Positions 1 through 64,000 of a stretch of DNA of 64,000 bases are shown one piece after another. The notes beneath the pieces were generated by a model. The model was not told the DNA's origin, searched no databases, and saw nothing but the letters and a program-made list of their open reading frames with translations. Positions within the stretch are counted from its first letter, which is position 1, and each line of letters starts with the position of its first letter. A program made the translations under genes and the position numbers. The DNA comes from Nocardioides soli (lineage in GTDB: Bacteria; Actinomycetota; Actinomycetes; Propionibacteriales; Nocardioidaceae). The stretch lies in the NCBI RefSeq assembly GCF_014191495.1, contig NZ_JACHWR010000001.1, forward strand, positions 1,922,001 through 1,986,000, read 5' to 3'.

Positions 1-227
1 GTGGCCGTGGCGAGGTGGTCGAGGAACCGCACGTCGTCGTTGCCGACGTAGACGTTGACGAAGCGGCGCAGCTCGCCGGACTCGTCGAGGATCCGGCCCT
101 TGATGCCGCTGAAGTTCGCGTCGAGGTCGTCGAGGACCTCGGCCAGGGTGGTGCCGGAGGCGCTGACCTCGGACTCCCCGCCGGTGTAGGTGCGCAGGAT
201 GGTCGGGATCCGGACGGAGACACTCAT
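1..227 (-). CDS. MoaD/ThiS-family sulfur carrier protein, CysO-like (partial, runs off left edge)
   Basis: The visible 75 codons begin MSVSVRIPTILRTYTGGESE and continue with a ubiquitin-like beta-grasp pattern ending near FVNVYVGNDDVRFLDHLATA. This resembles mycobacterial CysO and MoaD small sulfur carriers, which hold sulfur as a C-terminal thiocarboxylate on a Gly-Gly tail. The C-terminus lies outside the window, so the Gly-Gly tail cannot be checked. The gene starts 27 bp after the stop of the threonine-synthase-like gene on the same strand, so both are probably on one mRNA under the SAM riboswitch. A GATCACATG context precedes the ATG with only a weak ribosome-binding site (GAAGTCTGATC), consistent with coupling to the upstream gene. 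The family call is firm; the partner enzyme is inferred from the operon. Confidence 0.8.
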   Translation of the reverse strand, partial: MSVSVRIPTILRTYTGGESEVSASGTTLAEVLDDLDANFSGIKGRILDESGELRRFVNVYVGNDDVRFLDHLATA

Positions 228-254
228 GTGATCAGACTTCCTCAGGAATGCGGT

Positions 255-1535
255 TCAGGCCAGGCCGGTGGCGGCGAAGGCGGCGTACGTCGGGGCGATG
301 GTGGCGGCCGGAGCGACGGAGCCGGAGACCGCGTCGAGCGTCTTGAGGCCGTGGCCGGTGTTGATGACGACGGTCTCGAGCGCGGTGTCGAGCCGCCCGG
401 TCTCGACCAGCTTCTTCAGCACCGCGACGGTGGTACCGCCCGCGGTCTCGGTGAAGATGCCCTCGGTGCGGGCGAGCAGCACGATGCCGTCGCGCACCTC
501 GTCGTCGGTGACGTCCTCGACCGCACCGCCGGTCTCGCGGCAGATGTCGAGCACGTAGATGCCGTCGGCCGGGTTGCCGATGGCCAGGCTCTTGGCGATG
601 GTGTCGGGCTTGACCGGGCGGATCGCGTCGACGCCGGCCTTGTAGGCGATCGAGACCGGCGAGCAGCCGGTGGCCTGGGCGCCGAAGACCTTGTACGGCT
701 TGTCCTCGACCAGGCCGAGCTTGATCAGCTCCTGGAAGGCCTTGTGCACCTTGGTCAGCTGGGAGCCGCTCGCGACCGGGATCACGATCTGGTCGGGCAG
801 CCGCCAGCCGAGCTGCTCGGCGATCTCGTAGCCGAGCGTCTTGGAGCCCTCGGCGTAGAAGGGGCGGACGTTGACGTTGACGAACGCCCAGCCGTCCTCC
901 TCGCCGGCGATCTCGGAGGCCAGCTTGTTGACGTCGTCGTAGTTGCCGTCGACCGCGACCAGCGACTCGGTGAAGACGGCCGAGTTGACCTGCTTGGGCT
1001 GCTCGAGGTTGCTCGGGATGAAGACCACGGTCTTGATACCGGCGCGGGCACCCGCCGCGGCGACGGCGTTCGCGAGGTTGCCGGTGCTCGGGCAGGCGAA
1101 GACCTTGGCGCCGAGCTCGCGGGCCGCGCTCAGCGCGCAGGCGACCACCCGGTCCTTGAAGGAGTTGGTGGGGTTCGTGGAGTCGTCCTTGACCCACAGG
1201 TTCGCGATGCCGAGCTCGGCGGCGAGGTGGTCAGCCTTGAGCAGGCGGGTGAAGCCGGGCTCGGTGTTGGGGCTGGACTCGATGTCGGTGGGCACCGGCA
1301 GCAGCGCCTTGTAGCGCCAGATGTTGCGCGGGCCGGCCTCGATCTGCTCGCGGGTGACCGTGCCGAAGTCGTAGGCGATCTCGAGCGGGCCGAAGCACTC
1401 CGGACAGGCGTAGTGGGGGCCGAGCTCGACCTGGTGTCCGCACTCGCGACAGGACAGGGCCTGCGCGTTCCCGAACGCGCCCTCGCGCAGGGTTGGCCCC
1501 TCAGTGGTGCTGGTCTCGACGACGGTGGCGCTCAT
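255..1535 (-). CDS. thrC: Threonine-synthase-like PLP enzyme with N-terminal zinc ribbon
   Basis: The 426-residue protein is a fold-type II PLP enzyme of the threonine synthase family. A CxxC...CxxC zinc ribbon occupies residues 29-47 (CREC, CPEC). The PLP lysine is in NSFKDR (K127) and the phosphate-binding loop is PSTGNLANA (about 149-157). Classical ThrC converts O-phosphohomoserine to threonine. The start has a strong AAGGAGG site directly upstream. A SAM-I riboswitch lies in the leader and a CysO/MoaD-like carrier follows by 27 bp. Repressing threonine synthesis when SAM is high makes little metabolic sense, because both draw on homoserine. The context therefore suggests a sulfur-transfer reaction, perhaps forming homocysteine or cysteine with the carrier's thiocarboxylate as donor. 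That function is inference; the family assignment is seen in the sequence. Confidence 0.85.
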   Translation of the reverse strand: MSATVVETSTTEGPTLREGAFGNAQALSCRECGHQVELGPHYACPECFGPLEIAYDFGTVTREQIEAGPRNIWRYKALLPVPTDIESSPNTEPGFTRLLKADHLAAELGIANLWVKDDSTNPTNSFKDRVVACALSAARELGAKVFACPSTGNLANAVAAAGARAGIKTVVFIPSNLEQPKQVNSAVFTESLVAVDGNYDDVNKLASEIAGEEDGWAFVNVNVRPFYAEGSKTLGYEIAEQLGWRLPDQIVIPVASGSQLTKVHKAFQELIKLGLVEDKPYKVFGAQATGCSPVSIAYKAGVDAIRPVKPDTIAKSLAIGNPADGIYVLDICRETGGAVEDVTDDEVRDGIVLLARTEGIFTETAGGTTVAVLKKLVETGRLDTALETVVINTGHGLKTLDAVSGSVAPAATIAPTYAAFAATGLA

Positions 1536-1544
1536 GATTCCTCC

Positions 1545-1702
1545 TTCTCATCTTCCCCGGCTGCGACGGTCGCGCCGGGCGGAATTGGCACCGTTTCCAC
1601 GAACCGCGACCGGCTGGTCTTGCCGGGGGCGGAGGCTCGTGGCGGTTGCCGGGACGTCTTCGGGCCGTATCCCTCAGTCCCTCTGGATGAGCTGGTGAGA
1701 AC
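1545..1702 (-). promoter_or_regulatory. SAM-I (S-box) riboswitch upstream of the thrC-like gene
   Basis: Reading the minus strand, the S-box core elements appear in order. P1 5' strand TTCTCA (1701-1696) is followed by AGAGGGACTG and then CCCGGCAACC. A P3 helix CCACGA/TCGTGG comes next, then GGTGCCAATTCC, a P4 helix CCCGGC/GCCGGG, and GATGAGAA, whose TGAGAA closes P1. The conserved segments match the SAM-I class rather than SAM-IV. The P1 3' strand (1550-1545) runs directly into the AAGGAGG ribosome-binding site at 1546-1540, so SAM-stabilised P1 would hide or crowd the Shine-Dalgarno. This predicts translational shut-off at high SAM. No separate terminator hairpin was seen between the aptamer and the start codon. 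Confidence 0.95.
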
Positions 1703-1725
1703 ACTACCTGCCGTGTCTCAACATG

Positions 1726-1768
1726 CGACCACCGGTCCCACATGCTGGGCATGAGGGACCGGTGGTCG
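1726..1768 (-). terminator. Hairpin terminator after the secreted repeat protein
   Basis: A perfect 14-bp inverted repeat, CGACCACCGGTCCC and GGGACCGGTGGTCG, surrounds a 15-base loop. It lies 15 bp past the stop of the 1783-2538 gene and before the SAM riboswitch, so it should insulate the thrC-like transcript. There is no uridine tract after it, which is common for actinobacterial terminators. Confidence 0.7.
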
Positions 1769-1782
1769 TCGTGACGCGCTCG

Positions 1783-2538
1783 CTACGGAGCCGTGTAGGC
1801 CCAGCTGAAGTCGATCGACGTCATGCCGCTCGCCGTCGTTGCGGCCTGGACGATGAAGCCCTTGTCGCGGCCGGGCTGGAGCGGCGCGATCAACACCGTG
1901 GCGACGTTGTTGCTCGACGAGTAGTAGGCGCACAGCTTGCCGGCGGGCGCCGTGGGCACGTTGTAGGTGCCCGTGCAGGAGGGGTCGTCGTCGCTGGTCC
2001 GCACCGATCCGTCCGGCGCGAAGTTCTCCGAGGTGATCGCCACCGGCGCGCGTGCGGGGAGCGCGATGGCCTGGTGCAGGCTCTGCCCGGCGGCGGAGGA
2101 GTCGATGCTGTAGTAGACCGAGCCGGTCACGGTCCGCCCCGACACGAGCGTCTGGCTCGGGTCCCAGGTCTGACTGATCGCCGCCTTGACGGCGGGGCTG
2201 AGGTCGTCGAGGCCGATCGAGCCGTCCGCGACGTCCGCACTCCCCACCGCCCCGTCCGCGATCTCGGCGCTGCCCACGCCGCCGTCGGCGATGTCGGCGC
2301 TGCCCACGCCACCGTCCTTGAGCTCCGCGCTGCCGATGGCACCCTTCTTGATGTCGACGGCGGCGACGCCACCGTTGCGGATGTCGACCGACTTGACCGT
2401 GTTGTTCTTGATCTCCTTCGAGGTGATCAGCTTCGCGGCGTACGCCGTGCCGCCCAGCGACAGCGCGAGCGCCAGCAGCGCGACCACCATCGCCGGGCTG
2501 AGGAGCTCTCGTACGGCTCGGGTGAGGATTCCAGGCAT
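1783..2538 (-). CDS. Membrane-anchored or secreted protein with heptad-like DIxxGxVxSAD repeats
   Basis: The 251-residue protein has a hydrophobic segment at about residues 15-34 (VVALLALALSLGGTAYA), likely a signal peptide or anchor. Residues about 40-110 form short repeats of the kind DIKNGAIGSAELKDGGVGSA, with D/E-I/L at regular spacing as in left-handed beta-roll or coil stalks. The remaining C-terminal domain of about 140 residues has two cysteines and no recognised family. Proteins with such N-terminal repeats are common in actinobacteria and are thought to be cell-surface. The start is supported by AAAGGAC upstream. A hairpin terminator follows the gene. No function is assigned. Confidence 0.75.
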   Translation of the reverse strand: MPGILTRAVRELLSPAMVVALLALALSLGGTAYAAKLITSKEIKNNTVKSVDIRNGGVAAVDIKKGAIGSAELKDGGVGSADIADGGVGSAEIADGAVGSADVADGSIGLDDLSPAVKAAISQTWDPSQTLVSGRTVTGSVYYSIDSSAAGQSLHQAIALPARAPVAITSENFAPDGSVRTSDDDPSCTGTYNVPTAPAGKLCAYYSSSNNVATVLIAPLQPGRDKGFIVQAATTASGMTSIDFSWAYTAP

Positions 2539-2583
2539 CTACTCGTCCTTTCGTGACCTGACGCCCGATGGTCGCGAAGGCGT

Positions 2584-2626
2584 GGGGCGGCCCACCATCG
2601 CCCATCCGGGCCATGGGGCCCGCCCC
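2584..2626 (-). terminator. Possible terminator after lon
   Basis: GGGGCGG at 2584-2590 pairs with CCGCCCC at 2620-2626, and smaller dyads (GGGCC/GGCCC) lie in the 29-base loop. It begins 14 bp after the lon stop codon. There is no uridine tract, and the G+C content makes chance pairing likely. Confidence 0.35.
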
Positions 2627-2639
2627 TTGGCGGCGGGTC

Positions 2640-4952
<2,313 letters not shown>

Positions 4953-4976
4953 GTGAACGCCCTCCCTTGTCAGAAG

Positions 4977-4997
4977 ATTGAGTGGTAGCGACTCAAC
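4977..4997 (-). promoter_or_regulatory. HAIR operator (HspR-binding inverted repeat) of lon
   Basis: On the minus strand the sequence reads TTGAGT-N7-ACTCAA, matching the HAIR consensus CTTGAGT-N7-ACTCAAG in its six core bases on each side with exact 7-bp spacing. It ends 25 bp before the lon start codon, overlapping the expected promoter. HspR represses heat-shock genes, including lon in Streptomyces, through this site. The hspR gene is not in the window. Confidence 0.85.
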
Positions 4998-5056
4998 TCC
5001 TGGAGGCTCCCCGGTGTTCCGGAGACCCCCTCCTGTTCGTCCAGAGCGAACAGAAG

Positions 5057-5129
5057 GGTGGGATAGTCCGTCACGTTTCGGCTGTCGAACCGGCCGCGAG
5101 GCAACCGAAACGTGACGGACTATCCCACC
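5057..5129. repeat. Palindromic repeat family A, copy 1
   Basis: Perfect 25-bp inverted arms (5057-5081 and 5105-5129) contain the core GATAGTCCGTCACGTTTCGG and enclose a 23-base loop. The right arm supplies the last codons and the TAG stop of otsB. Other copies are at 18624, 25919 and 48196. The element may act as a terminator between otsB and lon, or be a REP-like mobile hairpin. Confidence 0.9.
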
Positions 5130-5971
5130 GAGCGCGACATCCGGGCGTCCGCGGCCAGCCGGCGCAGCAGGTCGAGTACGCCGTCGGGGCCGTCGACCAC
5201 GACGTCGGAGAGGGGCACGAGGGCACTCTCCTCGGTGGAGGCCGAGCAGACCAGCAGGGTGGGCAGGCCGGCGGCGCGCAGGTCGGCGACGGCCTCGAAG
5301 GCCTCGAGGTCGCCCAGGTCGTCGCCGGCGAAGAGGAACGCGCCGGCGTCGAGCTCGTCGGCGATGGTGCGGACGGCGAGACCCTTGTGCATGCCCGGCG
5401 AGCGGACCTCGATCACGTGCCGCCCCGGCTCGACGGCCAGCTGATAGCGATCGGCGAGGTCGCCGATCGCGGGCAGCAGCCGCTGGAAGGCGGCCTCGGG
5501 GTCGGGCAGCCGCCGGGTGTGCACGGCGACCGCGAGCCCCTTGTCCTCGACGTGGGCGTCCGCGGCGTCGCTGCCGCGCAGCAGGCCGGGCAGCTCGCGC
5601 TCGAAGGTCGCGAGACCCCGGGGCGGGCGCGGCGAGACGATCCGGCGGTTCGCCGACGACCAGCGCTCGTTGCCGTACTGCCCGAACACATAGAGGTCCG
5701 CTCCGGCGTCGGCGAGCAGTGTGCCGACGTCCTCGAGGCCGCCCAGGTCGAGGACCTGGCGGGCCGGGCGGCCGGTGATCACCGCGACCGCGGCGACCTC
5801 CTGCGCGACCTCGGCGAGCACGGCGGGGGCGTCCGGGTGGATGTGCGCAGCCGCCGGGTCGTCGACGATCGGCGCCAGCGTGCCGTCGAAGTCGAGGCCG
5901 ACCACCGCCCGCGACGCCGCCCGCACCAGCTCGGCGTACCGTCGCTCAGCGTCGGCGGAGGTGAACTCCAT
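5120..5971 (-). CDS. otsB: Trehalose-6-phosphate phosphatase
   Basis: This 283-residue HAD-superfamily enzyme has motif I GLDFDGTLAP with the two catalytic aspartates D27 and D29, motif II VITGRP, and the acidic motif GDDLGDLEAF. It removes phosphate from trehalose-6-phosphate made by OtsA, whose gene lies at 11405. The ATG at 5971 is preferred over the upstream TTG at 5983. No Shine-Dalgarno is visible. The C-terminus ends inside a family A palindrome that provides the stop codon. It lies downstream of the LytR_C and DUF3263 genes on the same strand, 51 bp after the LytR_C stop, and may share their transcript. Confidence 0.93.
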   Translation of the reverse strand: MEFTSADAERRYAELVRAASRAVVGLDFDGTLAPIVDDPAAAHIHPDAPAVLAEVAQEVAAVAVITGRPARQVLDLGGLEDVGTLLADAGADLYVFGQYGNERWSSANRRIVSPRPPRGLATFERELPGLLRGSDAADAHVEDKGLAVAVHTRRLPDPEAAFQRLLPAIGDLADRYQLAVEPGRHVIEVRSPGMHKGLAVRTIADELDAGAFLFAGDDLGDLEAFEAVADLRAAGLPTLLVCSASTEESALVPLSDVVVDGPDGVLDLLRRLAADARMSRSVG

Positions 5972-6022
5972 GGACCCAGCCAACCATGAGGCGGCCAGCG
6001 ACCGGGCGGCCGACCTCGGGGG

Positions 6023-6517
6023 TCAGCTCAGCGCCTCGGTGAGGATCAACGTCAGCCGGTCGCGGCGCATCGGGTCGACGGCCGGCGCGGTGCGCTGGAT
6101 GCCGAGGTCGAGCGCCAGCGTCTTCGCCGCCCGCTTCAGCTGCTGGGGGTAGTAGACGGTGGTGGCGGGGATCGTGCCGTACCAGTTGTCCGACCCGACG
6201 ACCGCCCAGCCGATGCCGGTGGCGCGGTCGGCGACCCGACCGGCCAAGCCGGTGATGCCGGAGTTGTTGTAGACCTCGACGTAGACCTTGCCGCGCTGCA
6301 CCGGCGGCTTCTGGGGCTTGGCCTTCTTCGTCGGCTCGTACGTCGGGGAGGGCGACTCGCTCGGCTGCTCCTGGACGACCGGGGTCACCTCGCGCTCGGT
6401 CGGCTCACCGCCGCGGGTGGCGACGTAGGCGATGCCGGCCATCGCGACGGCCAGCACGCTGAGGATCACGACCGGGGAGGGGAAGACCGCCCCACGCTGG
6501 TTGCGTGCCCGGACCAC
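6023..6517 (-). CDS. LytR_C-domain membrane protein, VirR-like
   Basis: The 164-residue protein has one transmembrane segment (about 15-34), a Pro/Ser/Thr-rich linker (45-72), and a C-terminal LytR_C domain containing VEVYNNSGITGLAGRVAD. This is the layout of mycobacterial Rv0431 (VirR), which is tied to envelope integrity and vesicle release. It starts 3 bp after the DUF3263 gene, the same pairing as Rv0430-Rv0431. The exact role in this organism is unknown. Confidence 0.82.
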   Translation of the reverse strand: MVRARNQRGAVFPSPVVILSVLAVAMAGIAYVATRGGEPTEREVTPVVQEQPSESPSPTYEPTKKAKPQKPPVQRGKVYVEVYNNSGITGLAGRVADRATGIGWAVVGSDNWYGTIPATTVYYPQQLKRAAKTLALDLGIQRTAPAVDPMRRDRLTLILTEALS

Positions 6518-6520
6518 GGC

Positions 6521-6817
6521 TCAGACCTCGAAGCCGAGCCGGCGCGCGGAGCGCTGGCGCTGGCGGGCGGCCCGGAGCCGGCGCAGCCGGCGGACGAGCA
6601 GCGGGTCGGCGGCCAGGGCCTCCGGTCGGTCGATCAGGGCGTTGAGCACCTGGTAGTAGCGCGTCGACGACATGTCGAACTTCTCCCGGACCGCGCTCTC
6701 CTTGGCGCCGGCGTACTTCCACCACTGCCGCTCGAAGGCCAGGATCTCCTGATCGCGCTCGCTCAGGTCCGGCGTCGCGTCGCCGGTGTCGCCGTGGACC
6801 ACGTTGGCGGCGTCCAT
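6521..6817 (-). CDS. DUF3263 family protein
   Basis: The 98-residue protein carries the DUF3263 core: an acidic start (SERDQEILAFERQWWKY), then the helix-turn-helix-like stretch KFDMSSTRYYQVLNALIDRP, and a basic arginine-rich tail. Homologues sit next to LytR_C proteins across actinobacteria and are suspected DNA-binding proteins. The ATG has GGGAGGAGC upstream. A TATAGT -10 box at 6877-6882 on the minus strand fits its promoter with a leader of about 55 bases. No experimental function is known to me. Confidence 0.82.
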   Translation of the reverse strand: MDAANVVHGDTGDATPDLSERDQEILAFERQWWKYAGAKESAVREKFDMSSTRYYQVLNALIDRPEALAADPLLVRRLRRLRAARQRQRSARRLGFEV

Positions 6818-6890
6818 GGTGCTCCTCCCCGGAGATTCGGCCGGTGTCGGCTCGGGTCGACAATGCTGGTCACCTCACTATAGGGCGGCG

Positions 6891-6908
6891 AACCACATCG
6901 ATGTGATT
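6891..6908. promoter_or_regulatory. Palindromic operator candidate between DUF3263 and oxidoreductase genes
   Basis: A perfect 12-bp palindrome CACATCGATGTG (6894-6905) extends to an 18-bp dyad with one mismatch per side. It lies between divergent promoters: TATAGT (minus, 6877-6882) and TACTGT (plus, 6934-6939). The binding protein is unknown. Confidence 0.4.
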
Positions 6909-6946
6909 CGGGCGGCGGCGAGTCGTCAGCGGCTACTGTCCGAGCC

Positions 6947-7996
6947 ATGGCCGAGGACACGGGACGTGCCGGGGACGGGATCGGGTGGGGCATCCTGGCC
7001 ACCGGCAAGATCGCGCACACCTTCGCCGCCGACCTGGCCCTGGCGCCCGGTGCCCGGCTCGCCGCCGTCGGCTCCCGCCGGCTTGAGAGCGCGCGGGCGT
7101 TCGCGGCCGACTACGGCGGCACGGCGTACGGCTCCTACGAGGAGCTGGTCGCCGACCCGGCCGTCGACGTCGTCTACATCGCCACCCCGCACGCGCTGCA
7201 CCTCGACAACGCCCGACTGGCGGTCGAGGCCGGCAAGCACGTGCTGTGCGAGAAGCCGCTCACGCTCGACACGGCGGACGCCGAGGAGCTGGTGCGCCTG
7301 GCCCGCGAGCACGACCGCTTCCTGATGGAGGCGATGTGGACCGCCTGTCACCCGGTGGTCCGGACGCTGGCCGAGCGACTGCGGTCGGGCGAGCTCGGGC
7401 GGCCGCGGCACCTGCACGCGGAGCTCGGCTTCCGCGTGGACGCGCCGCCGGAGGACCGGATGCTCAACCCGGCGCTGGGCGCCTCCGCGCTGCTCGACAT
7501 GGGCATCTACCCGCTGACCTTCGCGCACCTGATGCTCGGCCCGGCCGAGGAGGTGCGCGCGACGGCCGCGCTCGGCGCGGGCGGCATCGACCTCGACGTC
7601 TCGATGACGGGGCGGTACGCCGACGGTGCGCTCGCCACGATGACCGCCTCGATGACGTCGTGGTCGTCGCGGCGCGCCGCGATCGCGACCGACCTGGGTC
7701 GCGTCGAGCTCGACGACTTCCACCACCCGGCGCGGGCGACGTTCACGCCGTACGTCCAGGTCGAGGGCGCGGGGCACTGGGTCTTCGAGCCCGGCACGCC
7801 GGTCGAGATCAGCGGCGCCGAGCCGGTCGTCGGGCGCGGCTACGCGCACGAGATCGTCGAGGTCGGCCGCTGCCTGCGGGCCGGCCTGCGCGAGAGCCCG
7901 CTGGTGCCGCACGAGCAGACGTTGACGATCCTGCGCCAGATGGACGACGTCCGCCGTCAGGTCGGCGTCGCCTTCGACGGCGGTCCGCCGGCCTGA
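6947..7996 (+). CDS. Gfo/Idh/MocA-family NAD(P)-dependent oxidoreductase
   Basis: The 349-residue protein has an N-terminal Rossmann fold (GILATGKIAHTFA, about 14-26) and the family motif CEKPL at about residue 102. The C-terminal alpha/beta domain holds the LLDMGIYPLTFAH segment typical of trans-1,2-dihydrodiol/xylose dehydrogenase relatives. Such enzymes oxidise or reduce sugars and diols with NAD(P); the substrate cannot be told. TACTGT lies 7 bases before the ATG and there is no Shine-Dalgarno, so a leaderless mRNA is likely. It is monocistronic and converges on a secreted-protein gene. Confidence 0.87.
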   Translation: MAEDTGRAGDGIGWGILATGKIAHTFAADLALAPGARLAAVGSRRLESARAFAADYGGTAYGSYEELVADPAVDVVYIATPHALHLDNARLAVEAGKHVLCEKPLTLDTADAEELVRLAREHDRFLMEAMWTACHPVVRTLAERLRSGELGRPRHLHAELGFRVDAPPEDRMLNPALGASALLDMGIYPLTFAHLMLGPAEEVRATAALGAGGIDLDVSMTGRYADGALATMTASMTSWSSRRAAIATDLGRVELDDFHHPARATFTPYVQVEGAGHWVFEPGTPVEISGAEPVVGRGYAHEIVEVGRCLRAGLRESPLVPHEQTLTILRQMDDVRRQVGVAFDGGPPA

Positions 7997-8009
7997 CGAG
8001 GACCGGTCG

Positions 8010-9221
8010 TCAGCGGCCCACGCGTCGGGCGCTGAACCCCTCGTTGGCGGTGCAGTAGCTGCCCTTCGGCCCGACGTAGCCGAACGAGCCCTGCGTCACC
8101 CGGCTGCCGACCGCCTTGAGCTGGAGGACGACCGAGTAGAGCGGCTTGACCCGCTTGGCGTCGACGACCCCGCCCCCGCCGACGCGCACGGTCGGGAAGC
8201 CGTAGGTGTTGTCGGTGTACGTCGCGTAGTCCAGCGGCGGCTGGCACCGCGTGCGCGTGGCGATGCGGAAGCTCTTGAGGCGTGCGGCCCGGCCACCGGT
8301 GATCGTGAACGTGACGGCGCCGTCGGCGGAGCGGTAGCGGCCGGGCGCGGGTCTGGCCGGGGGCTTGACCAGCCGCACCGGCACCGTGCGGCGCACGGTG
8401 GCGCCGTTCTCGCTGGTGACGGTGAGGCGCAGCGGACCGACCTTGCGACCCTGGCGGCCGGCCGCGCGCACCGGGAGGACCGCCTCCGGGGCGTACGACG
8501 ACGAGACCGTCCCGAGCTGCTGCTTGCCGACCTTCAGGCCGCGGCCCGTGCCGCTGACGACGACGCCGTGGGCGTCGGCCTGGTTGAGGCCGCGCACCGG
8601 GACCCGGATCAGGTGCCGCTGGCCGCGCACCAGGCCGAGCCTGCCCCGCACCTTCCGGTCCAGGACCTTGACCGGGTGGATGCGCAGCTCCGGCCCCAGG
8701 TAGACCGGGGTCAGGTCGCCGCCGAGGAAGGACACCACCTGGTCGCCGACGCCGACGATCGCGCCCGCGCAGTCCCAGGGCTGGTAGCCCGCCTCCTCCG
8801 CGGCCAGGTCGAGGGTCAGCGTGCGGCCGCTGCGCGTCCAGCCCGCGGCCGGGTCGGTGGTCGACGACTGGTACTGGTCGGCGTCGAGCACGTCGTCCAG
8901 CTGGCAGATGCCGGCCTCGATGGGCCCGAACGCGACGACCACGGTGGCGGCGGTCGCCGCCGTCGGCTCGGCGTCGAGGACCACGGTCGCCTGCACGCGT
9001 TCGCCGCGGACGTCGGCCCGCACCGACGCCGAGGTCAGGCGCTGGGCGCCCACGCCCGTGCCGACGCCCACGCCGTCGCGAGCGGTGAGGTCCGCGACCC
9101 GCTCGACCACGACGTCGGCGGCGCTCGCGGCCGGAGCCGTCGCGGCGATCTCGGCCGCGGCCAGCGGTGCCGCCAGGCCGAGCGCGAGCAGCAGGCGGGA
9201 CGAGGCGAGGACGACGTTCAT
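8010..9221 (-). CDS. Secreted protein of unknown function
   Basis: The 403-residue protein has a signal peptide (1-34) ending in APAASA. The body is rich in beta-strand-forming segments and valines, with several basic stretches (RKVRGRLGLVRG) and four or more cysteines. I recognise no enzyme motif. The C-terminal 110 residues (GRYRSADGAVTFTITGG onward, with paired cysteines at RCQPP and SYCTAN) look like an independent beta-domain seen in other secreted Nocardioides proteins. TAGCCT, 34 bases before the ATG, could be its -10 box. Confidence 0.65.
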   Translation of the reverse strand: MNVVLASSRLLLALGLAAPLAAAEIAATAPAASAADVVVERVADLTARDGVGVGTGVGAQRLTSASVRADVRGERVQATVVLDAEPTAATAATVVVAFGPIEAGICQLDDVLDADQYQSSTTDPAAGWTRSGRTLTLDLAAEEAGYQPWDCAGAIVGVGDQVVSFLGGDLTPVYLGPELRIHPVKVLDRKVRGRLGLVRGQRHLIRVPVRGLNQADAHGVVVSGTGRGLKVGKQQLGTVSSSYAPEAVLPVRAAGRQGRKVGPLRLTVTSENGATVRRTVPVRLVKPPARPAPGRYRSADGAVTFTITGGRAARLKSFRIATRTRCQPPLDYATYTDNTYGFPTVRVGGGGVVDAKRVKPLYSVVLQLKAVGSRVTQGSFGYVGPKGSYCTANEGFSARRVGR

Positions 9222-9342
9222 TGCGCGTTCCTGGGTCCGAGAGCAGGGACGGCGAGGCTAGCGTCGTGCGTTGGAAGTTGTCGACCGGTTGGCGTGCTCA
9301 GCGTGCGTGCGCTGGCACCGCCGGTGGCCGGCGGCCCTCGGC

Positions 9343-9984
9343 TCAGGCGTTGAGGAAGCGCACCACCGCGGCCACCCGGCGGTGCGCGCCGTCGTCGTCC
9401 GGTGACAGGCCGAGTTTGGCGAAGATCCGCTGGGTGTGCTTCTCGACGCCGGCCAGGGTGACCGAGAGCGACTCGGCGATCGCGGCGTTCGACCTCCCCT
9501 CCGCCATCAGCGCGAGCACCTCCCGCTCGCGCGGCGTGAGGTCGGCCAGCGGGTCCCGGTTGCGTCCCATCAGCTGCCGCACGACCAGCGGGTCGAGCGC
9601 GGTGCCGCCGGCGGCCACGGCCTGGACCGCCCCGAGGAAGTCGTCGAGGTCGCCGACCCGGTCCTTGAGCAGGTAGCCGACGCCACCGTCGCCGGTGGCG
9701 AGCAGCTCGTCGGCGTAGGACACCTCGACGTACTGCGAGAGCACCAGAAGTCGCGCTTCGGGCCACGCCCGACGGACGGCGACCGCCGCCCGGAGGCCCT
9801 CGTCGGTGTGGCTGGGCGGCATCCGTACGTCGACGATGCCGAGATCGGGCCGCTGCTCGACCATCGCGGCCACGAACGCCGGTCCGTCGGCCACCGAGCC
9901 GACCACGTCGTGCCCGGCCTCGGCGAGCAGCAGCTGGAGGCCCTCGCGGAGCAGCAGCGAGTCGTCGGCGACCACGATCCTCAT
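9343..9984 (-). CDS. NarL/LuxR-family response regulator
   Basis: This 213-residue protein has a receiver domain with acidic pocket D7-D8 and phospho-acceptor D52 (GIVDVRMPP). The C-terminal LuxR helix-turn-helix contains LTPREREVLALMAEG and VEKHTQRIFAKL. It overlaps the upstream histidine kinase by 4 bp (ATGA), so the two are co-translated and form a cognate pair. The input signal and targets are unknown. Confidence 0.92.
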   Translation of the reverse strand: MRIVVADDSLLLREGLQLLLAEAGHDVVGSVADGPAFVAAMVEQRPDLGIVDVRMPPSHTDEGLRAAVAVRRAWPEARLLVLSQYVEVSYADELLATGDGGVGYLLKDRVGDLDDFLGAVQAVAAGGTALDPLVVRQLMGRNRDPLADLTPREREVLALMAEGRSNAAIAESLSVTLAGVEKHTQRIFAKLGLSPDDDGAHRRVAAVVRFLNA

Positions 9985-11303
9985 CCGGGGATCCTCGCCA
10001 CCACGGCGGTGCCCGCGCCCTCGAGCGAGGTCACCTCCAGGGTGCCGTCGACCGCGGCGAGCCGCTGGCGCAACCCGGCCAGCCCAAGCCCCTTCGCGGG
10101 ATGGGCGCCACCGATGCCGTCGTCCTCGACCCGCACCTCCACCTCGGCACCGTGGCTGACGACGGTGACCTCGGCCGACGACGCCTGGCTGTGCTTGGCG
10201 ACGTTGGTCATCGCCTCGGCGACCACGAAGTAGACGGCCGTCTCGACGTGCGGGGGCAGCTGCGCCGGTACGTCGATCCGGGACCGCACCGGCACGCTGC
10301 TCTGCGCCAGCATCTCCTCGAGCGCCGCGGCCAGGCCACGGTCGACCAGCAGCGGCGGGGCGATGCCCCGGCTCAGCGACCGCAGCTCGGCCACGGTCTC
10401 GCGGGCCTGGGCCAGCGCGTCGTCGAGGGTCGCGGCGGCGCGGGTCGGGTCGTCGGCGACCTGTCGCTTGGCGCGGCCGAGATCCATCGTGAGCCGGACC
10501 AGCCGCTGCTGCGGGCCGTCATGGATGTCGCGCTCGAGCCGGCGCAGCGACTCGGCCTCCGCGATCCGCGCGGCCTCGCGGCCGCCCTCGACCCGGGCGA
10601 CCTCGCTCTGGAGGTCGGCCCGGCTGCTGAGCAAGACCCAGGCCAGGCTGGCATGGATGGTGACCACCAGCCGCACCGCCCAGGGCAGGGTCAGCAGCAG
10701 CAGCGCGCCCAGGGCGAGGTTGAGCCAGCTCTCCGCCGTACGTCCGTCGCCGAGGCCGAGGTAGTAGGCGAGTCCGTGGTCGCCGTCGGACTCGGGGATC
10801 CAGCGCTGCCAGAACCAGTAGGTCAGCCCGCCGGCCGCGCCCGCCCACCACGCCAGCGCGATCGCGAAGGCGAGCGTGCCGGTCAGCAGGCCGACGAGCG
10901 CCCACACCACGTCGAGCCACGACTGGGCGTCGCGCAGCGGGGTGAGTGACCGCCGCCAGAACCCGTCGCCCGGGCGGGGGCACAGGTAGCTCGGCGTCGC
11001 CGCCGGCCGGCCGAGCATCCCCTGCAGCCGGATCCGCTCGAAGCGGGCGAAGCCGCGGGCGACCATCACGCCCACCGAGATCAGCAGGACGCCGCCGATG
11101 AAGACGGCGAGCGCCATCCCCAGCGCGAGGTCGATGACCACGACGAGGAAGCCCACGAGCGCGATCGGGAACGCCGAGAGGGCGTAGCCGCTCTCGTACA
11201 GCACCCGGCGCACGCCGCGTGGACGCACGGGCGCGGTCACGGCGGGCATCGTGGTCGTCATCGCCTCGCCTGGGTAGTCGACTGGGTACAGCGTCTCCGT
11301 CAT
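9981..11303 (-). CDS. Membrane sensor histidine kinase (HisKA_3 type)
   Basis: The 440-residue protein has several transmembrane segments in the first 240 residues in a sensor-domain layout. A HisKA_3 dimerisation box follows (RRLERDIHDGPQQRLVRL, with the phospho-accepting His). The HATPase_c domain carries MTNVAKHSQAS, VEDDGIGG and GLGLAGLRQR. The ATG at 11303 is preferred: TAGCGT lies exactly 7 bases upstream, predicting a leaderless mRNA. It phosphorylates the response regulator encoded immediately after it. It diverges from otsA with 101 bp between the starts. A link to trehalose or osmotic stress is possible only by position. Confidence 0.9.
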   Translation of the reverse strand: MTETLYPVDYPGEAMTTTMPAVTAPVRPRGVRRVLYESGYALSAFPIALVGFLVVVIDLALGMALAVFIGGVLLISVGVMVARGFARFERIRLQGMLGRPAATPSYLCPRPGDGFWRRSLTPLRDAQSWLDVVWALVGLLTGTLAFAIALAWWAGAAGGLTYWFWQRWIPESDGDHGLAYYLGLGDGRTAESWLNLALGALLLLTLPWAVRLVVTIHASLAWVLLSSRADLQSEVARVEGGREAARIAEAESLRRLERDIHDGPQQRLVRLTMDLGRAKRQVADDPTRAAATLDDALAQARETVAELRSLSRGIAPPLLVDRGLAAALEEMLAQSSVPVRSRIDVPAQLPPHVETAVYFVVAEAMTNVAKHSQASSAEVTVVSHGAEVEVRVEDDGIGGAHPAKGLGLAGLRQRLAAVDGTLEVTSLEGAGTAVVARIPG

Positions 11304-11404
11304 GCGTCCAACGCTAGGAACATCGGGGCTCCGGGACGATCCTGCCAGCCCGACAGCCATGGTCGGGCCAGCCCGACACTTTCCGGCTCGTCTAGGGTGA
11401 TGGC

Positions 11405-12844
11405 GTGTCCACCTCTGGCGGAGCAGACCTGGTCATCGTTGCCAACCGACTGCCCGTGGACCGCATCGAGAACCCCGACGGCTCCCCCGGCTGGCGACCT
11501 TCTCCCGGCGGGCTGGTGTCCGCGCTCGAGCCGGTGCTGCGGGCCAACGACGGCATCTGGATCGGCTGGCCGGGCGGCGCGGACGGCGACACCGCGCCGT
11601 TCGAGGCCGAGGGCCTCGACCTGGTGCCGATCTCGATGACGCCCCAGGAGATCGAGGAGTTCTACGAGGGCTTCTCCAACGCGACGCTGTGGCCGCTCTA
11701 CCACGACGTCGTCGCCAAGCCGGAGTTCCACCGGGAGTGGTGGGACAGCTACGTCACCATCAACCGGCGTTTCGCCGAGCGCGCCGCCGAGGTCGCCAAC
11801 GAGGCCGCGACGGTGTGGGTGCACGACTACCAGCTGCAGCTGGTGCCGGCCATGCTCCGTGAGCTGCGGCCCGACCTGCGGATCGGGTTCTACCTGCACA
11901 TCCCGTTCCCGCCGGCCGAGCTCTTCCAGCAGCTGCCGTGGCGCCGGCAGATCCTCGAGGGCCTGCTGGGCGCGGACCTGATCGGCTTCCAGCTCAGCGG
12001 TGCCGCCCAGAACTTCGTCCGGCTCGTGCGTCAGCGGGTCGGCCACAAGACCCATCGCGACGTCGTCTACCTGCCCGACGGCCGGACGGTCCGCGCGGCG
12101 GCCTTCCCGATCTCGATCGACTCCGCCGGCTACGAGGAGCTGGCCCGCTCCGAGGAGGTCGCGCGGCGCGCGACCGAGATCCGCGACGCGCTCGGCAATC
12201 CGCGCAAGATCTTCCTGGGGGTCGACCGCCTCGACTACACGAAGGGCATCTACGCCCGGCTGCGGGCGTTCGCCGAGCTGGTCGCCGACGGGCACTTCGA
12301 CGTCGAGGACGCCGTGTTCGTGCAGGTCGCGACCCCCTCGCGGGAGCAGGTCGAGCAGTACCGCCTCCTGCGCGACGACATCGACCGCCTGGTGGGCCGG
12401 ATCAACGGCGACCACGGGCAGATCGGCCGGCCCGCGATCCACTACCTGCACGCGTCGTACCCGCGCGAGGAGATGGCGGCGTACTTCCGGGCCGCCGACA
12501 TCATGGTCGTCACGCCGCTGCGCGACGGGATGAACCTGGTCGCCAAGGAGTACGTCGCCTGCCGCTTCGACAACGAGGGCGCCCTGGTGCTCTCGGAGTT
12601 CGCCGGCGCCGCGGACGAGCTGCGGCAGGCGTGGTTGATCAACCCCTACGACATCAACGGCATGAAGAGCGCGCTGCTGGACGCCTACCGCGCCGATGGT
12701 CGCGAGCTGACCCGACGGATGAAGGCGATGCGCAAGCAGGTGATGGAGCACGACGTCGCGGCCTGGGCCGACAAGTTCCTCACCGAGCTCGCGGCCGTCC
12801 GGCCCTCGCACGGCAAGAGCGTCCGACCGGCCCGGCGGTCGTGA
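11405..12844 (+). CDS. otsA: Trehalose-6-phosphate synthase (GT20)
   Basis: The 479-residue GT20 enzyme joins UDP- or ADP-glucose to glucose-6-phosphate. Diagnostic motifs are VANRLPV at the N-terminus, [10 protein letters not shown], the glucose-6-phosphate and nucleotide site [10 protein letters not shown], and the C-terminal [12 protein letters not shown]. The GTG start has TAGGGT 6 bases upstream and no Shine-Dalgarno, so it is likely leaderless. OtsB is 5 kb away on the other strand. A PhaC-like gene follows 45 bp downstream with its own -10. Confidence 0.96.
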
Positions 12845-12889
12845 CCCGGAGCCACCTGAGCTCAACGCGGGCCCGGTAGGTTCGGGGCC

Positions 12890-14179
12890 ATGGACCTGGT
12901 GCCGAAGCCGGACCAGCTGGTCGCGGCGGCCGGGAACGCCGTCCACCTGCTGCTCCACGGCGGGCTGGCCGACCTGCGGCCGATGCCTCGCGCGCTGGTC
13001 GACGAGGGCACGCTCCGCGAGGTCCACCACTACCGGCCCGACCCGGTCGCAGCGAAGCGGGGCGACCCGGTGCTCCTGGTGCCCCCACTCGCCGCGCCCG
13101 CCGGCTGCTTCGACCTGCGCCGCGGCTGCTCCCTGGTCGAGCACCTTGTGGGGAACGGGCGTCCGACGTACCTCGTCGAGTACGGCGACGTCTCCTTCCC
13201 CGACCCCAACCTCGGCCTCGAGCACTGGGCGCAGGAGATCGTCCCGGCCGCCGTCCGCGCGGTGTCGGAGCACGCCGGCGGCCGCCCCGTGCACGTCGTC
13301 GGCTGGAGCCTCGGCGGGATCTTCGCGATGCTCGCCGCCGCCGACGTCCGCGACCTGCCGGTCGCGTCGCTCTCGGTGCTCGGCTCCCCGGTCGACACGA
13401 CGTCGGTGCCGATGGTGGCCCCGCTCCGCCCGCTGCTGACGACAGCGGACTGGCCGGCGGCCGTCGGCCGCACCTACCGCGCGCTCGGCGGCGCGCCGCC
13501 GCTGGTGCGCTGGGCGTTCCAGCTCGGGTCGTTCCAGAGGCTGGTGACCAAGCCGATCGCGGTCGCCGTCCACCTCGACGACGCCGACTGGCTGGCCCAG
13601 GTCGAGGCGGTGGACCGGTTCGCCGCGTCGATGACGGCCTACCCCGGCCGCAGCTTCGGCCAGCTCTACCACCGCTTCGCGGTGGGCAACGCGCTCGCCA
13701 CCGGCACCGTCGAGCTGGGCGACCGCCCCGTCTCGCTCGCGGCGATCACGGCGCCGACGCTGGTGTTCGCCGGCGCGACCGACGGGATCGCCCCGGTGGA
13801 GTCGGTGCGGGCGGCGCTGCCGCTGCTGACCGGAGCGCGGGAGGCGCGGTTCGAGATCGTGCCCGGCGGGCACCTCGGCATGCTGGCCGGCCGGGCCGCC
13901 CGGGAGACCACCTGGCGCGCGCTCGACGAGTGGTTCGAGCAGTGGGACGGTCGGCGGCGGCCGACCCGCCGCGGCGCCACGAAGAAGGCGACCCCCCAGA
14001 AGTCGGCCCCGAAGGCCCCGGCCAAGGCCCCGACCAAGGCCTCGTCCAAGAAGACCCCGGCCAAGAAGGCGGCACCGAGGAAGGCTTCGGCCGAGCCCAC
14101 CGCCGCGCCGGAGGGCGCCATCGGCACGCACCCGCGCCGGCGCCACTCCTCGTCCGGATCGCGCGCGCTGCGGCGCTGA
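12890..14179 (+). CDS. PhaC-like alpha/beta hydrolase with lysine/alanine/proline-rich tail
   Basis: The 429-residue protein resembles polyhydroxyalkanoate synthases over residues about 50-350 (HYRPDP, LLVPPLAAP, YLVEYGD). Its nucleophile box is GWSLGG with Ser140, where true PhaC has Cys. Asp in GATDGIAP and His in GGHLGML complete a hydrolase triad. Serine suggests an esterase, depolymerase or acyltransferase rather than a polymerase. Residues from about 355 form a histone-H1-like Lys/Ala/Pro tail, similar to tails on phasin or PHA-granule and nucleoid proteins. TAGGTT sits 7 bases before the ATG (leaderless). The function is inferred from the fold only. Confidence 0.72.
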   Translation: MDLVPKPDQLVAAAGNAVHLLLHGGLADLRPMPRALVDEGTLREVHHYRPDPVAAKRGDPVLLVPPLAAPAGCFDLRRGCSLVEHLVGNGRPTYLVEYGDVSFPDPNLGLEHWAQEIVPAAVRAVSEHAGGRPVHVVGWSLGGIFAMLAAADVRDLPVASLSVLGSPVDTTSVPMVAPLRPLLTTADWPAAVGRTYRALGGAPPLVRWAFQLGSFQRLVTKPIAVAVHLDDADWLAQVEAVDRFAASMTAYPGRSFGQLYHRFAVGNALATGTVELGDRPVSLAAITAPTLVFAGATDGIAPVESVRAALPLLTGAREARFEIVPGGHLGMLAGRAARETTWRALDEWFEQWDGRRRPTRRGATKKATPQKSAPKAPAKAPTKASSKKTPAKKAAPRKASAEPTAAPEGAIGTHPRRRHSSSGSRALRR

Positions 14180-14198
14180 GCCCGGCTAACCTCCGGGC

Positions 14199-15572
14199 AT
14201 GCCAGCGAGCGAGTCGTCGAAGATCAGCCTGCCGCGTGGCGTACGGATCGGCTACGGCTCGGGATCGGTCGCGACGGGCGCGTTCGGCACCGTGCCCGGG
14301 CTGATGCTCCTGCCCTACCTCACCGACAGCCTCGGCATCGCCGCGATCGCCGCCGGGTTCATCGTGTTCCTGCCGAAGGCGTGGGACGTGATCCTGAACC
14401 CGATCGCCGGTCGGATCAGCGATCGCACCACCGACCCGCGCGGGCCGCGGCGGCCCTGGCTGCTCCGCGCGGGGCTGGCGCTCGCGGCGGGGTTCGCCCT
14501 CCTCTTCGCCGCGCCCGAGATGGCGACCGGACTCGAGGCGGCGTGGGTGCTGGTGCTCTTCCTCGCCTGCGCGACGGCGTACGCGTTCTTCCAGGTCCCG
14601 TTCGTCGCGATGCCGGCCGAGATGACCTCGTCGTACGACGAGCGCACCCGGCTGATGACGTGGCGGGTCGCGATCCTCGCCTTCACGATCATGCTGGCCG
14701 GCGCGACCGCGCCCGCGATCCGCGACGCGGTCGGCGGCCGCGACGGCTACCGCGTCATGGGTCTCGTGATGGCGGCTCTGATCGCGGTCGGCGTCGTCAG
14801 CGCGTACGTCGGCACCCGGCGTGCCCCGGTCACCGCCCCTCAGCCGGGCGCCGGGAGCCTGCGCGACCAGCTGCGTATCGTCGCCGAGGCCCGTGACTTC
14901 CGCTGGTTGCTGACCTGCTTCGTCATCCAGGCGCTGGCCGTCGGCGCGATGCTGGCCGGCGTCGACTACCTCGCCTCCGACGTGCTCGGGCGCGACGGCG
15001 CGGCCACCATCCTCTTCGTCCTCTTCGTCGGGCCGGCCCTGCTGCTGACCCCGATCTGGTCGGCGATCGGCACCCGCATCGGCAAGAAGCGCGGGTACGT
15101 CGCCAGCTCGGTCTTCCTCGCCGCCGGCGCGCTGCTGACGATCACCGCGCAGTCGGCGCCGCTGGCGGTCGTCTACGGCGCCGTCGTGCTGATCGGCGTG
15201 GGCTACGCCGGCTGCCAGGTCTTCCCGCTGGCCATGCTGCCGGACGCGGCAGCGGTCGACGCCCGGCGCACCGGCTCCAACCGGGCCGGCGTCTACACCG
15301 GCGTCTGGACCGCGGGCGAGACGCTCGGCCTGGCGCTCGGCCCCGGTGTCTTCGCCCTGGTGCTCGCGCTCGGCGGCTACCGGTCGTCGACCGACGGCGG
15401 CGTCGCGCAGCCCGACTCGGCGCTGACCGCGATCACGCTCGGCTTCTCGCTGCTGCCGGCCGTGCTCGTGGTGCTCAGCCTGCTCTGGCTGCGGCGCTAC
15501 TCCCTCGAGGCCGAGGACGTGGACGGCACCGACGGCCCCGGCGGCGCCCTCGATGAGAGCGTGTCCGCATGA
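14199..15572 (+). CDS. MFS transporter, GPH (glycoside/cation symporter) type
   Basis: The 457-residue protein has about 12 hydrophobic segments and the GPH-type pattern near helix 2-3 (KAWDVILNPIAGRISDRT) with FFQVPFVAMPAEMT later. Family members import sugars or glycosides with cations; others carry lipids (MFSD2 and Spns relatives). It overlaps the next gene by 4 bp (ATGA), so the two are co-translated, hinting that it moves the substrate or product of the S1P-lyase-like enzyme. TAACCT lies 6 bases before the ATG, so the transcript is probably leaderless. Confidence 0.82.
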   Translation: MPASESSKISLPRGVRIGYGSGSVATGAFGTVPGLMLLPYLTDSLGIAAIAAGFIVFLPKAWDVILNPIAGRISDRTTDPRGPRRPWLLRAGLALAAGFALLFAAPEMATGLEAAWVLVLFLACATAYAFFQVPFVAMPAEMTSSYDERTRLMTWRVAILAFTIMLAGATAPAIRDAVGGRDGYRVMGLVMAALIAVGVVSAYVGTRRAPVTAPQPGAGSLRDQLRIVAEARDFRWLLTCFVIQALAVGAMLAGVDYLASDVLGRDGAATILFVLFVGPALLLTPIWSAIGTRIGKKRGYVASSVFLAAGALLTITAQSAPLAVVYGAVVLIGVGYAGCQVFPLAMLPDAAAVDARRTGSNRAGVYTGVWTAGETLGLALGPGVFALVLALGGYRSSTDGGVAQPDSALTAITLGFSLLPAVLVVLSLLWLRRYSLEAEDVDGTDGPGGALDESVSA

Positions 15573-17029
15573 GCACCACGGGAAGCCACCCAGCACACCA
15601 CCCGGGCGACGCGCTCGACCGCCTCCGCGCCATGCAGGCCGCCGACCTGCCCGTGCACGGCGGCCGCACCCTCGCCTACGTCTACGACTCCGGGCTCGCC
15701 GACGTGGACCGGATCGGCCGAGAGGCGGTCGCGGCGTACGCCGGCTCCAACGGGCTCGACCCGACGGCGTTCCCCAGCCTGCTGCAGATGGAGAACGACC
15801 TCGTCGGCTTCGCCGCCGATCTGCTCGACGGACCCGCGACGGTCGTCGGCACCGTCACCTCCGGCGGCACCGAGTCGTGCCTGCTCGCCGTGCAGGGCGC
15901 CCGCGACAGCCGCCCCGATGTCGACCGGCCCCGGATGGTGGTGCCGTCGACCGTGCACGCGGCCTTCCTCAAGGCCGCGCACTACTTCGGCGTGGAGGCG
16001 GTCGTGGTTCCGGTGGGCGCCGACTACCGCGCCGACCCCGCGGCGATGCTGGCCGCCGTGGACGCCGACCCGGAGCGGACCGTGCTGGTGGTCGTGTCCG
16101 CGCCGTCGTACGCCCACGGGGTGGTGGACCCCGTGCGGGAGATCGCGCCGGCGGCCGCCGCGCGCGGGATCCGCTGCCATGTGGACGCGTGCATCGGCGG
16201 CTGGGTGCTGCCGTACGCCGCGCGACTGGGCAGGGACGTGCCGCCGTGGACGTTCGCGGTGGAGGGCGTCACCTCGATCTCGGCGGACCTGCACAAGTAC
16301 GGCTACGCACCCAAGGGCACGTCGCTGCTGCTGCACCGGACTCCGGAGCACCGGCGGCCGCAGTACTTCGCCTACGCCGACTGGCCGGGCTACACGATGC
16401 TGAACTCGACCCTGCAGTCGACGAAGTCGGGCGGGCCCCTGGCGGGCGCCTGGGCGGTGGTGCGGTCGCTGGGTGACACGGGCTACGAGCTCCTTTCCCG
16501 AGAGGTCTTCGAAGCCGTCGACGCGATCGTGGCAGGCGCCACCGACATCGCCGGGCTGAGCGTGCTGACGCCTCCCGACTCGACGCTGGTGGCACTGGTG
16601 ACCGACGGCTCCTGCGACCCGTTCACGGTCTGCGACGAGATGGGTGCGCGCGGGTGGTACGTCCAGCCGCAGCTGTCCTACGCCGGCCAGCCCGCGACCA
16701 TCCACCTCTCCGTGAGCGCCGCGACGCTCGCGGGGGTCGACGACCTCCTCACCGCCCTGAGCGACTCGGTGGCGGCGGCGGTCGCGGCCGGACCGGTGAC
16801 GGTCGACCCGGAGGTCGCGGCGTTCATCGGGGTCCTCGATCCGAACACCCTCACCGACGCCGACTTCGACGGGCTGCTGGCCGCGGCCGGCCTCGCGGGC
16901 GGTGGGGACCTCGCCCTCCCCGAGCGGATGGCCGAGGTCAACGCGATGCTCGACCTGGCCTCACCGCGGATGCGCGAGGCCCTGCTGGTCGCGTTCCTCG
17001 ACCGCCTGCAGCGGCCCAGCCGCGGCTGA
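15569..17029 (+). CDS. PLP-dependent lyase/decarboxylase, sphingosine-1-phosphate-lyase-like
   Basis: This 486-residue fold-type I PLP enzyme shares the order of motifs of sphingosine-1-phosphate lyase and group II decarboxylases. These are GTVTSGGTESCLLA for cofactor phosphate, HVDACIGGWVLP carrying the pyridine-nitrogen Asp, and SISADLHKYGYAPKGTS with the Schiff-base Lys in HKYG. The last motif with APKG is typical of S1P lyases. A likely reaction is retro-aldol cleavage of a phosphorylated amino alcohol, or decarboxylation of an amino acid; the substrate is not visible. It is translationally coupled to the upstream transporter. Confidence 0.8.
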   Translation: MSTTGSHPAHHPGDALDRLRAMQAADLPVHGGRTLAYVYDSGLADVDRIGREAVAAYAGSNGLDPTAFPSLLQMENDLVGFAADLLDGPATVVGTVTSGGTESCLLAVQGARDSRPDVDRPRMVVPSTVHAAFLKAAHYFGVEAVVVPVGADYRADPAAMLAAVDADPERTVLVVVSAPSYAHGVVDPVREIAPAAAARGIRCHVDACIGGWVLPYAARLGRDVPPWTFAVEGVTSISADLHKYGYAPKGTSLLLHRTPEHRRPQYFAYADWPGYTMLNSTLQSTKSGGPLAGAWAVVRSLGDTGYELLSREVFEAVDAIVAGATDIAGLSVLTPPDSTLVALVTDGSCDPFTVCDEMGARGWYVQPQLSYAGQPATIHLSVSAATLAGVDDLLTALSDSVAAAVAAGPVTVDPEVAAFIGVLDPNTLTDADFDGLLAAAGLAGGGDLALPERMAEVNAMLDLASPRMREALLVAFLDRLQRPSRG

Positions 17030-17079
17030 CCGCTCTCGCGCCGGTCGATGCACGACCGCCGCACCGATAGCCTCCCGCC

Positions 17080-17772
17080 ATGAGCGCGCTCGCCGGACTC
17101 GTCGACAAGGGCCTGATGGCCCCGGACTGGGCGGCGGCCCTCGCGCCGGTCGACGAGCAGATCGCGGGCATGGGCCGGTTCCTGCGCGAGGAGATCGCCG
17201 GCGGCCGGGCCTACCTGCCCGCCGGGGACCGGGTGTTCCGGGCGTTCCAGCGACCCCTAGCCGACGTACGAGTGCTGATCGTCGGCCAGGATCCGTACCC
17301 GACGCCGGGTCACCCGATCGGGCTGTCGTTCGCCGTCGACGCCCACGTGCGGCCGATCCCGCGCAGCCTCACGAACATCTACCAGGAGCTGCGCTTCGAC
17401 CTCGGTCTCGACACGCCCCCGCACGGCGACCTCACCGCCTGGGCCGACCAGGGCGTGATGCTGCTCAACCGGTCGCTCACGGTCCGTCCGGGCACCCCGG
17501 CATCGCATCGCGGCAAGGGCTGGGAGCAGGTGACCGACTGCGCGATCCAGGCGCTGGCCCGACGTGGCGGACCGTGCGTAGCGATCCTGTGGGGCCGCGA
17601 CGCGCAGGGACTCAAGCCGATGCTGGCGCCGATCCCGTACGTCGAGTCGGTGCACCCCTCGCCGCTCTCGGCCAGCCGCGGCTTCTTCGGCTCGCGGCCG
17701 TTCAGCCGGGTCAACGGACTGCTGGCCGAGCAGGGCGGCACGGCGGTGGACTGGTCGCTCCCGATGGAATAA
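17080..17772 (+). CDS. ung: Uracil-DNA glycosylase, family 1
   Basis: The 230-residue enzyme excises uracil from DNA in base-excision repair. The water-activating motif is GQDPYP with D71, uracil-binding residues follow in LLNRSLTVR, and the leucine-loop motif [14 protein letters not shown] starts at H192. These are diagnostic of family 1 Ung. TAGCCT lies 6 bases before the ATG, with no Shine-Dalgarno, so the mRNA is probably leaderless. Confidence 0.97.
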
Positions 17773-17800
17773 AGTTGAATCTCGAATCATTGGGGGTGTC

Positions 17801-18580
17801 ATGGACGACTCGACCCGGATGCCGGCGCTCTACATCGGGCACGGCGCACCGCCCCTGCTCGACGACCCCGTGTGGTCGGGCCAGCTCGCCGCCTGGGCGC
17901 AGGACCTACCGCGCCCGAAGGCGATCCTGATCGTCAGCGCCCACTGGGAGTCCGCCCCGGTGATGCTGTCGGCCAGCAGCGCCCCGCTGGTCTACGACTT
18001 CGGTGGCTTCGACGCGAAGTACTACCGGATGACCTACGAGACCCCCGACGCCACGGCGCTCGCGACCCGGGTGGCCGCGATGATGCCGGCCTCCGAGCCG
18101 GTGCACCAGCACGCCAGCCGCGGCCTCGACCACGGCGCGTGGGTGCCGCTGCGGATCATGTACCCCGGTGCCGACATCCCGGTCCTCCAGATGTCGCTGC
18201 CGACCGACGACCCGGTCAAGCTCATGGAGCTCGGCAAGCGGCTCCGACCGCTGCGCGACGAGGGCGTGCTGATCATCGGCTCCGGCTTCCTCACCCACGG
18301 CCTGCCCTTCCTGACCGAGTGGCGCATCGACGCGGCCGCACCCGGCTGGTCGACCGACTTCGATGCCTGGGCCGGCGAGGCCCTCGCCCGCGGCGACGTC
18401 GACGAGCTCGCCCGCTACCGCACCAAGGCGCCGGGCATGCCCTACGCGCACCCGACCGTCGAGCACTACACGCCGCTCTTCGTCACCCTCGGCGCGGCCA
18501 CCGACCCCGAGTCACCCGGACTCCAGGTGATCGACGGCTTCTGGATGGGGCTGTCGAAGCGGTCGCTCCAGGTCGCCTGA
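17801..18580 (+). CDS. Extradiol ring-cleavage dioxygenase, 4,5-DOPA dioxygenase (YgiD/DODA) type
   Basis: The 259-residue LigB-fold enzyme has the metal-binding histidines in YIGHGAPP (residue about 14), IVSAHWES, and RGLDHGAWVPL, plus the later GSGFLTHG. This pattern matches the YgiD/DODA group, which cleaves the ring of DOPA or similar catechols. Its physiological substrate in bacteria is usually unknown. The ATG has GGGGGTG upstream. The 28-bp gap after ung is A/T-rich for this genome (GTTGAATCTCGAATCATT) and likely holds a promoter or operator. Confidence 0.85.
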   Translation: MDDSTRMPALYIGHGAPPLLDDPVWSGQLAAWAQDLPRPKAILIVSAHWESAPVMLSASSAPLVYDFGGFDAKYYRMTYETPDATALATRVAAMMPASEPVHQHASRGLDHGAWVPLRIMYPGADIPVLQMSLPTDDPVKLMELGKRLRPLRDEGVLIIGSGFLTHGLPFLTEWRIDAAAPGWSTDFDAWAGEALARGDVDELARYRTKAPGMPYAHPTVEHYTPLFVTLGAATDPESPGLQVIDGFWMGLSKRSLQVA

Positions 18581-18623
18581 GTAGGCCCGCGGTCCGGTCC
18601 GGCCTGCGGGGCCCGCCGTCGGC

Positions 18624-18685
18624 GATAGTCCGTCACGTTCTGGCTGTCGTTTCGCTGGTCGACAGCCACTTCGTGACGGACTATC
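18624..18685. repeat. Palindromic repeat family A, copy 2
   Basis: Arms 18624-18649 and 18660-18685 match at 23 of 26 positions and contain GATAGTCCGTCACG. The loop is only 10 bases. It lies between two convergent genes, so it may terminate both. Confidence 0.88.
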
Positions 18686-18847
18686 CGGCCGGGCGGCACC
18701 TCGATGGCGGGCGTCTCGCCGGGAGGACGTAGTCACACTGGGACGACGAAGCTTCGTCGTCCGGACGGGAGTTTCGTCGGCCGGCCGACGAAGCTCCCGC
18801 TCGCCCCGAACGACCCACCTCGACTCGGGCGCCCCACCCGCAGATCC

Positions 18848-18935
18848 GCAGGAATACCCGGTGCACCGGGTGTTCCTGCACTTCTCGGGCATTCCCCAAG
18901 AAGTGCCGGCTTCCCCGGTTCACCGGGTATTCCGA
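18848..18935. repeat. Cluster of short hairpins (family D)
   Basis: Three adjacent hairpins are visible. The first is GCAGGAATACCCGGT / ACCGGGTGTTCCTGC at 18848-18879, the second GCACTTCT/AGAAGTGC at 18878-18906, and the third a GGTTCACCGGGT dyad at about 18910-18933. A near copy of the first is at 62689-62722. The rest of the 363-bp gap 18581-18942 holds family A copy 2 and no supported gene. Confidence 0.75.
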
Positions 18936-18942
18936 AAGACCC

Positions 18943-19899
18943 TCAGCCCGTGATCTCGTCCAGCTCGGCCAGGTCGTCGGCGGAGGGCGACCACCGCAGC
19001 GCGGCGGGGTTCGTCCGCACCTGGTCGCCCGACGTCGCTCCCGAGATCACCGAGGCGACGGCGGGCTGGGCGGCGAGGCCGGCGATCGCCACGTCGAGCG
19101 TCGAGAGCCCGCGCGCCTCGGCGTACTTCTCGACGGCCTCGATCCGGTCCCAGTCGGCGTTGGCCAGCCACGAGGACCGCGATGGGTCGAGCGCGGCGCG
19201 GGACCCGGCCGGCGCCGAGGCGCCGCGGCGGTACTTGCCGGTGAGCAGGCCGTACTCCAGCGGGAAGAACGGCAGGACGCCGAGCCCGAACGCCTCGCAG
19301 GCCGGCACCACCTCGGCCTCGACGGTGCGGTCGAGCAGCGAGTAGCGGTTCTGCACCGACACGAAGCCCTCGAGGCCGGCGGTGCGGGCGGTCCAGGCGG
19401 CGTCGGCGACCTGCCAGCCGTCGAAGTTGGAGCAGCCGACGTAGCGAACCTTGCCCTCGCGGACCAGGTCGGTCAGCACCGAGAGCGTCTCCTCGAACGG
19501 CGTCACCTCGTCGGGCCGGTGCAGCTGGTAGAGATCGATGTGGTCGGTTCGCAGCCGCCGCAGCGACGCCTCGACCGCCCGGCGCACATAGCGCCGCGAT
19601 CCCCGCGCGCCGAAGTCGGTGCCGTTGGCGCCCCGCATGTCCATGCCGAATTTCGTCGCCACGACGAACTCCTCGCGCTGCCCCTGCAGCGCCTCGCCGA
19701 GCAGCTCCTCGCTGACTCCCGGCCGATCGCCGTAGGTGTCGGCCGTGTCGAGCAGCGTCACGCCGGTCTCGCGCGCGGCGCCCAGGATCTCGCGGACCCC
19801 GGCGAGGTCGACCCGCCGTCCGAACGCGTTGCAGCCGATCCCGACCGCGCTCACCATCAGGCCCGATGCGCCCAGCGGGCCGTAGCTCATCTCCGTCAC
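18943..19899 (-). CDS. Aldo/keto reductase
   Basis: The 318-residue protein is a TIM-barrel NADPH-dependent reductase. The catalytic tetrad is visible as Asp and Tyr in LLDTADTYGDRPG, Lys in VATKFG, and His in LYQLHRPD. The phosphate-binding C-terminal loop is VISGATSGDQV. The GTG start at 19899 is chosen because TACTGT lies exactly 7 bases upstream (leaderless); a second ATG at 19890 is also in frame. The substrate is unknown. Confidence 0.92.
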   Translation of the reverse strand: MTEMSYGPLGASGLMVSAVGIGCNAFGRRVDLAGVREILGAARETGVTLLDTADTYGDRPGVSEELLGEALQGQREEFVVATKFGMDMRGANGTDFGARGSRRYVRRAVEASLRRLRTDHIDLYQLHRPDEVTPFEETLSVLTDLVREGKVRYVGCSNFDGWQVADAAWTARTAGLEGFVSVQNRYSLLDRTVEAEVVPACEAFGLGVLPFFPLEYGLLTGKYRRGASAPAGSRAALDPSRSSWLANADWDRIEAVEKYAEARGLSTLDVAIAGLAAQPAVASVISGATSGDQVRTNPAALRWSPSADDLAELDEITG

Positions 19900-19921
19900 G
19901 ACAGCGACAGTACGACGCCGG

Positions 19922-20407
19922 TCACACCCAGAACGTGTCGTGTCGCAGCATGAACGTCGCCCGCTGCTCCTCGCTCATCTCCTCGCCCCGGGCGAGCGTC
20001 TCGAAGTAGTCCTCGCGCGGGCCGCCCGGAGCGAACATCAGCAGCATCGACGCCCCACCGCCGCCCCGGAAGCCGTGCAGCCCGCCCTCGGGCACGTAGA
20101 GGAAGTCGCCGGAGCGCGCGGTGACCCACTCCCGCCCGTCGTACAGCCTCACCTCGCCGGACAGCACGTAGAACTGCTCGGAGATCGACCGGTGGAAGTG
20201 CGGGTCGGGGCCGGTCTCGGCCTCCCCGAACGTCCAGCGGTAGAGCCCGAACCGGCCCTCCGTCCGGTCGCCGGTCGCGATGTACTCGCACGTGCCGCCA
20301 CTGCCGTAGGTGATCTCCGGCGGCTCGTCGCCACGACGGATCCACGCGGACACCTCACCGCCCTCGCCGTGGTAGGTGTCGGGCGGGTAAGGGCGCGGCA
20401 GCGACAT
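19922..20407 (-). CDS. Cupin-domain protein
   Basis: The 161-residue single-domain cupin has motif 1 PDPHFHRSISEQFYVLSGEV with the metal-binding His-x-His and Glu, and motif 2 GDFLYVPEGGLHGFR with the third His. Such proteins act as isomerases, dioxygenases or binding proteins; nothing here decides which. TACGTT is 6 bases before the ATG, so it is probably leaderless and transcribed separately from the ALDH gene upstream. Confidence 0.85.
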   Translation of the reverse strand: MSLPRPYPPDTYHGEGGEVSAWIRRGDEPPEITYGSGGTCEYIATGDRTEGRFGLYRWTFGEAETGPDPHFHRSISEQFYVLSGEVRLYDGREWVTARSGDFLYVPEGGLHGFRGGGGASMLLMFAPGGPREDYFETLARGEEMSEEQRATFMLRHDTFWV

Positions 20408-20425
20408 GCCACCAACGTACGACGT

Positions 20426-21985
20426 TCAGCGGATGCCGGTCTTGCGCATCATCCTCAGCCCGCCGAGCATCCCCTTGACGTACTCGTCGTAGTCCTGGCC
20501 GGGCCGCGCACCGAGCACCTGCTTCTTGAGCACGGCGAGGTTCTGCACGTCGGTGTACTTGAGCAGGCCCTGGTCACCGTGCCGGGCGCCGACGCCCGAC
20601 TGCTTCACGCCGCCGGACGGCGTGCCCTTGGCGGCGTACGCCGTGGCGAGGATGTCGTTGACGTTGACGTTGCCGGACTGGATGCGCCGGCCCACCTGGC
20701 AGGCCGCCGCCAGGTCGCCGCCCCACACCGAGGCGTTGAGGCCGTAGTCGGTGTCGTTGGCGAGCGCCACCGCCTCGTCGACGGTCCGGTAGCGGTGCAG
20801 CGCGACCACCGGGCCGAACGTCTCGGTGACGCCGGCGAGCATGTCCTGGGTGACGCCCTCGAGGATCGTCGGCTCGAAGAACGCCGGACCGAGGTCGGGG
20901 CGCGGCCGGCCACCGGTGAGCACGGTCGCGCCCTTGGCGACCGCGTCGTCGACGTGCGAGCGCACCCGCTCCATGTGGTCGGGCGAGACCAGCGAGCCGA
21001 TGTCCGGACCGAAGTCGTACGCCGCGCCGAGCACCAGCCGCCGGGTCGCGGCGACGAACGCGTCGCGGAACTCGGCGTACCGCGGTTCGGGCAGGTACAT
21101 CCGCTCGATGTGCATGCAGATCTGGCCGGTGTTGCCGAAGGCCCCGAAGATCGCTCCCTGCACGACCTCGTCGAGCTTCGCGTCCTCGAGCACGATCATG
21201 GGGTTCTTGCCGCCCAGCTCGAGGCAGCAGTCGATCAGGTTGCGCCCGGCCCGCTCGCCGATCACCCGGCCGGTCGCCGTCGAGCCGGTGAACATCACGT
21301 AGTTGGCGTTGTCGATCAGTGTCGGCCCGACGTCGGGACCCTCGCCGCAGACCACCTGAAACAGGCCCTTCGGCAGCCCCGCCTGCTCGAGCAACTGGAT
21401 GCCGTACAGCGGCGACAGGGCGGTCTTGTTGTCCGGCTTGAGCACGATCGCGTTGCCGGCCATCAACGCCGGGATCGAGTCGGAGATGCCGGTGGCGAAG
21501 GGGAAGTTCCAGGGCGCGATGATGCCGATGACGCCCTTGGGCTGGCGGATCTCGGTGGAGGTCGAGAGCACCGGGATCGGGCCACCGCGCCGGACCGGCT
21601 TGAGCAGGTGGGGAGCCCGCTTGAGGTAGTGGCTCATCACCATCACCGGATCGCAGGTCTCCTCGATCGCCATCCGGCGGTTCTTGCCGCTCTCGGCCTG
21701 GATCAGGTCGGTGGTGGTGTGCGCCCGGTCGAGGAAGAGTGCATGGGCTCGCTTGAACACCGCGAGCCGCTTGCGCAACGGCCACGCCGCCCACACCCGC
21801 TGCGCCGACCGCGCCGCCGCGAAGGCCCGCTCGATGTCGGCCGGCGTCGACTGCGGCAGCTCGACGAGCAACTCGCCGGTGTAGACCTCGGTGAGCTTCC
21901 AGCTGGCGCCGCTGCTCGACGGGACGCGCGCGACCAGCCCCTGCAGGAACTCGTCGGTCAGGGATGCGGGTCGCTGCAATGTCAT
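20426..21985 (-). CDS. Aldehyde dehydrogenase, succinate-semialdehyde dehydrogenase GabD2-like
   Basis: The 519-residue ALDH-superfamily enzyme carries IIAPWNFPF (about 150), the general-base motif LELGGKNPM, and the nucleophile Cys in NTGQICMHIERMYL. Length and sequence resemble the GabD2 group. It oxidises an aldehyde to an acid with NAD(P)+. It follows the GMC oxidoreductase by 18 bp, so the pair probably oxidises an alcohol to an aldehyde and then an acid. GGGGAGGG precedes the ATG by 10 bases. Shared control through the KstR-like operator at 23670 is expected. Confidence 0.9.
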   Translation of the reverse strand: MTLQRPASLTDEFLQGLVARVPSSSGASWKLTEVYTGELLVELPQSTPADIERAFAAARSAQRVWAAWPLRKRLAVFKRAHALFLDRAHTTTDLIQAESGKNRRMAIEETCDPVMVMSHYLKRAPHLLKPVRRGGPIPVLSTSTEIRQPKGVIGIIAPWNFPFATGISDSIPALMAGNAIVLKPDNKTALSPLYGIQLLEQAGLPKGLFQVVCGEGPDVGPTLIDNANYVMFTGSTATGRVIGERAGRNLIDCCLELGGKNPMIVLEDAKLDEVVQGAIFGAFGNTGQICMHIERMYLPEPRYAEFRDAFVAATRRLVLGAAYDFGPDIGSLVSPDHMERVRSHVDDAVAKGATVLTGGRPRPDLGPAFFEPTILEGVTQDMLAGVTETFGPVVALHRYRTVDEAVALANDTDYGLNASVWGGDLAAACQVGRRIQSGNVNVNDILATAYAAKGTPSGGVKQSGVGARHGDQGLLKYTDVQNLAVLKKQVLGARPGQDYDEYVKGMLGGLRMMRKTGIR

Positions 21986-22003
21986 GGGCTCAGGCCCTCC
22001 CCT

Positions 22004-23635
22004 TCATCGGCCGAGCACGAGGTCGGCCCCGCGCTCACCGATCATGATCGCGGGTGCATTGGTGTTGCCGCCGGTGATCGACGGCATGATCGAGGCGTCG
22101 CAGACCCGCAGGCCCTCGACGCCGCGGACTTTGAGGTCCGGCGTGACGACCGCGAGCTCGTCGACGCCCATCCGGCAGGTGCCGACTCCGTGGTAGACCG
22201 ACGTCGCGCGGTTGAGGATCGCCTGTCGCAGCTCGGGGCCGCGGACGCCGGCACCGGGGTGGATCTCCTCCTTGACCGACCCGCCGAACGCCGTACCGCC
22301 CATGATCTCCCGCACCATCTCCGACCCCTCCGTGAGTACGTCGAGGTCGGCCTGGTCGGCGAGGTACTCGAAGTCGATCAGCGGCGCGGCCATGGGGTCG
22401 GCCGACCCCAGCCGCAGCGTGCCGCGGCTGCGCGGGTAGATCAGCGTGGTGAGGATGGTGATCGCGGTCCGCGGATCGACATCGTGGCGGATCGGCGCGT
22501 CCTGGTTGGGCGAGACGTAGGCCCAGGGCAGCAGGTGCAGCTGCAGGTCGGGCACGTCGGTCGCCTGCGACGTACGCACGAAGGCGACCGACTCGAAGAC
22601 CGAGTTGGCCAGGAACGTCCTGCCCGGGCGCAGCGCCTCCATCAGCACGCCCTTGGCGAAGTACGCCGGGGTGCCCTTCATCTTCGTCGAGGTGACGTGG
22701 AAGGTCAGCGCGTGGAAGAGGTGGTCGTGCAGGTTGTCGCCGACCGGCAGGTTCGCGACGACGTCGATGCCCTGGTCGCGCAGGTGCTGGGCGTGCCCGA
22801 CGCCGGAGAGCATCAACAGCTGGGCCGACCCGACGAACCCGGCCGAGAGGATCACCTCCTTGCCGGCCCGGACCGTGCGCCGGGAGCCGTCGCGGTCGGT
22901 GACCTCGACGCCGGTCGCCCGGCCGCCCTCGATGACGACCTTGCGGACCAGCACCTCGGTCTGCAGCTCCAGCGTGCGGGGTGCGAGATGGTGGAGGTAG
23001 CCGCGGGAGGCGGAGTAGCGCAGCCCGCCGGCGGCGTTCTGCTGCATCCGGCTCACGCCCTCCTGCGAGGCGGCGTTGTAGTCGTCGAGCACCGGCACGC
23101 CGAGCGCGTCGGAGGTGGCCTGGAGGAACTGCAGCGTGCCGTCCTGCGGCGCGGCGTTGCGGGTCACCTTGATCGGGCCGCCGGCGCCGCGGAACTCGTT
23201 GGCGCCGTCCTCGAAGTCCTCCATCCGGCGGTACGCCGCGTTGACCTCGTCGGCCGACCAGCCGGTGTTGCCCTCGGCCGCCCAGGAGTCGTAGTTGGCG
23301 CGGTTGCCGCGTACGTAGACCATGCCGTTGATCGAGCTCGATCCGCCGACGACCTTGCCGCGCGGCACCGGCATCGTGCGGTCGAGCAGGTGCTTCTGCG
23401 GCGTGGAGTAGAGGCCCCAGTCGACGCGCCGCTTGAGCTTCGGCTCGGCGTGCATCGGCCCGATCATGCCGGGCTTCTTGACCAGGTACTGCTCGTCGCT
23501 CTTGCCGGCCTCGAGCACGATCACGCTCGCGCCCGACTCGGCCAGCCGGCCGGCGATCGCGGCTCCCGAGCTGCCCGAGCCGACCACGACGTAGTCGGCT
23601 TCGCTTGCGTACGACGGCTTCCGTGCCACGGCCAC
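22004..23635 (-). CDS. GMC-family FAD-dependent alcohol oxidoreductase
   Basis: The 543-residue protein has the N-terminal FAD fold VVGSGSSGAAIAGRLAESG, the GMC signature GGSSSINGMVYVRGN, the second signature around SAGFVGSAQLLMLSGVG, and the C-terminal catalytic region YHGVGTCRMG plus NTNAPAIMIGERGADL. Members include choline dehydrogenase, alcohol oxidases and cholesterol oxidase relatives. The gene for an aldehyde dehydrogenase follows by 18 bp. Upstream lies a TNNAACNNGTTNNA operator, the KstR pattern, suggesting a role in sterol or related alcohol catabolism. The GTG start at 23635 has AACAGGG upstream. Confidence 0.9.
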   Translation of the reverse strand: MAVARKPSYASEADYVVVGSGSSGAAIAGRLAESGASVIVLEAGKSDEQYLVKKPGMIGPMHAEPKLKRRVDWGLYSTPQKHLLDRTMPVPRGKVVGGSSSINGMVYVRGNRANYDSWAAEGNTGWSADEVNAAYRRMEDFEDGANEFRGAGGPIKVTRNAAPQDGTLQFLQATSDALGVPVLDDYNAASQEGVSRMQQNAAGGLRYSASRGYLHHLAPRTLELQTEVLVRKVVIEGGRATGVEVTDRDGSRRTVRAGKEVILSAGFVGSAQLLMLSGVGHAQHLRDQGIDVVANLPVGDNLHDHLFHALTFHVTSTKMKGTPAYFAKGVLMEALRPGRTFLANSVFESVAFVRTSQATDVPDLQLHLLPWAYVSPNQDAPIRHDVDPRTAITILTTLIYPRSRGTLRLGSADPMAAPLIDFEYLADQADLDVLTEGSEMVREIMGGTAFGGSVKEEIHPGAGVRGPELRQAILNRATSVYHGVGTCRMGVDELAVVTPDLKVRGVEGLRVCDASIMPSITGGNTNAPAIMIGERGADLVLGR

Positions 23636-23669
23636 CCCTGTTACATACCGAGAGAATGTGAACCGTCAC

Positions 23670-23683
23670 TGTAACTTGTTCTA
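23670..23683. promoter_or_regulatory. KstR-type operator between GMC oxidoreductase and pdxY
   Basis: TGTAACTTGTTCTA fits TNNAACNNGTTNNA, the motif bound by the TetR-family cholesterol regulator KstR. It sits in the divergent promoter region, 35 bp from the GMC start and 39 bp from the pdxY start. A perfect version occurs at 25905. The regulator gene is not in the window. Confidence 0.65.
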
Positions 23684-23721
23684 GTTTGCTCGTACAGGCC
23701 CCGCCTCGGGAGGATCGCTCC

Positions 23722-24573
23722 GTGAAGATCCTGTCGATCCAGTCCTCGGTCGCCTACGGCCACGTCGGCAACTCCGCCGCGGTCTTCCCGCTGCAGCGGC
23801 TCGGGCACGAGGTCTGGCCGGTGGTCACCGTGCACTTCTCCAACCACACGGGGTACGGCGCCTGGCGCGGGCCGCTGCTCGCCGCCGACGACGTGCGCGA
23901 GGTGATCGCCGGCATCGGCGACCGCGGCGTGCTCGGCGAGGCCGACGCGGTGCTGTCCGGCTACCAGGGCGACCCGGCGGTCGGCGGGATCATCCTCGAC
24001 ACCGTCGCCCGGGTGAAGGAGCTCAACCCCGACGCGGTCTACTGCTGCGACCCGGTGATGGGCGACGTCGGGCGGGGCATGTTCGTGCGCCCCGGCATCC
24101 CGGAGTTCATGCGCGACACCGTGGTGCCGAAGGCCGACATCCTCACGCCCAACCACTTCGAGCTCGACTTCCTCGCCGGCCGGGAGACCACCACGCTCGC
24201 CGAGATCCTGGACGCCGTCGACGACGTCCGGACGCGCGGACCCCGCGACGTACTCGTGACCAGCGTGCTGCACGGAGACGTGCCGGAGGGCCGCCTCGAC
24301 GTGGTGGCCGTGTCCGACGAGGGCGCCTGGGCGGTCGAGACCCCGCTGCTGCCGATCCTGCCCAACGGGTGCGGCGACGTCACCGCGGCGCTCTACCTCG
24401 CCCACCTGCGCACGACCGGCTCGGCGGCCGAGGCGCTGGCGCGCACGACGTCCTCGATGTTCGCGATCCTCGAGGAGACGCTCGCCGCCGGCACCCGGGA
24501 GATCCAGCTGATCGCCGCGCAGGACGCGATCGCCGAGCCGCCGATGAGCTTCGAGGTGCGGCGGCTGCGCTGA
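23722..24573 (+). CDS. pdxY: Pyridoxal kinase
   Basis: The 283-residue ribokinase-superfamily enzyme phosphorylates pyridoxal in PLP salvage. Motifs are ILSIQSSVAYGHVGN at the N-terminus, VYCCDPVMGD in the middle, ILTPNHFELDFLAG, and the anion-hole/catalytic GCGDVTAALYLAHL with the catalytic Asp. The GTG at 23722 has a good GGGAGGA site and matches the family start; 12 extra upstream codons in frame are unlikely to be used. Its stop is followed 20 bp later by the tRNA-Thr gene on the opposite strand. Confidence 0.93.
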   Translation: MKILSIQSSVAYGHVGNSAAVFPLQRLGHEVWPVVTVHFSNHTGYGAWRGPLLAADDVREVIAGIGDRGVLGEADAVLSGYQGDPAVGGIILDTVARVKELNPDAVYCCDPVMGDVGRGMFVRPGIPEFMRDTVVPKADILTPNHFELDFLAGRETTTLAEILDAVDDVRTRGPRDVLVTSVLHGDVPEGRLDVVAVSDEGAWAVETPLLPILPNGCGDVTAALYLAHLRTTGSAAEALARTTSSMFAILEETLAAGTREIQLIAAQDAIAEPPMSFEVRRLR

Positions 24574-24593
24574 CGACGGACGCCGGCAGACAG

Positions 24594-24666
24594 AGCCGGT
24601 GACAGGAGTCGAACCCGCGACATCCTCATTACAAGTGAGGCGCTCTACCAACTGAGCTACACCGGC
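24594..24666 (-). tRNA. tRNA-Thr (anticodon UGU)
   Basis: A 73-base cloverleaf is read on the minus strand. The acceptor stem is GCCGGTG/CACCGGC, the D-arm includes TAGCTCAGTTGGTAGAGC, the anticodon arm CCTCA-CTTGTAA-TGAGG has anticodon TGT, and the T-arm includes GGTTCGACTCC. The CCA end is not encoded. Confidence 0.98.
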
Positions 24667-24690
24667 AGCGCGCACATGCTAGTCGACGGG

Positions 24691-25413
24691 TCAGCTCATC
24701 CCGCCGTCGTGGGCGATCACGGCGCCGGTGATCATCCGGGCCGCCGGCGAGGCCAGCCAGAGGATGGTCTCGCCGATCTCGGCGGGCTTGATCGCACCAC
24801 CCGGGAGCATCATCATCAGCCGGTCGGCGACCCGGGTGTCGAGGTCATCGGTGATCTTGTGGAACACCTGCTCGACGATCGGGGTGTCCACCGTGCCGGG
24901 GCAGATCGCGTTCACGCGGATCCCCTCCGGCGACAGCTCGAGCGCGAGCGACCTGGTCAACTGGGTGAGCCCGCCCTTGGCGGCGGCGTACGCCGTGGCG
25001 TAGGGCTGCGGCGCGTTGCCGGCGACCGACGAGACGTTGACGATCGTGCCGGTGCAGGCGCGCAAGTGGGGCAGCGCGGCCTGGATCAGGAAGAACGGGC
25101 CCTTGAGGTCGACCGCGTGCACACGGTCCCACTCCGCCTCGGTGACGGTCTCGATGCGGCCGAACTGCACGATGCCCGCGACGTTCGCGAGCACGTCGAT
25201 GCGCCCCTCGGCGGCACAGGTGGCGATCGCCGCCTCGACGGCCGCCTTGTCGCCCACGTTGCACTCGACGTAGGTCACGCCGTCGGGGACGGTCGGGTTG
25301 ATGTCGAGGCCGTATACGGTGTCGCCCAGGTCGCGGAAGAGCTCCGCGGTGGCGTACCCGATGCCGGACGCGGCTCCGGTGATGACGACGACGCGATTGC
25401 CGGGCTGGTTCAT
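24691..25413 (-). CDS. Short-chain dehydrogenase/reductase
   Basis: The 240-residue classical SDR has the cofactor motif TGAASGIG (12-19), NVAG near residue 86, the catalytic Ser in NVSSVAG, and YAAAKGG with the Tyr-Lys pair. Asp after the second strand (GLDINP) favours NAD+. It follows the SnoaL-like gene by 18 bp with GAAAGG before the ATG, so both share the promoter with the KstR-type operator at 25905. A role in oxidising a steroid or related hydroxyl is an inference. Confidence 0.92.
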   Translation of the reverse strand: MNQPGNRVVVITGAASGIGYATAELFRDLGDTVYGLDINPTVPDGVTYVECNVGDKAAVEAAIATCAAEGRIDVLANVAGIVQFGRIETVTEAEWDRVHAVDLKGPFFLIQAALPHLRACTGTIVNVSSVAGNAPQPYATAYAAAKGGLTQLTRSLALELSPEGIRVNAICPGTVDTPIVEQVFHKITDDLDTRVADRLMMMLPGGAIKPAEIGETILWLASPAARMITGAVIAHDGGMS

Positions 25414-25431
25414 CTGCGGCCTTTCGGGGTT

Positions 25432-25890
25432 TCAGAGGGTGATCGAGAGGTGGTGCTCGACGACGCCCGAGCGCCCGATGCCGAAGCGGCGCTCGGCGAA
25501 GCGCCAGCCGTCCTGGCCGCCCTCGAGCTGGACCGGCTCGAAGCGGTCGACGTAGGTGCCGGTGAGGATCGGCTGGAGCGGCACCTCGGGGATCGCCTGG
25601 AAGACGAGGTACGTCGAGGTGACGGTCACCGATCCGTCGACGTCGGCCTCGTCGAAGATCGCGTTGGCGACGACGTGCTGGGTGCCCGGCGTGCCGTCGT
25701 CGTAGCGCTTCACGAGCCCGGCGTACAGCCGCTCGACCTCGGCCGCACCGGTCGCGATCACCGTGCCGTCCTCGGTCTTCAGCACCGCATGGGCCAGCAG
25801 GGCGCCCACGCCGGCGAAGTCGCCGGCGTCGATGAGCCGGCAGTACGTCGCGAGCAGGCCGCGGATGCGGTCGCCATCGGTCAGTTGCAC
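25432..25890 (-). CDS. SnoaL-like/NTF2-fold protein
   Basis: The 152-residue protein has the SnoaL_4 pattern: YCRLIDAGDFAGVGALLA near the N-terminus and a central GTQHVVANAIFD with a candidate catalytic His. This cone-like NTF2 fold includes ketosteroid isomerases and dehydratases. The GTG start is leaderless by pattern: TAACGT lies 7 bases before it, and the KstR-type palindrome lies 1 bp beyond, where a bound repressor would block RNA polymerase. It probably forms an operon with the SDR. Confidence 0.8.
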   Translation of the reverse strand: MQLTDGDRIRGLLATYCRLIDAGDFAGVGALLAHAVLKTEDGTVIATGAAEVERLYAGLVKRYDDGTPGTQHVVANAIFDEADVDGSVTVTSTYLVFQAIPEVPLQPILTGTYVDRFEPVQLEGGQDGWRFAERRFGIGRSGVVEHHLSITL

Positions 25891-25904
25891 GAGGAGGACG
25901 TTAC

Positions 25905-25918
25905 TAGAACGCGTTCTA
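25905..25918. promoter_or_regulatory. Perfect KstR-type operator of the SnoaL/SDR operon
   Basis: TAGAACGCGTTCTA is a perfect palindrome and an exact fit to TNNAACNNGTTNNA. It abuts the putative -10 (TAACGT, 25898-25903 on the minus strand) of the leaderless SnoaL gene. Repression by a KstR-like TetR regulator is expected. Confidence 0.75.
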
Positions 25919-25991
25919 TTTGGGATAGTCCGTCACGTTTCGGTCGTCGATCCGTCGATCGAGCAACCGAAACGTGACGGACTATCCCAAA
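25919..25991. repeat. Palindromic repeat family A, copy 3
   Basis: Perfect 26-bp arms (25919-25944 and 25966-25991) share GATAGTCCGTCACGTTTCGG. Unlike the other copies it lies between two divergent genes, wedged between the KstR-type operator and the soxR operator. Confidence 0.9.
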
Positions 25992-25996
25992 ACGGA

Positions 25997-26016
25997 ACTT
26001 GAATGACGCTTGAAGT
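25997..26016 (+). promoter_or_regulatory. MerR-type operator dyad upstream of soxR
   Basis: ACTTGAATGACGCTTGAAGT is a 20-bp dyad whose 7-base ends match at 6 of 7 positions. MerR proteins bind about 20-bp dyads in a stretched promoter spacer. It ends 18 bp before the soxR start, consistent with autoregulation. Confidence 0.45.
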
Positions 26017-26034
26017 CCGGCAAGGGTGGAGGCC

Positions 26035-26484
26035 ATGACCCAGCTGACCATCGGGCACCTCGCCGAGCGCGCGGGGGTGGCGACCTCGGCGATCCGGTTC
26101 TACGAGTCGCGCGGGCTGATCTCGTCGGTGCGCACCGCGGGCAACCAGCGTCGCTACGAGCAGTCGACGCTGCGCCGGATCGCGTTCATCCGGACGGCGC
26201 AGCGGGTCGGGCTGAGCCTGGACGAGATCGGCGAGGCGCTGGCGACACTGCCCGACGGCCGAACCCCCACGAAGTCGGACTGGCACCGGCTCAGCAAGGC
26301 CTGGCGGCCCCGGCTCGACGAGCAGATCGAGCGGATCCAGCGGCTGCGCGACCGGCTCGACGGCTGCATCGGCTGCGGCTGCCTGAGCCTGCGCACCTGC
26401 GCGCTCAGCAACCCGGGCGACGAAGCGGGCGAGTACGGCACCGGCCCGGTCTTCCTCGAGCCGGGCGGTGGCGCGGCGCGATGA
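26035..26484 (+). CDS. soxR: Redox-sensing MerR-family regulator SoxR
   Basis: The 149-residue protein has the MerR helix-turn-helix (IGHLAERAGVATSAIRFYESRGL) and a dimerisation helix. The SoxR iron-sulfur signature is CIGCGCLSLRTC, with C111, C114, C116 and C122 binding a [2Fe-2S] cluster. It switches on target promoters on oxidation, often by redox-cycling compounds. The ATG at 26035 has GGTGGAGG upstream; the GTG three codons earlier is less likely. No intact neighbouring gene is an obvious target; the gene overlapping its stop codon (ATGA) is a degraded GH13 fragment. Confidence 0.93.
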   Translation: MTQLTIGHLAERAGVATSAIRFYESRGLISSVRTAGNQRRYEQSTLRRIAFIRTAQRVGLSLDEIGEALATLPDGRTPTKSDWHRLSKAWRPRLDEQIERIQRLRDRLDGCIGCGCLSLRTCALSNPGDEAGEYGTGPVFLEPGGGAAR

Positions 26485-26650
26485 GCCTGCTGCGCGAGCC
26501 GCACCACGACGGCTCCCCGCTGTACGTCGGACGACGAGGCGCCCGCACCCGGCTCCGTGGTCACCGTCCGGCTGCGCAGCGACCCGGTCGACCCCGTGGC
26601 GCAGGTGTGGATCCGCACGACGTACGACGCGGAGCCGACGCACCGGGCCC
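26481..26650 (+). pseudogene. Remnant of a GH13 alpha-glucosidase/amylase N-terminus
   Basis: ATG at 26481 overlaps the soxR stop. It encodes MSLLREPHHDGSPLYVG, the usual start of actinobacterial GH13 enzymes. After codon 17 the frame is broken: DDEAPAPGSVVTVRLRSD and VDPVAQVWIRTTYDAEP continue in another frame, as expected for the N-terminal carbohydrate-binding domain, consistent with a loss of two bases or gain of one near 26528. Homology stops near 26650, where hairpin repeats begin. About 90% of the gene is missing. The GH13 match is from recognition, not a search. Confidence 0.55.
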
Positions 26651-26681
26651 CTAGCCTCCGGACGCCGCGGCGATCCGGGCC

Positions 26682-26811
26682 GGCGGTGCGTGAGCAACCG
26701 AATCGCGCCCCGGACTGGTTGCCTGCTCACCGCCACACCGAGCGACCCACCCCAGCGGTGCCCCAGCAACCATCCGTACCGAGCAAACGGTTGCCTGCTC
26801 ACCGCCGCCCG
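26682..26811. repeat. Two tandem hairpins containing GGTTGCCTGCTCACCGCC (family F)
   Basis: GGTTGCCTGCTCACCGCC occurs at about 26718-26735 and 26794-26811. Each copy is preceded by an imperfect inverted partner (GGCGGTGCGTGAGCAACC at about 26682, and GCGGTGCCCCAGCAACC). The repeats fill the space between the GH13 remnant and the DUF4032 gene. Confidence 0.7.
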
Positions 26812-26839
26812 GCAGCACCCGAGGCTTAGCCTGAACGAC

Positions 26840-28048
26840 ATGGCGCTCCGCATCATCGCCAACCGCGCCGACCCGGCGCTGCTGACCCTGCCCTGGTCAC
26901 TGCCACTGGAGGAGTGGACCGAGCACGTCGTGCCGCTGCCCCGCGGCCTCTCCCGCCACGTGGTGCGGATCGTGCGACTCGGCGAGAACACCTACGCCGT
27001 CAAGGAGACGGTCGAGGAGATCGCGTTCCGTGAGTATCGGATGCTGCGCGACCTCCAGCGGATGGGCCTGCCGGCCGTCGTGCCGCAGGGCGTCGTCACC
27101 GGGCGCGTCGACGCGCACGGCGAGCCGCTGCCCGCGGCGCTGCTCACCCGACACCTGCAGTTCTCGCTGCCCTACCGCAGCCTGTTCTCCCACGGCCTGA
27201 CCGCCGACAACCTGCCGTCGCTGGTCGACGCGATGGTGGTCCTCCTGGTCCGGCTGCACCTGGCCGGCTTCTACTGGGGCGACGTGTCGCTGTCCAACGT
27301 GCTGTTCCGCCGCAGCGCGGGCGGCTTCGCGGCGTACCTGGTCGACGCCGAGACCGGCGAGCTCAAGTCCCACCTGTCCGACCGACTGCGTGAGTACGAC
27401 ATCACCGTGGCGACCGAGAACGTCTTCGCCGAACTGCTCGACCTCCAGGCCAGCGACTCCCTCGATCACGAGGTGCAGGCGCTCGACATCGTCGAGATGC
27501 TCCAGGAGCGGTACGACGCGCTGTGGTCGGAGCTGACCGAGGCCGAGGAGTTCTCGACGCACGAGATGTGGCGCATCGAGCAGCGCGTGGAGAGGCTCAA
27601 CGACCTCGGCTTCGACGTCGACGAGCTCGACATCGTCACCGACTGGGACGGCGAGCGGGTGCAGATCCAACCCAAGGTCGTCGAGGAGGGGCACCACCGG
27701 CGCGAGCTGCAGGCGCTCACCGGCCTGAACGTCGAGGACGGCCAGGCTCGCCGGATGCTCAACGACATCGCGGCCTACACGGCGTACCTCGGCCTCGGTC
27801 GCGAGGACCGCTCGCTGGTCGCCAACCGCTGGCTCACCCAGATCTACGACCCGATCATGGCGATGGTGCCGCCCGCGGCGCGCGGCAAGCTCGAGCCCGC
27901 CGAGATCTTCCACGAGATCCTCGTACACCGCTGGTACCTCTCCGAGCGGGCCGGCCACGAGGTCGGCATCTTCGAGACCGCCCGCGACTACATCGACACC
28001 GTGCTGATGGGCAAGCCCGACGAGAAGGTCACCGCCGAGGACACCTGA
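26840..28048 (+). CDS. DUF4032 protein with kinase-like core
   Basis: The 402-residue protein starts MALRIIANRADPALL. Its middle resembles a lipopolysaccharide-kinase/RIO-like fold: TYAVKETVEEIAFREYRML, with a candidate ATP-binding Lys and Glu, then LHLAGFYWGDVSLSNVLF and YLVDAETGEL in place of a catalytic loop and DFG. The C-terminal half is the DUF4032 region, which is acidic and helical. It is widespread in actinobacteria with no known substrate. The ATG is favoured because TAGCCT lies 7 bases upstream (leaderless). It converges with the metallophosphoesterase gene, 9 bp between stops. Confidence 0.82.
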   Translation: MALRIIANRADPALLTLPWSLPLEEWTEHVVPLPRGLSRHVVRIVRLGENTYAVKETVEEIAFREYRMLRDLQRMGLPAVVPQGVVTGRVDAHGEPLPAALLTRHLQFSLPYRSLFSHGLTADNLPSLVDAMVVLLVRLHLAGFYWGDVSLSNVLFRRSAGGFAAYLVDAETGELKSHLSDRLREYDITVATENVFAELLDLQASDSLDHEVQALDIVEMLQERYDALWSELTEAEEFSTHEMWRIEQRVERLNDLGFDVDELDIVTDWDGERVQIQPKVVEEGHHRRELQALTGLNVEDGQARRMLNDIAAYTAYLGLGREDRSLVANRWLTQIYDPIMAMVPPAARGKLEPAEIFHEILVHRWYLSERAGHEVGIFETARDYIDTVLMGKPDEKVTAEDT

Positions 28049-28057
28049 GCCTGGACG

Positions 28058-29629
28058 TCAGTCGGAGGGCGCCTCCGACGAGCCGCCGTCGGAGTCCCGC
28101 CCCCGGTCCGCGCCGGAGTCGGCGTCCGCCTCGGGGTACAGCAGCGGCACGAAGGTGCCGATCTGGAAGACGCCGTTGGGCTGCAGCGTGACCCACTGGA
28201 TGCCGGCCGGCCGGCCGTCGCGGTAGGTGACCAGGCTGACGTCGGCGGCGCGGCGCGGCTTGCTGCCGATCGCGATCGCGTACGCCGCGCCGCCGGTCGT
28301 CCCGGTCGTGTAGGTGTAGCCGACCTCGCCGTCCGGCCCGTCGACGCGCGTCGGCACGCCGCGCACGTGCAGGTGGCCGCCGAGCACCAGGTCGACGCAG
28401 CCGCGGGCCAGGGCCTCGCGGCCCAGGTTCGCGTCGTGGACGAGCATCGTGGTGAGCCGCTCGTCGGCGTCGCAGGCGGCGTCGGCCAGTCGGTGCTCGA
28501 CCTCGTCGAAGCTCAACCCGGTCTCGTCGCGCCACGACCCGAGCCCACTCGAGCGCGGGTCGTCGACGCCGAGGAGCGTGGTGCCGCCCGGCCCCTCGAC
28601 GACCTCGCCGTCGAGCATCGTCCAGCCGTGGTCGGCCAGGTAGTCGTGGACGAAGTCGCCGTGGTCGTGGTTGCCGGCGACGGCCCAGCGGTCGAGCCCG
28701 CTGAACGCCTCGGACACCGAGTCGAGGGAGAACGCCTCCCAGCTCTTGCCGGACGAGGTGTCGTCGCCGCCGTCGTACACCGCGGTGGCGCCCGCGCGGT
28801 CGGCGATCGCCCGGGCCACCCGGTCCATGCCGATGTTGTCGTGGCGGTCGGACACGAACGCGACGACCGTGTCGCCCTCGCGCGGCTGGCGCAGGTCGAG
28901 CGTCGCGGCCTCCTCGGCCGCCTCGGCGTAGAAGACCTTGCTCTTGTCGTAGGTGTCGATGGCGCTCTCGACCAGTCGCCGGGTCTGCGCCGTGGTCACG
29001 TCGCCGCGCACCTCGACCTCCTCGAGGCCGTCGGGCAGCGGCACCTGCGGACCGAGGAAGTCCTGGAGCGAGACCCAGCCGCCGTCCTCGTCCTCGACGG
29101 CCTCGCCCTCGGTCCACGGCTGGAGGAGTCCCACGCCCAGCACGACCACGACGCCGATCCCGATCAGCACCTGCGGCAGGTGGACACGGCCGGCGAGCTC
29201 GCGACGCCGGGCCCGGCCGACGAGCAGCCAGACGCCGATCGGCAGCAGGCCGATGATCGCGCCTCTCAGCGCCGCGTTGAGCAGCATCCCCTCGACCGCG
29301 TCGCCGACCTTCGTGATCTGGCCCTCCGGCTGGCTGGCGATGTAGGCGTAGCGGCGCACCAGCTCGTCGGTGGAGGTGACGTCGGTCTTGTCCAGGCGGA
29401 TGTCGACGCCGAGCATCCCGATGCCCGGCACGCGTACGTCGGGGAAGACCGGTCCGGTGAACAGCACCGCCTCGCCACTCAGGGTCGGGCGCACGACCGC
29501 GTCGTGGCTCGCCAGCTCGACCTGCCGGCTGCTGGTGAAGAACACCGCCGCGGTGACCACGACCGCACAGACCAGCCAGGCCCCGGCGTAGGCCAGGGCC
29601 CTGAGCGCTGGTCGCCCGATCGCCGGCAC
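28058..29629 (-). CDS. Membrane-anchored metallophosphoesterase
   Basis: The 523-residue protein has a transmembrane segment at 12-32 and further hydrophobic helices near 118-137 and 152-168. A calcineurin-like phosphoesterase domain follows: VSDRHDNIG, YDGGDDTSSG, AVAGNHDHGD, and LVLGGHLHVRG. The first motif has R in place of the usual T/S (SDTH to SDRH) but keeps Asp and His. The C-terminus is acidic. It starts 2 bp from the rlmB stop, so it belongs to the cysS-rlmB transcript. The substrate is unknown. Confidence 0.85.
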   Translation of the reverse strand: MPAIGRPALRALAYAGAWLVCAVVVTAAVFFTSSRQVELASHDAVVRPTLSGEAVLFTGPVFPDVRVPGIGMLGVDIRLDKTDVTSTDELVRRYAYIASQPEGQITKVGDAVEGMLLNAALRGAIIGLLPIGVWLLVGRARRRELAGRVHLPQVLIGIGVVVVLGVGLLQPWTEGEAVEDEDGGWVSLQDFLGPQVPLPDGLEEVEVRGDVTTAQTRRLVESAIDTYDKSKVFYAEAAEEAATLDLRQPREGDTVVAFVSDRHDNIGMDRVARAIADRAGATAVYDGGDDTSSGKSWEAFSLDSVSEAFSGLDRWAVAGNHDHGDFVHDYLADHGWTMLDGEVVEGPGGTTLLGVDDPRSSGLGSWRDETGLSFDEVEHRLADAACDADERLTTMLVHDANLGREALARGCVDLVLGGHLHVRGVPTRVDGPDGEVGYTYTTGTTGGAAYAIAIGSKPRRAADVSLVTYRDGRPAGIQWVTLQPNGVFQIGTFVPLLYPEADADSGADRGRDSDGGSSEAPSD

Positions 29630-29631
29630 GG

Positions 29632-30576
29632 TCAGCGACGCGCCTCCGCGATCGCGTAGAGCGCCACGGACGCCGCGACGCCGGCGTTCAGGGACTCGAG
29701 CTGGTTGGCCATCGGGATCGACACCAGCTGGTCACAGGTCTCGGAGACCAAGCGCGATAGGCCGTTGCCCTCCGAGCCGACCACGACGACCAGCGGCCCG
29801 TCGGCCAGGTCGAGGTCGGGCAGGCTGACGTCGCCGTCGGCCGCGAGGCCGACGACCATGCAGCCCGCCTCCTGGTAGGCCTTGAGCTGGCGCACCAGGT
29901 TGACGGTCTGCGCGACCGGGATCCGGGCCGCGGCCCCGGCGCTGGTCTTCCACGCGGCGGCGGTCATGCCGGCCGCGCGGCGCTCGGGGATGAGTACGCC
30001 GTGGGCGCCGAAGCCGGCCGCGCTGCGGATGACCGCGCCGAGGTTGCGCGGGTCGGTCACCTGGTCGAGGGCGACGATGAGCGGCTTCTCGGCGTTGACC
30101 GCGGCAGCGTCGAGGAGGTCGTCGGCGTGGGCGTACTCGTACGCCGGGATCCGCGCCGCGAGGCCCTGGTGCACCGCGCCGCCGGTCATCCGGTCGAGCT
30201 CGGACCTGGAGACCTCGAGCAGCTTGATGCCCCGGTCGGCCGCGAGCTGGAACGCCTCGCGCATGCGGCCGTCACGCTCGGCACCCTCGCCGACGTAGAG
30301 CGCGGTGACGGGCACACCCTCGCGCAGCGCCTCGACGACGGAGTTGCGGCCGGCGACCCACTCGGCGTCGCTCGACGTGCGCCGCTTGGGCCGACGGGCC
30401 TGATCCTTCTCGGCACGCTTCGCCGCCTTGTGCGCGGCGTGGTAAGGCCGGTCCTTGGCCTTCGGCGTCGGCCCCTTGCCCTCGAGGCCGCGGCGCACCC
30501 GGCCGCCCGACCCCGCGGTCGGGTTGCCCTTGCTGCTCTTGCGGATCGCGCCCTTGCGCTGCGAATTGCCAGCCAC
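29632..30576 (-). CDS. rlmB: 23S rRNA 2'-O-methyltransferase RlmB/TrmH type (SpoU)
   Basis: The 314-residue SPOUT enzyme has a basic N-terminal extension (about 1-75, Lys/Arg/Gly-rich), a substrate-binding domain ([11 protein letters not shown]), and the trefoil-knot motifs [29 protein letters not shown] and [13 protein letters not shown]. It methylates the ribose of a 23S rRNA guanosine. The GTG at 30576 is chosen because GGTGGAAGG lies 7 bases upstream, right after the cysS stop; an upstream ATG at 30591 overlaps that site. The cysS-rlmB pairing is conserved in actinobacteria. Confidence 0.9.
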
Positions 30577-30597
30577 GTCAGTGCCTTCCACCGGTCA

Positions 30598-31983
30598 TCA
30601 GGCCAGGCTCCACTTCGGTCCGTCGGGGGTGTCCTCCACCTCGACGCCGGCCGCCTTGATCCGGTCGCGGATCGCGTCGGCGGTCGCGAAGTCCTTGGCG
30701 GCGCGGGCCTGTGCGCGCTGCTCGAGCAGCCCGGCGACGAGCGCGTCGACCGCGTCGGTGAGCCGCTGGTCGTCGGCGGCGCCGGCCCAGACCGGGTCGG
30801 CCGGGTCGAGGCCGAGCACGCCCAGCATCGCCCGCACCTGCGCGGCGTACGGCGTCGCGTCGTCCCGGTTGCCCAGCGCGGCATTTCCTTGTCGCACCGT
30901 GTCGTAGACGACCGCGATGGCCGCGGGCGTGCCCAGGTCGTCGTTCATCGCCGCGACGAAGGCCTCCGGCAGCTCGCCCGCCGCCACGTCGCCGGCGCGG
31001 TCGAGGAAGCTCTCGATCCGGCGGAAGCCGGCGGCGGCCTCGTCGAGCGCGTCGAAGCTGAACTCGACGTGGCTGCGGTAGTGGGCGGCCAGCAGGTAGT
31101 AGCGCAGCTCGATGCCCCGGTACTTCTGGAGCACTGCGGGGATCGTCAGCGAGTTGCCGAGCGACTTGCTCATCTTCTCGCCGGCGGTGGTGATCCAGGC
31201 GTTGTGCATCCAGTACGACGCGAACCGCTGGCCGGCCGCGCGCGACTGGGCCTGCTCGTTCTCGTGGTGCGGGAAGCGCAAATCGACGCCGCCGCCGTGG
31301 ATGTCGAAGGCGGAGCCGAGGTACTTGCCGGCCATCGCCGAGCACTCGATGTGCCAGCCCGGGCGTCCGCGGCCCCATGGGCTCGGCCACGACGCGGTCT
31401 CGGGCTCGGAGTCCTTGCGGCCCTTCCAGAGCGCGAAGTCGCGCGGGTCCCGCTTCCCGCGCGGATCGGCGTCCTCGGCGGCCTCCATGTCGTCGATGCG
31501 CTGGTGGGTGAGCTCGCCGTACTGCGGCCAGGAGCGGACGTCGAAGTAGACGTCGCCGGAGCCGTCCGCGGCGGCGTACGCATGCCCCCCGTCGATCAGC
31601 AGCTGGATCAGCTCGATCATCTCGGGCACGTGGCCGGTGGCGGCCGGCTCGTAGGTCGGCGGCGCGACGTTGAGCGCGTCGTAGGCCCGGTCGAGCTCGC
31701 GCTTCATCCGATAGGCGAGCTCGTACCAGGCGAGGCCCTGGTCGGCCGACTTGGTCAGGATCTTGTCGTCGATGTCGGTGACGTTGCGGATGAAGGTCAC
31801 GTCGTAGCCGAGGTGGCGCAGCCAGCGCTGCAGGACGTCGAAGTTCACCCCCGAGCGCACGTGGCCGACGTGCGGCTCGGACTGCACGGTGAGGCCGCAG
31901 ACGTAGAGGCCCACTTTCCCCTCCTCGAGGGGAACGAAGTCACGGACTTCGCGGGTCGCGGTGTCGTACAGCCTGAAGGTCAC
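30598..31983 (-). CDS. cysS: Cysteinyl-tRNA synthetase
   Basis: The 461-residue class I synthetase has [19 protein letters not shown], with the zinc Cys and HIGH-type HVGH, then [17 protein letters not shown] and KMSKSLGNS. It charges tRNA-Cys. The start is the GTG at 31983: TAGACT lies 7 bases upstream, and no Shine-Dalgarno is present, so the mRNA is probably leaderless. Its -10 box overlaps the -10 box of the divergent C39-like gene by 2 bp. It heads an operon with rlmB and the metallophosphoesterase gene. Confidence 0.96.
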
Positions 31984-31990
31984 ACCGGGA

Positions 31991-32000
31991 AGTCTAGGGT
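31991..32000. promoter_or_regulatory. Overlapping divergent -10 boxes of cysS and the C39-like peptidase gene
   Basis: The ten bases AGTCTAGGGT contain TAGACT read on the minus strand (31991-31996) and TAGGGT on the plus strand (31995-32000), sharing two bases. The two start codons are only 23 bp apart, each 6-7 bases from its -10 box. The two promoters cannot be melted together, so their use should be mutually exclusive. Confidence 0.7.
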
Positions 32001-32006
32001 TTGTGG

Positions 32007-33218
32007 GTGAGCCGCCCGACATTGCCGATCCTGGCCACCGTCCTCGCCGGCGCCCTCGTGGCGCCGCTCCTCGCCGCCGCACCCGCCTCGGGCGCGCCGG
32101 CACGACGGATCGACTACGCCCAGTGGGACACCGCGACGGAGCTGCGCTCCGGCACGCTCGCCGGGGTTCGCGTCGGCGCCGGCGGCCGGATCTCGCTGCC
32201 ACCGGACACCCGTGCCGGCATCTGGCGCTCGCCCTGGGCGCAGCCCGGCTTCCGGCTCACCCGGCTGATCGCGTCGTGGGACGCGCGCACGCCGGGCAAC
32301 AGCCGGATCCGCATCGACGTGCGCGGCCGCACCGGCACGACGACGTCGAGCTGGGACACGCTGGGCGTCTGGGCCGAGCACGACCGGTTCTTCCGGCGTA
32401 CGACCAAGGGCCCGCAGCGCGACGACCTCGGGTCGGTCAGCGTCGACACCTGGGCGGTGCCCGGCGGCGTCACGGCGTACCAGCTGCGGGTGACGCTGGT
32501 GCGCCGGGCCGGCCAGGCCCGCTCGCCCTTCGTCGACACGGTCGGCGCGGTGGCGTCCCGCCTGCCGGACGTCTCGTCGGTGCCGACCTCGAAGCCGGGT
32601 CCGGCGAGCGGGATCGTGCTCGACGTGCCGGGGTACTCCCAGATGATCCATCGCGGCCACTACCCGGAGTACGGCGCGGGCGGCGAGGCGTGGTGCTCGC
32701 CCACGTCGACGTCGATGGTGCTCGGCTACTACGGCGCGCTGCCGGACGCCGCGGCCTACGCCTCGGTGCCCGCGAACCACGTCGACCCGTGGGTCGACCA
32801 CGCGGCCCGGATGACCTACGACTACGCCTACCGGGGCACCGGCAACTGGCCCTTCAACACGGCGTACGCCGCGACGCTGGTCGACCGCGCCTTCGTGACC
32901 CGGCTGCGGTCGCTGCGCGAGGCCGAGCTCTTCATCCAGGCGGGCATCCCGCTGGTGGCGTCGATCGCCTTCGGACGCGGTCAGCTGACCGGGGCGCCGA
33001 TCTCGTCGTCCAACGGGCACCTGCTGGTGATCAGCGGCTTCACCGACACCGGCGACGTGGTCGTCAACGACCCGGCCGCCGCGAGCGACGCCGCCGTGCG
33101 GCGTACCTACGACCGCGGCGAGTTCGAGAACGTCTGGCTCCCCGCCTCCGGCGGCACCGTCTACGTGATCGCCGACGCCGCCCATCCGCTGCCGGTCAGC
33201 CCGCGAGGAAACTGGTAG
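32007..33218 (+). CDS. Secreted C39-like cysteine peptidase domain protein
   Basis: The 403-residue protein has a signal peptide (1-31, ending ASGAPA) and a beta-rich domain of about 150 residues. A Peptidase_C39_2 region follows: [11 protein letters not shown], the nucleophile Cys in [17 protein letters not shown], and the catalytic His in [23 protein letters not shown]. It is likely exported and may cleave or bind peptides. The GTG at 32007 is chosen because TAGGGT lies 6 bases upstream; an in-frame TTG at 32001 overlaps the promoter. Confidence 0.82.
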
Positions 33219-33248
33219 CGGAACCGCGCCGGCGGATCCGCTACCGGT

Positions 33249-33304
33249 GGTTGAGCAAGCGACCGCGAGTGAGCTGGCGAACTCGCGCGGAGCGCGTCGA
33301 AACC
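33249..33304. repeat. Dispersed intergenic repeat family B, copy 1
   Basis: GGTTGAGCAAGC...GCGTCGAAACC with internal dyads (CGCGAGT/ACTCGCG) lies between the C39-like gene and the SDR gene. Related copies are at 40519-40572 and inside the 43.7-kb tandem duplication. Elements of this form are common in Nocardioides intergenic DNA. Confidence 0.75.
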
Positions 33305-33323
33305 CGGGGAGTCGCAAAGCAGC

Positions 33324-34103
33324 CTAGGCGCCGTAACCCCCATCCACATCCAGCTTCTGCCCGCTGACGAACCCGGCGCGGTCGGAGGCCAGGAAGCAGA
33401 CCGCCTCGGCGATGTCGTGGGCGGTGCCGAAGCGGCGCAGCGGGATGTTGCGGCGGGCGACGGCGAGCGCCTCCTCGGAGAGCTCGCCGGAGTCGATCAG
33501 CCGGGCGGCCATGCCGTCGGTGAGCATGCCGGGCCCGACCGCGTTGACCCGGACGCCGTAGCGGCCCTCCTCGACCGCGAGCGCACGCACCATCGCCTCG
33601 ACCGCGGCCTTGGGCGCCGAGGAGAGCCCGTCGCGCACAGGGAAGCGCGTCGTGGCGGCGGTCGTCACCGCGACGATCGAGCCCTCGCTCTCACGCAGGT
33701 GCCGCAGCGCGGGCTGTACGACGGCGAAGAATCCGGCCGCATCGGCGGCCAGCTGCTCGGCCATCGTCGCCGGGGCGACGGCGGAGAGATGGGTCATCGG
33801 GATGTGCGGCCCCGCGGCGTACACCAGCGTGTGCAGGCCGCCCCGAGACTCGGCCACCGCGTCGACGACCGAGGCGGCGTCGACGACCGCCGTCGGCGCC
33901 GCGAGGTCGAGGGCGTGCGCCGACGCGTGCACGCCCCACTCCCGCGCGGCCTCGACGACCTGCTCCCCAGCCTCGGGCCGGGAGCGGTAGGTCACCGCGA
34001 CGTGCGAGCCCCGGCTCGCCAGCATCCGCGCGATCGCGAGACCGAGCCCGCCGCTCCCGCCGACGACGAGCGCCGCACCGGGCCGCTCACTGAGCTCACC
34101 CAT
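33324..34103 (-). CDS. SDR-family protein lacking the catalytic tyrosine
   Basis: The 259-residue protein has an SDR Rossmann motif VGGSGGLGLAIA (15-26), an NNAG-equivalent VYAAGPH, and the C-terminal FVSGQKLDVDGGYGA. The active-site region reads TTAATTRFPVRDGLSSAPKAAV: the Lys is present but the position four before it is Ser, not Tyr. It could be inactive, use another residue, or be enoyl-reductase-like. It overlaps the upstream molybdoenzyme gene by 8 bp and is co-translated with it. Confidence 0.82.
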   Translation of the reverse strand: MGELSERPGAALVVGGSGGLGLAIARMLASRGSHVAVTYRSRPEAGEQVVEAAREWGVHASAHALDLAAPTAVVDAASVVDAVAESRGGLHTLVYAAGPHIPMTHLSAVAPATMAEQLAADAAGFFAVVQPALRHLRESEGSIVAVTTAATTRFPVRDGLSSAPKAAVEAMVRALAVEEGRYGVRVNAVGPGMLTDGMAARLIDSGELSEEALAVARRNIPLRRFGTAHDIAEAVCFLASDRAGFVSGQKLDVDGGYGA

Positions 34104-35664
34104 CCACCGACTCCTTCGCCTCGAAGCTGATCGTGTGCCATCCGGTCGCGCCGTCGGGCACGGTGTCGTGCACCTCGCCGGTCTGCGCCTCGCCGTGAGC
34201 GTCGCGGGCCCGCACCGCCAGGGTGTGCTCGCCCGGCTCGACGTCGAGCGTCGCGGCCCACTGCACCCAGGTGTCGGCGCTCGGCACCCGACCGAGCTCG
34301 GCGCGCTGCCAGGGCCCGCCGTCGACCGAGACCTCGACCGCGGAGATGCCGTCGTGCTGGGCCCACGCGACGCCACCGACCCGGCCCCCGGACGCCGCTA
34401 TCTCGCCGCCGTCGCCGGGCACGTCGATGCGCGAGGCGATCTTCACCGGGCCCTGCTCGGCCCAGCCACGCTGGGTCCAGTAGGCCTCGATGTCGTCGAA
34501 CCTGGTCACCTCCAGGTCCACGACCCACTTGCACGCGGACACGTAGCCGTAGAGGCCCGGCACGATCGTGCGCACCGGGAAGCCGTGGTCGATCGGCAGC
34601 GGGTGGCCGTTCATCGCCACGGCGAGCATCGCGTCGCGGCCGTCGGTGAGCGCGGCGAGCGGCGTACCGCACGTCCAGCCGTCGTCGGAGGTCTGCAGCA
34701 CCGCGTCGGCACCGGGCTGGACCCCGGCCTCGCGCAGCAGGTCGGCGATGCGGACGCCGCTCCACCACGCGTTGCCGATCAGGTCGCCGCCGACCGGGTT
34801 GGAGACGCAGTTGAGCGTCACCCACGCCTGGGTGACCTGCCGCGCGATCAGGTCGCGGTAGCTCAGCACGATCTCGCGATCGACCATGCCGTGGATGCGC
34901 AGCTGCCAGCCCGCCGGGTCGACGGTCGGGACGACGAACGCCGTGTCGATCCGGTAGAAGTCGGTCGCCGGCGTCGCCCAGGGCTCCAGCCCCTCCAGCC
35001 CGACCCGCACCCCGGCCGGCAGCTCCGGCTCGGTGACTCCCGGCAGCCGCAGCAGCCGCCTGGCCTCCTCCACGTGCCGGCGGCCGCTGCCGACGACGCG
35101 GCCGACGGCGCCGACCACGACGGCACCGGCGACGACGAACCCGGTGCGGAGCAGGAAGGCACGGCGTGTGTGGTCGGCCGTCCCCGTCGCGACCGTCGTC
35201 GGCGCGGCGGCCGCGACCACCTCGGCCCGCTCGTGCCGGCGCAGCGGCTCGGTGAGCAGCGAGAGACACACCAGCCAGGTCGCGAACCCGACCGCGACCG
35301 GCAGCAGGTCGATGGTGCCGGTGCGGGGCTGCGACCACACGGCCACCCCACCCACGAGGGCGAGCCCGGCGTACACGACGACGGGCGCCCACCACGAGCG
35401 GCGCGCGAGCCGCCCGGCCCAGGCGAACAGCACCGCGCACAGCATCAGGATCACCAGCAGCAGAAACGGCTTGTCCCAGTGCCCCAAGAACCGGATCGCC
35501 CGCTCGACCACCACGCCGGGCGTGAGCCGCACGACTCCCTCGGCCACGGCGGTGAGCGGTGCGTCGCGGGTGGTCAGCACCATCGCGGCGCCGTAGCTGG
35601 CGGCGAGGCCGGCGAACCCGGCCGCCAAGCCGGCGACCGACCAGCTGCCGCGGGACGTCCTCAC
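34096..35664 (-). CDS. Membrane molybdopterin-dependent oxidoreductase, sulfite-oxidase family
   Basis: The 522-residue protein has four or more N-terminal transmembrane helices (about 10-145), then a basic segment [12 protein letters not shown] sulfite-oxidase-type Moco domain follows, with the molybdenum-ligating Cys in [13 protein letters not shown], then [14 protein letters not shown] and [10 protein letters not shown]-terminal dimerisation domain of Mo-co type ends the protein. The catalytic domain is predicted outside the membrane. Family members oxidise sulfite or reduce S- and N-oxides. The GTG start has a weak CACAAT 7 bases upstream. It is divergent from ispF with 32 bp between starts. 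Confidence 0.87.
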
Positions 35665-35696
35665 CAGACCGATTGTGGCTCAGGCATGATCTGCGT

Positions 35697-36194
35697 GTGC
35701 AGGAACTCCCCCGGGTCGGCGTCGGAACCGACGTCCACCGACTGGTCGACGGCGTGCCGCTCCACCTCGCCGGCCTGGCCTGGCCCGACGAGCCCCAGGG
35801 CCTCGAGGGCCACTCCGACGCCGACGTCGCCGCGCACGCCGCCTGCGACGCGCTGCTGTCGGCCGCGGCCCTCGGCGACCTGGGCTCCCACTTCGGTACG
35901 TCGGAGCCGCAGTGGGCCGGCGCCGCGGGTGTTGCGCTGCTGGCCGAGACCGCGGCCCGGGTGCGCGCCGCGGGCTTCGAGATCGGCAACGTCGCGATCC
36001 AGGTGATCGGCAACCGGCCGCGCCTCGGACCCCGCCGTGCCGAGGCCGAGGCCGCGCTCTCGACCGCCGCCGGCGCCCCGGTGAGCGTCTCCGCCACCAC
36101 CACCGACGGGCTCGGCCTGACCGGACGCGGCGAGGGGGTCGCCGCGATCGCGACCGCGATGGTCTGGGCGCGCCCGGCCGCTCCCCCTCCGTAG
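35697..36194 (+). CDS. ispF: 2-C-methyl-D-erythritol 2,4-cyclodiphosphate synthase
   Basis: The 165-residue enzyme forms the cyclodiphosphate in the MEP isoprenoid pathway. Metal ligands are in GTDVHRL (Asp and His) and GHSDADV (His). The C-terminal [19 protein letters not shown] is the family signature. The GTG at 35697 starts at [14 protein letters not shown], with CATGAT 6 bases upstream as a weak leaderless promoter. IspD follows after 9 bp but has its own TAGACT -10. Confidence 0.95.
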
Positions 36195-36203
36195 ACTCGC
36201 CGG

Positions 36204-36875
36204 ATGCCCGCCGCCGTCGTGATCCTCGCCGCCGGCCTCGGCTCCCGGGTGGGTGCCGGCTCCAACAAGGTGCTGCTACCGCTCGGCGACCGCCCCGTGC
36301 TCGCCTGGTCGGTGCGCGACGCACTCGCGCTCGACGACGTACGCCGCGTCCTCGTGGTGGTGCGCCCCGGCGAGGCCGCCGACGTGGCGGCCGCGCTCGC
36401 ACCCCATCTCGGCGAGGGCGAGGTGAGACTGGTCGAGGGTGGCGCCACCCGGCACGGCTCGGAGTGGGCGGCGCTGCAGGCGCTGGCCCCCGAGATCGGC
36501 GCGGGCGAGCTCGACGTGATCGCCATCCACGACGGGGCCAGGCCGCTGGCCGGCCGCGACCTCTTCGCCGCCACGATCACCGCCGCCCGCGAGACCGGCG
36601 GCGCCCTTCCCGGGGTCCGGCTGACGGGGCTGGTCGCCCTCGACGCCCGCGCGCTGCCGGGGGAGCTCGACGGGGTCCAGACGCCGCAGGCGTTCCGGGC
36701 GCGCGAGCTGCTGGCCGCCTACACCGCCGCGGCGGCGGAGGGCTTCGACGGCACCGACACCGCCGCCTGCTGGTCGCGCTACACCGGGCTGCCGGTGGCG
36801 CGTGTGCCGGGCAGCCCGGCCAACCTGAAGGTCACCTTCCCCGAGGACCTCGACCTGGCGCTGCGCCTGGCCTGA
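36204..36875 (+). CDS. ispD: 2-C-methyl-D-erythritol 4-phosphate cytidylyltransferase
   Basis: The 223-residue enzyme transfers CMP to MEP. It has the glycine-rich CTP loop [19 protein letters not shown] (about 9-27), HDGARPL, and [12 protein letters not shown]. The C-terminal FPEDLDLAL is typical. TAGACT lies 6 bases before the ATG, so it can be transcribed as a leaderless mRNA separately from ispF. A second, degenerate IspD-like gene faces it on the other strand. Confidence 0.95.
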
Positions 36876-36905
36876 GCCGATCCGGCGGCCGGACCACCGG
36901 CCCGA

Positions 36906-37460
36906 TCAGGGTGCGGTGAGCGCCTCGAGCACGCGGACGTCGTCCGCCGAGCCCACCCGGCGGGCCGCCGGCGGCGCCTCGACCAGCTCGACCGGGTAGC
37001 GCCGGCGCAGCTCGGTCACCAGCGCGCCGAAGTCCGTGGTCGGCAGTCCGGAGAGTGCCGCCACGACGGTGGCGGGCAGCACGATCGGGGACGCGACCGT
37101 GACCAGCAGGTCGCGGTCGACGGTCTCGCCGACGGCGCCGCCCTCGACGACCTTCACCGTGTCGGTGACCGGGCGCACCCCGACCACCACGCAGCCACGC
37201 TCGACGGCGCGCGCGACACAGTCGGCGACGAACGACGGCGGGGTCATCGGGCACAGCGGGTCGTGCAGCACGAAGGGCTCGCCCGACGCGACGAGCGCCG
37301 CCCACGGCGTACCCGCGTCGACCGGCGTCACGCCGGCCTCGCCCAGCGCCCACGCGGCCGCGGCGACCAGCGCCTCACCGTGGATCAGGGTGTACGGCAG
37401 CCGTCCGCGGCCCTCGTCCACCACGGTGCCCAGCGCGGGTGTCGGCTCGTCGTACTCCAC
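36906..37460 (-). CDS. IspD-like protein lacking the CTP-binding loop
   Basis: The 184-residue protein keeps IspD-type segments: ALVASGEPFVLHDPLCPMTP in place of HDAARP, GVRPVTDTVKVVEGGAVGETVD (IspD: VPVTDTIK), and LVTVASPIVLP in place of the VQTPQ region. The N-terminal glycine-rich nucleotide loop is absent, so normal cytidylyltransfer is unlikely. The GTG at 37460 is chosen because TAGGTT lies 7 bases upstream; a TTG three codons earlier overlaps that box. It sits between carD and ispD. It could be a regulator or subunit of IspD, or a diverged enzyme. Confidence 0.72.
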   Translation of the reverse strand: MEYDEPTPALGTVVDEGRGRLPYTLIHGEALVAAAAWALGEAGVTPVDAGTPWAALVASGEPFVLHDPLCPMTPPSFVADCVARAVERGCVVVGVRPVTDTVKVVEGGAVGETVDRDLLVTVASPIVLPATVVAALSGLPTTDFGALVTELRRRYPVELVEAPPAARRVGSADDVRVLEALTAP

Positions 37461-37480
37461 ATGCTCCAACCTAAATGCGA

Positions 37481-37509
37481 CGAGGCCCCCGGAAGATCCG
37501 GGGGCCTCG
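37481..37509 (-). terminator. Strong hairpin terminator after carD
   Basis: A perfect 13-bp inverted repeat CGAGGCCCCCGGA / TCCGGGGGCCTCG has a 3-base loop. It begins 11 bp after the carD stop and lies just upstream of the IspD-like promoter, separating the two genes. Confidence 0.88.
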
Positions 37510-37519
37510 TCAGCGGCGT

Positions 37520-38005
37520 TCAGGAGGCGAGCACCTCGTCGAGGAGCGCCTCTGCCTTGTCCTCGTTGGTGTGCTCGGCGAGCGCGAGCTCGGAGACCAG
37601 GATCTGGCGCGCCTTCGCCAGCATCCGCTTCTCACCGGCCGACAGACCGCGGTCGCGCTCCCGGCGCCACAGGTCGCGCACGACCTCGGACACCTTCATC
37701 ACGTCACCGCTGTGCAGCTTCTCGAGGTTCGCCTTGTAGCGCCGCGACCAGTTGGTCGGCTCCTCGACGTGCGCCGCGCGCAGGATGTCGAACACCCGGT
37801 CGAGACCCTCCTTGTCGACGACGTCGCGGACACCGACCAGGTCGAGGTTGCACGCCGGCACCCGGACGACGAGATCCTGTTGGGCGACGATGCGAAGTAC
37901 GAGGTACTGCCTGTCCTCCCCCTTGATGGTCCGGGTCTCGATGTCCTCGATGACCGCGGCCCCGTGATTTGGGTAAACAACCGTTTCGCCGACGGTGAAA
38001 GTCAT
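37520..38005 (-). CDS. carD: RNA polymerase-binding transcription factor CarD
   Basis: The 161-residue protein has the N-terminal RNAP-interaction domain beginning [23 protein letters not shown]. The helical C-terminal DNA-binding domain contains [22 protein letters not shown], whose Trp helps stabilise open promoter complexes. It controls rRNA and housekeeping promoters in actinobacteria. AAGGGG precedes the ATG, and a TAGAAT -10 box lies about 27 bases upstream. A strong hairpin terminator follows. Neighbouring ispD, ispF and LpqE-like genes match the mycobacterial arrangement. Confidence 0.96.
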
Positions 38006-38204
38006 ATGTCAGGTACCCCTTCCTAGGTGAAGATTCTAACACGTTCTCGAAGGGACGCCGAGATCGTTTGCGCAGGTCAGGGGCACATTGCCGGCTTGAC
38101 AGAACCGCAGGTGGTGTGGTGGCCGGCCGGTCCGGGAGACCCGCCGCGACACTCGTGGGGCCAGTGAGGCATGGCCCGACGCCCGCTGGACGATACTGCC
38201 GGGT

Positions 38205-39092
38205 ATGTCGCCCACCCTGCGCCGACGGAGGAAGCAACCGGCCGCGCCGTCCGAGTCCGGGAGCGACTCCGCCGACGCCCCCGCGAGCGCGCCGGTCACC
38301 ACCGAGCTGCCCGGTCGCGACGGGTTCGACGACCCGCCACGGCAGCCGCGCCGGCCGTGGCGGCGCCGGCCGTGGCGGCGCCGCGCGCTGACCGACGCGA
38401 CGCCGGTGCTGCTGCTCCGGGCGGCCCACCCACGGCTCGGCGCCCTCACCGCCGGGGGACTCGCCATCGCCGCGGCCCTCGCGGGCCGGCCCAGTCGCGA
38501 GGTCGCCCTGGTGCTCGCCACCGCGCTGGTCGGCCAGGCGCTGCTGGGCTGGTTCAACGACCTCGTCGACCGTCGCCGCGACTCCCGGCGGGCGCCGAGC
38601 GGCAAGCCGATCGCCGACGGCCTCCTCGACCCGGGCAACGCGTGGTTCGCCTTCGTGTGCGGGGTCCTCGTGCTGATCCCGCTGGCGATCTCGAACGGGG
38701 TGGTGGCCGGCTGCTGCTACCTCGGCTCGGTGGTGATCGGCCTGCTCGGCAGCCTGATGCTGCGCAAGGGCTGGTTCTCGTGGGTGACGTGGGCGGCGTC
38801 GTACGCGCTCTACCCGGCGTTCCTGTCGTACGGCGGCTGGGGCGGACAGGCCGAGGGCGCCCCGCCCCAGGTCGCGATGGTCGTGGTCGCGGCGCTGCTC
38901 GGCGTCGGCGTGCACGTGCTCTGCGCGCTGCCGGGGCTGGTGGCCGACCACGAGGACGGCTATCGGCACCTGCCGCTGCGGGTCGCGCTGCGGATCGGGG
39001 CCCCCCGCCTGCTGATGGTCTCGCTGGCCTGGACGATGCTCGCCCTGGCCGGTCTGCTCGTGCTCGGGAGCGCCGTCGGGCTCAGCCACTGA
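38205..39092 (+). CDS. UbiA-family prenyltransferase
   Basis: The 295-residue protein has a long basic and proline-rich N-terminal cytoplasmic part (1-60), then eight or nine transmembrane segments. The first Asp-rich motif is NDLVDRRRD (residue about 115) and the second is ADHEDGYRHLP. These bind Mg-prenyl diphosphate. The acceptor is unknown; actinobacterial relatives act on quinone precursors, arabinan donors or other lipids. GATACT lies 7 bases before the ATG. It lies between carD and the LpqE-like lipoprotein. Confidence 0.87.
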   Translation: MSPTLRRRRKQPAAPSESGSDSADAPASAPVTTELPGRDGFDDPPRQPRRPWRRRPWRRRALTDATPVLLLRAAHPRLGALTAGGLAIAAALAGRPSREVALVLATALVGQALLGWFNDLVDRRRDSRRAPSGKPIADGLLDPGNAWFAFVCGVLVLIPLAISNGVVAGCCYLGSVVIGLLGSLMLRKGWFSWVTWAASYALYPAFLSYGGWGGQAEGAPPQVAMVVVAALLGVGVHVLCALPGLVADHEDGYRHLPLRVALRIGAPRLLMVSLAWTMLALAGLLVLGSAVGLSH

Positions 39093-39180
39093 GCCGGGTA
39101 CCGACCCGTCAGATCGTGCCCGTCGGCGACCGCTAGGCTGTCGCCGAACAACCCCCTGCCCCCTCGTGAAGGCCCTGAAG

Positions 39181-39711
39181 ATGCAGCTTCGCCGTTCCGC
39201 TCGTCTGCTCACCGCCGCCGGCGCGCTCGTGCTCGCCGCCTCGGCGCTGACCTCCTGCGGCTTCGACTACGCGACCGACCGCGTCTACACGCCGGGTGCC
39301 GGCACCAACGACCGCAGCGGCAACGTCGACGTGCTCTCCGCCGTGGTGGTGAGCGCGGAGGGCGGATCGGGCACGCTGATCACGACGTTCGTCAACAAGG
39401 AGACCACCGAGTCCGCCACCGTCGACGCGATCGAGGGCGAGGACCTCACGATCGGCGACTTCGACCCGATCGAGATCGCCCCGAGCGGCTATGTCAACCT
39501 GGCCGACGCCGACACCCCGATCACGGTCGAGGGCGACTACGAGGTGGGCGCCTTCCTGTCGCTGACCTTCTCGTTCGGCGACGGCACCTCCGTGACGATG
39601 GACGTGCCGTCGGTGCCCGACTGCGACGAGTACGCCGGCCTGGACGCCACCGCCGAGACGGGCACCCCCGTCGAGGACTGCGGGCCTCCGACCCCCGAAG
39701 TCGAGCACTGA
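39181..39711 (+). CDS. LpqE-like lipoprotein
   Basis: The 176-residue protein has a lipobox (ALTSC) ending the signal peptide at about residue 26, so it is lipid-anchored outside the membrane. The region [26 protein letters not shown] is like mycobacterial LpqE, whose gene also adjoins carD-ispD-ispF. That group is related to copper-chaperone-fold proteins, but no Cu-binding Met/His set is evident here. The ATG at 39181 has GAAGG upstream; a GTG at 39166 is an alternative. TAGGCT at about 39134 may be the -10 box. It is 20 bp before gpm1. Confidence 0.8.
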
Positions 39712-39731
39712 CCCCTCCTCCGGAAGGCGCC

Positions 39732-40475
39732 ATGACCTACCAGCTCGTCCTGCTCCGCCACGGCGAGAGCGAGTGGAACGCCCAGAACCTCTTCACCGGG
39801 TGGGTCGACGTCCCCCTCAACGACAAGGGCCGCGCCGAGGGCGTGCGCGCGGGCGAGCTGATCCGCGACGCCGGCATCCTGCCCGACGTCGTACACACCT
39901 CGCTGCTGCGACGCGCGATCAACACCGCCGCGGCCGCCCTCGACGTCGCCGACCGGCACTGGATCCCGGTCAAGCGCTCCTGGCGCCTCAACGAGCGTCA
40001 CTACGGCGCGCTCCAGGGGAAGAACAAGAAGGAGACCCTGGAGGCGTACGGCGAGGAGCAGTTCATGCTCTGGCGGCGCTCCTTCGACGTACCCCCGCCG
40101 CCGATCGACGACGCCGACGAGTGGTCGCAGGCCGATGACGTCCGCTACGCCGACCTGGGCGACGAGATGCCCCGCACCGAGTGCCTCAAGGACGTCATCG
40201 CCCGGTTCCTGCCCTACTGGGAGTCCGCGATCGTCCCCGACCTGCGCGCCGGCCGGACCGTTCTGGTCGCCGCCCACGGCAACAGCCTGCGCGCGCTGGT
40301 CAAGCACCTCGACGGCATCAGCGACGAGGACATCGCCGGCCTCAACATCCCCACCGGCATGCCGCTGGTCTACGAGCTCGACGAGTCGCTGCGGCCGACC
40401 GTCCCGGGCGGCCGCTACCTCGACCCCGCGGCCGCCGCCGAGGCCGCGGCCGCCGTCGCCAACCAGGGTCGGTGA
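39732..40475 (+). CDS. gpmA: 2,3-bisphosphoglycerate-dependent phosphoglycerate mutase
   Basis: The 247-residue glycolytic enzyme has the phosphohistidine motif [17 protein letters not shown] (H10), [12 protein letters not shown], and the second catalytic His in [17 protein letters not shown] precedes the ATG. In mycobacteria the homologous gene adjoins senX3-regX3, as here. The 609-bp region after it contains only repeats. Confidence 0.96.
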
Positions 40476-40518
40476 CCAGCGGCCCGCGACGAAGTCGCGG
40501 GCCGCGTCGGGTCACGGA

Positions 40519-40572
40519 GATTGAGCAAGCCCCGCGACCGACGAAGGAGGTCGCGACGGGCGCGTCGAAATC
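40519..40572. repeat. Dispersed intergenic repeat family B, copy 2
   Basis: GATTGAGCAAGC...GCGTCGAAATC encloses a GCGACC/GGTCGC hairpin. It matches copy 1 at 33249 in its ends and layout. Confidence 0.72.
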
Positions 40573-40615
40573 CAGCGAGCCAAGGGGCAGCTCTCCCCCG
40601 CTCGGCACCTGCGAG

Positions 40616-40988
40616 CGATACCCAGTGACGTTGTGGTCGTTCCGGGCGCCTGGGAACAACCACATCGCCACTGGGTATCGACCCATCGGCACCTGCCACC
40701 GGCACTCCGACCGGGGCGGACCCGCACCAACCCGGCCCAGCCCCCACGAGACCAGCCCGACCCCAACAGCGATACCCAGTGACGTTGTGGTCGTTCCGGG
40801 CAGCTGGGAACAACCACATCGTCACTGGGTATCTGCCCACCGGCACCTGCCACCGGCACTCCGACCGGGGCCGGACCCCGCACCAACCCGGCCCAACCCC
40901 CACGAGACCAGCCCGACCCCAACAGCGATACCCAGTGACGTTGCGGTCGTTCCGGGCAGCTGGGAACAACCACATCGTCACTGGGTAT
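40616..40988. repeat. Tandem array of three palindromes with about 155-bp period (family C)
   Basis: Three ~62-bp palindromes begin GATACCCAGTGACGTTG at 40617 and 40771, and GATACCCAGTGACGTTGCGG at 40927. Each ends with an arm CACTGGGTAT. The two spacers (40681-40770 and 40833-40926) are almost identical, so the true unit is palindrome plus spacer. The array lies between the convergent gpmA and phoU genes. Confidence 0.88.
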
Positions 40989-41007
40989 CTGCCCATCGGG
41001 ACCGACA

Positions 41008-41070
41008 GATCGGGCCAGGACTCATCGGGCCAGACCCATCGGGCCAGGACTCATCGGGCCAGGCCCATCA
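41008..41070. repeat. Short tandem repeat ATCGGGCCAG (about 15-bp unit)
   Basis: Units ATCGGGCCAGGACTC and ATCGGGCCAGACCC alternate about four times, directly after the family C array and before the phoU stop. Confidence 0.8.
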
Positions 41071-41083
41071 ATGAACCGAGCGG

Positions 41084-41740
41084 TCAGCGGTCGACCGCGC
41101 CCGGGTGCTCCCCGGTGACGACGAAGACGACCCGGTTGGCGACCGAGACGGCGTGGTCGGCGATCCGCTCGTAGTAGCGGCCCAGGAGGGCGACGTCGAC
41201 GGCGGCCTCGACACCGTGGGACCAGTCGGCGGAGAGCAGCTCGGCGAAGCTGGCCCGGCGCAGCTGGTCCATCTCCTCGTCGGCGTGCACGAGGGCGAGG
41301 GCGTCGTCGACGTTGCGGTCGGTGATGATCTTGGAGACCCGGACCACCATGTCCTCCGCGACCGCGGCCATCCGCTCGATGAGCGGGGTGACGGCGTCGG
41401 GCACCGCGAGGTTGGGGACCCGCAGGCGGGCGATCTTCGCGACGTGCACGGAGAGGTCCCCCATCCGCTCCAGCTCGCTGACCATCCGCAGCGCGGCGAC
41501 CACGGTCCGCAGGTCGCTGGCGACCGGCTGCTGCAGCGACAGCAGCAGGAAGGCGGAGTCCTCCACGCGCTCGCGCGCCAGGTCGATCTCGACATCGCCG
41601 CTGATCACCCGCTCGGCCGTCTCGGCGTCGCCGCGCAGCAACGCCTCGGTGGCCAGGCGGACCGCGGTCTCGACGTCGCCGCAGATGGTCGCCAGGTCCT
41701 GGAACATGGTGTCGAGCTGTTCGCTGAAGGCCTCTCGCAT
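41084..41740 (-). CDS. phoU: Phosphate-transport regulator PhoU
   Basis: The 218-residue all-helical protein has two PhoU domains. Each holds an acidic metal-binding stretch: GDVEIDLARERVED and DLRTVVAALRMVSELERMGDLSVHVAK in the first half, and VHADEEMDQLRR with LLGRYYERIADHAVSVANRV in the second. PhoU passes information from the phosphate transporter to the sensor kinase. TAGGCT lies 7 bases before the ATG (leaderless). A PHO-box-like repeat lies 44-61 bases upstream, the position of an activator site. It diverges from senX3. Confidence 0.95.
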   Translation of the reverse strand: MREAFSEQLDTMFQDLATICGDVETAVRLATEALLRGDAETAERVISGDVEIDLARERVEDSAFLLLSLQQPVASDLRTVVAALRMVSELERMGDLSVHVAKIARLRVPNLAVPDAVTPLIERMAAVAEDMVVRVSKIITDRNVDDALALVHADEEMDQLRRASFAELLSADWSHGVEAAVDVALLGRYYERIADHAVSVANRVVFVVTGEHPGAVDR

Positions 41741-41783
41741 GGCGGCGAGCCTAGGCAGCCGAGATGACCCACGGGGGACGGCC

Positions 41784-41801
41784 CGTGAACGCGGGATGAA
41801 C
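41784..41801. promoter_or_regulatory. PHO box between phoU and senX3
   Basis: CGTGAAC (41784-41790) and GATGAAC (41795-41801) are direct repeats with the 11-bp period of actinobacterial PHO boxes (GTTCACC units on the other strand). RegX3 or PhoP would bind here to control phoU and the senX3-regX3 operon. Confidence 0.65.
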
Positions 41802-41863
41802 TTATGGCGAGCGAGGCCGTCCGGAGACCAACCCCGGGTGAATCCACTCGTACGATTCATGGT

Positions 41864-43009
41864 GTGGATGCGACGACGCAGGCGTTCCTCGCCGCACTCA
41901 TCGGCGCGGTCGTCGCCGGCGGCGCCGTGCTCGCCTGGCACGTGAGCGACCGCGAGCAGCACCCGGTCGCGGCGACCGACGAGCCCGTCGTACCCCCGGG
42001 CGTCGCCACCGTCCTCTCGGTCCTGCGCAGCAGCGCCGTCGTCGTCGACGACAGCGACACCGTGCTGAAGGCCTCGGCCCCCGCCTACTCCATGGGCCTG
42101 GTCCGCGGCCAGGAGCTGGTGTCGAGCGAGCTGGCCGCCATGGTGCAGCAGGTACGTCGCGACGGGCAGATCCGCGAGACCGAGCTGGTGATGACACGGG
42201 CGGGCTCTCCGTCGCGGCACGTGACCGCCCGGGTCGCACCTCTGGGCGCGCGGCTGGTGCTCGCGCTGGTGGAGGACCGCACCCGCGAGCGCCGGGTCGA
42301 GGCCGTGCGCCGCGACTTCGTCGCCAACGTGAGCCACGAGCTGAAGACGCCGGTCGGCGCGATCCGGCTGCTGGCCGACGCCGTGCACGACGCGGCCGGC
42401 GATCCCGATGCGGTCAAGCGGTTCTCGGCGCGGATGCTGACCGAGAGCGACCGCCTCACGCGGCTGGTCCAGCAGGTGATCGAGCTGTCCCGGCTCCAGG
42501 GCGACGACCCGCTGGAGACGCCGGTGCCCGTCTCCATCGCCGAGGTGATCCGCATCGCCGTCGACACCAGCGCGATCGACGCCGCCTCTAAGCAGATCTC
42601 GGTGGTGACCAGCGGCACGCACGACCTCGACGTGCTCGGCAACGAGGAGCAGGTGACGGCCGCGGTCGCGAACCTGGTCGCCAACGCAGTGTCGTACTCC
42701 GAGCCGGGCTCCACGGTGCTCGTCTCCACCAAGGTGGACGACCAGCATGTCTCGATCTCCGTCGTCGACCAGGGCATCGGCATCCCCGCCGACGAGATCG
42801 ACCGGATCTTCGAGCGGTTCTACCGGGTCGACCCGGCCCGGCACCGCTCCACGGGTGGCACCGGCCTCGGCCTGTCCATCGTCAAGCACGTGGCCGCCAC
42901 GCACGGCGGGGACGTCCACGTATGGTCAGTCGAGGGTCAGGGGTCCACGTTCACCCTGTCCCTCCCCCGCTACCTCTCCGTCAGGGAGAGCCAGGAGGCA
43001 AGCCGGTGA
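41864..43009 (+). CDS. senX3: Sensor histidine kinase SenX3
   Basis: The 381-residue kinase has an N-terminal transmembrane segment (about 6-25) and a PAS-like domain (about 50-140). HisKA carries FVANVSHELKTPVGAIRLL, with the phospho-accepting His, and HATPase_c carries NLVANAVSYSEPGS, DQGIGIPADE and GTGLGLSIVKHVAA. It senses phosphate status with PhoU. The GTG at 41864 has TACGAT 7 bases upstream and no Shine-Dalgarno, so it is probably leaderless. It overlaps regX3 by 4 bp. Confidence 0.95.
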   Translation: MDATTQAFLAALIGAVVAGGAVLAWHVSDREQHPVAATDEPVVPPGVATVLSVLRSSAVVVDDSDTVLKASAPAYSMGLVRGQELVSSELAAMVQQVRRDGQIRETELVMTRAGSPSRHVTARVAPLGARLVLALVEDRTRERRVEAVRRDFVANVSHELKTPVGAIRLLADAVHDAAGDPDAVKRFSARMLTESDRLTRLVQQVIELSRLQGDDPLETPVPVSIAEVIRIAVDTSAIDAASKQISVVTSGTHDLDVLGNEEQVTAAVANLVANAVSYSEPGSTVLVSTKVDDQHVSISVVDQGIGIPADEIDRIFERFYRVDPARHRSTGGTGLGLSIVKHVAATHGGDVHVWSVEGQGSTFTLSLPRYLSVRESQEASR

Positions 43010-43683
43010 CCCGGGTACTCGTCGTGGAGGACGAAGAGAGCTACAGCGAGGCCCTCGCCTACATGCTCCGCAAGGAAGGATTCGAGGTCGCGATCGCGGC
43101 CGACGGGAACGCCGCCCTGACGGAGTTTGACCGCAACGGTGCCGACATCGTGCTGCTCGACCTGATGCTGCCGGGCATCCCCGGCACCGAGGTGTGCCGC
43201 CAGATCCGGCAGAGCTCGAGCGTCCCCGTGATCATGGTCAGCGCCAAGGACGACGAGGTCGACAAGGTGGTCGGCCTCGAGCTCGGCGCCGACGACTACG
43301 TGACCAAGCCCTACTCCCCGCGTGAGCTCGTCGCGCGCATCCGCGCGGTGCTGCGGCGCGGCCAGGAGCCCGACCTCGCCCCGGCGACGCTGGAGGCGGG
43401 CCCGGTGCGGATGGACGTCGAGCGCCACGTCGTGACCGTCGACGGCGCCGCCCAGCGGCTGCCGCTCAAGGAGTTCGAGCTGCTCGAGATGTTCCTGCGC
43501 AACCCCGGTCGGGTGCTCACCCGCGGCCAGCTCATCGACCGCGTGTGGGGCTCCGACTACGTCGGCGACACCAAGACCCTCGACGTACACGTGAAGCGGC
43601 TGCGGGCCAAGATCGAGCCCGACCCGAGCGAGCCCAAGTACCTTGTCACCGTGCGCGGGCTGGGCTACAAGCTCGACCTCTGA
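43006..43683 (+). CDS. regX3: Response regulator RegX3
   Basis: The 225-residue OmpR/PhoB-family regulator has a receiver domain (VVEDEESY, phospho-acceptor Asp in VLLDLMLPG, Lys in YVTKPYSP). The winged-helix output domain contains LPLKEFELLEMFLRNPGRVLTR and VHVKRLRAKIE. It activates phosphate-starvation genes via PHO boxes. The GTG start overlaps the senX3 stop (GTGA), with AGGAGG upstream. Its last codons and stop are the start of a 138-bp tandem duplication. Confidence 0.96.
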   Translation: MTRVLVVEDEESYSEALAYMLRKEGFEVAIAADGNAALTEFDRNGADIVLLDLMLPGIPGTEVCRQIRQSSSVPVIMVSAKDDEVDKVVGLELGADDYVTKPYSPRELVARIRAVLRRGQEPDLAPATLEAGPVRMDVERHVVTVDGAAQRLPLKEFELLEMFLRNPGRVLTRGQLIDRVWGSDYVGDTKTLDVHVKRLRAKIEPDPSEPKYLVTVRGLGYKLDL

Positions 43684-43950
43684 GCCGAAGGCGAGGAGGT
43701 CGAGCGCGCCGGCCGCGCAGCGACGGGCGAGGGACGAGCCCGACGCGTGGGCGCGGACTGATCGAGCAGCCCCGCCGCTGAGGGACGAAGCGGCGACCGG
43801 CGTGTCGAGATCGACCTCTGAGCCGAAGGCGAGGAGGTCGAGCGCGCCGGCCGCGCAGCGACGGGCGAGGGACGAGCCCGACGCGTGGGCGCGGACTGAT
43901 CGAGCAGCCCCGCCGCTGAGGGACGAAGCGGCGACGGGCGTGTCGAGATC
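43673..43950. repeat. 138-bp tandem duplication spanning the regX3 stop
   Basis: Copy 1 (43673-43810) and copy 2 (43811-43948) differ at one visible base (GCGACC versus GCGACG near the end). Both start TCGACCTCTGAGCCG, the last codons of regX3. Each contains a family B-like element (ATCGAGCAGCCCC...GTGTCGAGATC). The rest of the gap to 44061 holds only the EamA gene promoter. Confidence 0.92.
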
Positions 43951-44060
43951 GACCTGTGACCCCGCAGAGGACACGGGTCGTGCCCACGTTGGCAGCGGAT
44001 CGCGCAACCACGTCCGGAAACCGCGTGTCGGGGGTCGGCGGTCGTCCCTAGTCTGGGTCG

Positions 44061-45017
44061 GTGACGAGTACGACGACCCGGTCCAGCCAGCAGCCGACGA
44101 GCGCGCCGGCGACCTGGCTGCCACTGGCCGCGGTCGGGGTCACGCTGGTGTTCTGGGCGTCGGCGTTCGTCGGCATCCGACACCTCGGCCACGACTTCTC
44201 CCCCGGCGCCCTCTCGCTCGGCCGGCTCCTCGTCGGCACGCTCTGCCTCGGCGTCGTCGCGCTGCTGCTGCCCGGTGGCCTGCCCCGCCCGACCGGCCGG
44301 CAGTGGGTGTCGATCATCGCGATCGGCGTGCTGTGGTTCGGCGTCTACAACGTCGCGCTCAACGCCGGAGAGCGCCGGGTCGACGCCGGCACCGCCGCGA
44401 TGCTGATCCAGGTCTCGCCGGTGCTGATCGCCGTGCTGGCGTCGATCTTCCTCAACGAGCGGTTCACCGCCTACCTCGCCGCCGGCCTCGCCCTGGCGTT
44501 CGCCGGCGTCGGGCTGATCAGCCTCTCGACCGCCCAGTCGTCCGGGGAGGGCAGCAACCACGACATGCTCGGCGTCGCGCTGTGCCTGCTCTCCGCGCTG
44601 GTCTACTCGATCAGCCTGATCCTGCAGAAGCCGCTGGTCGCCCGGCTGCCGGCCATCCAGGTCACCTGGCTCGCATGCACGGTCGGCGCGATCGTGTGCC
44701 TGCCCTTCATCGGGCAGCTGGTCGACCAGGCCCGGGAGGCGCCGGTGTCGTCCAGCCTGTGGCTGGTCTACCTCGGGGTCTTCCCGACCGCGATCGCGTT
44801 CACCACCTACGCCTACGCCCTGCGACACATGAGCGCCAGCAACCTCGGCGTCACCACCTACCTGGTCCCGCCGATCACCATCGTGATGGGTCTGGTCTTC
44901 CTCGACGAGACCCCGCCCTCGATGGCGTACGTCGGCGGCGCGCTCGCCCTGGTCGGCGTGGCCGTCGCCCGGCGCAAGGCCCGCCCGGCCGCCGCGCAGA
45001 CGAGTGCCCCGGCCTGA
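44061..45017 (+). CDS. EamA/DMT-superfamily transporter
   Basis: The 318-residue protein has ten transmembrane segments in two EamA repeats. The first begins VTLVFWASAFVGIRHL, and the second contains ALVYSISLILQKPLVARL and SNLGVTTYLVPPITIVMGLVFLDE. Members export amino acids or metabolites. The GTG start has TAGTCT 6 bases upstream (leaderless). In M. tuberculosis a LysE-type exporter occupies a similar place near senX3-regX3. The substrate is unknown. Confidence 0.88.
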   Translation: MTSTTTRSSQQPTSAPATWLPLAAVGVTLVFWASAFVGIRHLGHDFSPGALSLGRLLVGTLCLGVVALLLPGGLPRPTGRQWVSIIAIGVLWFGVYNVALNAGERRVDAGTAAMLIQVSPVLIAVLASIFLNERFTAYLAAGLALAFAGVGLISLSTAQSSGEGSNHDMLGVALCLLSALVYSISLILQKPLVARLPAIQVTWLACTVGAIVCLPFIGQLVDQAREAPVSSSLWLVYLGVFPTAIAFTTYAYALRHMSASNLGVTTYLVPPITIVMGLVFLDETPPSMAYVGGALALVGVAVARRKARPAAAQTSAPA

Positions 45018-45021
45018 CCGT

Positions 45022-45110
45022 CGAGTCGTGACTTCTGGCCACCCGAGTCGGGAGTTCTGGTCAGGCCGGCGACCAGAAGTCCGGACTGAACTGGCCGAAA
45101 GTCCCGACTC
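45022..45110. repeat. Nested inverted repeat, family E
   Basis: Four related 17-19-bp units (GAGTCGTGACTTCTGG, GAGTCGGGAGTTCTGG and their reverse complements) form two nested hairpins. They fill the gap between the convergent EamA and ybjN genes. The right edge includes the ybjN stop codon. Confidence 0.8.
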
Positions 45111-45600
45111 AACCCTCGAGCCAGCCGCGGAAGGCCTCGAGGTTCGCGGTCGGCTCGCCACGCAGCTTGCGCCACTCCCACTCCTTACGGATCGAGGTGG
45201 CGAACCCGAGCTCGAGGATGGCGTTGAACGACTCGTCGGCGTAGGTCAGCACCGAGCCGAGCAGGCGGTCGAGCTCCTCGGGGGTGACGGCCGCGAGCGG
45301 AAGGCGCCCGTCGAGGTAGATGTCGCCGAGCCGGTCGAGCGCGAACGCCACGCCGTACATCCGCAGGTTGCGCTCGAGCAGCCAGCGGTAGACGCGCTCG
45401 TGGTTCTCGTCGGGCCGGCGGCAGACGAACGCGTGGACGCCGAGCGCGTGCGGGCCGACGTCGAGGCGGACGGCGGTCTGGAGCTTCTTCTCGCCCGGCA
45501 GCGAGAACGAGAAGACCCCGTCGGCGACCTCGTCGTAGGCCACCTCGGCCGAGGCGAGATGGTCGCGGATCACCTGCCGGGGGTCGGGGACGCTGCTCAT
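45109..45600 (-). CDS. YbjN-domain protein
   Basis: The 163-residue protein has the YbjN fold related to type III secretion chaperones, with [20 protein letters not shown] and [22 protein letters not shown] typical of the actinobacterial group. It overlaps mshA by 4 bp (ATGA) and is co-translated with it, as Rv0487 follows mshA (Rv0486). The role is unknown; a regulator or chaperone linked to thiol metabolism is possible. Confidence 0.87.
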
Positions 45601-46871
45601 GCCAGCGACTGTGCCATCTCGGCCCGCGCCCGCTCGTACACGGCGAGCGTGCCCTCGGCGGTGTGCCGCCAGGAGAACCGCCGGGCCTGGGCGAGCGCGC
45701 CACCCTCGAGCCGGAGCCGGAGCGCGTCGTCCTCCACCACCCGGCGCAGCGCGTCGGCCCAGGCGCGCGGGTCGTGTCCGTCGACGAGCAGCCCGCTGTG
45801 GCCGTCGCGCACCACGGTGGTCAGGCCACCGACCGCGGCGGCGACCACCGGCGTGCCGGTGGCCTGGGCCTCGGCGGCGACCAGACCGAAGGACTCGTTG
45901 TACGACGGCACCGCGACCAGGGTGGCCGCCGAGCACCATCGGGCGAGCTCGTCCTGCGCGACCGGCGGGACGAACCGGACGACGCCGTCGAGGCCGAGCG
46001 CGGTCGCCAGCTGGGCGAGCGACTCGGGGTGCTCGAGCCCGCTGCCGGAGGGGCCCCCGACGACCGGAACGACCAGCCGCGAGCGGAGCCCGGGACGCTG
46101 GTCGAGCAGCTCGGCGACCGCCCGGAGCAGCACGTCGGGCGCTTTGAGCGGCTGGATCCGGCCGGCGAACAGGAGGACGGCGGCGTCGACGGGGAGCCCG
46201 AGGTCCGCACGCGCCCGCGCCCGGTCGTGGGGCCGGAACACGTCGAGGTCGACACCGGGGTGCACCACCTCGACCCGGGCGGGCTCCGCGTCGTACAGGT
46301 TGATCAGCTGCTTGGCCTCGAGGTCGGTGTTGGCGATGAGCATGTCGGCCGCCCCGACGACCTGCTCCTCGCCGATGATGCGCGCCGACGGCTCCGGGGT
46401 GTCGCCCGCGGCGAGGGCGTCGTTCTTGACCTTGGCCATCGTGTGCATCGAGTGCACGAGCGGCACTCCCCAGCGGTCGCGGGCGAGCGCGCCGACCTGG
46501 CCGGAGAGCCAGTAGTGGGAGTGCACGACGTCGTAGTGACCCACCGGCTGCGCGGCCTCCGCGCGCAGCACCTCGCGCGCGAAGACGCAGAGCTGGCCGG
46601 GCAGCTCGGTCTTGGTCAGCCCCTCGAACGGGCCGGCGTGGATGTGCCGCACGGCCACGCCGTCGCCGCGGTCGACGATCGGGTCGAGGGCCGAACTGGT
46701 GGCCCGGGTGAAGATGTCGACCTCGATGCCCTGGCCGGCCAGGCGGCGCGCCAGCTCCATGACGTAGACGTTCATGCCGCCCGCGTCGCCGGTGCCGGGC
46801 TGGTCGAGCGGGGAGGTGTGCAGGCTGATCATCGCCACACGCCGGATCGGCTCCACGGGCACCTCGGTCAT
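45597..46871 (-). CDS. mshA: D-inositol-3-phosphate glycosyltransferase (mycothiol synthesis)
   Basis: The 424-residue GT4 enzyme joins UDP-GlcNAc to inositol-3-phosphate, the first step of mycothiol synthesis. Motifs are [28 protein letters not shown], quoted here only by its segments [12 protein letters not shown] and GGMNVYV, then [28 protein letters not shown], and [22 protein letters not shown] with the donor-binding Glu. The ATG at 46871 begins [14 protein letters not shown]. No strong Shine-Dalgarno is visible. It is co-translated with the YbjN gene downstream. Confidence 0.95.
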
Positions 46872-46933
46872 CTCGATTGACGGTCCGACACGGGTGAACA
46901 CCGATCCGGCGCGGGGAATTCCCGCCGGTCCAG

Positions 46934-47314
46934 TCAGCGTGCGTGGGCGCCCCGGGCCCGGTGCCCGCCGGCGGCGGGGGCCGGGTGCGGCCGGCGGGCC
47001 ATCACGATGCTGGCCACGACGACCGCGAACAGGCCGAGGCCGGCGTGCGCGAGCCGCTCGTCGCCGCTCCCGGCGACCAGCTGCACCAGGCACCAGACGA
47101 GCAGTGCGAAGCAGACGCCCACGGTGACCCGCAGCCATCTCGTCGAGCGGGAGACCAGGCCGGCGCCGGCCGCCACGGCGGCGGCGAGCAGGAGCGCCAG
47201 GCCGACCCACTCGACGACCTCGGCCAGGCCGGTCCGGTCGTTGCGCGCCAGCGCGAGGGAGCCGAGCCAGGCCAGCCCGCCGAGAAGCCCCACGAGGGCA
47301 GCAGGGGTACGCAC
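46934..47314 (-). CDS. Small four-helix membrane protein
   Basis: The 126-residue protein has about four hydrophobic segments ([64 protein letters not shown]) and a basic, His/Arg-rich tail. GTG at 47314 is preceded by AAGGAG. It lies 62 bp upstream of mshA on the same strand. No family is recognised. Confidence 0.7.
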
Positions 47315-47414
47315 CGTCTCTCCTTCCGGCCGTCTCAAGGCACGACCGGAGAGCATCCCTCGCCGGAGGCAGGATGAAACGTGTTCCTGGCGCCGGGTCG
47401 TCGAGAATGGCGAC

Positions 47415-48173
47415 ATGACCTCCCTCCCGACCCCGTCCCGGACCGCGGTCGTCACCGGCGCCAGCAGCGGCATCGGAGCGGCCACCGCCCGTCGGCTGGC
47501 TGCCGCCGGCTACCACGTGTACTGCGCCGCGCGACGCGGCGACCGGATCGCCGACCTGGCCGACGAGATCGGCGGCACGGCGGTGGCGTGCGATGTGACG
47601 AGCGAGGAGTCCGTCGCGCACCTGGCGTCCGTGGTCGGCGACCGGCTCGACGTACTCGTCAACAACGCCGGCGGCGCCTTCGGGGCGGCCCCGGTGGCGG
47701 AGGCGGACGGCGACGACTGGCGGCGGATGTACGAGGTCAACGTGATCGGCCTGATGCAGGTGACCAAGGCGCTGCTGCCGGCACTGGTCGCCACGGGCGC
47801 CGGGGCGATCCTCAACGTGGGGTCGACCGCTGGCCGGATCGCCTACGAGGGCGGGGCCGGCTACACCGCCGCCAAGCACGGCACCCAGGTCGTCACCGAG
47901 ACGCTGCGGCTGGAGCTGTGGGACCAGCCCGTGCGGGTCATGGAGATCGCGCCCGGCATGGTGAAGACCGACGAGTTCGCGCTGGTCCGCTTCGAGGGCG
48001 ACCGGGCGAAGGCCGACGCGGTGTACGCCGGGGTCGCCGCGCCCCTCACCGCCGACGACATCGCCGACGCGATCACCTGGATGGTCACCCGGCCGCCACA
48101 CGTGAACGTCGATGAGCTGGTCATCCGGCCTCGGGCGCAGGCGGCGCAGCACAAGGTCCACCGCGAGGGCTGA
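47415..48173 (+). CDS. Short-chain dehydrogenase/reductase
   Basis: The 252-residue classical SDR has TGASSGIG (15-22), NNAGG, the catalytic Ser in VGSTAG, and YTAAKHG with Tyr-Lys. CAARRGDR after the second strand suggests NADP(H). GAGAAT lies 6 bases before the ATG, a possible weak leaderless promoter. It is monocistronic. The substrate is unknown. Confidence 0.92.
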
Positions 48174-48195
48174 GGCCGCGGGGGCCTGGCGTCGC

Positions 48196-48264
48196 CGGGA
48201 TAGTCCGTCACGTTCTAGTTGTCGAAGCGCCCTCGGGGCAACCAGAACGTGACGGACTATCCCG
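48196..48264. repeat. Palindromic repeat family A, copy 4
   Basis: Arms 48196-48221 and 48239-48264 match at 25 of 26 positions, with GGGATAGTCCGTCACGTTC. The base change TTTCGG to TTCTGG relative to copies 1 and 3 is matched by CCAGAA in the other arm. It lies between two convergent genes. Confidence 0.9.
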
Positions 48265-49581
48265 TCAGTCGCGCCAGCGCGCTCCACGCGGGTCGGTGCG
48301 GGAGTCATCGAGGAGCAGGTCGGCGAGGCGGCGCAGGTCGGCGGTGAGGTGCTGCTCGGGCACGGTGGCGCAGTCACCGCAGAGGTCGAAGTCGTAGACG
48401 AACCGGTCGGGCCGGGGCGGGCCGCCGGCGACCGCGGCGAGGTCGACCCGGTCGACCAGCGCGGCGACCTCCGGGCCGCGGGGATCGTCGCCGTCGAGGT
48501 CGAGCTCGCCGACGGTGCGCAGCCCGGCGAAGCCACCGGTACGTCGCACCGAGACCCGCCGCGACGGCACGGTGCCGGACGCCGGGGCTCCGGCGATGGC
48601 GCCCGATCCGGAGGGCGCGACCCCCACGGCGTCCCAGGCAGCACCCACCGCGTCGGCCGAGGCGCCCGCCGCCGCGATCGTCGCCGCGGCGAAGCCCGCG
48701 AAGTCGGTGTCGCGGCCGACCGCGCCGCCGGTCAGCGCGTCGTACCAGATCCGCCCGGCGCCCTCCCAGGTCGCGCCGCCGAGGGCGACGGCGGCGAGCT
48801 GGAAGGCGCGGTTGGGGATGCCGGAGTTGAGGTGCACGCCCCCGTTGTCGTCGGTGGTCGACACGTAGTCGTCCATCGAGCCGACCTGCGGGTCCCGGCC
48901 CAACGCCGGGTCGTCGTACGCCGTGCCCGGCGCCGCCATGTCGCGCAGCGCCCGCGCCCGGACGCCCGGGAGGAAGAGGCCCTCGCCGATCAGCCAGTCC
49001 GCGCCGTCGGCGGTCTGCCCGAGCAGCCGCTGCTTGAGGCAGGACGCGAAGACGTCGGAGACCGATTCGTTCAGCGCACCGGGCTGGTCGCGGTAGACCA
49101 GCCCGGCCGTGTGCTCGGTGACGGCGTGGGTGAACTCGTGTCCGAGCACGTCGACCGGCCGGGTGAACCGGCCGAAGACCCGGCCGTCGCCGTCGCCGAA
49201 GACCAGCTGTACGCCGTCCCAGAAGGCGTTGTCGTAGTCCTGCCCGTAGTGCACCGTCAGGCTGACCGGCGCGCCCGCGTCGTCGTACGACGCGCGGCCG
49301 TAGACCTCCGCGAAGAGCGCGAGCGCCCCGGTGATCCCGTCGGCGGCCTCGTCGACCGCGACGTCACCGGACGCGGCGGAGCCGGCCGAGCGCACCGCCC
49401 GGCCGGGCAGGTCGGTGGTGCGGTCCGCCGAGTGCACCGTCCAGGCGGGCGCGGGTGCCGCGAGCACCGGGGAGCGCGCCGGCACGGGGACCGTCCGGCC
49501 CGCGCGCAGCGCCGCATCGATCGCCAGGCTCGCGGGGGCGACCCGGGCGAGGAGGTACGGCGGCACGAAGCGGCAGGTCAC
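48265..49581 (-). CDS. Protealysin-like M4 metalloprotease with fused emfourin-like domain
   Basis: The 438-residue protein starts with a short propeptide of protealysin type ([12 protein letters not shown]). Zinc ligands are in HEFTH (148-152) and E172 in NESVSD, and the thermolysin His231 equivalent is H250 in NGGVHLNSG. No signal peptide is present, as in protealysins. After the catalytic domain, residues about 342-424 ([10 protein letters not shown]...YDFDL...[13 protein letters not shown]) resemble emfourin, the inhibitor usually encoded by a neighbouring gene. The GTG start overlaps the stop of a 16-codon leader ORF. Protease family is firm; the inhibitor call is from motif recognition. 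Confidence 0.8.
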
Positions 49582-49628
49582 GACGGCACCCGGTCGAGCG
49601 GGAGGCCGATGGCGGCGATCCGAGACAT
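49578..49628 (-). CDS. 16-codon leader ORF coupled to the M4 protease
   Basis: ATG at 49628 opens [16 protein letters not shown] and its TGA overlaps the protease GTG (GTGA). TACGGT lies 6 bases before the ATG, so the transcript should start at this codon and the protease would be translated only by reinitiation. Confidence 0.5.
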   Translation of the reverse strand: MSRIAAIGLPLDRVPS

Positions 49629-49664
49629 GCTTCCACCGTAGGTGCGCCCGGGGACACCGTCGCG

Positions 49665-50132
49665 TCAGACGTCCTCGGTGGAGTCGGCGCGACGCTTCTG
49701 ACGGGTGAGGGCGTAGGCGCCCACCCCCAGGCCGCCGACCAGCGCCAGGTGGACGCCGGCGGCGTCGGCGACGCCGAACGAGACGACGGCGCCCGGCGCG
49801 GCCATCGCCCACCGGCGCACCTGGCGGCTCGCCGGGGAGCCGGTCGAGGCCCAGGTCGCGAAGTGCTCGCAGTTGTTGCGCACCAGGTGGTAGCCGTTGG
49901 CGCCCAGGCGCGACTCCGCGTTGCGCACGATCTCCTCGACCGACAGGCGCTGGCGGTACTCGCGCGAGAACACCTCCGAGCCGCAGGCGAACGTCTCCCA
50001 GGAGGTCCGCTCGATGCGCCGGATCGACCCCCATCCGCCGACGTAGTGGATCACCGTCCCGTCGCCGCAGTCGATGCCGTGGTGGGTGTAGCGGCGGCCC
50101 CGGCGGACGAAGATGTGGTCGCCCCGGCTCAT
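49665..50132 (-). CDS. LRAT-domain/NlpC-like protein
   Basis: The 155-residue protein has the LRAT layout: a His pair in RYTHHGIDCGDGTVIHYVGG and the catalytic Cys in NCEHFATWASTG. This family includes lecithin-retinol acyltransferases and phospholipases. A hydrophobic C-terminal segment (about 115-145) suggests membrane contact. The ATG overlaps the GtrA stop (ATGA), so the two are co-translated. The substrate is unknown. Confidence 0.8.
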   Translation of the reverse strand: MSRGDHIFVRRGRRYTHHGIDCGDGTVIHYVGGWGSIRRIERTSWETFACGSEVFSREYRQRLSVEEIVRNAESRLGANGYHLVRNNCEHFATWASTGSPASRQVRRWAMAAPGAVVSFGVADAAGVHLALVGGLGVGAYALTRQKRRADSTEDV

Positions 50133-50614
50133 GCCGCCGGCCTGCAGGGCTCGGGCACCGCGACCTGCCCGAAGACGTAGCGCCGGAACACGAAGAATCG
50201 AGCCACGACGCTGAGGCCGAGCCCGACGACGTTCGCCGCCACGTTGTCGGCCACGGGACCGGTCAGCCCGAGGAGGTGCCGACTCACCCACAAGCAGACC
50301 ACCGGCACGACCATCGTGAGCGCGCCGAGCCCGAAGAACCGGATCAGCCCGGTCGCGGGGTCCTGCACCTGACGGTCCCGGAACGCCCAGGCGCGCATGC
50401 CGACGTACGCCACGACGCCCGCCACGACGTTGACCAGCACGAACGTCATGATCGGCCGGTTCGCCAACGGAGCGGCCCCGATGAAGAGTCCGTGAACGAG
50501 GACGTTGAACCCGACCAGCGACACCAGCGTGGCGGCGCCACCGACGGTCAGGAAGCGCAGCACCTCACCGAGGAGGGCGCGGACCTTCGTGGTCGTGGCG
50601 ACGGGCGTGTTCAC
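50129..50614 (-). CDS. GtrA-family membrane protein
   Basis: The 161-residue protein has four transmembrane helices and the GtrA pattern FLTVGGAATLVSLVGFNVLVH followed by NRPIMTFVLVNVV. It may flip or help transfer polyprenyl-linked sugars. TACCCT is 7 bases before the GTG at 50614 (leaderless). It is co-translated with the LRAT-like protein. Confidence 0.86.
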   Translation of the reverse strand: MNTPVATTTKVRALLGEVLRFLTVGGAATLVSLVGFNVLVHGLFIGAAPLANRPIMTFVLVNVVAGVVAYVGMRAWAFRDRQVQDPATGLIRFFGLGALTMVVPVVCLWVSRHLLGLTGPVADNVAANVVGLGLSVVARFFVFRRYVFGQVAVPEPCRPAA

Positions 50615-50735
50615 CCAGCCGAGGGTATCCGCGTCGTCCCACGCGGCACGATGCGGGTCGAGGGGGCCGGCGCCCGTAGAATCTCCGAGGCCCGGTCGGG
50701 CCGACTCAGCCAACCCGAACGGACCCAGCAGGCGC

Positions 50736-52616
<1,881 letters not shown>

Positions 52617-52648
52617 GCGAGCTTGCGAGCCCACCGATCAGCGCCGAA

Positions 52649-52673
52649 GGTCGAGACGTCGCGTCTCGAAACC
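52649..52673. repeat. Short palindrome GGTCGAGACG-TCG-CGTCTCGAAACC
   Basis: GAGACG and CGTCTC pair around TCG 33 bp after the typA stop. The flanking GGTC...GAAACC resembles family B ends, and it may serve as a terminator. Confidence 0.55.
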
Positions 52674-52854
52674 CGGAAGGCGAGCAGTAGCGCCGGCGGC
52701 AGCGGCTCTGACCAATCCCGGGTAACGGACGCGTTTCGTCGCTAGGATCCGGGCTGTCCCCGCGTCGCCGGCATCCCGTCGAGCAACGCGCGGCCCCGGC
52801 GCTGCGCCAGGGGCGTCGAGGGGCACCGATCGCCTCACCAGGGAGCTCTCGACG

Positions 52855-54924
52855 ATGATCGGCTCGCCACGCCCAGGAACTCCCCGCCGGCACCGCACGG
52901 TGGTGTCCGCCGGCCTGGCCACGGCGGTCGTCGCCTCGGGCCTGGCACTCGGCGCGGGCCTGCAGACCCCGGCCGCGGCCGCCCCGGGAGACGACCTGGG
53001 CGACCTGACGGCGCTGCTCAGCAGCTGCAGCGGCGATCCGACCACCCCCACCGTCGTCGCGCTCACCACCTCTCTGACCGATCCGGCCGCGACCCTGACC
53101 GTCGCCTGCGACGCCCGGATCGACCTGGCCGGCCACGACCTGACCGTCCGCAACATCCGCGTCGACCCCGGCGAGTCCCTCGACGTCACCGACACCTCCA
53201 CCACCGGCACCGCCGGGCACCTCACCGCCGACGCCGGCGCCGCCTGGCACACCGCGGGCATCGAGAACACCGGTGCCACCCTCACCACCCACGGGCGTGC
53301 CCGGGTCACCGCCGTCGGCGGCGAGGGTGCTGCCGGCATCGGCGGCGGATACCTGGCTGACGGGGGAGTCACCACGAGCAACGACACGTCCGTCGTCACG
53401 GCGGCCGGCGGTGAGAACAGCGCGGGCATCGGCGGCGGAGACGACGGCGGATCGGGCGGTACGACCATCGCCAACCACGCCTCGACCATCACCGCCACCG
53501 GGGGCCCGAACGGCGCCGGCATCGGCGGCGGAGACGACGGACACGCCGGCATCACCATCGCCAACGACACCGCCACCATCACCGCCACCGGCGGTCCGGA
53601 CGGCGCCGGCATCGGCGGCGGAGACCTGGGCGACGGCGGTCTCACGACCGCCCACGACACCGCCACCGTCACCGCCACCGGCGGCCCGAACGGCGCCGGC
53701 ATCGGCGGCGGAAACCGAGGTACGGGCGGCGTCACGACCGTGACCGGTGGCACCGTGACCGCGGTCCCCGGCACCGACGCCGAGCCGGTCGGCCCCGGGA
53801 AGGGCGCATCCCTCCACCACCGGCTGACCGTGTCCGGTGGTGTCCTCCGGCTGCCGTCGGGCACCCAGAGCGTTCCCGCGACCAGCACCACCGCGTCACC
53901 GCTGTTCGAGATCGGCGTGGCCGGCAGGGTCACCGGCGGCCCCACCACCGCGGCCACGATCACCGGCACCGGTGTCCTGGTCAACCACGGCACCCTGACC
54001 CTGCCGACCACCAACATCCAGACGAAGGTGTCCGACCGCCACTACCGGATCGCCTTCGACCTCAACGGCGCCACCGGCACCGCCCCCGACGCGGTCACCG
54101 CCTACGCCGACACGCTTACCCGCGGCGACCGCGTCCTGCCCGCCGCTCCCACGCGCCCCGGCCACACCTTCGTCGGCTGGAGCAGCACCGCCACCGGCAC
54201 GGGCACCCCGATCACCGCCACCGGCGATCTGACCCCGCTCGGCTCGAGCACCGACGGCACCCCCGTGGCGATCACGGCCCATGCCCGATGGACGCCGGAC
54301 CCCACCGGCCCGGTCACGGATCTCCCCCGGCTGCCCGGCATCGACACCCAGGTGACCCCCGCCGAGCGCCCCCGGATCGGCACGGCGGTCCGGGTCACCA
54401 CCACACCACCTGACGTCCCCGGCGCCACCAGCACCTACCAGTGGCAGCGCACGACCCGCAAGATCGGCAAGGCCTGGAAGCACCTGCCCCGCTCCTGGGT
54501 CGACATCCCCACCGCCACCAGCGCCAGCTACACCCCACGGCCCGCCGACCGGCTCCACCGGATCCGGCTGGTCATCACCACCACCGCGCCCGGTCACCAG
54601 CCCCGCACCACCGTCACCCGCCTCCCACGTCGGGTGCTCAAGGGCCACCTCCGCCGCCCCGATGCCCGGATCACCATCCGTGGCAGCCGCGACCTCGGCA
54701 ACACCGTGCGGCTCGCCGGGCTCGCCCACTACCGCGACCAGCTCCTCGCCGGCGCGAAGGTCACCATCGTCTGGTACGCCGACGGAGCCCGCCTCCCTCG
54801 CGCCACTCGACGCACCTACACCGTCGGGCCCGCGGCCCTCGACAAGCGCCTCCACGCGACGATCACCATCACCGCACCCGGTCACCACGACCGCCATCTC
54901 ACGACCCCACGAACCGGACGGTGA
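52855..54924 (+). CDS. Secreted surface protein with GAGIGGG repeats and an InlB-type repeat
   Basis: The 689-residue protein has a signal peptide (about 1-44, ending AAAAPG). A beta-helix-like region (about 100-310) follows, with about five to six units of 28-32 residues ending in GAGIGGG/GSAGIGGG and DTATITATGG. One Listeria-Bacteroides (InlB B-type) repeat lies at about 400-450: YRIAFDLNGATGTAPDAV, then PTRPGHTFVGWSS. Two basic Ig-like or strand-rich C-terminal regions (500-689) complete it. No sortase motif or membrane anchor is seen. AGGGAG lies 10 bases before the ATG, and TAGGAT near 52743 may be the -10. Role: likely adhesion or surface binding. Confidence 0.78.
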   Translation: MIGSPRPGTPRRHRTVVSAGLATAVVASGLALGAGLQTPAAAAPGDDLGDLTALLSSCSGDPTTPTVVALTTSLTDPAATLTVACDARIDLAGHDLTVRNIRVDPGESLDVTDTSTTGTAGHLTADAGAAWHTAGIENTGATLTTHGRARVTAVGGEGAAGIGGGYLADGGVTTSNDTSVVTAAGGENSAGIGGGDDGGSGGTTIANHASTITATGGPNGAGIGGGDDGHAGITIANDTATITATGGPDGAGIGGGDLGDGGLTTAHDTATVTATGGPNGAGIGGGNRGTGGVTTVTGGTVTAVPGTDAEPVGPGKGASLHHRLTVSGGVLRLPSGTQSVPATSTTASPLFEIGVAGRVTGGPTTAATITGTGVLVNHGTLTLPTTNIQTKVSDRHYRIAFDLNGATGTAPDAVTAYADTLTRGDRVLPAAPTRPGHTFVGWSSTATGTGTPITATGDLTPLGSSTDGTPVAITAHARWTPDPTGPVTDLPRLPGIDTQVTPAERPRIGTAVRVTTTPPDVPGATSTYQWQRTTRKIGKAWKHLPRSWVDIPTATSASYTPRPADRLHRIRLVITTTAPGHQPRTTVTRLPRRVLKGHLRRPDARITIRGSRDLGNTVRLAGLAHYRDQLLAGAKVTIVWYADGARLPRATRRTYTVGPAALDKRLHATITITAPGHHDRHLTTPRTGR

Positions 54925-54985
54925 CCGGCGTGCGGCAGCCCCGTCGTACCTGACCGGAGTGCTGCCTTCCGGGCGGATCCACGAC

Positions 54986-55154
54986 ACCTAGATGACTAAT
55001 TCCAAGGCCTCGCACGCTGCGCGACGCTCATCATCCGCTCCGGCGGCGTTGCCGACGCTTGAAAGACGTCCAGTCTGCCGACGCATCGGCGCCTTGCCGG
55101 AGCGGCGCTGAGCGCCGCTCGCTTGCACGATCCCTTGGAATTACTCATCTAGGT
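54986..55154. repeat. 169-bp element with 22-bp terminal inverted repeats (MITE-like or giant hairpin)
   Basis: The ends ACCTAGATGACTAATTCCAAGG (54986) and its near-perfect inverse (55133-55154) match at 21 of 22 positions. They are unusually A/T-rich for this genome. The interior is also imperfectly palindromic (CCGCTCCGGC...GCCGGAGCGG). A further pair, CGTCGTACCTGACC at 54942-54955 and its inverse at 55152-55165, overlaps the right end. There is no ORF. It lies between the surface protein and the LysR gene and fills most of the 319-bp gap. Confidence 0.85.
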
Positions 55155-55242
55155 CAGGTACGACGAGTCGCCTCCGCACGAACGGCGGACCCGGGCGGGC
55201 GGATCCCCGGTCCCGGCCCCGTCGGTGGTCTACGATCCCGGC

Positions 55243-56178
55243 GTGGAGGTCCGGCAGTTGCGCTACGCCTTGCTGGTGGCCGAGGAGCTGCACTTCGGGC
55301 GGGCGGCGGAGCGCGCGTTCATCACCCAGTCCGCGCTCAGCCAGCAGATCGCTCGGCTGGAGCGCTCCCTGGGCACGCGGCTGTTCGACCGGGGGTCGAC
55401 CGGGGTCCGGCTGACCGCCGCCGGCGAGCGGTTCGTCGAGCGCGCCGCCGTGGTCCTGACCGGTCTCCACGACCTCCAGGCCGACCTGAAGGCGATCGCC
55501 GACGGCTACACGGGGCTGCTACGGATCGGGCTCTTCGGGGCGGCCGCCGCGGAGCTGACGCCGCTGATCATGGGCGCCTACCGCGAGGCGCTGCCGTCGG
55601 TGGCCGTGGAGTTCCACGAGCTCTCGATGACCTCGCAGGCCGAGGCGCTGACCAGCGGCACCGTCGACGTGGCCCTCCTGCACCCGCTGTTCGACGACGA
55701 CGCCCTCGACTGCACGCCTCTCATCGACGAGCCACGCTGCGCCGCCGTCCCCGCGCAGCACGAGCTCGCCGCCGCACCGTCCGTCTCCGTGTGCGACCTC
55801 GCCGACGAGCCGTTCGTCACCGCCCGGTCCGGCACGCCGGGGCGCTGGCGCGACTTCTGGACCTGCGGGGACCTGTGGGGTACGCCGCCGCGGACCCGCG
55901 CGCAGATGAGCTCGGTCTCGGAGGGCCTGGCGGCGGTCGCGCACCTCGGTGTCGTCGACACCGTGCCGAGCTCGTCGACGCGCTACTACCGCCACCCCGG
56001 CGTCGCGTTCGTGCCGCTGTCCGACGCGAGCTACTCCACCGTGGCCGTGGCCCGACGGCGCGGCGACCCGAGCCCTGCCGTCACCAGCTTCGTCGAGCTG
56101 GCGGTCAGCCTGGCGCGCCAGCACCACGCCGTCGTGCCCGGAGCGGTCATTCCGCCGGCGTGGCCGGCACGCTCCTGA
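55243..56178 (+). CDS. LysR-family transcriptional regulator
   Basis: The 311-residue protein has the N-terminal LysR helix-turn-helix (MEVRQLRYALLVAEELHFGRA, written in parts: LHFGRAAERAFITQSALSQQ, then IARLERSLGTRLFDR). An effector-binding domain follows from about residue 90 (GLLRIGLFGAAAAELTPL). The GTG at 55243 has TACGAT 6 bases upstream (leaderless); the GTG at 55225 overlaps this box. Its 3' end overlaps the convergent DUF1989 gene by 32 bp. It might control the nearby DUF1989/APC operon. Confidence 0.92.
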   Translation: MEVRQLRYALLVAEELHFGRAAERAFITQSALSQQIARLERSLGTRLFDRGSTGVRLTAAGERFVERAAVVLTGLHDLQADLKAIADGYTGLLRIGLFGAAAAELTPLIMGAYREALPSVAVEFHELSMTSQAEALTSGTVDVALLHPLFDDDALDCTPLIDEPRCAAVPAQHELAAAPSVSVCDLADEPFVTARSGTPGRWRDFWTCGDLWGTPPRTRAQMSSVSEGLAAVAHLGVVDTVPSSSTRYYRHPGVAFVPLSDASYSTVAVARRRGDPSPAVTSFVELAVSLARQHHAVVPGAVIPPAWPARS

Positions 56179-56803
56179 CGACCTCGAGCCGGATCCCGGT
56201 GAGCCGGCCGCCGTTGCAGTCGTTCGTGTCCCCGGCGCACGCCGAGACCGCCACCACCAGCTCACGCTCCGCGCGCAGCGTGAGCTGGTCGCCCGGCCGG
56301 CTGGTCGGCGGCAGGATCGTCATGTGCTGGTCGGCGCCGATCCGCGTGTGCATGAAGACGTTGAACGGATCGGTCACCTGCGCGAAGCCGATGCCGTACG
56401 GCGCGAGCGCGGTCGTCAGGTGCTCGCGGCAACCGGTCTTGCCGCTGACGCCGAAGACCCGCTCGTACATCATCGTGTTGCACGGCGGGAACAGCAGGTC
56501 GTGCACGCCCACGGTGTCCTCGACCACCGTCAGCAGGGCGTCGCCGCCGGCCGACAGCAGGCTGTCGCCCAGCCGCACGTCGACCCGGTCCCACAGGAGG
56601 CGGGTGAAGCCCTGCGAGAAGGACACGGCGTGGTCATGTGCGTCGTAGGCCACCAGGTCGGCGACCTGGCTGCCCTCGACGTCGATGACCCGCAGCAGGT
56701 CACCCGGCGCCAGCTCGACCGCCTCGGCCGAGCTCGGCGCGATCTCGATCCGGGTCGTCGACCCGACCTCCGGTCGCTCCGCGTCGGACGTCTGCGCTGC
56801 CAT
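56147..56803 (-). CDS. DUF1989/urea-carboxylase-associated protein
   Basis: The 218-residue protein belongs to the family often found with urea amidolyase and amino-acid transporters. Visible signatures are IDVEGSQVADLVAYDAHD, LLFPPCNTMMYERVFG, and VTDPFNVFMHTRIG, with conserved Cys, Asn and Asp. The biochemical role is uncertain. The ATG at 56803 has AGGAGG 9 bases upstream; another in-frame ATG at 56836 overlaps the permease stop (ATGA). It is co-transcribed with the permease. Confidence 0.85.
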   Translation of the reverse strand: MAAQTSDAERPEVGSTTRIEIAPSSAEAVELAPGDLLRVIDVEGSQVADLVAYDAHDHAVSFSQGFTRLLWDRVDVRLGDSLLSAGGDALLTVVEDTVGVHDLLFPPCNTMMYERVFGVSGKTGCREHLTTALAPYGIGFAQVTDPFNVFMHTRIGADQHMTILPPTSRPGDQLTLRAERELVVAVSACAGDTNDCNGGRLTGIRLEVVRSVPATPAE

Positions 56804-56832
56804 GTCTCCGGTCCTCCTCATGCCGTCCGACC

Positions 56833-58293
56833 TCATGCCGGCCGGCCCGTGTCGTGCACCACCTCGGCCGGGGCACCGGCCGAGTCGTCCTCCCGGAGCC
56901 AGGCGGGCGGCCGCCCCGGCTTCCACAGGACACCGATCAACGCCGCCACGAGCAGCAGGGCCGGCAGCCACGGGACGAGGCCGCCCGCGTCCATCGTCTG
57001 CAGGTCCCAGTTGCGGATCATCAGCACCACCTCGGCGGCCAGCGCGAGGAACGCCAGGGCCGGGCAGACCAGCGTGACCCACGGGTTGCGCTCGAGTCCG
57101 GTACGGCGGAAGTAGACGATCACCGACAGCGACGTCAGTGCCATGAGTGCCATCAGGCCCACCGCGCCGAGGGCGATCAGCCAGGTGAACATCTGCTCGT
57201 AGGGGTCGGCACCGGCCAGGCTGAAGGCGAGGACGACGACGGCGGCGACGACCGTCTGCACGAGGCTCGACACGTGCGGGGACCCGTGCTGGGGGTGGAT
57301 CCGCATCAGGCTGCGCGGCGCCCAGCCGTCACGGGCCAGAGAGAACTGGTAGCGGGCGATCGCGTTGTGGAAGCCCAGGTTGGTCGCGAAGGTGCTGATC
57401 AGGAACAGGACCAGCATGGTGTTGACGCTCCAGCCGCCGAGGTACTGGTCGGCCGCACCGAAGACGAAGCTGCCGGGATCCTCCAGGGCCACCGTCGCCA
57501 CGTCGTCCACGCCCCAGGCCATCGCCAGCGACCAGGACGTGAACATGTAGAACGTCGCGATGATGGCGACGGCGAGGATCGCCGCGCGCGGGATGGTCTT
57601 GCGCGGCTCGCGCGCCTCCTCGGAGTAGATGGCGGTCGCCTCGAAGCCGATGAACAGGTTCAGCGCGAACATCAGTCCGATCGCCGGGTTCTGGGCGAGG
57701 AACTCCCCGGCCGTGAACGGGGCGACGTTCAGGCCCGCGCTGCCGCCCTGGACCACGATCGACACGTTCATCAGCAGGATGATCGCGACCTCGAGAACCA
57801 CGGCGACGCCCAGGATCTTGGCGCTCACGTCGATGCTCAGGTAGCCCAGGACGCCCATCACCAGGATCCCGCCGAGCACCCAGACCACCCACGGCAGCTC
57901 GAACCCGAAGTTGTCCGCGGTGAAGATGTTGCAGAAGAACCCGAAGGTGCCCCAGATCGCGACCTGGAAGACGTTGTAGGCGAACAGCGCCAGGTATCCG
58001 GCGCCCCGCCCGGCCCGCTCGCCGAGGCCCTTGCCGATGTAGACGTAGAAGCCACCCGCGCTGGACATGTGACGGCTCATCGCCATGTAGCCCACCGTGA
58101 ACAGCACGAGCACGACGGCGATGATCGCGAACGCCGCGGCCGTGCCGGCGCCCGTGCCGAGGCCGAAGGCCAGCGGCAGGGCGCCCATCGTGCCCGACAT
58201 CGGGGCGACGGTGGCGATGATGAGAAACACGATGGCTGCCAGGCTCAGCGAGTTCGGTCTCAGCGAGCCCCTCGCCTCGGGGGTGTCATTCAT
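56833..58293 (-). CDS. APC-superfamily amino acid permease
   Basis: The 486-residue protein has 12 transmembrane segments. The first contains IVFLIIATVAPMSGTMGALPLAFGLG and others include SSAGGFYVYIGKGLGERAG and GFEATAIYSEEAREPRKTIPRAA, which match the APC signature for helix 6-7. It imports amino acids or amines, perhaps feeding the DUF1989 protein's pathway. The ATG at 58293 is chosen for family length; CAGGGT lies 7 bases upstream. It is divergent from the sulfotransferase-like gene. Confidence 0.9.
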   Translation of the reverse strand: MNDTPEARGSLRPNSLSLAAIVFLIIATVAPMSGTMGALPLAFGLGTGAGTAAAFAIIAVVLVLFTVGYMAMSRHMSSAGGFYVYIGKGLGERAGRGAGYLALFAYNVFQVAIWGTFGFFCNIFTADNFGFELPWVVWVLGGILVMGVLGYLSIDVSAKILGVAVVLEVAIILLMNVSIVVQGGSAGLNVAPFTAGEFLAQNPAIGLMFALNLFIGFEATAIYSEEAREPRKTIPRAAILAVAIIATFYMFTSWSLAMAWGVDDVATVALEDPGSFVFGAADQYLGGWSVNTMLVLFLISTFATNLGFHNAIARYQFSLARDGWAPRSLMRIHPQHGSPHVSSLVQTVVAAVVVLAFSLAGADPYEQMFTWLIALGAVGLMALMALTSLSVIVYFRRTGLERNPWVTLVCPALAFLALAAEVVLMIRNWDLQTMDAGGLVPWLPALLLVAALIGVLWKPGRPPAWLREDDSAGAPAEVVHDTGRPA

Positions 58294-58469
58294 GCAGGAC
58301 ACCCTGGCGGCGATCCACGGCCGTGGCCATCGCGAGTCACTGATCGACCGATCAGCGGCGCTACTCGACGTGGCCGCCGGCGGGCGCCACGACCGCGGCG
58401 TACCCCAGAGTCGGGAGAAGGATGCAACCGATGGGCACCCTCCGTACGTCCTCTGTATCATGCAGGCAC

Positions 58470-58544
58470 ATGTCCACAACAGCACCGGACACCGGGCGCA
58501 CCGACCGCCACCGCTCGACGGGGGCCAGCCGGTGGTCCGCCTAG
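58470..58544 (+). CDS. Possible 24-codon leader ORF before the sulfotransferase-like gene
   Basis: ATG at 58470 opens MSTTAPDTGRTDRHRSTGAS and ends at TAG 58542-58544, 23 bp before the next start. TATCAT lies 8 bases upstream, so transcription may start near this ATG. Translation is not proven; the gap 58294-58567 holds no other feature I can support. Confidence 0.3.
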   Translation: MSTTAPDTGRTDRHRSTGASRWSA

Positions 58545-58567
58545 CTCGACAGCTCTCGGGGGAGACC

Positions 58568-59548
58568 ATGGCGCAGGCGCGGCGCAACGCCGTCCTCGTG
58601 CTCGGCGCGGAGCCGACCGGCCCGGCCGCGGCGGCCGGCGTCCTCCGGATCCTCGGCATGCACGCGCCGACGCTCGAGCCCGACTCCGCACGCTGGGTCT
58701 CCGACCTCCACGAGCGGCTGCTCGCCCGGGCCAACGTCGCCACCGACGACGCGCGCCCGGAGGCGTGGTTCGACGCCGGGCGGATGAGCACCCAGGACCA
58801 GCACCGTGAGCGCGTGGAGCGATGGCTCGACGGCCTGCTGACCGGCGACGTCGACGAACTGGTGATCGAGGACGCCGGCCTGCCCTGGTTCCTCGACCTG
58901 TGGTCCGGAGCCGGCGCTCGTCTCGACGTCGACATCGCGTACCTGCTGATGGTCGCCCCGCCCTGGCAGGTGATCTCCCACGGGCGCGACGACCGGAGCC
59001 CCCTGGGCCAGGCGATCTCGTGGCTCAACCTCGTGCTGCACACCGAGCGGGCGACCCGGAGCGGCCGCCGGGTGGCCGTCCGGCAGGCCGACCTCCTCGA
59101 GGACTGGACGGTCCCGATCTACGCCCTCGGCGAGCAATGGGGGCTGCGGTCGGTCGTCGAGGCCAACGCTCGCAACCTGCGCGCCGTGCACGACTTCGTC
59201 GACAGGACGCCCCGCCCCGGGCCCAGCGGCGAGCTGCTGCTGCCCGAGCCGGTGCAGGAGCTGATCCACGCCACCAGCGCCGCCCTCGATCGACTGGTCG
59301 AGGGCAAGGACGACGAGCTGCTCCACCGCGAGCTCGACGACCTCCGGCTCGCCTTCATCGACCTCTACGAGCAGGCCGCCGAGATCGCCGACTCGTCGGT
59401 GCGCGCAGCCGAGCGCCGCCTGCGCCGGGCCAAGGACCGCTTCGAGAAGGAGCGCCGCGAGCTCACCCGCGATCGCGAGCCGGGCGGCCGGCCCCACCTG
59501 CTCCCCACCCGGAAGGGGGGCCTGCCGTGGCGTCGACGTCCGGCCTGA
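58568..59548 (+). CDS. Sulfotransferase-like protein with C-terminal coiled coil
   Basis: The 326-residue protein starts MAQARRNAVLVLGAEPTGP, resembling the beginning of bacterial sulfotransferase-fold proteins. It has DELVIEDAGLPWFLDLWSG and later an ISWLNLVLHTERATRSGRRVAV segment suggestive of the PAPS-binding Ser/Arg region. The C-terminus (about 265-320) is charged and helical, likely coiled coil. GGGGGAG precedes the ATG. It overlaps the following glycosyltransferase by 22 bp, so it likely decorates or assists polysaccharide synthesis. Confidence 0.6.
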   Translation: MAQARRNAVLVLGAEPTGPAAAAGVLRILGMHAPTLEPDSARWVSDLHERLLARANVATDDARPEAWFDAGRMSTQDQHRERVERWLDGLLTGDVDELVIEDAGLPWFLDLWSGAGARLDVDIAYLLMVAPPWQVISHGRDDRSPLGQAISWLNLVLHTERATRSGRRVAVRQADLLEDWTVPIYALGEQWGLRSVVEANARNLRAVHDFVDRTPRPGPSGELLLPEPVQELIHATSAALDRLVEGKDDELLHRELDDLRLAFIDLYEQAAEIADSSVRAAERRLRRAKDRFEKERRELTRDREPGGRPHLLPTRKGGLPWRRRPA

Positions 59549-60444
59549 GCGCCGTCCCCTTCCAGGCCGAGCTCCCGGGCCACCAGCCGGCCCGGCGCAC
59601 CGGCGTGCCGACCCCGGGCGTCACGGCGGTGCTCCGCGTCCGCAACGAGGCGCACTCACTGCCGTGGTCGCTGCCCCAACTGCTGCGCGCCACCGACGAG
59701 GTGCTGCTGGTCGACAACCGCTCGACCGACGAGACGCCGGCCATCGCCGTCGAGATCGCCTCCCGCCACGGGCTGTCCGACCGGCTGCGGGTCGTCGAGT
59801 ACCCCTACCGGCTCAGCCGTTGCGGCCCCGAGCACCTCGACACGCCGCCGGAGTCGGCGCACAGCCTGGTCCACTACAACAACTGGGCCGAGTCGCTGGC
59901 CACCACGTCGTACGTCGTGAAGTGGGACGGCGACATGGCGCTCACCCGCGACGGCGAGCGGGCGCTGTCGGCGTTCGGCTGGCAGGTGCAGCACCGCCGG
60001 ATCAACCTGCGGCTCCCCCGCCACCCGCTGTACGTCGAGAGCGACCGGGTCGCCTACCTCGACCTGGCGATGCGCAACCGCGAGCACTTCGGGCACCCCG
60101 TGCTGCCGGGCTTCTCCTACGCCAAGGCGTTCGAGTGGGAGTTCCTGCTGTACCCGGAGGGCACGCCGCACCACAACCTGCCCGAGGGCTCGTGCGTGGA
60201 GCTCAAGCACCTCGACGACGACGAGTTCGGCCACTGGACCGACCCGGACGCCTTCCTCACCAGCGCACGCACCCAGCGCAAGCGCCGGGAGTACATGACG
60301 TTCGACGCGGTGCGCTCCGGCGACTGGCGACAGATCCCCGGGCTGCATCGCATCGAGGCACCCGAGGGCGTCCACGTCATCGAGCACGTCGTGCAGACCT
60401 GGCTGCCGCAGGCGCGGCGGCCGCTGGACGCCTCAGCCTCGTAG
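59527..60444 (+). CDS. Family 2 glycosyltransferase
   Basis: The 305-residue GT-A enzyme has VTAVLRVRNEAHSLPWSLPQLL, VLLVDNRSTDETPAIA, and the DxD-type YVVKWDGDMALTRDG for metal and nucleotide sugar. The GTG at 59527 has AAGGGGGG upstream and lies inside the previous gene. It converges with the next gene, overlapping by 12 bp. It probably transfers a sugar in surface-glycan synthesis. Confidence 0.85.
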   Translation: MASTSGLSAVPFQAELPGHQPARRTGVPTPGVTAVLRVRNEAHSLPWSLPQLLRATDEVLLVDNRSTDETPAIAVEIASRHGLSDRLRVVEYPYRLSRCGPEHLDTPPESAHSLVHYNNWAESLATTSYVVKWDGDMALTRDGERALSAFGWQVQHRRINLRLPRHPLYVESDRVAYLDLAMRNREHFGHPVLPGFSYAKAFEWEFLLYPEGTPHHNLPEGSCVELKHLDDDEFGHWTDPDAFLTSARTQRKRREYMTFDAVRSGDWRQIPGLHRIEAPEGVHVIEHVVQTWLPQARRPLDASAS

Positions 60445-62571
60445 CCCCCGCACGGCCTGCAGCAGCTCGCGCGCCCGGTCGTCGAAGGAGAGGCCCGCCT
60501 CGGCGACCGGCAGCGCCGGAGCGGCGAGAGCGGCGTCGTACCCCGCGCGCAGGTCGGCGGGACCGCGGCACACGCGCACGCGCCCCGGGAACATCTCGGC
60601 CACGCCGGACACCTCGTCGCACAGCACGTGGGCGCCGCTGGCGACGGCGTCGAAGACCCGGTTGGCGACGAAGCCGTGCCGGGCCATGTCGGGCCAGTGG
60701 TCGGCGATCACGACGGCGTGCGCGCGGTAGACCTCCCCCAGTCGGTCGTTGGGCAACTGCGCGGCCCGCCACGCGTCGGCGGGCAGGTCGTCCCAGCCGC
60801 GGCCGTAGACCGCGACCGGCACGCCGGCCTCCACCGCCCAGTGCACCATCGGCCGGGTCCGGTCCTCGGCGTTGCCGACGAAGACCGCGGTTGGCGACCG
60901 GTCGCCGCCACCGTCGACCGACGGCAGGCCGGTCGCCTGGAGCAGCGGCCGCACCGGCCGGCCCAGCGCACGCGACCGCTCCTGCGCCCAGGTCGTCGAG
61001 GCGGCGCAGACCAGGTCGAAGCCGGTCAGCTCCTCGTCGGCGATCTCGTCGGGGTGGCTGATCACCCACAGCACGGAGGTCTGCTCCGGAGCCGGTCGAC
61101 CGGGGTAGGTGCCGCGCAGCACCAGGCTCACGTCGTCGTACGCCGTGCTGGCCGCGTCGTGCGCGTCGCGTCGGTGCACCACGGCGTCCTGGCCGAGGCG
61201 GCGCAGCGCGCGAGCGAGCTCCTCCGCGAAGTGCGTGTCGCCCCACACGTCGCCCCAGTGGCCGCCGGTCGACGGGATGCGCAGCCCCCAGCGCAGCCGG
61301 TCCGGGTCGCGCCGCAGCCGTCCGGTGACCACCGGCCGGGCCACCGGCACCGGCTGGCCGTCGTCGGCCACCGGGAGCGCGAGCCGCCAGCCGAGCTCGG
61401 CGTACACCTCGGGCTCGGGCGCGGGCAGCCGGTCGCGCCAGCGCTCGACGAACAGCCGGCGGTTGTCCATCGCCTTGGCGAACCGGCCCGGCGACTGGCT
61501 CTCGTAGTGGGTGACGACCGAGCCGGTGGCGACCCGGAAGCCACCCGGGCGCAGCTCCAGGGCGCGCAGGCAGAGGTCGACATCCTCGAAGCCGTTGCGG
61601 TAGGCGGGGTCGAAGCCGCGCAGGGCCACGACGTCCTCGGCCCGCATCGCCAGCGCCGCCGCCGTCGCGACGGAGAACCGACGCCCCTCGACGGCGTCGG
61701 CGTCCTGCCGCGGATGACCGACGAGCAGGTGGCTCGGCAGCAGGCCCTCGGCCGGGAACACCGTGCCCGCGGCCTGGATGGTGTCGTCGGGGAAGACCAG
61801 CAGCGACTGGGATCCGGCGACCTGCGGGTCGTCGAGCGGCGCCAGCAGCGGCGGCAGCCAGCCGTGCCGCACGCGGGTGTCGTTGTTGAGGAACACCACG
61901 CGGTCGCCGGTCGAGCGGGCGAAGCCGACGTTGGAGCCGCCGGCGAAGTTCGTGTTCTGCGGCAGGTGGACCACCCGGATCGCGTCGTCGCCGACGAACG
62001 CGCTGGCCAGTGCGCCGGCCAGTGCGAGCGCGACGTGCGGCGGCGACCCGTTGTCGACGACGACGACCTCGACGTCCGCGGCACCGCTCTCGACGAGCAC
62101 GGCGGTCGCGGCGCGCACGGTCATGAACCAGTCGTCGTACGTCGGGATCACCACCGAGGTGCGTCCCGGGACGCGCTCGGCCAGCCGGGCGAGCTCGGCG
62201 TCCCAGTCGACCAGGGGGTCGGGCAGCGACGTGCGGCCGCGGGCGCCCAGGCCCCGGGCGACCTCGAGCAGCGTGGCGCGGGTGCGCTCGTCGTACGCCG
62301 GCAGCCCCTCGGCCTCGAGGTGCTTGAGGACCACACCGACCTTGCCGGCGCGGAACGCCCGGCGCACCGGCTGCGGCAGCCGCGCGAAGTCCACGAACGG
62401 GTTGAAGCTCAGGCGCTGGGGCATCCCCTCGGTGACGGCGTGCAGCGCCGCGTCGTCGTCGGTGTCGAAGGACCCGCCGACGAGGGCGCCGTAGAACTCG
62501 ACGTCGAGCAACCCCGAGCGCACCAACCGCGCCGCGCGCCGCTGGACCGGCTCCGCCTCCGTCCCCGTCAC
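60433..62571 (-). CDS. Two-domain glycosyltransferase (GT2 plus GT1-like)
   Basis: The 712-residue protein has an N-terminal region of about 130 residues, then a GT2 domain (TSVVIPTYDDWFMTVRAA, EVVVVDNGSPPHV, VVFLNNDTRVRHGWLPPL, FDPAYRNGFEDVDLCLRA) ending near residue 370. The C-terminal half contains SVLWVISHPDEI and VASGAHVLCDEVSGVAEMF, like glycosyltransferase group 1 tails. This resembles rhamnan or O-antigen-type processive enzymes. TAGGGT lies 7 bases before the GTG at 62571 (leaderless). Confidence 0.85.
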   Translation of the reverse strand: MTGTEAEPVQRRAARLVRSGLLDVEFYGALVGGSFDTDDDAALHAVTEGMPQRLSFNPFVDFARLPQPVRRAFRAGKVGVVLKHLEAEGLPAYDERTRATLLEVARGLGARGRTSLPDPLVDWDAELARLAERVPGRTSVVIPTYDDWFMTVRAATAVLVESGAADVEVVVVDNGSPPHVALALAGALASAFVGDDAIRVVHLPQNTNFAGGSNVGFARSTGDRVVFLNNDTRVRHGWLPPLLAPLDDPQVAGSQSLLVFPDDTIQAAGTVFPAEGLLPSHLLVGHPRQDADAVEGRRFSVATAAALAMRAEDVVALRGFDPAYRNGFEDVDLCLRALELRPGGFRVATGSVVTHYESQSPGRFAKAMDNRRLFVERWRDRLPAPEPEVYAELGWRLALPVADDGQPVPVARPVVTGRLRRDPDRLRWGLRIPSTGGHWGDVWGDTHFAEELARALRRLGQDAVVHRRDAHDAASTAYDDVSLVLRGTYPGRPAPEQTSVLWVISHPDEIADEELTGFDLVCAASTTWAQERSRALGRPVRPLLQATGLPSVDGGGDRSPTAVFVGNAEDRTRPMVHWAVEAGVPVAVYGRGWDDLPADAWRAAQLPNDRLGEVYRAHAVVIADHWPDMARHGFVANRVFDAVASGAHVLCDEVSGVAEMFPGRVRVCRGPADLRAGYDAALAAPALPVAEAGLSFDDRARELLQAVRGLRG

Positions 62572-62688
62572 GGCGCAGACCCTACGCTGCGGTCCGCGCA
62601 CGGCAGTCGAGCGCGCCGCCGGTGGTCGCCCTCGGTAGGACTTCTCGGGCGCTCCCTGGGGTTCTCGGGTGTTGCATCGGCCGCGAAA

Positions 62689-62722
62689 TGCGGGAATACC
62701 CGGCCCACCGGGTGTTCCCGCA
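62689..62722. repeat. Hairpin of family D
   Basis: TGCGGGAATACCCGG pairs with CCGGGTGTTCCCGCA around a short loop. It matches the hairpin at 18848 in the AATACCCGG...CCGGGTGTTCC core. It lies between divergent glycosyltransferase genes. Confidence 0.75.
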
Positions 62723-62769
62723 GAGCGCCGGGACCACCCCGACCACAGCCGTGTCCTAGGATCCGGACG

Positions 62770-64000
62770 ATGGCTGACCCGGCACTCACGAAGCTCATCG
62801 ACGGCGCCTCCGAGCCCGTCGTGGTGCTCCACGACCCCGAGGTGCGGCTCCAGGGCCTGCCGGCGGGCGTGTCGCTGTCCACGACCGGGCACGACCTGCC
62901 GGACCTGCCCCACCGGTGGGGACTGGTCGTGCTCGCCTGCAGCGACGTGCTGTCGCTGCGCCGCTGGTCCTCGGTGCTGCCCGGTCTCGGCCGCACCCGG
63001 GTGGTCGCCTGCTGGCTGGCCGAGGCGGAGCAGCCGGTCGCGCTGGTGCCCCGCCCCGAGTGGCCGGCGCTGACCGCGCTGAACGCCCGCCGGGTCGCCA
63101 GCGGAGCGGCGCTGACCGTGGCCCGCTTCGAGAGCGGCGTGCGCGCCGAGCTGGTGCTCCGCGAGCTGGGGCGGGTCGCGGCGCCGGGGCGCGCGGCGTA
63201 CGCCGGGCTGGTGGCCGCCACCACCGGGCCCGACCCCGCGGTGGCACCGCCCGCCGACCCGAGCCTGCAGGTGCTGGGCCGGGCGGCCGAGGCGGCCGAC
63301 CCCGACCGCACGATCCCGCCCGACGTGGTGCTCGGCGTGGTGCTCGGCGACACCGGCGCGCTGCCCGCCCACCACGTGATCGACCGATCGCCGGCGACGA
63401 CGACCGACCCGCTGCTGCTGGGCGCACCGGTCGACGAGGCGGTGCTCAACCCCGCCGGCTACCTCAAGGACCCCGAGCACGGCATCGCCACGCTGGCGTC
63501 GGCCTCCGCCGAGGTCCTGACCCTGCGCGGCGACGGGCTCGACCACGAGCTGCGCGCCGACGGCGGCGCCACCCCGACCGCGGTGCGGCTGCTGCGCGGG
63601 CATCGCGGCGTCCGGGTGTGCTGGCCGCAGGCCGCCCCGGAGCGCCTCGCGCACACGGTCGCGGGTCTGGCCGCCGCGGGCGTGCCGCTGGTCGCCGACG
63701 ACGTGCCGGCCGGCGCCCGGGCCGCGCTCGGCGACCGCATCGCCGACCTGCTGCTGGCCGGGCCGGACCTCGCGGCCTCGCTGCCCCGCGACGAGCACAG
63801 CGTGCGCCTGCGGCGAGCGGGCCTGCTCGAGCACTCCACGATCGCCTGGCGGGGCCGGCTCGCCGCCGCGGCCGGGCTGCCATACCAACCCTTTCCGAGC
63901 GTCAGCGTGGTGCTGGCGACCAAGCGCGAGCACATGCTCGAGCACGCGCTGCGCCAGGTGGCCAAGCAGCGCGGCGCGGAGGTCGAGGTCGTCGTGGCCG
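62770..64000 (+). CDS. Glycosyltransferase with long N-terminal region (partial, runs off right edge)
   Basis: An open frame runs from ATG 62770 to the window end (410 codons). TAGGAT lies 7 bases upstream (leaderless). The first about 370 residues lack a recognised motif but resemble N-terminal regions of actinobacterial glycosyltransferases. At about residue 373 a GT2 domain begins with FPSVSVVLATKREHMLEHAL and VAKQRGAEVEVVVA. It is probably part of the same polysaccharide locus. Confidence 0.75.
   Translation, partial: MADPALTKLIDGASEPVVVLHDPEVRLQGLPAGVSLSTTGHDLPDLPHRWGLVVLACSDVLSLRRWSSVLPGLGRTRVVACWLAEAEQPVALVPRPEWPALTALNARRVASGAALTVARFESGVRAELVLRELGRVAAPGRAAYAGLVAATTGPDPAVAPPADPSLQVLGRAAEAADPDRTIPPDVVLGVVLGDTGALPAHHVIDRSPATTTDPLLLGAPVDEAVLNPAGYLKDPEHGIATLASASAEVLTLRGDGLDHELRADGGATPTAVRLLRGHRGVRVCWPQAAPERLAHTVAGLAAAGVPLVADDVPAGARAALGDRIADLLLAGPDLAASLPRDEHSVRLRRAGLLEHSTIAWRGRLAAAAGLPYQPFPSVSVVLATKREHMLEHALRQVAKQRGAEVEVVVA

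Follow-up and report, generated by a model that had tools for sequence, protein, structure and literature searches.

How two genes that are transcribed away from each other can both be served by only 23 bp of DNA is the question raised by a locus in Nocardioides soli, located in a window of 64,000 nucleotides (the whole stretch of DNA that was analysed, to which all positions refer). The gap (31984-32006) separates cysS, an essential gene, from a divergent gene for an exported C39-like peptidase (see table). In profile searches the product of cysS scored 447 bits against TIGR00435 (cut-off 340) and also matched PF01406, and residues 205-357 of the C39 protein belong to the family PF13529, Peptidase_C39_2 (94.9 bits, curated cut-off 24). 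By eye the N-terminus of the C39 protein resembles a signal peptide, and export is thus predicted. Hand-typed patterns for the Cys, His and Asp motifs were all found in 79 of 86 C39 relatives among the matches listed, which suggests that these proteins have peptidase activity. On the other side of the gap an rlmB-like gene begins 6 bp past the cysS stop codon, and the two are probably co-transcribed. To our knowledge there is no regulator common to cysS and C39.

Features at the cysS/C39 locus (positions are those of the window)
Feature	Positions	Strand	Remark
rlmB-like 23S rRNA methyltransferase gene	29632..30591	-	TIGR00186, 199 bits, cut-off 160
cysS, cysteine--tRNA ligase	30598..31983	-	GTG start 31983-31981
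cysS box-to-start spacer	31984..31990		7 nt
cysS -10 box TAGACT	31991..31996	-	7 nt ahead of start codon
Self-complementary TA common to both boxes	31995..31996	both	T31995, A31996; positions -12/-11 of each promoter
C39 -10 box TAGGGT	31995..32000	+	6 nt ahead of start codon
C39 box-to-start spacer	32001..32006		6 nt
Exported C39-like peptidase gene	32007..33218	+	GTG start 32007-32009

Both cysS and C39 have, some 6-7 nt ahead of their start codons, the TANNNT box that marks leaderless actinobacterial genes, and the two boxes overlap reciprocally on opposite strands, which is the defining arrangement of the E. coli class of bidirectional promoters. The sequence-only reading had placed the starts 23 bp apart, with TAGACT and TAGGGT sharing two bases, and the letters agree with this. 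The core (31991-32000, 10 bp) reads AGTCTAGGGT, in which 31991-31994 are private to the cysS box and 31997-32000 private to the C39 box. With both mRNAs leaderless, transcription would start at two sites 24 bp from each other. Neither promoter of the window locus showed a good -35 hexamer on inspection by eye, and in a literature search judged by title we found no start-site map for Nocardioides. We consider it probable that 31984-32006 is a minimal bidirectional promoter that gives rise to two leaderless mRNAs, although transcription of cysS might begin at another site when conditions differ.

To what extent can such boxes be expected by chance? In 400 kb of the same genome (G000, the window's own assembly, 5.81 Mb) TANNNT was found 5-8 nt before the called start in 61 of 372 genes, and in the window in 21 of 59, compared to 0-7/372 and 0-3/59 at six displaced control offsets; the former values are inflated, because the gene caller favours starts having such boxes. 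C39 relatives are present in 127 of 149 genomes of the family, and 110 loci (30 + 80) were fetched by C39 protein similarity, among the matches listed. After 15 loci with no cysS in the fetched stretch, eight duplicates and one with cysS not upstream had been set aside, 86 loci with cysS divergently upstream of C39 were analysed, of which 12 are compact and 74 spaced. The box-distance script and the trees drew on 85 loci (73 spaced), and L095 was added for the totals of 86 and 74. The cysS -10 box was found 5-8 nt before the homologous start in 85 of these 86 loci among the matches listed (the exception being L025), whether C39 was close or distant.

The compact loci among the matches listed (L001, L031-L039, L059 and L061) share the TA and have an intergenic distance of 22-23 bp, and all 12 keep AGTCTANNGT together with a start codon exactly 6 nt after the plus box. 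As they were fetched by C39 protein similarity and not by pattern, the fact that all 12 stand in the same register gives support beyond chance. Among the compact strains are Nocardioides sp. URHA0032 (L035) and PD653-B2 (L039), and N. psychrotolerans is one of their spaced sisters. Three further compact loci (L115, L123 and L134) came from a pattern search that required a T as the sixth base of the plus box. In all 15 the shared TA is conserved, the plus box is kept as TANNGT and the C39 spacer is exactly 6 nt, with five of its six positions varying and the last base a G in every case. The cysS spacer in compact relatives is 6-7 nt, with variable letters. The sixth base of the plus box is a T in 12/12 compact loci, as compared to 1/73 spaced loci with a cysS box among the matches listed (a count that leaves out L025, which has none); it is also a T in the three pattern-found loci, where the pattern itself demands it. 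The core is also selected for cysS alone, and the plus box is therefore backed chiefly by its last T, the fixed 6-nt spacing and the recurrence of the arrangement. Judged from these conserved letters, the overlap of the boxes at cysS/C39 is not a product of chance. Hence the proposal of divergent leaderless promoters with overlapping boxes, made in the sequence-only reading, is well supported by conservation, with start sites that are predicted.

A CATC-like stretch was also often observed 25-28 bases past the shared TA, where it falls inside C39 codons in the compact loci; in spaced loci it is often present as well, equally far upstream of the cysS box. Possibly this stretch belongs to the cysS promoter as an upstream element.

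According to the script, 69 of the 73 spaced loci among the matches listed had a TANNNT box ahead of an in-frame C39 start, and one was also found in L095; the C39 starts were here picked to favour the box, and no box was given for L079, L082, L084 and L087. The box is most often TAYCGT, placed 6 nt before RTG. This suggests that C39 in most spaced relatives has a leaderless promoter of its own, farther off from cysS. The TA-to-TA distance among the matches listed (n = 69 spaced loci, L025 excluded as it has none) was 51-213 bp in 58 loci and 290-1,963 bp in ten. In L052 it is 25 bp and no repeats are present, which gives a partly shortened state, and L095 is spaced (132 bp) with no triple repeat.

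The repeats in question are direct repeats of the TGTGAC type with a 9-bp period, which lie upstream of C39 and abut the -10 box in many spaced loci; in L002, L003, L010, L044 and other spaced loci their position is some 12-40 bp ahead of the C39 start codon. Three in-phase repeats were present in 42 of 74 spaced loci among the matches listed, whereas among 1480 base shuffles 3 had them. The triple repeat and the -10 box stay beside C39 even in L017 and L073, with genes that are 1.2-1.8 kb apart. None of the 12 compact loci among the matches listed has three in-phase repeats, in searched stretches that were shorter (83-353 bases) than the spaced median of 299, and the compact loci thus lack a C39-specific upstream region that is present in many relatives.

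With their GTNAC-like half sites the repeats resemble those of MtrA. On our reading of the published MtrA direct repeats (PMC13189361, PMC6265350, in the sections available) these have a period of about 11 bp, as compared to 9 bp and often three copies at C39, and on this ground MtrA was set aside as regulator of the repeats and kept as a lead. A strict pattern of triple repeat plus -10 box matched two places in 2 of 30 genomes and is uninformative on a regulon, since it missed known cases such as G129, the source of L002, which carries a variant middle repeat. Among the matches listed in a literature search for TGTGAC direct repeats, no paper contained TGTGAC.

Trees were built on CysS plus C39. 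A quick tree of 87 rows comprised 84 of the 85 loci (one was dropped for a short cysS piece) together with L115, L123 and L134. The compact loci fall in three groups: the window's clade (11 rows), L059/L061/L134, and L115 beside the spaced L015. The quick tree has three changes of state, its strongly supported branches force three, and a single compact clade was disfavoured (AU p 0.035). A careful tree of 58 hand-chosen rows out of the 87 also has three changes (5-95% bootstrap range 3-3, with one change in 0% of 200 bootstrap trees), whereas its strongly supported branches alone force two. On these trees the compact form is derived from a spaced ancestor, and the most parsimonious account is three independent gains; transfer of the entire region from one lineage to another would be an alternative route to the same pattern. 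The gene order is the same in sister species that have spaced promoters.

By what route was the compact form reached? We tentatively put forward a promoter collapse, in which a deletion would have joined the TA of two outward-facing -10 boxes and turned two promoters into one, about three times at cysS/C39. As each box begins with the self-complementary TA, such a deletion would preserve both boxes and both distances to the start codons, and two separate leaderless promoters would yield one reciprocal promoter of 22-24 bp. It would at the same time deprive C39 of the control region that lay upstream of it, in many cases with three 9-bp repeats, and couple the gene for an exported peptidase to that of a housekeeping tRNA synthetase. 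Possibly, but with less than even confidence, no fusion of boxes was involved in the origin of the compact form: C39 lost its promoter by deletion or was moved beside cysS, and the plus box then appeared by point mutation, an origin that is compatible with a shared bidirectional promoter today. A single change to T at the sixth position is enough to make the plus box, and in the main clade the two bases that follow TA (GG, GA) look more like the cysS side than like the TAYCGT of the C39 side, while those of L059/L061 are more like the C39 side. On the other hand, with gene order unchanged in the spaced sisters one local deletion is enough, and the partly shortened L052, with its short TA-to-TA distance and loss of repeats, also speaks against a route without fusion.

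Another explanation, which we regard as improbable, is that only cysS is promoted here, that the C39 promoter has been deleted and that C39 is weakly expressed or driven from inside cysS, the TAGGGT on the plus strand being incidental. This would fit with the fact that the cysS box, present in nearly all loci, explains much of the core, and with G being the most frequent letter at all three positions that follow the TA, also in spaced loci. It fits poorly with the near-exclusive sixth-base T of the compact loci, with a start codon that is always 6 nt away, with a compact state that was reached about three times, and with C39 motif patterns that are intact in 12/12 compact loci among the matches listed.

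A bidirectional promoter at 31984-32006 would work as follows. The housekeeping sigma factor and RNA polymerase would engage the core in either orientation, and since the TA supplies -12/-11 to both promoters, melting would start at the same two base pairs. Leftward melting would give a leaderless cysS(-rlmB) mRNA and rightward melting one of C39, likewise leaderless. As there is room for a single polymerase, occupancy would alternate. At ordinary firing rates the outputs of cysS and C39 are expected to be nearly independent, while both would depend jointly on the shared TA, and changes in the TA would hurt both genes.

The sequence-only reading went further, and took the overlap to make an essential tRNA synthetase and an exported peptidase mutually exclusive. 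Strong steric competition of this kind, where high cysS initiation silences the peptidase, is in our view unlikely: polymerase footprints must overlap and cysS, being essential, could be highly active, but inspection of the 23 bp by eye revealed no activator site, none of the 12 compact loci among the matches listed has the repeats from which strong C39 expression might be driven, and we know of no functional link between the two genes. At the E. coli bidirectional promoters the opposite direction can be repressed when one direction is substantially activated, yet when one -35 hexamer was weakened at each of five such promoters the opposite RNA was little affected, indicating little competition at basal activity in 5/5 (PMC12825309, in the sections available). 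The claim of exclusive expression was thus overstated. That one promoter is opened at a time does follow from the geometry and from the single-polymerase occupancy stated for bidirectional promoters in the same text; the step from there to mutually exclusive expression is unsupported.

The arrangement is in line with what has been described in other bacteria. The same reciprocal -10 overlap is found in the bidirectional promoters of E. coli and Salmonella (Warman, Grainger; PMC12825309, PMC10268837, available sections), which are defined by divergent start sites 7-25 bp apart. In E. coli the sites are commonly 18, 10 or 23 bp apart (PMC12825309, available sections), and the predicted spacing here, and that of 23 bp predicted in most compact relatives, lies within the 7-25 bp range and stands beside the 23-bp class. 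Unlike the mapped start sites in E. coli and Salmonella, those of cysS and C39 are predicted, and so is the leaderless nature of both mRNAs, whereby the entire non-coding control region would amount to 22-24 bp. In Mycobacterium tuberculosis, according to the available part of PMC3898074, 73% of primary start sites have a TANNNT motif centred 7-12 bp ahead of them, promoters have no conserved -35 motif, leaderless mRNAs are common (of 14 tRNA synthetase genes for which there is a primary start site, 7 have such an mRNA) and closely juxtaposed divergent promoters are called common. The cysS/C39 locus, with its predicted leaderless mRNAs, resembles this in all four respects; the same part of that account makes no mention of a shared -10 dinucleotide or its evolution.

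Is the geometry restricted to cysS/C39? A pattern anchored on GTCAC and AGTCTA was found at 37 places in 34 of 215 genomes of the genus, compared to two control counts. Fourteen of the 37 are cysS/C39 (12 translated, two by promoter letters only), four are prephenate dehydratase/DUF4446 (L113, L131, L137 and L140, all translated, with Pfam on L131 only), six are BKACE genes diverging from an unnamed gene (four translated, two by letters, Pfam on one) and one is a dUTPase/DUF3093 pair. Two more we take to be TetR/AlgH-like and methionine aminopeptidase-like, and two uncharacterised places stand outside the gene-pair counts. The last eight are presumably TetR-like genes, with no real gene on the right side (seven translated, one by letters). 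In L112, L118, L119, L124, L128, L138 and L139 the partly symmetrical AGTCTACTCT lies over the leaderless -10 box of the conserved TetR-like gene, and there it may serve as an operator and not as a promoter for both directions.

The 6+6 spacing was found at two places in G000, with no control count. L203 (G000:C1:38713-38740) lies between LamB_YcsF (minus strand) and a Peptidase_S9_N prolyl-oligopeptidase (plus strand), 22 bp apart, and L204 (G000:C1:745071-745098) between MDMPI_N (minus strand) and GPP34 (plus strand), both with the TA shared. Within 1.264 Mb of G000 both boxes were present in 19 of 195 divergent pairs, with a TA-to-TA distance of 0 in two and from 22 upward in the next; MDMPI_N/GPP34 is in the same stretch but outside the 19 pairs, as the caller picked other starts. 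These few cases hint at a preference for sharing the TA over other close spacings. At the level of the order, 245 genomes were scanned with a fixed pattern, which matched in 66 of them with 89 rows; counted by hand these are 81 distinct places, and the control counts, summed by hand, come to 24. Perhaps a quarter of these matches, made by pattern only, are due to chance. Promoter collapse may underlie other TA-sharing pairs in these genomes.

Taken together, the promoter class itself is already known, including its 23-bp spacing, and so are leaderless and juxtaposed divergent promoters in mycobacteria. In the titles and opening abstracts among the matches listed in an open-access literature search there were no TA-sharing leaderless pairs, nor did we find a description of promoter fusion by deletion among the matches listed in that search. 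What is new is the evolutionary series, which points to a repeated collapse of two promoters into one, with deletion as the presumed mechanism. Bidirectional promoters have been suggested as an early step in promoter evolution (PMC10268837, available sections). The series of spaced, partly shortened and fused cysS/C39 loci points the opposite way, to two established promoters merging, apparently more than once and with a visible loss of upstream sequence. The named strains let the cost or benefit of an essential and an accessory gene sharing one -10 core be measured.
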